Notes under the pieces: model-generated
Seen by the model: the letters and a program-made list of their open reading frames with translations, nothing else
The model's database searches: none
Told to the model about the DNA's origin: nothing
Translations under genes and position numbers: made by a program
Part shown: piece after piece, positions 1 through 35,299 of the stretch
Numbering within the stretch: the stretch's first letter is position 1
Layout of the letters: each line of letters begins with the position of its first letter
Assembly: GCA_945865815.1 (NCBI GenBank)
Contig: CAMBFR010000032.1
Span: forward strand, 1 to 35,299
Length of the DNA: 35,299 nucleotides
Direction of reading: 5' to 3'
Source: Candidatus Sulfopaludibacter sp. SbA3
GTDB taxonomy: Bacteria > Acidobacteriota > Terriglobia > 20CM-2-55-15

Positions 1-82
1 GGGGAATTTTTGTGCACTCTCCGAAAAGTGTTCAAACTTCAGCGGCTGGATTTTATCCGGTCTGTGGGCACGGGCTCCCGGC

Positions 83-1111
83 TCAGCAGCGCTGCGTGCC
101 TACTGCCGCCGAAGTCAGAACGCGAATACGCGCCGACTCCTGGGCACCCGTTCGGCAGGCCAGCGCCCGGATGGTGGGGCTGTTGTCGAGCGCGTTGGCC
201 TCGACGGGCCTGGCGCGCAGTTTCAGATGCGCGAATACGGGCCGCCTTCTTCCCAATATCGGTTGATCGGTGGGACGTAAGAGTTTTCCCTGCGCCTGCA
301 CCGCCGGAAGAAGTTTCATGCTCACCGACCCGCGCACATTTCCGCCAATGGCAAAGATCCGCCGTCCTGGCTCATCCACCTTCACAACAACGTCGCAATG
401 CGTGCGCGCGCCCTCGCCCATCTGGCGGCGCCGCTCGGCGAGATTCCGATAAACCGGCCGGCGTGAGCTGCACAGCAGATCACCCGGCTCGATGGCAGCC
501 TCGCCAATGTCGTGTGCGGTGAATGCCGCCTGTGGAGCGCTTCCATCGCGCGCGCGGATAGCCTGATCAATGTACACATGGTGTGCGATGGCGCGCTGGA
601 ACTGGTTGCCGGCGCCGAGACCGGACTCACAGGTCAGCCACGAAATGAACGCCGCCGACCAGGGAGCGACCCATCTCTCGCCGATCCCCCCTCCGTTCCA
701 TGCGCGGTTCTGGTTGCTGATAATGCCGGCGCCCTGCGGCGTTACCGCCCAGTAGCCGGCAATGGAGGACGCGGCGTGAGCAGCGCCCTGGATATCCCTC
801 CGTCGAAAGGCGTCCGGCCGGAAACCACCGTCATCGTCTCCTTCATCCACATCTGGCTCAATCAGAGAAAACCCGAAGAAGGCCCATTCCTGCACGGCGA
901 CGTCCACGATTCGGCGGCGCGTCTCCGCCGTTGGAAGGGTCCGGCAGCCGCTCCGCTGGACCGTCATGCTGCCCGGCGCGCCGCGCACGAGCGCGGATGG
1001 CGGGACTACGTCAAACACGTCGGGAGACAGCCTGGGAAATGGCGCCTGCAGAGCGTAGGCGCCGGGTGCAACGAGCAACGCCAGGACGATCGGCAGAATG
1101 AGCATCTTCAT
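83..1111 (-). CDS. Secreted DUF2272 domain protein
   Basis: Predicted 342-residue protein. The open frame extends upstream to 1336, but the start at 1111 is preferred because it begins directly with a signal peptide (MKMLILPIVLALLVAPGAYA), and the upstream extension looks non-coding. The middle and C-terminal part holds the features I associate with DUF2272: a W-x-APWSAAFISW stretch, an H-H-x-Y segment, a PGDLLC segment, and a later THCDVVV stretch. The layout resembles a NlpC/P60- or CHAP-like cysteine-peptidase fold, but no catalytic assignment is made. It is probably exported to the periplasm. It diverges from the aldolase gene at 1213, with a 101-bp shared upstream region. The family assignment is from memory of motif style; no specific substrate is known. 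Confidence 0.75.
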   Translation of the reverse strand: MKMLILPIVLALLVAPGAYALQAPFPRLSPDVFDVVPPSALVRGAPGSMTVQRSGCRTLPTAETRRRIVDVAVQEWAFFGFSLIEPDVDEGDDDGGFRPDAFRRRDIQGAAHAASSIAGYWAVTPQGAGIISNQNRAWNGGGIGERWVAPWSAAFISWLTCESGLGAGNQFQRAIAHHVYIDQAIRARDGSAPQAAFTAHDIGEAAIEPGDLLCSSRRPVYRNLAERRRQMGEGARTHCDVVVKVDEPGRRIFAIGGNVRGSVSMKLLPAVQAQGKLLRPTDQPILGRRRPVFAHLKLRARPVEANALDNSPTIRALACRTGAQESARIRVLTSAAVGTQRC

Positions 1112-1212
1112 GCCGGTAATAATGCAACAGGACTGCGGCATAACGGAATTAGAATGAAGGGAGATCCGGGGACGCACCCCGAACTCTGAACACGGAGGTT
1201 GGAACCAATACC

Positions 1213-2832
1213 ATGAAGACTCGCCTGTTACTTGTTGGCTGCGCCGCTGTTTTCCTGCTCGCAACAGTCTTTTCCTGGCCGTCGTTGCCGACTCAAGCCG
1301 CGATGACACAAACCGGAGGGCAGCCCGACCAGGCAATCATCGATGAATTGGTGCTGGCAAACCGGGTTCTTGCGTCGCAGGAATTGCGCATCATTGATAC
1401 CCATGGCCACGTCAGCGTGCGCAATCCCCGCAACCCCAATCGCTATTTCATCGCCCGATACGTATCGGCGGGTGTTGTGACCGCGAGCGATATCTATGAG
1501 GCCGATCTCGACAGCCGGCCGGTAGCCGGAGATCGAAGCGACATCTTCTCGGAACGTTTCATACACGGCGAAATCTACAAGGCGCGGCCCGACGTCAATG
1601 CCGTCATCCATGCTCACCCGCCTGAACTAATCGCCTTCAGCGTAAGCTCTGTTCCGCTGCATGCCGACACGCCGATACCAAATTTCGACATCCGTAAGTT
1701 CGATGGCGGCGTAGGCGGACTTGTTTCCAATCCCGTTCTGGGCGGCCGGCTGGCCGAGTCGCTGGGCCGCGCAAATGCCGCACTCATGCTGGGCCATGGC
1801 GTCGTTGTTGTGGGAACTTCTTTGTCCGGAGTCGTAGGTACCGCGAATACATTGCGTGAGACCGCCGAAGTCCAGTTGCAGGCAACTGCCCTGGGTGGAA
1901 AGGTCACCTTTATTGAATTCGGACCGCGCCAGACGCCGCCGGGTACGGTTCCCGCGGCGGGACCTCGCGGAGGGGGCGGAGGAGGCGGCAACGCCGCGAA
2001 CCGGCCATGGGAATATTGGAAGAGACTGGTCGCCGGCGAAATTGCGCGCCCGAATCCAGTGCCCGTCAGCACCAGTGCATCGCCATCGGCGTCGGACCAG
2101 GCAATTATCAACGATGTCGTGCTCGCCAACCGCATCCTGGCTTCACGCGACCTGCGCGTTCTCAGCGCATACGGCCACGTCAGCGCTCGAAGCCGGCAGA
2201 ATCCAAACCGCTACTTCATTTCGACCGATGTCTCTCCGGGAATGGTAGTGGCCGCCGATATCATTGAAAACGATCTCGACAGCAAAGCGATCACCGACAC
2301 CAGATCTCAATACCAGGAGCGCTTCATCCACGGGGAAATCTACAAAGCACGGCCGGATGTGATGTCCATCGTGCACGCGCATACGCCGGAGTTTGTCGGC
2401 TTCGGGCAAAGTTCCATTGCAATGAGGACAGTTTTTAATCGAGTCAGTTTCATTGGCAATGGGCTGCCCAATTACGACATCCGCAAGTACACGGGCGGGG
2501 GACCTGCGCCGGTGGGCTGCAACCACTGCATCAGCACTCCGGAACTTGGGCAGGCGATGGTGAAGGAACTGGGCCGGCAACAGGCGGTGTTGCTCTACGG
2601 ACACGGGATTGTTATTACCGGAACCTCAATAGCGGACATGGTGAGCCGCTCGAACGACCTGAGGAAAAACGCGGAAATCCAGCAGATGGCGATCGCATTG
2701 GGCGGTACCGTAACCTATCTCGACGCAGTTGCGGGCCCGGGCGTGTCCACTGCGGGCACCGGGGGGGGCACGTTCTTCAGGGACTGGGAGTTCTGGAAGC
2801 AGACCGTGCCCACTATCGTGCCACTCCGATAA
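1213..2832 (+). CDS. Secreted tandem class II aldolase/adducin protein
   Basis: Predicted 539-residue exported protein made of two class II aldolase/adducin domains in one chain. Residues 1-30 form a signal peptide ending near PTQAA. Domain 1 (about 40-235) and domain 2 (about 295-510) are clear duplicates. Both keep the putative catalytic Glu (E114; E369), the HxH zinc pair (H133/H135; H388/H390) and the third zinc His in a GHG motif (H195; H464). They are joined by a Gly-rich linker (about 251-260). Known family members such as L-fuculose-1-phosphate aldolase or ribulose-5-phosphate epimerase are single-domain cytoplasmic enzymes of about 220 residues, so export and duplication are both unusual. 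A good ribosome site (GGAGGT, 1194-1199) supports the start. The substrate is unknown. It ends 6 bp from the convergent glgC gene. Confidence 0.88.
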   Translation: MKTRLLLVGCAAVFLLATVFSWPSLPTQAAMTQTGGQPDQAIIDELVLANRVLASQELRIIDTHGHVSVRNPRNPNRYFIARYVSAGVVTASDIYEADLDSRPVAGDRSDIFSERFIHGEIYKARPDVNAVIHAHPPELIAFSVSSVPLHADTPIPNFDIRKFDGGVGGLVSNPVLGGRLAESLGRANAALMLGHGVVVVGTSLSGVVGTANTLRETAEVQLQATALGGKVTFIEFGPRQTPPGTVPAAGPRGGGGGGGNAANRPWEYWKRLVAGEIARPNPVPVSTSASPSASDQAIINDVVLANRILASRDLRVLSAYGHVSARSRQNPNRYFISTDVSPGMVVAADIIENDLDSKAITDTRSQYQERFIHGEIYKARPDVMSIVHAHTPEFVGFGQSSIAMRTVFNRVSFIGNGLPNYDIRKYTGGGPAPVGCNHCISTPELGQAMVKELGRQQAVLLYGHGIVITGTSIADMVSRSNDLRKNAEIQQMAIALGGTVTYLDAVAGPGVSTAGTGGGTFFRDWEFWKQTVPTIVPLR

Positions 2833-2838
2833 GCAGCA

Positions 2839-4062
2839 TCAGGCCGCGGCGAAACGGTACCCTTTGGGAATGACGACGATGCCGCCTTCGGAAACCGTAA
2901 AGCGCTCCGCATCGCGCGAAAGATCAAAACCGATCCTCTCGCCCGGGGGAATCACCACGTGTTTGTCGATTATGCAGCGCTGCAGGTGGGCCCCCTCCCC
3001 GACCGTGACACCTTCGAACAGGAGCGAATTCTCTACCACGGCGCCTTCTTCCACACGAACGCTCGAGAATAGAATGGCGTGCCGTACCGTTCCCCCGACG
3101 ATCAGCGTGCCGGAAGCAAGCATGCAGTTGACGATTTCCGCCTCGCGCCCCGACCTTCCCGGCACGCTGCGAGCGGGCGGATGTTGTCCTTCGTAGGTTC
3201 GTATCGGCCAATCCTCCTGGTACAGGTCCAGCGGAGGCATGGGCTGCAGCAGATCCATGTTCGCTGCGTAATATGCGTCGATTGTCCCCACATCCCGCCA
3301 ATAACGGTCGGAAGTGACACGTCCGCTCGAGCCTCCAAAACGATAGGCGATCACCCGGTGCGTGCCCACCATCGAGGGGAATATGTCCTTCCCGAAGTCG
3401 TGTGTGGAATCGCCTTCGTGATCCTGGTGAAGGAGTTCCACCAAACGATTGATCGAGAAAACGTAGACGCCCATGGACGCAAGCGCGTTGCCGGAATCAC
3501 CCGGAATGCTCTCCGGATTTTCCGGCTTCTCCTGAAAGGAAACGATCCGGTCTCCTTCATCCACTGTCATTACGCCGAAGGATCGTGCCTCTTCCAGACC
3601 GACTGTCAGGCAGGCGACCGTCAGATCCGCTCCGGAATCCTGGTGGTGCTGAAGCATGGCGGCATAATCCATTCGGTAAATGTGATCTCCCGACAGAATC
3701 AGCGCAAACTCGGCGCCGCTTCGCTCCAGCAGGTAGAGGTTCTGGAAGATTGCGTCCGCGGTGCCGCTATACCACGACTCGCCCGTCCGCATCTGCGGGG
3801 GAACCGGCGTGACGTACTCTCCCAGTTCGGAGTTGTAGATGGACCATCCGTCACGCAGGTGTTTCTGCAGCGAGTGGGACTTGTACTGCGTGAGCACGAG
3901 AATGCGGCGCAGTCCGGAATGAAGGCAGTTGCTGAGCGTGAAATCGATGATTCGATAACGTCCGCCGAAGGGCACGGCCGGCTTGGCTCTCTCGGCGGTC
4001 AGGGGATGCAGGCGCGAACCGACTCCGCCCGCCAGGATGATGCTGATCGTCTTCTCTTGCAT
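2839..4062 (-). CDS. glgC: Glucose-1-phosphate adenylyltransferase (ADP-glucose pyrophosphorylase)
   Basis: Makes ADP-glucose from glucose-1-phosphate and ATP, the committed step of bacterial glycogen synthesis, in the cytoplasm. The 407-residue length is normal. The N-terminal nucleotidyltransferase motif LAGGVGSRLHPLT (about 10-22) is present, followed by the PFGGRYRIIDF segment, GTADAIFQN and the sugar-binding SGDHIYRMDY segment. The C-terminal third has the hexapeptide-like pattern of the left-handed beta-helix domain. It lies 15 bp downstream of the glucan phosphorylase gene, so the two probably share one transcript and pair synthesis with breakdown of glycogen. The Shine-Dalgarno is weak, which fits coupling to the upstream gene. 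No glgA or glgB is in the window. Confidence 0.95.
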   Translation of the reverse strand: MQEKTISIILAGGVGSRLHPLTAERAKPAVPFGGRYRIIDFTLSNCLHSGLRRILVLTQYKSHSLQKHLRDGWSIYNSELGEYVTPVPPQMRTGESWYSGTADAIFQNLYLLERSGAEFALILSGDHIYRMDYAAMLQHHQDSGADLTVACLTVGLEEARSFGVMTVDEGDRIVSFQEKPENPESIPGDSGNALASMGVYVFSINRLVELLHQDHEGDSTHDFGKDIFPSMVGTHRVIAYRFGGSSGRVTSDRYWRDVGTIDAYYAANMDLLQPMPPLDLYQEDWPIRTYEGQHPPARSVPGRSGREAEIVNCMLASGTLIVGGTVRHAILFSSVRVEEGAVVENSLLFEGVTVGEGAHLQRCIIDKHVVIPPGERIGFDLSRDAERFTVSEGGIVVIPKGYRFAAA

Positions 4063-4077
4063 GAGGGTATTACTGTT

Positions 4078-6737
<2,660 letters not shown>

Positions 6738-6741
<4 letters not shown>

Positions 6742-6779
6742 CGCCCCCGCCGCGTGTTCGTTAGAAACAGTTTCGGCAT
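6738..6779 (-). CDS. 13-codon leader ORF coupled to glgP
   Basis: A short ORF encoding MPKLFLTNTRRGR. Directly in front of it is a strong Shine-Dalgarno (AAAGGAGAGG, about 6782-6791) five bases from its ATG. Its TGA overlaps the glgP start in an ATGA arrangement, while glgP itself has only a G-rich stretch without a proper ribosome site. This layout suggests that ribosomes load at the leader and re-initiate on glgP. The three closing arginines within four codons are noted but do not prove attenuation. It has no homology I recognise and is too short to judge as a functional peptide. Confidence 0.55.
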
Positions 6780-6913
6780 GACCTCTCCTTTGAAGTGACA
6801 GACAACAATAACCCAGATCCTTGTTTTAGTTGAGGCCTGGATTCCGGGAATAGAAGAGTTTTCCGCTAAAGTTTTCAGCCTTCCAGCCGATCTCTACTAT
6901 TGAGGAAACAGGA

Positions 6914-8176
6914 GTGATTGACACAGCCGAAAGACCCACTCGGTCCGAGCCGCAGACCGAAGCCCTTGTAGCGAGGCAACCGATCTACGAAACCACGCAG
7001 CGGACTTTCGGCTATGAATTGCTCTTTCGAAATTCGAGTACGAACGCCGCTTCGATCGGCGATCCCGAGCAGGCTACCGCGCAGGTGATCGTGAATTCGT
7101 TTCTGGAGATCGGCTTCGACCGGATGGTGGGTTCCACCCCGGCATTCATCAACGTCACGGCACAATTCGTTCTGTCGGGATACTGTGAGTCACTGCCGAA
7201 AGAGCGCGTCGTCTTTGAAATTCTCGAAGACACCATCCCGACGCCGGCGCTGCTTGAAGCCCTCCGGAAACTGACGGATGACGGCTATCGGTTCGCGCTC
7301 GACGACTACACGTTTCAGCCGCAACTGACTCCGCTGATCCCGTTCTGCACATATATAAAGGTCGATATCCGCCAGATCGAACGCGAAGAGCTCAAACACC
7401 AGATCCACAACCTGAGAGACAGCGGCCGTGTGTTGCTCGCCGAAAAGGTGGAAACATACGAAGAGTTTGAATTCTGCAAGCAAACCGGGTTTCATCTCTT
7501 TCAGGGCTACTTCTTCTGTCGTCCGAAAATAGTTTCGGTTGCCACCATACCGCTGAATCGCATTTCGATCTGCCGCCTGCTTGCAAAACTGCAGCAGCCC
7601 GATATCAGCATGCAGGAGGTGGAAGCGATCGTCGGGGAGGACCTCTCGCTCAGTTATCGTCTGCTGCGGTATATCAATTCCGCTTCTATCGCCATATCGA
7701 AGTCCGTTCAGTCGATCAATCACGCCGTCCGGCTCGTCGGCACCGAACAGATCCGGCTTCTTGCCAGCCTCATCATGCTTACCAGCCTCGATGAGAAACC
7801 CCGGGAACTCATCACAACAAGCCTGGTCCGCGCGAAGATGTGCGAACTGCTTGCCGTACGCGCGGGCATACGTGTCACGGAACCATTTTTCACCGTTGGC
7901 CTTTTTTCAGCTCTTGATGGATTCCTCGATTGTCCGATGACGAAAGCTCTCGAATTGCTTCCCCTGGCCGATGACATTCGCGATGCGCTGCTGACCCACA
8001 GTGGCGATCCGGGCAAGATCCTGGAATCTGTCCTGGCCTACGAGCAAGCCGACTGGGACGATGGGGCACCGTCTGGAATCACCGGTTCTCAGGCGCGCGA
8101 TGCCTACGTCCGTTCCGTAGACTGGGCCGACAGCCTGATTAGCAGCTTCGGTAAGCAGCACTCCACCGCAGGCTGA
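6914..8176 (+). CDS. EAL-HDOD (YuxH-type) signalling protein
   Basis: A 420-residue two-domain regulator. Residues about 17-210 are an EAL-like domain. The usual acidic and polar positions are recognisable (E35 in YELL, N80, E102, D130-D131, K149, E177, Q198), but the glycine-rich loop-6 motif normally DFGxG reads DYTFQP. As in other YuxH-type proteins, it is therefore probably not an active cyclic-di-GMP phosphodiesterase. Residues about 215-410 are an HDOD domain, a catalytically degenerate HD fold. Family members such as Vibrio CdgJ affect motility and signalling. The start is GTG with a GAGG ribosome site nine bases upstream. It diverges from the glycogen operon with a 134-bp gap, so the two may share regulation. 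The ligand is unknown. Confidence 0.9.
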   Translation: MIDTAERPTRSEPQTEALVARQPIYETTQRTFGYELLFRNSSTNAASIGDPEQATAQVIVNSFLEIGFDRMVGSTPAFINVTAQFVLSGYCESLPKERVVFEILEDTIPTPALLEALRKLTDDGYRFALDDYTFQPQLTPLIPFCTYIKVDIRQIEREELKHQIHNLRDSGRVLLAEKVETYEEFEFCKQTGFHLFQGYFFCRPKIVSVATIPLNRISICRLLAKLQQPDISMQEVEAIVGEDLSLSYRLLRYINSASIAISKSVQSINHAVRLVGTEQIRLLASLIMLTSLDEKPRELITTSLVRAKMCELLAVRAGIRVTEPFFTVGLFSALDGFLDCPMTKALELLPLADDIRDALLTHSGDPGKILESVLAYEQADWDDGAPSGITGSQARDAYVRSVDWADSLISSFGKQHSTAG

Positions 8177-8184
8177 CGGCCACC

Positions 8185-8211
8185 TGTGGGCGCGGGGCTG
8201 AAGTCCCCACA
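8185..8211. terminator. Hairpin after the EAL-HDOD gene
   Basis: TGTGGG and CCCACA form a six-base-pair stem around a GC-rich 15-base loop that can itself pair GGGG with CCCC. It lies just downstream of the EAL-HDOD stop codon and before the metB-like gene. There is no T run, so it is either a weak terminator or a small dispersed hairpin. Confidence 0.35.
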
Positions 8212-8258
8212 AACAGGCAGACTGAAAACTGACTCCTTCCCTGAGAAGAAATAGCGTC

Positions 8259-8264
8259 TACAAT
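8259..8264 (+). promoter_or_regulatory. Possible -10 box for a leaderless metB-like transcript
   Basis: TACAAT ends eight bases before the ATG at 8273, and no Shine-Dalgarno is visible in between. If used, transcription would start at or within a few bases of the start codon. No convincing -35 element is seen, so this is a weak call. Confidence 0.35.
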
Positions 8265-8272
8265 ATCGACCC

Positions 8273-9415
8273 ATGGGCTTTAAAACAGACGCCATCCACG
8301 CGGGACAGGAACCGGATCCCAGCACGGGAGCGGTAACCGTCCCTATCTATCAAACATCCACATACGTGCAGGAAGGCCTGGGCAAACACAAGGGCTTCGA
8401 GTATGCCCGGACGCAAAACCCGACGCGCATGGCCCTGGAAAAGAATATGGCAGTGCTCGAACGAGGCGTGGCGGGATACGCGTTCGCCTCGGGCATGGCC
8501 GCGGAGACGGCGATCACGCAGTTGCTGCTCAAGCAAGGCGACCACGCGGTGTGTTCCGACAACACATATGGTGGAACATTCCGGTTGTTCGACAAGATCG
8601 TGCGGCACTTCGGCATCGACTTCACCTATGTGAATACCGGTGACCTGGCTGCGATCGAACAATCGATTCGGCCGAACACGCGGATGATCTTTATCGAAAC
8701 GCCGACAAACCCTGTGATGGCCATCACCGACATCGGCGCGGTCTCCGCCATCGCACATCGCACGGACTGCCGCGTGGTGGTGGACAACACGTTCATGAGT
8801 TCGTACTTCCAGCGGCCGCTGGAGCTTGGCGCCGACATCGTGGTCCACAGCACGACGAAATACCTGAACGGCCACAGCGACAGCGTTGGAGGAATAGTCG
8901 TGCTGAAGCGCCAGGACGACGCCGAGCGGCTGCAGTTCATCCAGAACGCCGCGGGTGCGATTCTCTCTCCGTTCGATTCGTTCCTGGTGCTGCGGGGAAT
9001 CAAGACGTTGCCGGTACGCATGGAAGCGCACAACGTGAATGGAATGGCGATGGCCCAATACTTGTCCGCGAAAAAACAGGTGCAGAAAATCTATTATCCC
9101 GGGCTGCCGTCGCATCCCGGTCACGCGCTGGCAAAGAAGCAGATGAGCGGATTCGGGGCAATGCTCGCGTTCGATCTCGGATCGCTGGACAACGCCAGGA
9201 ACTTTTTATCGCGCGTCCGACTGTGTTCCCTCGCGGAGAGTCTCGGCGGCGTCGAAACCCTGATCTCCCATCCTGCCACGATGACTCACGCTTCAGTTCC
9301 GGCGGAACACCGCAGCAAGCTTGGAATCAGCGATGGTCTGGTCCGAATCTCGGTCGGCATAGAAGACATCGAGGACTTGATCGCCGACCTCGAGAACGCA
9401 TTCGCGGCGCTTTAG
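8273..9415 (+). CDS. Cystathionine gamma-synthase/lyase family PLP enzyme
   Basis: A 380-residue enzyme of the Cys/Met-metabolism PLP family (fold type I). It starts with the typical MGFKTDAIHAGQEPDP and QTSTY region. It contains the cofactor region DNTF (171-174) and the Schiff-base lysine K196 in HSTTKYLNGHSD, and ends with the SLGGVETL and SHPATMTH motifs. Members make cystathionine from O-acyl-homoserine and cysteine (MetB), cleave cystathionine (MGL/CGL), or use sulfide directly. The sequence alone does not separate these, so no symbol is given. It is convergent with lysA (4-bp gap) and may supply the methionine branch of the aspartate family next to the DAP/lysine genes. Confidence 0.9.
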   Translation: MGFKTDAIHAGQEPDPSTGAVTVPIYQTSTYVQEGLGKHKGFEYARTQNPTRMALEKNMAVLERGVAGYAFASGMAAETAITQLLLKQGDHAVCSDNTYGGTFRLFDKIVRHFGIDFTYVNTGDLAAIEQSIRPNTRMIFIETPTNPVMAITDIGAVSAIAHRTDCRVVVDNTFMSSYFQRPLELGADIVVHSTTKYLNGHSDSVGGIVVLKRQDDAERLQFIQNAAGAILSPFDSFLVLRGIKTLPVRMEAHNVNGMAMAQYLSAKKQVQKIYYPGLPSHPGHALAKKQMSGFGAMLAFDLGSLDNARNFLSRVRLCSLAESLGGVETLISHPATMTHASVPAEHRSKLGISDGLVRISVGIEDIEDLIADLENAFAAL

Positions 9416-9419
9416 ACGC

Positions 9420-10673
9420 TTACAGGCTTGAAAAATCCAGCGTAGCGAAGTAGTCGTCAAGAGTCTCCGCACGGCGAATCTGCTGCACGCTGCCGTCTTC
9501 ACGCATCAGCAGTTCGGCGCATCGCAGCTTGCCGTTGTACTGGAAGCCCATGGAGTGCCCGTGCGCGCCCGCATCGTGGATCGCGAGGATGTCTCCGATC
9601 TGCACGTTCGGTAACAGCCGGTCGATGGCAAACTTGTCGTTGTTCTCGCACAGTGACCCGACCACATCGACCATGGTGTCTCGAGGGGCATCTTCCTTAC
9701 CCAGCACCGTGATGTGGTGATACGCCCCGTACATTCCCGGCCGCATCAGGTTGGCCATGCACGCATCCACGCCGACGTACTCCTTGTACGTGTGCTTCTC
9801 ATGAATCGCCCGGGTCACCAGGAACCCATAGGGCCCCGTGATACAGCGGCCGTTCTCCATGCACACCTTCAGGGGATGTAACCCCGCTGGCCGGATCCGT
9901 TGGTCGTATTCGGCCTTCACTCGCTGGCCCAGGGCTTCAAGATCGATAGCCTTCTGCTCGGGCCGGTAAGGAATGCCGATCCCGCCGCCCACGTTCACAA
10001 ACTCCAGCCGCACGTCGAGTTTTTCGGCTAGTTCGACGGCCAGATCGAACAGCATACGGGCGGTTTCCACAAAGAACTCCGCGTTCAGTTCGTTCGAGGC
10101 GACCATCGTATGCAAACCGAACCGCCTGCTCCCCTTCTTCCTGGCCGCTGCGTATGCCTCGAACAACTGGGCGCGGGTGAGCCCGTATTTCGCCTGTTCC
10201 GGCGTGCCGATGATCGCGTTCCCTTCACGCAGGGGCCCGGGGTTGTATCGAAAGCAAATCAGCTCCGGCAATCCCCCGGCACTCTCTTCCAGATACCGCA
10301 GGTGCGTGATGTCATCGAGGTTGACGATCGCTCCCAGTGCTTTCGCCCGTGTATACTCCGGGGCCGGCGTGTCGTTCGACGTGAACATGATCTCTTCGCC
10401 GACGATGCCCACTCGCTCGGCCAGCGCCAGTTCCGCCAGGCTTGAGCAATCGGCCCCAAACCCCTCCTCCTTCGCGATTTTCAGGATGTACGGATTTGGC
10501 GTCGCCTTGACCGCGAAGTATTCCTTGAACCCCTCGCACCAGCCGAATGCGGCGTTCAACCGCCGCGCGTTCCGGCGAATCCCGCCCTCGTCGTAGAGGT
10601 AGAACGGCGTGGGATGGTCACGAATGATGTCGCGGACTCTGGCTTCATTAAACGGAAGATTCTTATTAGTCAT
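9420..10673 (-). CDS. lysA: Diaminopimelate decarboxylase
   Basis: Decarboxylates meso-diaminopimelate to L-lysine with PLP. The 417-residue protein has the family order: HPTPFYLYD near the N-terminus, the PLP lysine K56 in YFAVKATPNP, the glycine-rich phosphate loop VGGGIGIPY, ENGRCITGP, the second-subunit active-site motif GSLCENND, and GDILAIHDAGAHGHSMGFQYNG. Several of these are shared with related fold-III decarboxylases, but the genomic context (murE, dapF, dapL, dapA, dapB) makes DAP the natural substrate. It diverges from murE with about 70 bp between the start codons. Confidence 0.93.
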   Translation of the reverse strand: MTNKNLPFNEARVRDIIRDHPTPFYLYDEGGIRRNARRLNAAFGWCEGFKEYFAVKATPNPYILKIAKEEGFGADCSSLAELALAERVGIVGEEIMFTSNDTPAPEYTRAKALGAIVNLDDITHLRYLEESAGGLPELICFRYNPGPLREGNAIIGTPEQAKYGLTRAQLFEAYAAARKKGSRRFGLHTMVASNELNAEFFVETARMLFDLAVELAEKLDVRLEFVNVGGGIGIPYRPEQKAIDLEALGQRVKAEYDQRIRPAGLHPLKVCMENGRCITGPYGFLVTRAIHEKHTYKEYVGVDACMANLMRPGMYGAYHHITVLGKEDAPRDTMVDVVGSLCENNDKFAIDRLLPNVQIGDILAIHDAGAHGHSMGFQYNGKLRCAELLMREDGSVQQIRRAETLDDYFATLDFSSL

Positions 10674-10742
10674 CAGTCAGTGAGTTTACCTTGCCACGGC
10701 GAAGGGTGGCAATCCGGCATCTCCTGTGGAGGGCCGTGTAAA

Positions 10743-12329
10743 ATGGTTACCGGCATGAGACTAGGTGATCTTTGGGCGAAGCACGGCGATGGCACACTGC
10801 GGCCGGACTCCGCCGAAACGAAAGAACTGTTCATCTTCGGCGTCACCGACGATTCCCGGGACGTTCGCTTCGGCTACCTTTTTTGCGCCCTGCCTGGAGT
10901 CACGGAGGATGGGCTTCGGTACTGCTCGCAAGCCGCCGCAAAAGGCGCTCAGGCAATTGCAGTGCCTGAAGGCACGCGCGACGAAGCTCTTGGTCTGAAC
11001 GAGTACGAGCGGGGGAAAATTGTCGTCATGCGAGTCCGGAACATTCGAGGAATGTATGCACGGCTGGCGTCCGATTTTCATTCCGGCCGTCCCGGCACCA
11101 TCGCAGCCGTCACCGGCACCAATGGCAAAACATCAACGGTGTGCTTCCTTCGCGATCTGTGGTGCGAGGACGGCCGCAGCGCAGTAAGCCTTGGGACCCT
11201 GGGCCTCCAGGCTCGCGGCAAGCGCCTCTCCAACCTTGAAGCAGGCCTCACAACGTACGATGCGAAAACTCTTCATACGATGCTTGGGGAGCTGGAGCGT
11301 GTGCACGGCGTCACACATCTTGCGATGGAGGCCTCCAGCCACGCGCTGGATCAGCAACGCTTGGCCGGCGTCATTTTTGACGCGGCGGGTTTTACCAATC
11401 TTACCCAGGACCATCTCGACTACCACCCGTCGATGGAAGCCTATTTTCAGGCTAAAGCGAAACTCTTTGATGAGCGGCTCAGGGCCGATGGCGTTGCCGT
11501 AGTGAATGTCCGCGATGCGTCCCGCGATACATGGGGCACGCGGATTGCATCCGCAATGAGGGCACGAGGCACCCGGGTCATCTCCTATGGCGAAGCAGGC
11601 GATAACGCCGACCTCGTGGTGAGCCAGCGAATTCCACATGCGCAGGGGCAAACACTGAAAGTATCCGTGTTCGGTGCATTCTATGAAGTCGAGGCGCCGG
11701 TGGCAGGTTCTTTTCAGGCAGAGAACATTCTCTGCGCGCTCGGACTCGCCATGGGAACCAACGTGCCAGTGGAACGTGCGATTGCGGGCATCTCCCGCCT
11801 GGCGCCCGTTCCAGGACGCCTCGAACTTGCTGCCGTTCTTGCAAATGGCGCAGCAGTCTACGTGGACTACGCACACACGCCCGATGCACTGGACAACGTT
11901 CTCCGCGGTTTACGTCCGCACGTCGGTGCGAAAGCCAAACTCCACGCTCTCTTCGGATGTGGAGGCGACCGCGATGCGAAGAAGCGCCCCATCATGGGGC
12001 GCATTGCCGAAGAACTCGCCGATCGCGTCTGGGTGACGGATGACAATCCACGCACCGAAGACCCGGACTCCATTAGAAAAGAGGTTCTTTCGGGTACGAC
12101 AAGAGCCGCGAACGCCGGTCCGCGGCGTGAAGCGCTGCAACTCGCTGTTTCCGCGCTGCGGTCCGGAGACGTCCTGGTCGTCGCAGGCAAGGGCCATGAA
12201 GACTATCAAATTGTTCTTGAACGAGACCCGTTCGGCCAACCCGTGCCGGATTCTCGCGGGCGCCTCATAACGAAGAAAATTCCATTCTCCGATGCGGCGA
12301 TCATCCGTGAGATCATCGCGTCCATTTAG
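10743..12329 (+). CDS. murE: UDP-MurNAc-L-Ala-D-Glu:meso-diaminopimelate ligase
   Basis: Adds the third residue to the peptidoglycan stem peptide using ATP. The reading frame is open from 10614, but ATG 10743 is chosen because GGAGGG (10728-10733) lies nine bases upstream; a second ATG at 10755 is also possible. The 528-residue product has the ATP loop TGTNGKTST (about 124-132), the EASSHALDQ motif, LTQDHLDYHPS, the YAHTPDAL segment and GGDRD. The substrate-selecting motif is DNPR (434-437), the form known for meso-DAP rather than lysine enzymes. It heads an operon with dapF (5-bp gap) and dapL. Confidence 0.95.
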   Translation: MVTGMRLGDLWAKHGDGTLRPDSAETKELFIFGVTDDSRDVRFGYLFCALPGVTEDGLRYCSQAAAKGAQAIAVPEGTRDEALGLNEYERGKIVVMRVRNIRGMYARLASDFHSGRPGTIAAVTGTNGKTSTVCFLRDLWCEDGRSAVSLGTLGLQARGKRLSNLEAGLTTYDAKTLHTMLGELERVHGVTHLAMEASSHALDQQRLAGVIFDAAGFTNLTQDHLDYHPSMEAYFQAKAKLFDERLRADGVAVVNVRDASRDTWGTRIASAMRARGTRVISYGEAGDNADLVVSQRIPHAQGQTLKVSVFGAFYEVEAPVAGSFQAENILCALGLAMGTNVPVERAIAGISRLAPVPGRLELAAVLANGAAVYVDYAHTPDALDNVLRGLRPHVGAKAKLHALFGCGGDRDAKKRPIMGRIAEELADRVWVTDDNPRTEDPDSIRKEVLSGTTRAANAGPRREALQLAVSALRSGDVLVVAGKGHEDYQIVLERDPFGQPVPDSRGRLITKKIPFSDAAIIREIIASI

Positions 12330-12334
12330 CGCAT

Positions 12335-13336
12335 ATGGCCGACTTCTATGATGCCCGTGGCAATACGTACTTTGTAGCTTCGCCGAACGAAATTGGTCTT
12401 CCCCGCGCCGTTGCCGAAGCCGCCGAGGCACGCGGGACCTGGGCGCTTCGCTCCATCGAACGCATCTGCCGCCGGCCGAGTGGGTCTGAAGCGAGCGACG
12501 CAAAGAAATACCTGTCGGACGGCTTGTTGGTGGGACCGTTTCCGGACGGAGACGCTTTCGGCTTGTTGATCGTGAACACGGACGGGACGCTGGCGGAGCG
12601 CAGCGGAAACGGGCTGACGATTTTCTCCCAATTTCTTGTCGATACCGGGCAGGCTGATTCCTCGGATGCGTTCCTTGTGCGCATCTATCACGATAGACCT
12701 CCGTTACCATTTGTCGAGGCTCGGATAGAAGCCGGCGTACGAGAAGGTCATCAGGGGTTCTGGATAGACATGGGCATCCCAACGTTTGGGATGGCAGCCG
12801 TTGAGGCGTCGCCCGAATACGTGGGGGTCTCGGAGTTTCACGGCCATAATGTGTTTCGGGTTCTCGATCTCGAGAAAATTGACGCCTCGTGGACATGCAG
12901 CCAGTTCGTCAATGTCGGGAATCCCCACTGCGTGACCTTCCTGAACAGCCCCGGCCTGTTACCGTCTATGGAGCAACTCGGATCGCAGAACTGGCTGCCC
13001 CGGCTAACCGCCATCGCAAATAGCACCGCGAGCGACGGTGCGCCGGGTGCAGGACGTCCATGCAGGAACGGTATCAATCTGCAGTGGGCCTCGGTCGAAG
13101 GTCCGGATACTATTGCCGCCCGGGTTTTTGAGCGCGGCGAAGGACCAACATTGTCTTCCGGGTCCAGCGCGACGGCCGTCGCAAGCGCCGCACGGAAGCT
13201 GGGGCTTCTCGTTGCGAAGACAGTAAATGTGGATATGCCTGGAGGTGTTGCACCCGTGCGATTTGATGAACGAAATGGGATACTGGAGCGCGTGATGTTG
13301 TTTGGCGAAGCGAAGCGAGCGAATCCTAAATCATGA
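12335..13336 (+). CDS. dapF: Diaminopimelate epimerase-like protein lacking both catalytic cysteines
   Basis: A DapF-fold protein in the right operon place to convert LL- to meso-diaminopimelate. Ligand-binding positions are kept: N10 in RGN, N81 in NTDG, N196/H198 in GNPHC, N248, and E266-R267 in the RVFERG segment. However, the two cysteines that act as acid and base in known DapF enzymes are both serine: S90 in AERSGNG (normally EMCGNG) and S275 in PTLSSGSS (normally ETLACGTG). The codons AGC and TCC were read directly. At 333 residues it is longer than usual (about 270-280), with extra segments around 30-70 and 205-245. The frame is intact, overlaps dapL by ATGA and follows murE by 5 bp, so it does not look like a decaying gene. 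Epimerase activity is uncertain. Confidence 0.85.
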
Positions 13337-14562
13337 CTTACATCAACGAACATTATCTGAAGCTGACCGCTGGTTACCTGTTTCCGGAAATCGGCCGGCG
13401 AGTCAAAACATTCTGCGACGAAAACCCTTCCGCGAAAGTCATTCGCTTAGGTATCGGCGATGTTACCGAATCCCTTGCTCCCGCCGTGATCCAGGCGATG
13501 CATAGAGCCGTCGATGAGTTGGCCTTGCGGTCGTCGTTTCGTGGCTATGGGCCTGAGCAGGGTTACGATTTCCTGCGCGAGGCCATTGCCAAACACGATT
13601 ACCAGGCTCGCGGAGCCACGGTCGACGCGGATGAGATTTTCGTCTCGGACGGATCGAAGTGTGACTCGGGGAACATCCTGGATGTCTTCGGAGACAATAA
13701 CGTTATCGCCGTGCTCGACCCGGTCTACCCGGTGTATGTGGATACCAATGTCATGGCCGGGCACACGGGCCCCGCAGACGCCACCGGCCGCTACAGCGGT
13801 TTGGTTTATCTGCCGGTTACTGCGGAGAATGATTTCGTTCCCGAACTTCCGAAGCAGCGGGTCGATCTGATTTACCTGTGCTATCCGAACAACCCGACCG
13901 GCGTGGTCGCCACCAGGGACATGCTGAAACGTTGGGTCGAATACGCGCAGCAGAACAGTTCGATCATTTTGTACGACGCGGCATATGAGGCGTACATCAC
14001 GGACTCATCCATTCCGCACTCGATCTACGAAATTGAAGGAGCCCGGGACGTCGCGCTTGAATTCCGCAGTTTCAGCAAGACCTCCGGATTCACCGGTGTG
14101 CGGTGCGCCTTCACCGTGATTCCGAAGGGCCTCAAGGGAAAGACGAAAGATGGCCGCGAAGCCTCCATTCATTCGCTTTGGAATCGGCGGCATAGCACCA
14201 AGTTCAATGGTGTCTCGTATCCCGTGCAGCGAGGCGCCGAAGCCATTTACTCGCCCGAAGGCAGGCAGCAGGTGCGAGAGACCATCGAGTTCTACCTTGG
14301 CAACGCCACGCTGGTGCGTGAAGCACTGACGAAACTCGGGATCCAGGTTTACGGCGGTGTGAACGCGCCTTACGTGTGGTTGAAGACTCCCGGCAATTTG
14401 AGCAGTTGGGACTTCTTTGACAAGCTGCTGCGGGAAGCCCACCTGGTGGGAACGCCAGGAAGCGGTTTTGGAGCCTGCGGGGAGGGCTATTTCCGCCTGA
14501 GCGCCTTCAATAGCCGAGCCAACGTCGAGGAAGCCGTCGAGCGCTTCGCGAAAATCATGTAA
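13333..14562 (+). CDS. dapL: LL-diaminopimelate aminotransferase
   Basis: Converts tetrahydrodipicolinate and glutamate directly to LL-diaminopimelate, bypassing the acylated DapD/DapC/DapE route. The 409-residue length fits. DapL features include [20 protein letters not shown] at the start, LGIGDVTE, the [15 protein letters not shown] segment, [19 protein letters not shown] and the PLP lysine K249 in [12 protein letters not shown]. The start overlaps the dapF stop (ATGA), giving translational coupling. It is convergent with dapA across a 218-bp palindromic repeat. With dapA, dapB, dapF, murE and lysA nearby it defines the aminotransferase variant of lysine biosynthesis. Confidence 0.96.
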
Positions 14563-14570
14563 GGCTACAA

Positions 14571-14788
14571 AAACTCCCCTCCTGGATTAGGAGGGGGGCC
14601 GTTCGCGCGTTTTTTTAGCGAACGGCGGGGTGGTGTAGATGATGCGAAGCCACCTTATAGATAATCGCGAAGCGCACCAATTCGTAATGAGCGCTACGCG
14701 AGCGTCCATAACGTGGCTTCGCGCCATTCCGTACCACCCCGTCTGCGCCTTTGGCGCAGCCACCCCTCCTAACTCAGGAGGGGAGTTT
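14571..14788. repeat. 218-bp composite palindromic element
   Basis: The outer ends are an exact 13-base inverted repeat (AAACTCCCCTCCT and AGGAGGGGAGTTT). Each end also folds by itself as a CCCCTCC-AGGAGGGG-type hairpin. Inside the left end is CCGTTCGC/GCGAACGG around a T-run loop, and inside the right end CTGCGCC/GGCGCAG. Further in, GGGGTGGT and GCGAAGCCAC recur as inverted copies. The central part of about 55 bases is unpaired at this level. No ORF is inside. It lies between the convergent dapL and dapA genes and probably also ends both transcripts. It resembles REP/MITE-like dispersed repeats; copy number in the genome is not visible here. Confidence 0.8.
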
Positions 14789-14792
14789 AGAC

Positions 14793-15701
14793 TCATTTTC
14801 GCGCTGCGGCGTGCTGAACCAGTCCAAGGCTCTCGATCAACTGGCGAAGCCTGTCGCGGTTTGGGGGACTCATCGGAACCAGCGGCAGCCTGTAGTTCTC
14901 CTCGATCATTCCCATCATCGCCAGAGCCGCCTTGACCGGAATGGGATTTGGCTCGACGAAGTTCGCATTCATCAAAGGAAGCATCCTGTAGTTCAGCGCG
15001 CGCGCCTCGGTGAAATTCCCTTCCAGAGCGGCATCCACCATGGCACGCATCATGCCGGGAACCTCATTCGACACGACCGAGACCACGCCGTCGCCACCGA
15101 GCGCGATGACGGCGAGCGTCAGGGAATCGTCGCCGGAGAGGACGCTGAAACCGGCGGGCCGGTCGCGAAGGATCTCCATGATCTGCGCAATGTTTCCGGA
15201 GGCTTCCTTCACGCCGACGATGTTCCGAATTCCGGCAAGACGCAGCATGGTGGCCGCCTCGATGTTGCTGGCCGTGCGGCCGGGCACGTTATAGACGACG
15301 ACCGGAATATTCTCCGCCTCGGCGATCGCCTTGAAGTGTTCATAGAATCCCTGCTGTGTCGGCTTGTTGTAGTACGGGCCGACCGACAGCACTCCGCCGG
15401 CTCCCAACTGTTTCGCCCGCCTGGTCCTTTGAACGGCCTTTGCCGTGGAATTGCTGCCGGCGCCAACGATCACCGGAACGCGTCCCGCAGCCTGTTCGAT
15501 GACGATCTGAATGACCCGGTCCGTTTCATCGGTATCGAGAGTCGCGCCTTCGCCCGTAGTGCCGCACGGCAGGAGCATGTCAATGCGGTCCGCAATCTGG
15601 AAGTCCACGAGCCGGCGCAGTGCTTTCTCATCGATCGATCCGTCGGACTTGAACGGCGTCACCAGAGCCGTGCCGGTGCCGCGAAAGGGCTGTTTACTCA
15701 T
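14793..15701 (-). CDS. dapA: 4-hydroxy-tetrahydrodipicolinate synthase
   Basis: Condenses aspartate semialdehyde with pyruvate, the first step of the DAP branch. ATG 15701 is chosen over the longer open frame to 15782: it gives the usual N-terminus (FRGTGTALVTPF), AGGGAA stands a few bases upstream, and the upstream part would overlap dapB. The 302-residue protein has the substrate motif GTTGE (47-51), the proton-relay Tyr Y137 and Arg R142 in YNVPGRT, and the pyruvate Schiff-base lysine K165 in GVKEASGN. It is the last gene of the M20-dapB-dapA operon, 16 bp after dapB. Confidence 0.96.
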   Translation of the reverse strand: MSKQPFRGTGTALVTPFKSDGSIDEKALRRLVDFQIADRIDMLLPCGTTGEGATLDTDETDRVIQIVIEQAAGRVPVIVGAGSNSTAKAVQRTRRAKQLGAGGVLSVGPYYNKPTQQGFYEHFKAIAEAENIPVVVYNVPGRTASNIEAATMLRLAGIRNIVGVKEASGNIAQIMEILRDRPAGFSVLSGDDSLTLAVIALGGDGVVSVVSNEVPGMMRAMVDAALEGNFTEARALNYRMLPLMNANFVEPNPIPVKAALAMMGMIEENYRLPLVPMSPPNRDRLRQLIESLGLVQHAAARK

Positions 15702-15717
15702 ATATGTTCCCTGAATT

Positions 15718-16428
15718 CTACAGGTCCACGTCGTCCATCGTATACACGCCTTTGCGGCCGCGCAGCCATCGGGCGGCGGCAATGGCGCCCATTGCGAATC
15801 CTCTCCGGTTTTTGGCTACGTGATGCAATTCGATAAGATCCGCTTCGGAATCGAATCCCACAATATGGGTGCCCGCGAAGGTACCTGCCCGCGTGGAGGA
15901 GACGTGCAGCGCGTCGGCCGCAATAGGACCCTCGGGCGGCCCCGGCAGAATGACCTGCTTGCGCTCCATGTTGTCCACAAGGATCTTTGCAAGACTCAGT
16001 GCCGTGCCGCTCGGGCTGTCCACTTTCTGTTTATGATGGTATTCGTGGATGAACGGATCGTATTCCTTCGCGTTGTTCATCAGTTCCGCCGCACGCTTCA
16101 CAATCCGAAAGAAAATATTCATGCCGATCGAAAAGTTTGTCGAGTGCAGCAGGCCGGAGTGTTGGACCAATTTCCGAATTTCCGGCAAATGGGCATACCA
16201 GCCGGTGGTTCCGACCACGATGTCTCTTTTCGCTTCGATCGCTGCGCGAATATTTCCAAGTACGGCGTCCGGCGTGCTGAACTCGATGCAGACGTCCACG
16301 TCAGCCAGTAACTCGGGCTTTACCGCAGGCTCGACATCGAACACCCGGACGACTTCCTCACCCTGCTCCCGGGCCAGGGCGTCCACTTCCCGGCCCATCT
16401 TGCCGAACCCGATGATAGCGATTTTCAT
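15718..16428 (-). CDS. dapB: 4-hydroxy-tetrahydrodipicolinate reductase
   Basis: NAD(P)H-dependent reduction of the DapA product to tetrahydrodipicolinate, which is then the substrate of DapL. It has an N-terminal Rossmann motif (IGFGKMG), a shorter than usual N-domain, the VVGTTGW motif, SIGMNIFF, and the catalytic EYHHKQKVDSPSGTA segment. The product is 236 residues against roughly 240-275 for the family. Its ATG overlaps the stop of the M20 peptidase gene (ATGA), so the two are translationally coupled. Confidence 0.95.
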   Translation of the reverse strand: MKIAIIGFGKMGREVDALAREQGEEVVRVFDVEPAVKPELLADVDVCIEFSTPDAVLGNIRAAIEAKRDIVVGTTGWYAHLPEIRKLVQHSGLLHSTNFSIGMNIFFRIVKRAAELMNNAKEYDPFIHEYHHKQKVDSPSGTALSLAKILVDNMERKQVILPGPPEGPIAADALHVSSTRAGTFAGTHIVGFDSEADLIELHHVAKNRRGFAMGAIAAARWLRGRKGVYTMDDVDL

Positions 16429-17414
16429 GTCAGCAACTTCCGTACAAGGCGCTCATAAAGTTCGATGCCTTCAAGCAGTTCCGTCTTCCGGATTTTCTCG
16501 TCCGCAGTGTGCGCGTCGAGAATCGACCCCGGACCGATCAACAACGGTTTACCGAGATTGGGAAGGTATGGAATGTCGCTGCCGAAGGAAACCACGGTTG
16601 TTTGAAATCCATCGACAACGTGCATGATCTGCGGATCGGTTGCGGTAACGATCTCCATGGAAGCCCGGTCTTTCACAATCGATCGCATCTTCTCTTCGAC
16701 GCTCTTCCGCCCCTCGATCGTGCGAATCATGATCGTGGCCGCCGCTTTCGCCGGAACGATATTGCCGGCCTCGCCGCCGCGGAACACGCCAACATTAAAG
16801 GACCCCTGGCCCAGAACCGGGTCCGACCCCCAGCCGGCATTCCGGCAATCATTCAACACTTTCCATAAGCCCTCGATGGCCGATACTCCGGTCTCGGGAT
16901 AACCGGAGTGCGCCGCCTTTCCGTTCACCGTCAGATTCGCCCAGAAACTGCCTTTCTGCGCGGTAGCGAGCTTGTTGTCCGTCGGTTCGCCCACCACGAC
17001 GAACCGCGAATTCCATTTCAAGGTGTTCGCGGCCTTCGCGCCGCCGCCATCGGTCTCTTCGCCGACGACGAAGAGGTAACCGAAGTTGGAAATGCCATTG
17101 CGGCGCAAACGATCGCCGGTTTCGAGCATCGCCGCAATGATGCCCTTCGTATCGCAGGCCCCACGGCCGTACAGGTAATCCTCATCTTCGCGAATTGGAA
17201 GCACCGGCGGAACAGTGTCGATGTGCGTGCAGAACACGACGGCCGGATCTCCCGCCAGCGCGATGATATTGAACCGATTTTCGGCCACATTCTGCCGCTC
17301 CACTTTATAGCCCAGTTCTACCAGCCGGGAGGACAGGAATTCGCCAACCTCGCGCTCAGATCCGGTCACAGAGGGGATGGCCATCAACTTGTTCGTCAGT
17401 TCAAAAACGGTCAT
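16425..17414 (-). CDS. M20 family deacylase (ArgE/DapE type)
   Basis: A 329-residue di-zinc amidohydrolase. The metal ligands of the family are all seen: H64 and D66 in CTHIDTVPP, D88 in GRGACDTKG, E119/E120 in VVGEETDG, E143 in VVGEPT and H302 in SILDAHTADEKI. Relatives remove acyl groups from N-acetylornithine (ArgE), N-succinyl-DAP (DapE) or LysW-linked amino acids (LysK). It is coupled to dapB by ATGA, so a role near DAP or lysine is likely. Yet DapL makes a classical DapE step unnecessary and no dapD or acyltransferase is in the window, so the true substrate is open. It is short for ArgE/DapE (usually 370-390 residues), closer in size to LysK-type enzymes. Confidence 0.88.
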   Translation of the reverse strand: MTVFELTNKLMAIPSVTGSEREVGEFLSSRLVELGYKVERQNVAENRFNIIALAGDPAVVFCTHIDTVPPVLPIREDEDYLYGRGACDTKGIIAAMLETGDRLRRNGISNFGYLFVVGEETDGGGAKAANTLKWNSRFVVVGEPTDNKLATAQKGSFWANLTVNGKAAHSGYPETGVSAIEGLWKVLNDCRNAGWGSDPVLGQGSFNVGVFRGGEAGNIVPAKAAATIMIRTIEGRKSVEEKMRSIVKDRASMEIVTATDPQIMHVVDGFQTTVVSFGSDIPYLPNLGKPLLIGPGSILDAHTADEKIRKTELLEGIELYERLVRKLLT

Positions 17415-17457
17415 TCGTGCGCGCGCTCCGGAAAAAATGAAACCATGAAGTCTTCTG

Positions 17458-17463
17458 TATAAT
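17458..17463 (+). promoter_or_regulatory. Consensus -10 box for the frataxin gene
   Basis: A perfect TATAAT ends seven bases before the ATG at 17471 and no Shine-Dalgarno lies between. This puts the expected transcription start at the first base of the coding region, i.e. a leaderless mRNA. A good -35 element is not obvious. Confidence 0.5.
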
Positions 17464-17470
17464 ACGCGCC

Positions 17471-17800
17471 ATGTCTTTATCCGAAGCCGAATTTCGCACC
17501 CAGTGCGATGCCGCGCTTGATGGCCTGAACCGCGCGCTGGATGTTGTTGCTGAAAATTACGACGCTGAAGTTCTGTTCCAGAATGGAGTGTTGTCCATCG
17601 ACATCGAAGCGCCCACTCCGGGAAAGATCGTGATCAGTCCCAATGGCCCGGTCCGCCAGATTTGGATCTCCGCCCAGTCTCGAAGTTTTAAACTCGACTG
17701 GACGGGTGCCAACTTTGCGCTTCCTGCAACAACCGAGCCGTTACGCGAACTGGTGGCGCGGCTTGTCGGCGAGCAGTTGGGCGTTCAGATCAAGCTGTAG
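17471..17800 (+). CDS. cyaY: Frataxin/CyaY-like iron-binding protein
   Basis: A 109-residue protein with the size and layout of bacterial frataxin. An acidic N-terminal helix (about 4-28, rich in D/E) is followed by NGVLSIDIE, a GKIVISPNGPVRQIWIS strand pair and FKLDW, matching the frataxin core NGVLTI...Y-V-I-N-Q-x-P-x-x-Q-I-W. A C-terminal helix follows. CyaY binds iron and modulates Fe-S cluster assembly on IscS/IscU in the cytoplasm. It is best known from Proteobacteria and mitochondria; its presence here is notable but not unique. It stands alone, divergent from the M20-dapB-dapA operon, and may be translated from a leaderless mRNA. Confidence 0.82.
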   Translation: MSLSEAEFRTQCDAALDGLNRALDVVAENYDAEVLFQNGVLSIDIEAPTPGKIVISPNGPVRQIWISAQSRSFKLDWTGANFALPATTEPLRELVARLVGEQLGVQIKL

Positions 17801-17807
17801 GCGCTTT

Positions 17808-17918
17808 AACCATCATCCGGCCCTTCGGGCCACCTTCTCCCGAAGGGAGCAGGACATATTAGAGGAGTTGTCCCTCTCCCTTTGGGAGAGGGTGCCGCGA
17901 AGCGGCGGGTGAGGGTTT
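17808..17918. repeat. Dispersed three-hairpin repeat, copy 1
   Basis: Starts with CATCATCCGGCCCTTCGGGCC and ends with CCGCGAAGCGGCGGGTGAGGG. Three hairpins in a row (GGCCC/GGGCC, CTTCTCCC/GGGAGCAG, CCCTCTCCC/GGGAGAGGG) and a GCCGC-type stem are visible. A second full-length copy is at 28617-28724 and a half copy at 22911-22955. It separates cyaY from the metE-like gene and could act as a terminator. Confidence 0.8.
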
Positions 17919-17950
17919 GTAACGCAAGAGGAAAGACGAGGAGAAAAATC

Positions 17951-18988
17951 ATGCTGCCCCTGCTGCCCACAACACTCGTTGGCTCTTATGCCCAACCCGA
18001 TTGGCTGATCGATCGCAAGAAACTTGCAGGCCGCTTTCCGCCCCGCGTCCGGGCGAGCGAGCTGTGGCGTGTGGCTCCCGAGTGGCTCGAGCAGGCGCAG
18101 GACGACGCCACGCTTCTGGCCATTCGCGAGCAGGAGCGCGCCGGACTCGACATCATTACCGACGGCGAGATACGGCGCGAAAGCTATTCGAACCGCTTCG
18201 CCACGGCCCTCGAAGGCGTCGACATCGACAATCCCGGAACGGCGCTCGACCGGAGCGGACACCCCAATCCCGTCCCGCGTGTGGTTGGAAAAGTCCGGCG
18301 CCGGCACCCCGTGGAGTTGCGTGACGTTCAGTTTCTGCGCGCGAACACGGATCGCGTGATCAAGGTCACCGTCCCCGGCCCGTATACGATGAGCCAGCAG
18401 GCGCAGAACGATTTCTATAAAGATGAAGAAGAGATGGCGATGGACTATGCCGCCGCGGTGAATGAAGAGATCAAGGATCTGTTCAAGGCCGGCGCGGACA
18501 TTGTTCAGATCGACGAGCCGTATATGCAGGCGCGCCCCGAAAAGGCCCGCCGTTTTGGATTGAAGTCACTGAACCGCGCGCTCGACGGCGTGACGGGAAC
18601 AACCGCAATCCATCTGTGCTTTGGTTACGCCGCCATCATTCACGAACGGCCGCCGGAGTATTCATTTCTTGCCGAGCTCGCCGAAACGCGCGTGAACCAG
18701 ATCTCGATCGAAACCGCGCAGTCCTCGCTCGATTGTTCCGTACTGAAGAAGCTGCCGGGAAAAACGATCATTGTCGGAACCCTGGACCTTTCGAAACCTG
18801 AAATTGAAACACCCGAGACTGTTGCCGCGCGCATACGGCGCGCTCTCTCTCATATAAATGCCGATCGCGTGGTCGTCGCGCCGGATTGCGGCCTCAAATA
18901 CCTGCCGCGAGAGTCGGCGTTCGGGAAGATGAAAGCCATGGTTGCCGGCGCTCACCTGGTTCGTTCGGAGTTGCAGGGAGCGCGATGA
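17951..18988 (+). CDS. Core MetE-like (cobalamin-independent methionine synthase family) protein
   Basis: A 345-residue protein equal to the C-terminal catalytic barrel of MetE, without the N-terminal half. The zinc ligands are kept: H221 and C223 in IHLCFG, E254 in SIETAQ and C313 in APDCGLKYL. The homocysteine-binding DEP motif is at 188-190. Short MetE-like proteins include folate-independent methionine synthases and other zinc-dependent thiol methyl/alkyl transferases such as epoxyalkane:coenzyme M transferase, so the acceptor and donor are not certain. GAGGAG seven bases upstream supports the start at 17951. The stop overlaps the start of an MFS transporter (ATGA), which suggests that the enzyme acts on, or yields, what the transporter moves. 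Confidence 0.88.
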   Translation: MLPLLPTTLVGSYAQPDWLIDRKKLAGRFPPRVRASELWRVAPEWLEQAQDDATLLAIREQERAGLDIITDGEIRRESYSNRFATALEGVDIDNPGTALDRSGHPNPVPRVVGKVRRRHPVELRDVQFLRANTDRVIKVTVPGPYTMSQQAQNDFYKDEEEMAMDYAAAVNEEIKDLFKAGADIVQIDEPYMQARPEKARRFGLKSLNRALDGVTGTTAIHLCFGYAAIIHERPPEYSFLAELAETRVNQISIETAQSSLDCSVLKKLPGKTIIVGTLDLSKPEIETPETVAARIRRALSHINADRVVVAPDCGLKYLPRESAFGKMKAMVAGAHLVRSELQGAR

Positions 18989-20367
18989 CTCCGGCCCCAA
19001 AGGTAAATGTCTCCGAGGTCATCGACACCAGCAAGGTAGGCAGATTCCAGATCCTCACATTCGCTCTCTGCGCCATGTGCCTGATCATGGATGGATTCGA
19101 CGTTCAGGCGATCGGCTACGTCGGTCCCGCCATCGTTCAGGAGTGGAATATTCCGGCTGCCGCGCTCGGCCCGATTTTCGGGGCCACCAATTTTGGCATT
19201 CTGATCGGTTCCCTTCTCTTCACGATGGTCGCCGACAAGATCGGCCGGCGCCCCGTGCTGATCGGAGCTACGCTGTTCTTCTCTGTCATGACGTTGTTGG
19301 CGGCGCAGGCAAACTCCGTGACCGAACTCCTCGTGCTTCGGCTGATAGCCGGCGTGGGCCTGGGCTCGATCATACCCAATGCCACGGCGCTCATCGGCGA
19401 GTACAGTCCCCAGCGGAAGCGAATCACCCTGATGATGACCATTACCATGGGCTTCACCGCCGGCGCGGCCCTCGGCGGTTTTGTAGCGGCCTGGATGATT
19501 CCGGCGTTCGGCTGGCGTTCTGTCCTCTATTTTGGCGGAACGATACCGCTGGTCATTGCGGCCCTGATGTTTTTCTGGTTGCCCGAGTCGGCGCAATTTC
19601 TTGTACTCCGGGGGAAGCATCTCGACAGGGTCGGGACCTGGTTGAACCGTATCAATCCCAGGCTTGAAGCCGGCCCGAACACGGAATACGTTGTTCCGGA
19701 AGAGAACCGCGGCGGCGTTCCTATTGCGCACCTCTTCCGCGAGGGGCGCGGCATGGGCACGATCCTGCTTTGGATCGTCAACTTCATGAACCTCCTGAAC
19801 CTGTACTCTCTCTCGAACTGGCTGCCTACGGTGATCCGCGATGCGGGCTACTCGACATCCATCGCTGTCCTGGTTGGAACCACATTGCAGGTTGGCGGCA
19901 CGATTGGTCCATTCGTGCTGGCCTGGCTGATTGCCCGGAAGGGTTTCGTTCCCGTGCTTGCCACGACTTTTGCGATTGCCTCGGTTAGCATCGCGCTGAT
20001 CGGCCAACCCGGCTTGTCGCTGCCCCTCCTGTTCGTCATCGTGTTTATTGCGGGATGGTGCGTGGTCGGGGGCCAACCCGGAGTGAACGCCTTTGCCGCG
20101 ACTTTCTATCCGACTTATTTGCGTTCGACCGGTATCGGCTGGGGACTGGGGATCGGCCGCATCGGCGCGATCGTCGGCCCGGTCCTTGGCGGCGAGTTCA
20201 TGAGGCGCCAATGGGCAACAAACGAACTGTTCCTCGCGGCCGCCGTTCCGGCATTGATCTCGGCATTGGTGATGTTTTCCCTGCGGTTCTTCCAGGGAGA
20301 GACAGGCCCTGTCGCTCCCGCCAAAGGCAGAGGATCGGGGCACGAAGACAGTCCTCGAGAAATATGA
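18985..20367 (+). CDS. MFS transporter, aromatic acid:H+ symporter-like
   Basis: A 460-residue inner-membrane transporter with about 12 hydrophobic segments. The first loop carries the MDGFDVQAIGYVGPAI segment, typical of the aromatic-acid (AAHS, PcaK-like) MFS family, followed by the MFS signature DKIGRRPV between segments 2 and 3. ATG 18985 overlaps the stop of the MetE-like gene; the longer open frame back to 18886 would start inside that gene at TTG. The gentisate genes 2.6 kb downstream make an aromatic acid a reasonable substrate, but this is inference. A long minus-strand open frame opposite it is a shadow. Confidence 0.88.
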   Translation: MTPAPKVNVSEVIDTSKVGRFQILTFALCAMCLIMDGFDVQAIGYVGPAIVQEWNIPAAALGPIFGATNFGILIGSLLFTMVADKIGRRPVLIGATLFFSVMTLLAAQANSVTELLVLRLIAGVGLGSIIPNATALIGEYSPQRKRITLMMTITMGFTAGAALGGFVAAWMIPAFGWRSVLYFGGTIPLVIAALMFFWLPESAQFLVLRGKHLDRVGTWLNRINPRLEAGPNTEYVVPEENRGGVPIAHLFREGRGMGTILLWIVNFMNLLNLYSLSNWLPTVIRDAGYSTSIAVLVGTTLQVGGTIGPFVLAWLIARKGFVPVLATTFAIASVSIALIGQPGLSLPLLFVIVFIAGWCVVGGQPGVNAFAATFYPTYLRSTGIGWGLGIGRIGAIVGPVLGGEFMRRQWATNELFLAAAVPALISALVMFSLRFFQGETGPVAPAKGRGSGHEDSPREI

Positions 20368-20424
20368 GGATGGAGCAAACGAGATCTTTGCGTTTCTACG
20401 GGTTTTCCAGAACCAGTTTTCGAG

Positions 20425-20673
20425 AGGCAACCAAGCGATCCCCGTGTCATCGTATCGCTGCAGGATCGCAACAATCCGCAGTCCTACGCGGTGTTCTACG
20501 GCAAAGCACGGGTTACTGACGCCAATGCCGACGCGCATATAGACAAGCTTGCCAAACGCTTTCTGGGGATCGACAAGTATCCATTCCGACAGGCCGGTGA
20601 GAAGCGGCTCATCGTACGCATTGCCGTGGATCGCATCAGCGGCGCGGGCCCGAACTTCCAGGCCTGGTCGTAA
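20425..20673 (+). pseudogene. C-terminal remnant of a PPOX/flavin-reductase-fold protein
   Basis: The frame reads SDPRVIVSLQDRNNPQSYAV, then FYGKARVTDANADAHIDKLA, KRFLGIDKYPFRQAG and EKRLIVRIAVDRISG. This matches the second half of PPOX-class F420- or FMN-dependent proteins (typical text: DPRV, ENPYRYL, ADAHIDxLAKxYLG, YPFRQPGE). The first half of the domain, about 60-70 residues, is missing; the frame upstream runs straight into the MFS stop codon. It therefore looks like a deletion remnant. The rest of 20674-20895 shows no gene I can support and carries the upstream region of the next gene. Confidence 0.65.
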
Positions 20674-20895
20674 GCCCAGCTGTCCGGGGCATAAGTGGGC
20701 CAGACGCCTTTGCTCCCATTTTCACAATGGTACGGGACAACAGTTGTTCGCGGCATCAAGCCAGGAACAGCAATAACGGAGCATCAGGCTTCGTGCGGTG
20801 CGTTTAATCGGGACGCATTTGCTGCTTCAACTACGCGCGTTTGAGGGTTAAGCTGGCACCTACATCAACTATCGGTTTGCCCGAGGAGGACGAAA

Positions 20896-22413
20896 ATGAG
20901 GATTTCTTTGGTTCAGTGCGTCTGCGGCCTTCTGGCCGTTCTGGGTTTAATCTTTGTTCCGGCCCATGCCGGAGCTCAGGCCGCGAGGGGCGGGACGCCA
21001 GTTCCAACGGCGGTCGGTCCGATTCCGGTCACTGCGGATTCCGTTCCGCAAATGACGGTCAAGCGGATCCAGCAAGTCGTGGATCTTGACGGGGCCGGTT
21101 ATGTCGAGGAGGAGTTTTTCGTCAGCGGATCGGGCAACGCCTATGACTGGGCCCAGGACGGAAGTGTGAGCGTCATTGCCTCGGGTCTGCCCTATACGAC
21201 GCGCATTATGGTGCGGCGTCCTGTGAACGCATCCCGCTTCAGCGGGAACGTGGTCGTTGAGCTGATCAACAATTCCCGGACTTACGATTGGCCGATGGCG
21301 TGGAGCGTCGTGTTCCCGCACGTCCTGGAGAGCGGACATGCCTACGTCGGCATCTCGATTCGCCCTCGCGGCATCGACACTATGAAGAAGTTCAACCCGG
21401 CCCGGTACGACGCGCTCTCCTTCGGTGCTCCCCAACAGGCGTGCCCGGGAGACGCCGCTGCCGACCGGAGGGAGGACGTCCACTGGGACATCATCAGCCA
21501 GGTGGGCGCCCTGCTGAAGACCCCGCGTCCGACGGGGCCGCTGGCCGGATTCAATGTCCAACGCATGTACGTGACGGCCGATGACGGCGACGTCGCCACT
21601 TATGTCAACGCGATTCACGCACGCGCCAACATGCCTGACGGGCGCTCCATCTATGATGGATATCTGCACAAGGGGAACGCTTACCCCGTGCGCATCAATG
21701 CCTGCGCCCAGGCGCCGGGCGCCAACGATCCCCGGCGCAAGGACCGTGGCGCCAACGTGCCCGTCGTTCGACTGCTCACGGAAGGCGATGTCCTTACTTC
21801 CTTCAACATGCGGCGCGACGACAGCGATGCTCCCGGCGATCTCTACCGGCTCTATGAAGTTGCCGCAACGTCCCACATGGACGCGTCCTACTACCGGCAT
21901 CTGCCGCTCGTCGAAGATCAGGTCAAGATGGGGCAGCCGGCCTTTCAGTCGGCCTGGCCGGTGGCCATCAAGTGCGCCATCGAGATCCCGCTTACGGACT
22001 CCCCGGTGTACCGCTACGCAATGAATGCCGCGCTGGTCAACATCGACCGCTGGGTGCGGGAAGGCAAACCGGCCCCGCGCGCCGAACGGGTGGGGGTTCG
22101 CAACGGCGGCACGCCCCAGGCCCAATTCGTCCTCGATGAATTCGGAAACGCAGTAGGCGGCGTGCGGAGCCCCTATCTGGATGTCCCCGCGGCGACCTAC
22201 CAGGCCAAAACGCCAGGACCGGGTGTCTGCGGTAACCTGCTCAACATGAAGCCATTCGACTGGACTCGCCTGGAAACGCTCTATGGATCCCAGAAGGCGT
22301 ATGCCGCCAAAGTCGGGCAGGCGGTGGACCGGCTGGTTCAGCAGGGATGGCTGACGCGGCCCGACGGAGAGAGGATCAAGCGAGACAGCGTCGCACCAGC
22401 CACGAAAGAATAG
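20896..22413 (+). CDS. Secreted alpha/beta-hydrolase domain protein
   Basis: A 505-residue exported protein with a signal peptide (about 1-29, ending AGAQA). The mature part starts GGTPVPTAVGPIPVTADS, typical of a large family annotated only as alpha/beta hydrolase domain-containing protein. Recognisable parts are the VVELINNSRTYDWPMAWS segment, the FNVQRMYVTADDGD segment at the place of the nucleophile elbow, and a C-terminal SPYLDVPAATYQ region. The usual GxSxG is not clear: the elbow reads A-D-D-G-D, so catalysis by a classical serine triad is not certain. GAGGAG (20883-20888) supports the start. Substrate unknown; an ester or lactone role near the aromatic module would be a guess. Confidence 0.82.
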   Translation: MRISLVQCVCGLLAVLGLIFVPAHAGAQAARGGTPVPTAVGPIPVTADSVPQMTVKRIQQVVDLDGAGYVEEEFFVSGSGNAYDWAQDGSVSVIASGLPYTTRIMVRRPVNASRFSGNVVVELINNSRTYDWPMAWSVVFPHVLESGHAYVGISIRPRGIDTMKKFNPARYDALSFGAPQQACPGDAAADRREDVHWDIISQVGALLKTPRPTGPLAGFNVQRMYVTADDGDVATYVNAIHARANMPDGRSIYDGYLHKGNAYPVRINACAQAPGANDPRRKDRGANVPVVRLLTEGDVLTSFNMRRDDSDAPGDLYRLYEVAATSHMDASYYRHLPLVEDQVKMGQPAFQSAWPVAIKCAIEIPLTDSPVYRYAMNAALVNIDRWVREGKPAPRAERVGVRNGGTPQAQFVLDEFGNAVGGVRSPYLDVPAATYQAKTPGPGVCGNLLNMKPFDWTRLETLYGSQKAYAAKVGQAVDRLVQQGWLTRPDGERIKRDSVAPATKE

Positions 22414-22443
22414 TAAGTGTAAATAAGGATGCTTCGGGGCAGG

Positions 22444-22480
22444 AATGCCATTCCGGCATTTCTGCAGGAGCCTCCTGCAG
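22444..22480. terminator. Two hairpins downstream of the hydrolase gene
   Basis: AATGCC/GGCATT (22444-22460) is followed directly by a perfect CTGCAGGA/TCCTGCAG stem with a three-base loop (22462-22480). They lie 30-67 bases after the hydrolase stop. No T run follows, so factor-independent termination is uncertain. Confidence 0.45.
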
Positions 22481-22536
22481 CGTAGGGCAGATTGGGAAAG
22501 GGGCAGCCGGGGCGTCAACTTGTGAAATGAACGACC

Positions 22537-22784
22537 CTAAAATGCGGAACGATGCTTTCCGCCGTCAACGTGGAAGCAGGCTCCGGTTATCCATCCCGCC
22601 TTGTCCGAGGCCAGAAACGCGACCAACTCCGCCACATCGGCCGGCTCACCGAGCCGGCCGATTCGCGTTACGGATCTCAGCAGCACGGGATGGCAGGAAG
22701 GGCCGGCCACCAGCGGGGTCGCCCTGCGTTATGACAATCCCGGCGGAACGGTATTTGCCACCACGCCGTTCATTGTGATTCCCT
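22537..22784 (-). pseudogene. C-terminal remnant of a short-chain dehydrogenase/reductase
   Basis: Read on the minus strand, one frame gives VVANTVPPGLS, then an in-frame TAA (22729-22731), then [36 protein letters not shown] and a TAG at 22537. The NxVxPG motif, the G-R-x-G-x-P-x-x-V-A segment and the closing GWITG-FHVDGG are the usual C-terminal landmarks of classical SDR enzymes at the right spacing. The NAD-binding and catalytic N-terminal part is absent, and the remnant stops exactly where the inverted-repeat element begins (22785). It is clearly non-functional. Confidence 0.68.
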
Positions 22785-22872
22785 AATTCAGAGACAGGCC
22801 ACCTGATTCCCTATTTTCGAATGACCATTTTGTTGGATGAAAATAGGGAATTAGGTGGCCTGTCTCTGAATT
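22785..22872. repeat. 88-bp inverted-repeat element (34-bp arms)
   Basis: Arms 22785-22818 and 22839-22872 are reverse complements with one mismatch (start AATTCAGAGACAGGCCACCT). They surround a 20-base loop. There is no ORF. The left border coincides with the broken end of the SDR remnant, so it is likely a small mobile hairpin element (MITE- or REP-like) inserted there. Confidence 0.8.
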
Positions 22873-22910
22873 AGATCGGTGCTAGAATGACCCGGTCCGA
22901 CGCGTTTTAA

Positions 22911-22955
22911 CCCTCATCCGGCCCTTTCGGCCACCTTCTCCCGGGGGGAGAAGGA
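22911..22955. repeat. Dispersed repeat, partial copy 2
   Basis: CCCTCATCCGGCCCTTTCGG with the following CCACCTTCTCCC...GGAGAAGGAC matches the first half of the repeats at 17808 and 28617. The second half is missing; the sequence changes after AAGGAC. The rest of 22414-22997 has no intact gene. Confidence 0.75.
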
Positions 22956-22997
22956 CTACTTGGTGGAGGTGAGGCCCCGCATCGACAATTAACCGAT

Positions 22998-23855
22998 ATG
23001 CGAATCTGCAGATTTGGAAATGACCGCCTGGGAATCGTTGAAGGCTCCAGTGTCCACGATATTACGGCTGCTCTGGATGTGCTGCCGGCTTATCGCTATC
23101 CGCTGCCTTCCTCCGATATGTTGATTGCCAACCTGGATAAGGTGCTGGAACGGGCTCGAATGATTCTTCCTACGGCGCCTTCCCTGCCGCTGGCGACGGT
23201 GAAGCTGCTCAGCCCGGTGGCCAATCCCACGAAGATCATCGGTGCGCCGGTGAATTATCAGAAGCATCTCGATGAAGCTCGCGGAGACGCAGCGCTGCAT
23301 CACGGAAATCAAATTGCCGTCATCCACAAGACCGGCGTGTTTCTCAAGGCCGTGAGCTCGCTGGCCGGGCCCAGCGAGGGCATTGCATTGCGCAAGCTCG
23401 ACCGCCGCAACGATCATGAAGTGGAGCTTGCCGTCGTCATCGGAAAGCAGGCAAACAACGTCTTGCGCGATGAAGCGCTGGAGTACGTTGCGGGATATTG
23501 CATCGGCCTGGATATCACCATCCGGGGCCCTGAAGAGCGCAGCCTGCGCAAGTCCGCCGACAGTTATTGCGTTCTCGGCCCATGGCTCGTAACGGCCGAC
23601 GAGATTCCCAAACCGAATGAACTCAACCTCGGTATCCTCGTCAATGGCGAGGTCCGGCAGGATTCCAACACGCGGTACATGATCCTGGACGTGCCGGCGC
23701 TCATCGAGATGGCGTCGTCCTTCTATACGCTGTATCCCGGCGACATCATCATCACTGGAACTCCCGAAGGTGTCAGCCCCATCCAGCCCGGCGACACAGT
23801 CGTTGCCACCATCGAGCGAATCGGCACGATGGAAGTAAAGGTGCGAGCGGCATAG
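22998..23855 (+). CDS. Fumarylacetoacetate hydrolase family protein
   Basis: A 285-residue member of the FAH superfamily, Mg2+-dependent enzymes that cleave C-C bonds of ring-fission products. The N-terminal small domain is followed by the catalytic domain with KIIGAPVNYQKH, the metal ligands E141 and E143 in HEVELAVVIG, D172 in GLDITIRG, and the closing GDIIITGTPEGV motif. Directly followed (18 bp) by gentisate 1,2-dioxygenase, it most likely hydrolyses fumarylpyruvate or maleylpyruvate to pyruvate and fumarate or maleate. No clear Shine-Dalgarno precedes the ATG; a poor -10-like GACAAT lies eight bases upstream. Confidence 0.88.
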   Translation: MRICRFGNDRLGIVEGSSVHDITAALDVLPAYRYPLPSSDMLIANLDKVLERARMILPTAPSLPLATVKLLSPVANPTKIIGAPVNYQKHLDEARGDAALHHGNQIAVIHKTGVFLKAVSSLAGPSEGIALRKLDRRNDHEVELAVVIGKQANNVLRDEALEYVAGYCIGLDITIRGPEERSLRKSADSYCVLGPWLVTADEIPKPNELNLGILVNGEVRQDSNTRYMILDVPALIEMASSFYTLYPGDIIITGTPEGVSPIQPGDTVVATIERIGTMEVKVRAA

Positions 23856-23873
23856 GAGGGAATGTAGCGAGCC

Positions 23874-24932
23874 ATGAAGAATCCCGTTTTTTTCAGCAAG
23901 CCGGATGCACCCGCCGCATGGAAAGATTTCTACCAGCGGCTCGAAGATAAAAACACCGCACCGCTATGGGAAGCTCTGGCAAGGCTCGTCATGCCGGAGC
24001 CGAGGCCCGCTTGCGTTCCCGTGCTGTGGCAATACCAGGAAGTACGCGCCCTCTTAATGGAAGCCGGCGCGCTGATCACGGCCGAGCAGGCGGAGCGGCG
24101 CGTGCTCGTTTTGGAGAATCCCGGAATTCGTGGCCTGTCGCAGATCACACAAAGCCTTTATGCCGGCATTCAGTTGATCCTGCCCGGCGAAATTGCGCGT
24201 ACGCACCGGCATGTGGCGTCCGCGATTCGCTTCGTGATTGAGAGCGACGGGGCATACACCGCGGTCGAGGGCGAACGCACCACCATGCGGCCCGGAGATT
24301 TCATACTGACGCCGTCCTGGACTTTTCACGATCACGGCAATCCGAGCGGCAAGCCGGCCATCTGGATGGACGGCCTTGATGTTCCGATCGTAAACATGTT
24401 TGACACGAGCTTCGCCGAACACTTCCCCGCCGAACAACAACCGGTCACGAAACAGGAAGGCGACGCGCTTTCGCGTTATGGCGCAAACCTGCTGCCGCTG
24501 GAATACAAGTCTTCAAGCATGTCCGCACCGGTGTTCACCTACCCGTATGACCGGAGCCGCCAAGCGTTGCATCGTCTGTATAAGAATGGCCCGGTGGATT
24601 CCTGTCACGGCGTGAAGATGCAGTACGTCAATCCCGTCACCGGCGGTTATCCCATGCCGACGATCGGAGCTTTCCTCCAGCTACTTCCCGCAGGATTTGA
24701 CGGCGAGGATTACCGGTCGACTGACGCGACGATCTTCTGCGCCGCCGAAGGACGCGGCGTCAGCAAGATCGGCGGCAACTCTTTTGCCTGGGGCGTTCAC
24801 GATATCTTCGTGGTTCCATCGTGGTGTCCGGTCTCTCATCAGGCCGACAACGATGCCGTGCTCTTCAGCTTCTCCGACCGGCCCGCCCAGAAGGCGCTGG
24901 GACTGTGGCGGGAACAGCGTTCGTCCGGCTAG
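23874..24932 (+). CDS. Gentisate 1,2-dioxygenase
   Basis: Opens the ring of gentisate (2,5-dihydroxybenzoate) to maleylpyruvate with Fe(II) and O2. The 352-residue protein has the bicupin layout of the family. The iron ligands are H111 and H113 in THRHVASAIRFVIE and H152 in PSWTFHDHGN. Other family features are GLSQITQSLYAGIQLILPGE, the GLDVPIVN segment, and a second degenerate cupin with PVTGGYPMPTIGA. The ribosome site AGGAGGG (23854-23860) overlaps the FAH stop, 13 bases from the ATG. Together with the FAH gene it forms a two-gene gentisate operon; no maleylpyruvate isomerase gene is seen. Confidence 0.93.
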   Translation: MKNPVFFSKPDAPAAWKDFYQRLEDKNTAPLWEALARLVMPEPRPACVPVLWQYQEVRALLMEAGALITAEQAERRVLVLENPGIRGLSQITQSLYAGIQLILPGEIARTHRHVASAIRFVIESDGAYTAVEGERTTMRPGDFILTPSWTFHDHGNPSGKPAIWMDGLDVPIVNMFDTSFAEHFPAEQQPVTKQEGDALSRYGANLLPLEYKSSSMSAPVFTYPYDRSRQALHRLYKNGPVDSCHGVKMQYVNPVTGGYPMPTIGAFLQLLPAGFDGEDYRSTDATIFCAAEGRGVSKIGGNSFAWGVHDIFVVPSWCPVSHQADNDAVLFSFSDRPAQKALGLWREQRSSG

Positions 24933-25039
24933 TTCGGATCGTCCCAGATCGATCCTGTCCTGAAGACGAAAGAACGGCAAAGAGCAGCACTCCGAGTAGA
25001 CTCCACATCCCTCTCATTCCCGCCTCCGAGTGGAGTGAA

Positions 25040-25045
25040 TATAGA
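25040..25045 (+). promoter_or_regulatory. Possible -10 box for the TonB-receptor operon
   Basis: TATAGA followed by AAT stands about seven bases before the first hairpin of the structured leader. No gene occupies 24933-25104 apart from this leader. No -35 element was identified with confidence. Confidence 0.3.
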
Positions 25046-25050
25046 AATCG

Positions 25051-25099
25051 CGCGGCCGCGGTTCAAAAAAGCCGCGAGCACCTGAACCTGGGAGGTGCT
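25051..25099 (+). promoter_or_regulatory. Structured mRNA leader with possible loop-loop pseudoknot
   Basis: Two hairpins sit back to back. Hairpin 1 pairs CGCGGC (25051-25056) with GCCGCG (25071-25076). Hairpin 2 pairs AGCACCT (25077-25083) with AGGTGCT (25093-25099). GGTTCA in loop 1 (25060-25065) is complementary to TGAACC (25083-25088), mostly in loop 2, so a kissing or pseudoknot contact is possible. The 3' arm of hairpin 2 contains part of the GGAGGT ribosome site of the short ORF at 25105. The fold would therefore affect translation of what follows. It does not match any riboswitch class I can name; the cobalamin-riboswitch boxes are absent. Confidence 0.5.
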
Positions 25100-25104
25100 G
25101 TAAA

Positions 25105-25164
25105 ATGCATTGCGTTCAAGGCAATGTACTCGACGTTCGAGGTGTCTCCATTGAAAGGCTTTAG
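25105..25164 (+). CDS. 19-codon leader ORF before the TonB-receptor operon
   Basis: Encodes MHCVQGNVLDVRGVSIERL. GGAGGT (25091-25096) lies eight bases before the ATG, the best ribosome site in this region, and part of it is in the stem of hairpin 2. The ORF overlaps the TTG start of the next small ORF by 14 bases, which would permit coupled translation. No similarity is recognised; it may be a regulatory leader peptide only. Confidence 0.4.
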   Translation: MHCVQGNVLDVRGVSIERL

Positions 25165-25342
25165 TCTCGTCTTGCTGTTATGGGTTGGGCCATTGACCGC
25201 GCAGGAGCGGCCTGCGCCCGCGGCAAATCCGCTGGCTCAATTAAAGGATGAGGTCAAGCGCGTCCTTGCGGACGCCGCGCTTCCGTTTGCTGTTTACTCC
25301 GGCGGATATTTTGCAACCGATTGGATTAGAATTATTCCGTGA
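25151..25342 (+). CDS. Small putative secreted protein upstream of the TonB receptor
   Basis: From TTG 25151 it gives a 63-residue product that starts with a signal-like segment (LKGFSLVLLLWVGPLTAQ) and continues with a Pro/Ala stretch and an amphipathic segment (LAQLKDEVKRVLADAALPF). An in-frame ATG at 25124 would add nine residues. The stop at 25340-25342 lies 10 bases before the TonB receptor start, so the two are probably coupled. The helix segment and the abrupt ending after it suggest that it may be the truncated start of a longer periplasmic protein. No function can be given. Confidence 0.45.
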   Translation: MKGFSLVLLLWVGPLTAQERPAPAANPLAQLKDEVKRVLADAALPFAVYSGGYFATDWIRIIP

Positions 25343-25352
25343 GGAAAACTGC

Positions 25353-27563
25353 ATGACCACGAGCGCTGCTTCATTAATTAAGGCGTCCGTCTATATCGTC
25401 CTTTTTATCGTTCTCCTGGCGGTACCTCCGGCATTTGCACAGAACCAGGGCGCCATACGCGGCACAGTCACGATCGCTGAAAGAGACCTGGCGCTGCCTC
25501 ACGTAACGGTTCTGATTTCGCAGCTGGGCCGTTCTGTCGAAACGAATGACGATGGGGTGTATGAATTCCAGCGGGTACCGCCCGGAATGTACGATCTCGT
25601 CGCCAGTAGAGCCGGTCTCAGTTCCGAACTGCAAACGGTTCAGGTGACGGCGGACCAGACGGCCACGCTCGATTTCCAGCTCGGACTTTCCCCCATCCGG
25701 CAGGAGATCACCGTTACAGCAAGCGGAGCGGAACAACCCGCGTTTCAGTCCTTCCAGTCGGTGAGCACGCTGGACTCATTCGCGCTTGCCGAGAAGACGG
25801 CGGCTTCCGTCGGAGAGATCCTCGACAATCAACCGGGTGTCTCCAAGCGAAGTTTCGGACCTGGCGCATCGAGGCCCGTCATTCGTGGTTTTGATGGAGA
25901 CCGCGTCCTGATACTGCAGGACGGTGTGCGCACGGGTACTCTCTCATCTCAATCCGGTGACCATGGCGAACCTATCGATGTGATGAACGTCGAGCGGCTC
26001 GAAGTCGTCAAAGGACCGGCTACCTTGCTGTATGGCAGCAACGCGATCGGTGGCGTTGTCAACGCCGTTTCACGCCGCTTCCAGTTCCGGGAGCAGTCCC
26101 AGGACGGCTTCCGCGGCTATATGACCGGAACGGGCGGCAGCAACAATGCGAATGGCGCCGGCAGCATGGGCTTCGAATATGGCGCGCGCAACTGGCTCGT
26201 CTGGGGCAGCGGCGGCAACCAGAAAACCAGGGATTACAAAGCCGGAGGCGGAGAGACGATCGTCAACTCCGGCACAAGGCTCTCCAACGGAACCGCAGGT
26301 CTCGGTTGGTTTGGTGACCGCGCATTCACGAGCTTCGGATACGGCTACGACGATGGAATCTACGGGATTCCCCTGGAGAACGCCGCCGCGGAAGTTGTCC
26401 GCCTGGACTTCTTCCGCAGGAGTGCGCGCATGTCCGGCGGCATCAGGAACCTCGGCCGCATTGTGGACGGCGTCCGTGTGAACCTGAACTACAGCGGCTG
26501 GGTTCACAAGGAAATGGATTTCAGTGGGGACCGTCCCGTAGTGGGAACGTTCTTCGACAACAAGCAGTACACCTACGAGGCCAGCTTCGATCAAAAACAA
26601 ACACAGCGGCTCACCGGAACATTTGGCTTCTATGGTTTGCATCGTAACTATTTCACGGAAGGTGAGGAAGCTATCGCACCGCCGGTGAAGAGCAACGTCA
26701 ACGCCGTGTTTGCACTCGAGGAAGTCTCTCTGGAACGGTTCAAACTCCAGTTTGGCGGGCGGGTCGAGAGCTCACGCTATAGTCCGGTGACCGGAATGAA
26801 CCGGTCGTTCACAGGGCTGTCGGGCGCGGCTGGAATTCATGTGCCGACATGGCAAAACGGCGCATTTGTCGCCAACTACACGCATGCTTCCCGTTCGCCC
26901 GCGTTGGAGGAGCTTTACAACCACGGACCGCATCCCGGGAACCTCACGTTCGAAATCGGGAATCCAAATCTGGAGAGTGAACGCAGTGACGGTATTGATA
27001 TGTCTCTCCGGCACGTATCCGGCCGAATTCAAGCGGAAGGCAATTTCTACTATTACCACATTCACAACTACGTATTTCTTGCCCCAACCGGAGCGGAAGA
27101 GGACGGCTTGCGAGAGGCTGTTTATGCGCAGGGCGGCACTCGCTACTCCGGGACCGAACTGGTCCTGAATACAGAACTGCACCGATACCTATGGCTTGAC
27201 CTGGGACTGGACTATGTAAATGCGAAGTTGAAGAAGGCGGATACGCCTCTTCCCCGCATTCCCCCTCTGCGGGGACACATTGGATTCGATGGACGGTACA
27301 GAGGACTAAGCGTCAAGCCGGAGATCGTCATCGCCGCCGCTCAGGAGCGAATTTTCGCAACGGAGACCCGCACGCCCGGATACACCGTCGTGAACCTGGC
27401 CGCCTCTTACACGTATCCGGCACAGCACTTTTCGCATCATTTTGCACTCAACGTGTTCAACATTGCCGACAGGCTCTACATGAACCACGTCTCCTTTATT
27501 AAAGACATCGCGCCGGAGATCGGCCGCGGGGTGAAGTTCACGTATTCGGTGAAGTTCTTCTGA
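25353..27563 (+). CDS. TonB-dependent receptor, ZnuD-like, with N-terminal carboxypeptidase-regulatory domain
   Basis: A 736-residue outer-membrane receptor. ATG 25353 is chosen because it leads directly into a signal peptide (about 1-29, ending PPAFA). Residues about 33-110 form a carboxypeptidase-regulatory-like beta domain (GAIRGTVT, then TNDDGVYEFQRVPPGMYDL). The plug follows, with GVSKRSFGPGASRPVIRGFD, VLILQDGVRTG, the GDHGEPID segment and VVKGPATLLYGSNAIGGVVN. This plug text is very close to what I know of ZnuD-type zinc receptors. The beta-barrel ends in YSVKFF with the terminal aromatic residue. The following DUF3347 gene supports a metal-ion substrate. Zinc or copper cannot be decided by eye. 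Confidence 0.9.
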   Translation: MTTSAASLIKASVYIVLFIVLLAVPPAFAQNQGAIRGTVTIAERDLALPHVTVLISQLGRSVETNDDGVYEFQRVPPGMYDLVASRAGLSSELQTVQVTADQTATLDFQLGLSPIRQEITVTASGAEQPAFQSFQSVSTLDSFALAEKTAASVGEILDNQPGVSKRSFGPGASRPVIRGFDGDRVLILQDGVRTGTLSSQSGDHGEPIDVMNVERLEVVKGPATLLYGSNAIGGVVNAVSRRFQFREQSQDGFRGYMTGTGGSNNANGAGSMGFEYGARNWLVWGSGGNQKTRDYKAGGGETIVNSGTRLSNGTAGLGWFGDRAFTSFGYGYDDGIYGIPLENAAAEVVRLDFFRRSARMSGGIRNLGRIVDGVRVNLNYSGWVHKEMDFSGDRPVVGTFFDNKQYTYEASFDQKQTQRLTGTFGFYGLHRNYFTEGEEAIAPPVKSNVNAVFALEEVSLERFKLQFGGRVESSRYSPVTGMNRSFTGLSGAAGIHVPTWQNGAFVANYTHASRSPALEELYNHGPHPGNLTFEIGNPNLESERSDGIDMSLRHVSGRIQAEGNFYYYHIHNYVFLAPTGAEEDGLREAVYAQGGTRYSGTELVLNTELHRYLWLDLGLDYVNAKLKKADTPLPRIPPLRGHIGFDGRYRGLSVKPEIVIAAAQERIFATETRTPGYTVVNLAASYTYPAQHFSHHFALNVFNIADRLYMNHVSFIKDIAPEIGRGVKFTYSVKFF

Positions 27564-27568
27564 TGCGG

Positions 27569-27574
27569 TATACT
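27569..27574 (+). promoter_or_regulatory. Possible -10 box for the DUF3347 gene
   Basis: TATACT lies 30 bases before the ATG at 27605 and after the receptor stop codon. It could give the DUF3347 gene its own promoter. The -35 region is not convincing. Confidence 0.3.
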
Positions 27575-27604
27575 CCGTCCACAACATCCATTTGGAGGGC
27601 CTGA

Positions 27605-28018
27605 ATGAGAAACACAATTCTGACGGCAATCGTGATTCTGGCGCTGGCCATACCCGGCCTCAGCCAGGCGCCGGCCTCGGCCACCGTTTCTTTGAAATAT
27701 GTCGCGGCGGCAGACGCCCTCGCGGCGGACAATTTTGCAAACGCCAAAGCTGCCCTCGCGAGCCTGGCGAACGAGAGCCAGGGCGATCTCAAGCTCAAGG
27801 CTCAGGCCGCTGCCGATGCCGCTAATATCGCGGCGATGCGGAAGGCGTTCAAGCCGCTGTCTGAAGCGATCGTAAAGATGAATCTGCCGGCGGGCTACTC
27901 CGTGGCCTTTTGCCCCATGTATGAGAAGGGCTCATCGTGGGTTCAGAAAGATAATGGCAAGATTGCCAATCCTTACTACGGAAAGACCATGCTGACCTGC
28001 GGCGAGTTTCGGAAGTAG
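27605..28018 (+). CDS. Periplasmic DUF3347 (CusB-associated) metal-binding protein
   Basis: A 137-residue exported protein with a signal peptide (about 1-21, LSQA). The mature part has the DUF3347 pattern: an Ala-rich helix (AAADALAADNFANAKAALAS), a PLSEAIV segment, then FCPMYEKGSSWVQ and NPYYGKTMLTCGEF at the C-terminus. This module occurs at the C-terminus of CusB-type heavy-metal efflux adaptors and as stand-alone periplasmic proteins. The CPM and MLTCG motifs offer Cys and Met ligands. A GGAGGG site lies seven bases upstream. It follows the TonB receptor by 41 bp, suggesting a shared role in metal handling. Confidence 0.82.
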   Translation: MRNTILTAIVILALAIPGLSQAPASATVSLKYVAAADALAADNFANAKAALASLANESQGDLKLKAQAAADAANIAAMRKAFKPLSEAIVKMNLPAGYSVAFCPMYEKGSSWVQKDNGKIANPYYGKTMLTCGEFRK

Positions 28019-28042
28019 GTCGTCCTTGAACCAGCCACGGGA

Positions 28043-28588
28043 CTAGGCGCGGTCCGGAGACGCGCCTTCCCCTGCTCCCTTCCACAGCCATCGAACCACA
28101 ACAATTCCCAGGATCAACATGATGAGATCCAGGGCCGTGAAAGCCGCGTGCAGCAAACCGAACGTACGCAGGGCCGGCGGCGGCGGATCGCGAGGAACGA
28201 AGTCGAGCGCGCGGCCGACGGACACGACCTGAGGAGTAATCGCTGCAGTGAGAAACAACACAATGCCAAGCATGGAGACGATATACCACTTGACCTGGTC
28301 AAATTCAGGAAGCTTGACGGCAAGCCATAGAACAGCGATTCCGATCGCGAGTTCCACAAGATTCCAGTACTGAAAGTAGAGCCTGTTCAGCTCCGAAGAA
28401 AGATAGCGAAGCAGCTCGCGCGATTGTTCCGGACCAAGCGTGTCGACGTCTGCCTTGAACGAAGGATTCGGACTTGCCGCCAGAAGGCGATCGATCGTGT
28501 AAAAGTTCTGCGTGGCAACCACGGCCATGGCGATCGTGCCGGTCAGCCAGCAGCCCATCAGGAACATCGCCAACATTCTTCTGTGCAT
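28043..28588 (-). CDS. Four-helix membrane protein of unknown function
   Basis: A 181-residue protein with four hydrophobic stretches (about 5-25, 76-93, 100-120 and 145-168) and a longer soluble loop between the first and second that contains LGPEQSRELLRYLSSELNRLYFQ. The C-terminal tail is charged. I do not recognise a named family with confidence; the layout recalls DUF4149-like small membrane proteins of Acidobacteriota. It is convergent with the DUF3347 gene (24-bp gap) and separated from the HEAT gene by repeat copy 3. Confidence 0.7.
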   Translation of the reverse strand: MHRRMLAMFLMGCWLTGTIAMAVVATQNFYTIDRLLAASPNPSFKADVDTLGPEQSRELLRYLSSELNRLYFQYWNLVELAIGIAVLWLAVKLPEFDQVKWYIVSMLGIVLFLTAAITPQVVSVGRALDFVPRDPPPPALRTFGLLHAAFTALDLIMLILGIVVVRWLWKGAGEGASPDRA

Positions 28589-28616
28589 AGTTAATCTTCA
28601 GCCACGGCGTCAGGGA

Positions 28617-28724
28617 CCCTCATCCGGCCCTTCGGGCCACCTTCTCCCCAAGGGAGAAGGACATATTCAGAGGTCTGTTCCTCTCCCTCGGGGAGAGGGT
28701 GCCGCGAAGCGGCGGGTGAGGGCT
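28617..28724. repeat. Dispersed three-hairpin repeat, copy 3
   Basis: Near-identical over its full length to 17808-17918, from CATCCGGCCCTTCGGGCC to GTGCCGCGAAGCGGCGG and GTGAGGG. It has the same chain of hairpins, with compensating base changes in the stems (for example CTCCCTCGGGGAG against CTCCCTTTGGGAG). It lies between two minus-strand genes. Confidence 0.85.
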
Positions 28725-28741
28725 TTTCGCACGACACCATC

Positions 28742-29464
28742 CTACCTCCTGCGAATAAGTCCCTTGGCGTTCACCTGGAACCCGCCCGGCAGCGTCTCCT
28801 CGATTTTCGGCCTGTAACCTTTGACGGGCCACTCGCGGTCCGCAAAGATTTCCGCGATCTTGATTCGAATGCGCGTCCCGTCAACGTTCTCAATGAATGT
28901 TTCCAACAGAATTTCCCGCATCGGCTCGCCGGCCTCGGCAATCGCATCGATGGCGGCAAGGCGGACATCGTCGTCATCATCTGAAAGAAACCGCCGGAGG
29001 ACTTCGGCGATTTCGGGTGTCACGCGTCCCCGCACGGCCTGGATCAGGCTCGCCCGATGTTCCGGCGGCGCAAAATCTCCACCGGCGACCTCCGCCTGAA
29101 GCACCTGGACGAGCTTGGCCACAAGCTCGTCATGCGGCAGGATCTGGCTGAGCGCCTGAACCGCCCACTCCACCTGATGATGCGTCTTCAGAAACCGGAG
29201 AATAGGTTCCACCGATTCCCCGCCCTTTTCAACGAGCATGCGCACGACCATGCGCTTTTCTTCGATGTCCTGCGTAATGACCTTACTTGAAATAGTGAAC
29301 CGTTTCAGAAGCGCGTAGAGGGCGTCGGGTGTTCCCCACTCCGCCAGTCTTTCGGCGGCTTCAATGCGAGGACCTTCCTCGCCGCCCGGTTCGGTCAAAC
29401 GCTTGACGGTCTTCTCGATCTGCCTTGCGTTCGGTTGCTGACCGCGATTGAAGAAACCAAACAT
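28742..29464 (-). CDS. HEAT-repeat protein
   Basis: A 240-residue helical-repeat protein without signal peptide or membrane segment. Repeats of the HEAT/PBS-lyase type are visible, for example IEAAERLAEWGTPDALYALL, AVQALSQILPHDELVAKLV and VRLAAIDAIAEAGEPMREIL, separated by an acidic DDDDDV stretch. It starts MFGFFNRGQQPN, a hydrophobic tip. Such proteins act as scaffolds; no partner is known. It follows the M23 peptidase gene by 5 bp and is the last gene of the run that begins with the beta-CASP nuclease. Confidence 0.85.
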   Translation of the reverse strand: MFGFFNRGQQPNARQIEKTVKRLTEPGGEEGPRIEAAERLAEWGTPDALYALLKRFTISSKVITQDIEEKRMVVRMLVEKGGESVEPILRFLKTHHQVEWAVQALSQILPHDELVAKLVQVLQAEVAGGDFAPPEHRASLIQAVRGRVTPEIAEVLRRFLSDDDDDVRLAAIDAIAEAGEPMREILLETFIENVDGTRIRIKIAEIFADREWPVKGYRPKIEETLPGGFQVNAKGLIRRR

Positions 29465-29469
29465 GCCGG

Positions 29470-30294
29470 TTAATTTGCCCCGAGGCTGGAAGAAGCCATA
29501 TTTACGAGAGAGAACGGATCGACCCGGGCGCCCTGCACACGGATTCCCCAGTGCAGGTGCGGTCCCGTGACACGGCCGGTGGCCCCGGCCAATCCCACCT
29601 GCTGGCCATTCTCAATGATTGCGTTCAGCCTGGCATCGATCCTGGACAGGTGCGCGTAGAGAGAGTAAATGCCCAGTCCGTGGTCCACGATCACCGTGTT
29701 ACCGGTGAAGAAAAGGTTCTTCGCCATGACGACCCGGCCTCGGTTGGTCGACCGGATCGGTGTTCCCGTCTGTGCCCGCAGGTCCGCCCCATTATGCGGG
29801 GCGCGCGGCTCGCCGTTAAACACGCGGCGATGGCCGAAGTTGGCTCCCCTGCCGCCTGGGATGGGCGCGCTGAATGGTTTATCCCAGAGTATCTCGGGCG
29901 TGACGACGCCGAATATTTTCGAGATCTCCTGCGCCTCGCGCCCGGATCGCGTCTGATCGGCGGGGTTGAGCTGCACGAATCGTTCTTCGACCTGGAGCTC
30001 CGTGGTTGGAAAATTCGTGCTCTCAACCCGGATGGTCGTGCTGCGGGTTTCCATGCGGCCATCGGCCCTCGTTACCAGCACATCGCCGGGATGGTCGCCC
30101 GGTTTTATATCCAGATCGACTCCGACCACCGTTATCCAGCTGTCCTTCAGCAGAACAAACGGAACCGTCTTGCCCTGCCACTTCATTTCAATGGACCGGA
30201 CACCGGCCTCGTTCGGAAACGTGAGTTGCACGGCCTTTCCCTGGTTCGTTGTGAACGTCGCGGCCAAAACCGCTGCAAGAAGCAGATTCGTCAT
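29470..30294 (-). CDS. M23 family metallopeptidase (LytM-type)
   Basis: A 274-residue periplasmic protein, with a short signal-like start (MTNLLLAAVLAATF), an N-terminal beta-rich domain (about 20-135), and a C-terminal peptidase domain. Zinc ligands of M23 are in place: H167 and D171 in PHNGADL and H248 in GPHLHWG; the catalytic H215 is in LYAHLS. So it is probably active, cutting peptidoglycan cross-bridges or stem peptides rather than serving as an inactive EnvC/NlpD activator. It lies 14 bp after pmbA and 5 bp before the HEAT gene. Confidence 0.92.
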   Translation of the reverse strand: MTNLLLAAVLAATFTTNQGKAVQLTFPNEAGVRSIEMKWQGKTVPFVLLKDSWITVVGVDLDIKPGDHPGDVLVTRADGRMETRSTTIRVESTNFPTTELQVEERFVQLNPADQTRSGREAQEISKIFGVVTPEILWDKPFSAPIPGGRGANFGHRRVFNGEPRAPHNGADLRAQTGTPIRSTNRGRVVMAKNLFFTGNTVIVDHGLGIYSLYAHLSRIDARLNAIIENGQQVGLAGATGRVTGPHLHWGIRVQGARVDPFSLVNMASSSLGAN

Positions 30295-30308
30295 TCCTGG
30301 TTACCTCG

Positions 30309-31637
30309 CTATCTGGTCGAACTCGTGAATCTGAACTTTCCCAACTTTACGGGTGGCACGCTGAGAGCCCCACCGCTTCGCAGCACGCGCGCCCTGGGAC
30401 CAATCGCTTCGGCGTCATGGAGCGCCTCGACGTACGATTGCGTAAATCGTAATGATTTTATCGGATAAGCGATCTCCCCGTCGCGAATAACAAACGTACC
30501 GTCACGAGTCATTCCCGTTACGACCGCGTCCCGAGGGTGCACCGTTCGTGTATACCAGAACCGCGTGATATAGATGCCCAGCTTCGTGGTTCGGATCATA
30601 TCGTTCAATTCCGTGGACCCCGGCCTCAGAAAGAGGTTCATAGGCAGCGGACCGTATCGCACTGCCGGAGACGGAGGCGAGGCATGGCCCGTCGACGACT
30701 TCCCGGGTTCCCGTCCCGCCGTAAAACTGTCGTAAACCGGGTCCATGACGACGCCGGACTCCACAATTGGAACAGCCCTTTTGGGCATACCTTCAAAATC
30801 GAAAGGCATGGGCAGCCCGGAAACATCCAGGCCGTCATCGACAATCGTCACAATACCGGCCATGGCCTTCCGCCCGCTCCGCGTATTCATCCATGAGCGG
30901 CCTTCCTGCACCGCCAGGGCGCCCATGCCGTCGAATGCGAGCATCTCCAGCAGGTTCGCAGTGGCATAAGGATCAAGGATAACCGTGTACTCCCCGGGCG
31001 GGAAATCCTTCGGCTCCGTTCCGAGCCGCACTTTCGTGAGCGCCTCGCCGGCAAGCTCCTCCGGAATGATCTCATTCACCTTCCATCCGGACGCCTGCGC
31101 CCATCCCGATGAAGTCGATCCCATGATCACAGTCGAACAATCCGCGGCGGTCGTTTGATACTCCGCAAAGACACCGTGAGAGTTCGCGACACATACACGA
31201 ACCGCCGCGGTGGTTACGGATCCTGCCGCAATGCAGCCGATGCCGGCGGCCTCGCGGCAGATCGTGCCTGCAACCGCGGCGCGAGTCTCCGGGGCGCACT
31301 CTGCCGTCGCCTGGTCAAATGCCGCCACAGAGGGCAGCGGCTGCGGCAAAGGCAAGCCCTTGAACTCCGGATTCGGAGGTTGAAGCTTTGCGAGCTCATA
31401 CGCGCGCTGAGCCAGCCGGCTGAGGCTCTCGGACCGGATGTCGTTGGACACCGCCGTGCCGACTCTCGTGTCGATGACGGACCGCACCGTGACCTGGACG
31501 TTGCTCTCGGTCACATTCTGATGAATCGAGTTATTGGCAAACCGCGTGAGGCTATCATCCTGCGCCATGATGACAACTTCGGTCTCCTGAGCCGCGGACG
31601 CTTTCAGAACACTGTCTGCGATCTGGCGGAAGTTCAC
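30309..31637 (-). CDS. pmbA: TldD/PmbA family protein, PmbA subunit
   Basis: The 442-residue partner of TldD. The start chosen is GTG 31637, which overlaps the tldD stop (GTGA) and has AGGTGG about nine bases upstream; the frame is open further upstream but that part lies inside tldD. Text typical of PmbA/TldE includes ETEVVIMAQDDSLTRFANNS near the N-terminus, YTVILDPYATANLLEML, the DPVYDSFTAG segment and a C-terminal VTGMTRDGTFVIRDGEI. The HExxxH motif is absent, as expected for this subunit. TldD/PmbA degrades unfolded peptides in bacteria, for example antitoxins and microcin precursors. A bacteriocin-like peptide is not seen in the window. Confidence 0.9.
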   Translation of the reverse strand: MNFRQIADSVLKASAAQETEVVIMAQDDSLTRFANNSIHQNVTESNVQVTVRSVIDTRVGTAVSNDIRSESLSRLAQRAYELAKLQPPNPEFKGLPLPQPLPSVAAFDQATAECAPETRAAVAGTICREAAGIGCIAAGSVTTAAVRVCVANSHGVFAEYQTTAADCSTVIMGSTSSGWAQASGWKVNEIIPEELAGEALTKVRLGTEPKDFPPGEYTVILDPYATANLLEMLAFDGMGALAVQEGRSWMNTRSGRKAMAGIVTIVDDGLDVSGLPMPFDFEGMPKRAVPIVESGVVMDPVYDSFTAGREPGKSSTGHASPPSPAVRYGPLPMNLFLRPGSTELNDMIRTTKLGIYITRFWYTRTVHPRDAVVTGMTRDGTFVIRDGEIAYPIKSLRFTQSYVEALHDAEAIGPRARVLRSGGALSVPPVKLGKFRFTSSTR

Positions 31638-33073
31638 TGGAACACACCCACCTTTACATTTCGGAACCGGGCCGGAGACGCGCCATGACCCGTTCCCATC
31701 GTTTGCATCGGTTCGCCTTTTCCGCAATTGGGGGTGCCCCAGAGACGCCAGTGCTGTTCATTTCCGATCGCGTCACAGGAATTCCAGAAGTCCGGGGTTA
31801 TGCCGCCGTAGGTGCAATTCTTCAGCAGGCATCCAAGCTTTCCATTCTTGATTTCGTAGCCGACTTCGGTGCCGAACTGAAAGTTCAGGCGGATGTCGTC
31901 GATGCTCCAGGAACGATTGGTATCGATGAAAATGCCGTCGTCGGTATCCGCGATGATGTCGTCGAACGTCCATGCGCCCGGTTCCAGCGAAACATTCGTC
32001 ATCCGGATGAGAGGAATTCGATTCCAGCCATCGGCGCGCATGCACCCGTTGCTCTCAAGTCCGAGCCGGGAAGCTGTTTCGCGCGACATGAGATATCCCG
32101 TGAACTCGCCATTGCGCACCAGGGGCGTGCTGGAAGCCGGAACACCCTCGTCGTCCCAGCCGAACGTGCCGAGGCCGGTGGCGCGCACGCTGTCTGCCGT
32201 GAGATTCACGATTTCGGAGCCGTATCGGAAGTTGTCCTTCTTGTCGGTGGTGAGAAAGCTGCGGCCCGCAAAGGCCGCTTCGGTGCCAAACACTCGATCG
32301 AGCTCGGTGGGATGGCCGCAGGACTCGTGAATCTGCAACGCCAGCTGCGAACTCCCAATTACGAGCGTCGTTTCACCGGGCGGACAGACGGGCGCCGTCA
32401 ACAACGCGACTGCCTCGTCCCCGATGCGGGCGGCGTTTCCAACGAAGTCGGCATTGACGATGTATTCCCAGCCCCCGGTGCCCTGATACCGAAAAGAATT
32501 GGGATAGGAACGGATCTGTACGTCGTGCTCGCTGACCGCCGTTGCCGCAATGCCGCCACCGGACTCGAAAATCGTTTGCGCGGTGAATGCGCCTTCCGTA
32601 TTTGCAAACGTCTTCTCCTGGCGAACTGCGATTGTTCCGGCTTCCGACACTTTTACGCCCCGGTTGCGCCGCATCTCCTGGTCCGCGCGGAACAAGAAAC
32701 TCAGTTTGTCGTCCAGGGATATTGAAAAGGGATCGATCCGGACCGGCGTGGCGTAGCGGCCCCTGCTTTGCACGGGTGAGCCAAGATCCACTTTTTCACC
32801 TGGCACGGTGGCGCTGGCTTTCGCAATGGCGACGGCGACGCTTGTCACGCGCTCGATCTCGGTGTAAGTGAGATACGCGCTCGAGGCAAACCCCCAGGCG
32901 TCACCGACAAGCACGCGAACGCCGAACCCCTGGCTTTCCTGGTCGCCAAGCGCGTCCACGTGGCCATTCTTGACGTTTACGAACTGGTGCCGGGTATCGA
33001 TGATGCGAATGTCGGCGTACCGGACACCCTTCATCGTTGCCAGATTCAGGGCACGGGACGTGAATTCATCCAT
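31634..33073 (-). CDS. tldD: Metallopeptidase TldD
   Basis: The 479-residue catalytic subunit of the TldD/PmbA peptidase. The zinc-binding HExxxH motif reads HESCGH (249-254) and is followed by PTELDR. The N-terminal half (GVRYADIRI, then NGHVDALGDQESQGFGVRVL) and the C-terminal NGEFTGYLMSRETASRLG and WSIDDIRLNFQFGTEVGYEI segments are typical. It overlaps pmbA by 4 bp and follows the beta-CASP gene by 11 bp. Confidence 0.93.
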   Translation of the reverse strand: MDEFTSRALNLATMKGVRYADIRIIDTRHQFVNVKNGHVDALGDQESQGFGVRVLVGDAWGFASSAYLTYTEIERVTSVAVAIAKASATVPGEKVDLGSPVQSRGRYATPVRIDPFSISLDDKLSFLFRADQEMRRNRGVKVSEAGTIAVRQEKTFANTEGAFTAQTIFESGGGIAATAVSEHDVQIRSYPNSFRYQGTGGWEYIVNADFVGNAARIGDEAVALLTAPVCPPGETTLVIGSSQLALQIHESCGHPTELDRVFGTEAAFAGRSFLTTDKKDNFRYGSEIVNLTADSVRATGLGTFGWDDEGVPASSTPLVRNGEFTGYLMSRETASRLGLESNGCMRADGWNRIPLIRMTNVSLEPGAWTFDDIIADTDDGIFIDTNRSWSIDDIRLNFQFGTEVGYEIKNGKLGCLLKNCTYGGITPDFWNSCDAIGNEQHWRLWGTPNCGKGEPMQTMGTGHGASPARFRNVKVGVFQ

Positions 33074-33084
33074 ACCAGAGGATT

Positions 33085-34476
33085 CTACAACTCATAGAGC
33101 TGCTCGTATTCCGGTATCTCGACTTGCCAGCCCTCAAAATGCTTCACAATCTGGCTTTTCATCCCTTCAATGGCGTTCGGTTCACCGTGAACGAGGAACG
33201 TTTTTCGCGGCGCCGCTTTGAACCCGCGGAGCCAGCGCAGAATTTCGCTGTAGTCGCCATGCGCCGAAAATCCATCGATCACATGAACCGAAGCGCGAAC
33301 CGGATAGTCGATACCAAAGATCTTTACCTGCTGCGCGCCGTCCGCCAGGGAACGGCCTCGGGTTCCAGCCGCCTGGAAGCCGACGAACACGATGGCATTT
33401 CGCTCGTCCGGAAGGCGGTGGATCAGATGATGAAGTATCCGGCCGCCGGTGGCCATGCCATTGGCTGAAATGATGATCGCCGAGGACTGGTTGTTAATGG
33501 CCTTCGATTCTTCGACCGATCGGACAAAGCGCGTGTTGCGCGTGTATAGCGGGTTAATGCCGGATTTCTTGATCCGGATCATTTCCAGGTCGTGTTCTTC
33601 GCCGTGCGCGTGGAAGACTTCAAACGCATCCGCCGCCATCGGACTGTCTACAAAAACAGGGAGAACCGGAATCTGATTTTCTTCTTCAAGTTCTCGCAGA
33701 ATGTACAGCACTTCCTGCGCACGCCCGACCGCGAATGAAGGGATCAGGACGGTTCCGCCGCGCCGTGCTGTTTGCACGACCACGTCGCGTAACTGATCCT
33801 TGCCGCCCTTCCCGTTCCTGTCGCCGTGCAAACGATTTCCGTATGTGGACTCCAGCACCAGGAAGTCGGCGCGCTCGACCGGTGAGGGATCGTGAATGAT
33901 CGGCTGGTTGTAACGGCCGATGTCACCCGTAAACAGAACCGTCTTTTCAGGAGTGCCCTCCTCATGAAACCGAATGAAGGAAGAACCCAGGATGTGTCCG
34001 GCGGGCAGAAACTGAAAGGTAAAACCGGGCGCAAGCTCGTGCACCCTGCCATAAGGCAGGGGCCGCAGAAACTGCAGTGTGGCCATCGCATCCTCGATGG
34101 TGTAGAGCGGGAGGGCCGGATGGTGCTTGGAAAGCTTTTTCCGGTTTCTGTAACGAGCCTCTTCCTCCTGAAGGTGCCCCGCGTCGGGCAACAGGATTTT
34201 CAGCAGGTCGACCGTTGCCGGAGTGGCATAGATCGGCCCCTCAAAACCCTGACTGACGAAACGCGGAAGATAGCCGGTGTGGTCGATATGCGCGTGGGTC
34301 AGGACAATGGAATCGAGGGAGCCTGGCCGCACCGGCGGCGCCTGCCAATTGCGAAGCCGCAGGTCTTTCAGGCCTTGAAACAGACCGCAATCGACGAGAA
34401 TTCTCTGTCCGCCGGCTTCCAGAAGAAACTTCGATCCTGTAACCGTTCGTGTCGCTCCATAGAAGCCAAGCCTCAT
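33085..34476 (-). CDS. MBL-fold beta-CASP metallohydrolase (RNA nuclease type)
   Basis: A 463-residue cytoplasmic protein. The metallo-beta-lactamase motif HAHIDH is at 61-66, followed by the AGHILGS and FTGDIGR motifs. The beta-CASP insert starts near TYGNR, and RNA-type motifs SAHGD and LVHGE stand near the C-terminus. This matches the CPSF73/TTHA0252-like bacterial exo/endoribonucleases rather than RNase J, which is longer. It heads the run with tldD, pmbA, M23 and HEAT genes; no functional link to them is known. A hairpin repeat lies in its upstream region. Confidence 0.92.
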   Translation of the reverse strand: MRLGFYGATRTVTGSKFLLEAGGQRILVDCGLFQGLKDLRLRNWQAPPVRPGSLDSIVLTHAHIDHTGYLPRFVSQGFEGPIYATPATVDLLKILLPDAGHLQEEEARYRNRKKLSKHHPALPLYTIEDAMATLQFLRPLPYGRVHELAPGFTFQFLPAGHILGSSFIRFHEEGTPEKTVLFTGDIGRYNQPIIHDPSPVERADFLVLESTYGNRLHGDRNGKGGKDQLRDVVVQTARRGGTVLIPSFAVGRAQEVLYILRELEEENQIPVLPVFVDSPMAADAFEVFHAHGEEHDLEMIRIKKSGINPLYTRNTRFVRSVEESKAINNQSSAIIISANGMATGGRILHHLIHRLPDERNAIVFVGFQAAGTRGRSLADGAQQVKIFGIDYPVRASVHVIDGFSAHGDYSEILRWLRGFKAAPRKTFLVHGEPNAIEGMKSQIVKHFEGWQVEIPEYEQLYEL

Positions 34477-34515
34477 AGGGCCCTAGGATACGTTGTTTCA
34501 TCGGAACCCGCGCAG

Positions 34516-34601
34516 ATGAAAAATGAGAATTGAACAGTGAAAAATGACAAAGCCTTCGGGTGCTACTTGTCATTGTTCACTGTTCAATTCTCATTTTTCA
34601 T
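34516..34601. repeat. 86-bp AT-rich inverted repeat (34-bp arms)
   Basis: Arms 34516-34549 and 34568-34601 are reverse complements with one mismatch (start ATGAAAAATGAGAATTGAAC), around an 18-base loop. The AT-rich content differs sharply from its surroundings. It lies between the divergent beta-CASP and lactate permease genes. It looks like a dispersed hairpin element; it may also act as a bidirectional terminator. Confidence 0.8.
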
Positions 34602-34651
34602 TTTGGCCTTGCCTCCCCATCCGTGACGTCTGTATCGTGGCCACCACCAAT

Positions 34652-35299
34652 ATGGAACCCTGGTCACAGATTTACGCTCCTCTCGGTCACTGGTTGGTTT
34701 CCGCGCTTGTTGCGGCGCTCCCGGTTGTCGTCCTTTTCTACCTGCTTGCCGTGCAGCGGACATCCGCGCCGACGGCGGCTTTTGCGGGAGCCGGAGCCGC
34801 GATCCTCATTGCGATCGTTGTTTGCGGGATGCCGGCAAGCCTGGCTTTCGCTTCCTTTTTCTATGGCGCGGCATTTGGTCTTCTGCCGATCGGCTACGTC
34901 GTTTTCGCGGCAATCTTCCTGTATCAGATTTCGCTGGATTCGGGCCAATTCGAAGTGATGAAGGCATCCATCGGAAATCTCACGGCGGATCGCCGCCTGC
35001 AGGCTCTGCTGATTGCTTTCGCGTTCGGCGCCATCATCGAGGGCGCTGCCGGGTTCGGCACTCCTGTCGCGATCTCCGCCGCGTTGATGATGGGCCTCGG
35101 GTTCAAGCCCTTCTATGCGGCAGCCCTGTGCCTGATCGCGAACACCGCTCCGGTGGCATGGGGAGCCGTCGGAACGCCGCTGGTTACGCTGGCTGCCGTC
35201 ACCGACCTGCCGCTTGCCGATCTGAGCGCCATGAACGCCCGCATTCTTCCGATTATGTCCCTCATCGTGCCCTTGTGGCTCGTGCGCACGATGGTGGGA
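34652..35299 (+). CDS. lctP: L-lactate permease, N-terminal part (runs off the window)
   Basis: The first 216 codons are present. The start MEPWSQIYAPLGHW and the segment FGAIIEGAAGFGTPVAISAA, followed by FYAAALCLIANTAPVAWGA, are hallmark LctP text. Several membrane segments are evident. It transports lactate or glycolate with protons across the inner membrane. The start is ATG 34652; an in-frame GTG at 34637 is an alternative. No clear Shine-Dalgarno is present. The stop codon lies outside the window. Confidence 0.93.
   Translation, partial: MEPWSQIYAPLGHWLVSALVAALPVVVLFYLLAVQRTSAPTAAFAGAGAAILIAIVVCGMPASLAFASFFYGAAFGLLPIGYVVFAAIFLYQISLDSGQFEVMKASIGNLTADRRLQALLIAFAFGAIIEGAAGFGTPVAISAALMMGLGFKPFYAAALCLIANTAPVAWGAVGTPLVTLAAVTDLPLADLSAMNARILPIMSLIVPLWLVRTMVG

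Follow-up and report, generated by a model that had tools for sequence, protein, structure and literature searches.

The textbook mechanism of DapF is a proton transfer by two cysteines, and it is one of the reasons why the enzyme has been studied as an antibacterial target. PhzF acts on a different substrate and works without a cysteine pair. PhzF (1u1w) has a DapF-like fold, with a Z of 24.6 to the predicted model of the protein described below. Serine at one of the two sites is found, with the same fold, in mutants of DapF (C73S in 2q9h, C217S in 2q9j) and HisR (C67S in 9CR1, C209S in 9CR6). These proteins are laboratory-made and changed at one site only, whereas the protein analyzed here is natural and has serine at both. 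The single serine mutants of HisR are reported to be greatly slowed (PMC11602996), which counts against a Ser/Ser protein being an epimerase, and another report says that mutation of one site to serine hinders catalysis in such enzymes (PMC12039745). Within the proline racemase superfamily, PMC4113996 describes a natural epimerase with serine at one site, the 4-hydroxyproline 2-epimerase (Ser93/Cys255). It is a precedent for one of the serines of a Ser/Ser epimerase, although it retains one cysteine and belongs to another family with another substrate. The same text presents the trans-3-hydroxyproline dehydratase (Ser90/Thr256), which likewise has no cysteine at either site, but which dehydrates instead of epimerising and is also of another family. 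We recognized neither a description of a Ser/Ser DapF nor any acidobacterial DapF biochemistry in the literature searched, outside which lie most subscription journals.

The window studied here, the 35,299 nucleotides of contig CAMBFR010000032.1 of Candidatus Sulfopaludibacter sp. SbA3, encodes a DapF-like protein of 333 amino acids in an open frame (12335..13336, + strand). In phmmer alignments to solved DapFs, Ser90 (codon AGC, 12602..12604, + strand) and Ser275 (codon TCC, 13157..13159, + strand) fall on the first and second catalytic cysteines, as the preliminary description had proposed: AERSGNG is aligned over, e.g., EPEMCGNG, and TLSSGSS over TLACGTG. The first codon of the gene comes 5 bases after the end of murE, and its end shares 4 bases with the start of dapL, which bears out the intact frame and the tight coupling to these two genes reported earlier. 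The murE gene (10614..12329, + strand) encodes the DNPR motif and scores 517 bits with NF001124 (cut-off 476); its true start is probably inside this ORF, which overlaps lysA. The latter, the gene for DAP decarboxylase, is divergent from murE (9420..10673, - strand) and, with 293.6 bits, is just below the TIGR01048 cut-off of 297.9. Downstream are dapL, encoding the LL-DAP aminotransferase (13333..14562, + strand; TIGR03542, 614 bits for a cut-off of 364.7), and, on the - strand, dapA (14793..15782; TIGR00674, 350.9 bits for a cut-off of 206.15), whose ORF has an uncertain TTG start, and dapB (15718..16428; TIGR00036, 147.1 bits for a cut-off of 122). The start of dapB is overlapped by a gene for an M20 peptidase of the ArgE/DapE type (16425-17414, - strand), which stayed below every cut-off in the 25 families listed out of 39; DapL makes the DapE step unnecessary. 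Scans for RNAs, tRNAs, and repeats gave nothing relevant to the serine pair.

The window protein resembles the Cys/Cys DapFs in its DAP-site residues and in the company of murE, dapL, and lysA. It has the asparagines and the Glu-Arg pair that bind DAP (N10, N81, N196, N248, E266, and R267), and it passes the cut-off of PF01678 (DAP_epimerase; 63 bits for 34.7). With 16.3 bits it is below the cut-off of 27 of the proline racemase family PF05544. It differs from the Cys/Cys enzymes in having S90 and S275 in place of the two catalytic cysteines and in scoring below the cut-off of the DapF equivalog TIGR00652 (73.7 bits for 114.65), which most other members of the class pass (81 of 101 genomes). 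Since family and fold fit, but neither the two cysteines nor the equivalog score are there, we regard the protein as a Ser/Ser variant that probably works like DapF rather than as DapF proper.

The fold was assessed on an AlphaFold2 model built from 16 sequences, with a pLDDT of 88.5 and a pTM of 0.89 (an earlier model from 14 sequences was poor, with a pLDDT of 61.6). The predicted structure has the two domains of DapF, and each catalytic position sits where a helix begins: S90 and S275 immediately precede helices 91-103 and 276-288. The solved structure that matches it best is a DAP epimerase in complex with DAP analogues (Z 29.7 and rmsd 2.9 over 269 residues). Compared with this predicted model, the Cys/Cys DapFs of H. 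influenzae (1gqz), a cyanobacterium (9mro), and Arabidopsis (3ejx) have Z values from 25.7 to 29.7. HisR is reported to have its catalytic residues where helices 2 and 4 begin (PMC11602996).

To assess the conservation of the site, we aligned 153 Ser/Ser sequences, which include 13 of the cassette type described below and are hence not independent. The ligand positions pointed out in the preliminary description are indeed kept: N10, N81, N248, E266, and R267 in all 153 sequences, and N196 in 152. D62 and N92 are likewise invariant. The two serines are encoded by TCN/TCN codons in 128 sequences, AGY/TCN in 22, TCN/AGY in two, and AGY/AGY in one; one genome (G006) reads "SA" in this alignment owing to the misalignment of the first piece of its gene. 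We found no alternative base residue specific to Ser/Ser proteins: apart from S90 and S275, the filter retained a single residue, E88 (141 of 153), which 11 of 40 Cys/Cys proteins have as well. The genes evolve under purifying selection, with dN/dS between 0.11 and 0.19 in eight of nine pairs, the ninth being saturated.

These data bear on the trivial explanations, i.e., a sequencing error, a pseudogene, or true cysteines placed elsewhere in the chain. Of the 14 homologous loci in other assemblies, 12 include both codons and are all Ser/Ser, and the remaining two, L042 and L044, extend over a single site each, which is serine. The dN/dS values and the identical residues in 153 sequences exclude a pseudogene. 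No column of the alignment has an invariant cysteine. The cysteine of SWTCS (residue 188, probably the C183 of the preliminary description) is a serine in L037 and an arginine in L043, C199 is missing from 29 of the 153 sequences, and C243 is confined to the 13 cassette-type sequences, all of which have it, and is absent from the other 140. An error at both codons, or cysteines in the C183-C199 region or at C243, had been named as what would overturn the earlier interpretation, and neither was observed. No point was found in favor of such an explanation, the conservation refutes it, and its probability is close to nil.

A second epimerase elsewhere in the genome had also been suggested. The source genome is of 4.34 Mb and 98.25% complete, and the window gene is the only DapF-like gene found in it (PF01678, TIGR00652, and a Ser/Ser profile at E 0.1). 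Ddh was not found in this genome. In 26 genomes of the class, Ddh was not found over the cut-off, seven of them having weak matches to the first 80-135 positions of the model. These searches thus revealed no second DapF and no Ddh, while an unrelated epimerase is conceivable given the DapF-less genomes described below. The MurE of the window is the sole one over the cut-off in the genome. Contig C153 has a murE relic, a 116-codon open frame at about 5232-5579 (locus L104) matching positions 4-95 of the MurE model, and its neighbors are presumably ftsI-like and murF-like genes. Because of this relic and of its being the only MurE over the cut-off, the window MurE appears to have taken the place of the ancestral enzyme.

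To study the distribution of the serine pair, we searched 101 genomes, all from the class or from nearer kin, and 83 had a TIGR00652 match. The proposed check of whether Ser/Ser is kept across a clade had a positive outcome: 81 of these genomes (that of the window included) have Ser/Ser in one frame, and the genes of the other two (G006 and G007) are in two pieces with serine at both sites. In a search of the phylum, 241 of 247 genomes, each at least 90% complete, had a TIGR00652 match. Among 100 further acidobacterial genomes, we identified 58 with Ser/Ser, 37 with Cys/Cys, four with Cys/Ser, and one partial case. This sample is not random, as 30 genomes were the highest-scoring ones and 70 were picked mostly for family coverage; 12 additional genomes of the same class are outside the count. 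The partial case (G276) shares coordinates with G112, and G314 with G101, which are probably the same genomes reached twice. For contrast, the 29 new high-scoring loci from the search of a betaproteobacterial family were all Cys/Cys. Ser/Ser thus characterizes a large part of a phylum. Of the three options of the preliminary description, that of a pair working "in this lineage" was the best supported but far too narrow in scope. Four Cys/Ser forms within the Cys/Cys group (L222 in G119, L228 in G133, L196 in G295, and L202 in G171) are possible intermediates.

To trace the origins of the pair, we built a tree of 70 rows with the two catalytic sites masked. It was cut from 89 rows by removing nine odd or long ones (three of them Ser/Ser) and ten further Ser/Ser rows. 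On this tree, Ser/Ser requires three changes. One Ser/Ser protein (L195, of genome G114) is within the Cys/Cys group. A single clade of all Ser/Ser sequences including it was rejected (p 0.002), since it sits near the Cys/Ser forms of that group, while a single origin is compatible with the data when it is left out (p 0.36); the groups in these tests were named after the tree had been seen. The serine pair thus probably arose twice or more. The position of the cassette type is unsure, because only three of the Cys/Cys rows are non-acidobacterial.

The nearest relatives of the window gene are found in part in another phylum. In one scan, 14 loci were identified on genome contigs: nine from MAGs assigned to Proteobacteria, Betaproteobacteria, or Burkholderiales, four from three Acidobacteria MAGs, and one from Pseudomonas sp. 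GV071 (47%). The close betaproteobacterial homologues mostly adjoin lysA, murE, or dapL. All three genes are together at seven of the 14 loci, others being cut by contig ends. At L035 and L037, lysA adjoins dapF and the murE between them is missing, and the Pseudomonas locus (L043) has none of the three nearby. We then analyzed 98 genomes from the family of one carrier (G105), nine of which have the cassette-type gene. A native Cys/Cys DapF over the cut-off is present in two of these nine carriers (G103 and G352) versus 83 of the 89 non-carriers, the remaining six having no native DapF match. The association of the cassette with the loss of native dapF has a Fisher p of 4e-6, a value that ignores kinship and completeness, and because the carriers are related the losses are not all independent. 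In G352, the two genes coexist, the cassette one being Ser/Ser and the native one Cys/Cys.

Three carriers (G105, G108, and G109) have relics of native dapF in DNA that is syntenic on both sides. Measured against the intact sequence of G103, about 545 bases are missing in G105 (2252-2796 of L111) and about 450 in G109 (2438-2884); since these deletions overlap without being nested, neither derives from the other. The relic of G108 is more reduced than both. A piece of native dapF in G102 is at a contig end and is uninformative on loss. Native dapF was not found in G106, G110, and G111. The acidobacterial carrier G107 has a 35-residue piece left of its native dapF. Outside the cassette, 11 of 13 carriers have a MurE over the cut-off (all but G103 and G112), and in G108 the end of this non-cassette MurE gene is in another frame.

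Some acidobacteria have no DapF at all in searches with TIGR00652 and the Ser/Ser profile at E 0.1. This concerns 24 genomes, 18 of the 101 in the class search and six of the 247 in the phylum search, and includes 14 of the 15 genomes of family f5 in the class search; G001, among the 24, has a completeness of only 81%. Ddh was not detected over the cut-off in the 18 genomes of the class search, and MurE with DNPR is present in all four DapF-less genomes examined for it. Such bacteria need another route to meso-DAP or use LL-DAP in their walls. As 24 genomes lack DapF and the four examined have this MurE, such a route might exist in the phylum, Ser/Ser genomes included. We found no account of acidobacterial wall chemistry, meso or LL, in the literature searched, including PMC11354219 and PMC12935467.

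Given its sequence, the conservation of the DAP site, the predicted fold, the gene neighborhood, the presence in another phylum, and the loss of native dapF in carriers, we consider it fairly likely that the window protein is a working LL/meso-DAP epimerase of the DapF fold, with a putative catalytic serine pair in place of the cysteines. DapL would make LL-DAP, the presumed substrate, of which the Ser/Ser protein would invert one alpha-carbon, and MurE and LysA would consume the resulting meso-DAP. The two serines, each placed directly before a central helix of one domain, would replace the cysteine pair, with one hydroxyl serving as the base and its partner as the acid. The helix ends and a closed, water-excluding site could make a serine hydroxyl usable as base. 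For the broader proposal, we see a somewhat better than even chance that a thiol-free, two-serine, cofactor-independent enzyme serves much of Acidobacteriota as the normal DAP epimerase, that it arose at least twice, and that it is found with its neighbors in another phylum, where it displaces the Cys/Cys enzyme; the two-thiol rule for this fold would in that case be no chemical necessity.

Other readings of these data have to be weighed. The proteins could act on a DAP-like substrate with another reaction or another substrate, e.g., a modified DAP suited to the MurE and LysA of the cassette. The adjacency of murE and lysA in many carriers would fit this, as would the second MurE over the cut-off kept in eight of 13 carriers and the dehydratase described with Ser/Thr at these sites (PMC4113996). 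Yet all named DAP-site residues are kept, L035, L037, and L043 have the gene without some or all of these partners, and native dapF is lost in seven of nine carriers, which makes this reading unlikely. The preliminary description had also considered that the protein became something else, DAP-binding or regulatory. It would then bind DAP without epimerising it, as a sensor, a scaffold, or a regulator of the MurE, DapL, or LysA step. An epimerase common in Acidobacteria and so far unrecognized would then make meso-DAP. Both acid/base residues do differ from those of all solved DapFs compared, and the DapF-less genomes, 18 of them also without Ddh over the cut-off, speak for such an enzyme. We nevertheless judge this improbable, since 153 sequences have retained specifically serine at the two sites, along with every other active-site residue, the neighborhood is that of DAP metabolism, and carrying the cassette goes with having lost native dapF in Betaproteobacteria, to which the acidobacterial epimerase would need to have been co-transferred.

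The betaproteobacterial pattern might itself be an artefact of mis-binned cassette contigs, or of incomplete MAGs combined with shared ancestry. Completeness is unstated for all nine carriers of the family, the Fisher test is blind to kinship, and the native piece of G102 is at a contig end. But one cassette contig is of 156 kb (L041), the relics of G105, G108, and G109 are flanked by synteny, the contig with the Pseudomonas gene spans 384 kb and belongs to a RefSeq-style record, and the class-wide Ser/Ser result is independent of this pattern. An artefact thus seems very unlikely.

If a large clade uses two serines, then either no thiol is needed to deprotonate an unactivated amino acid, contrary to what is supposed, or something else fills this role, and a phylum common in soil would escape annotation rules and inhibitors that are based on the cysteines. 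If the Ser/Ser proteins are inactive, many bacteria make meso-DAP by an unrecognized enzyme. Either outcome, a serine-pair epimerase or another route to meso-DAP, would be new. A disulfide is to be expected in the "oxidized DapF" of C. glutamicum (5h2g); since such a bond cannot form between serines, the pair may be an advantage.

Additional observations concern other genomes and elements. In family f31, L185 (G329) and L238 (G166) are high-scoring Ser/Ser DapFs in genomes with further DapF matches, and the other members examined have a divergent Cys/Cys DapF. Plasmids gave no match, and a single-protein search of viral contigs gave no close relative. An alignment search of the viral collection revealed seven DapF-like loci (L327-L333), which have cysteine at all catalytic sites covered.
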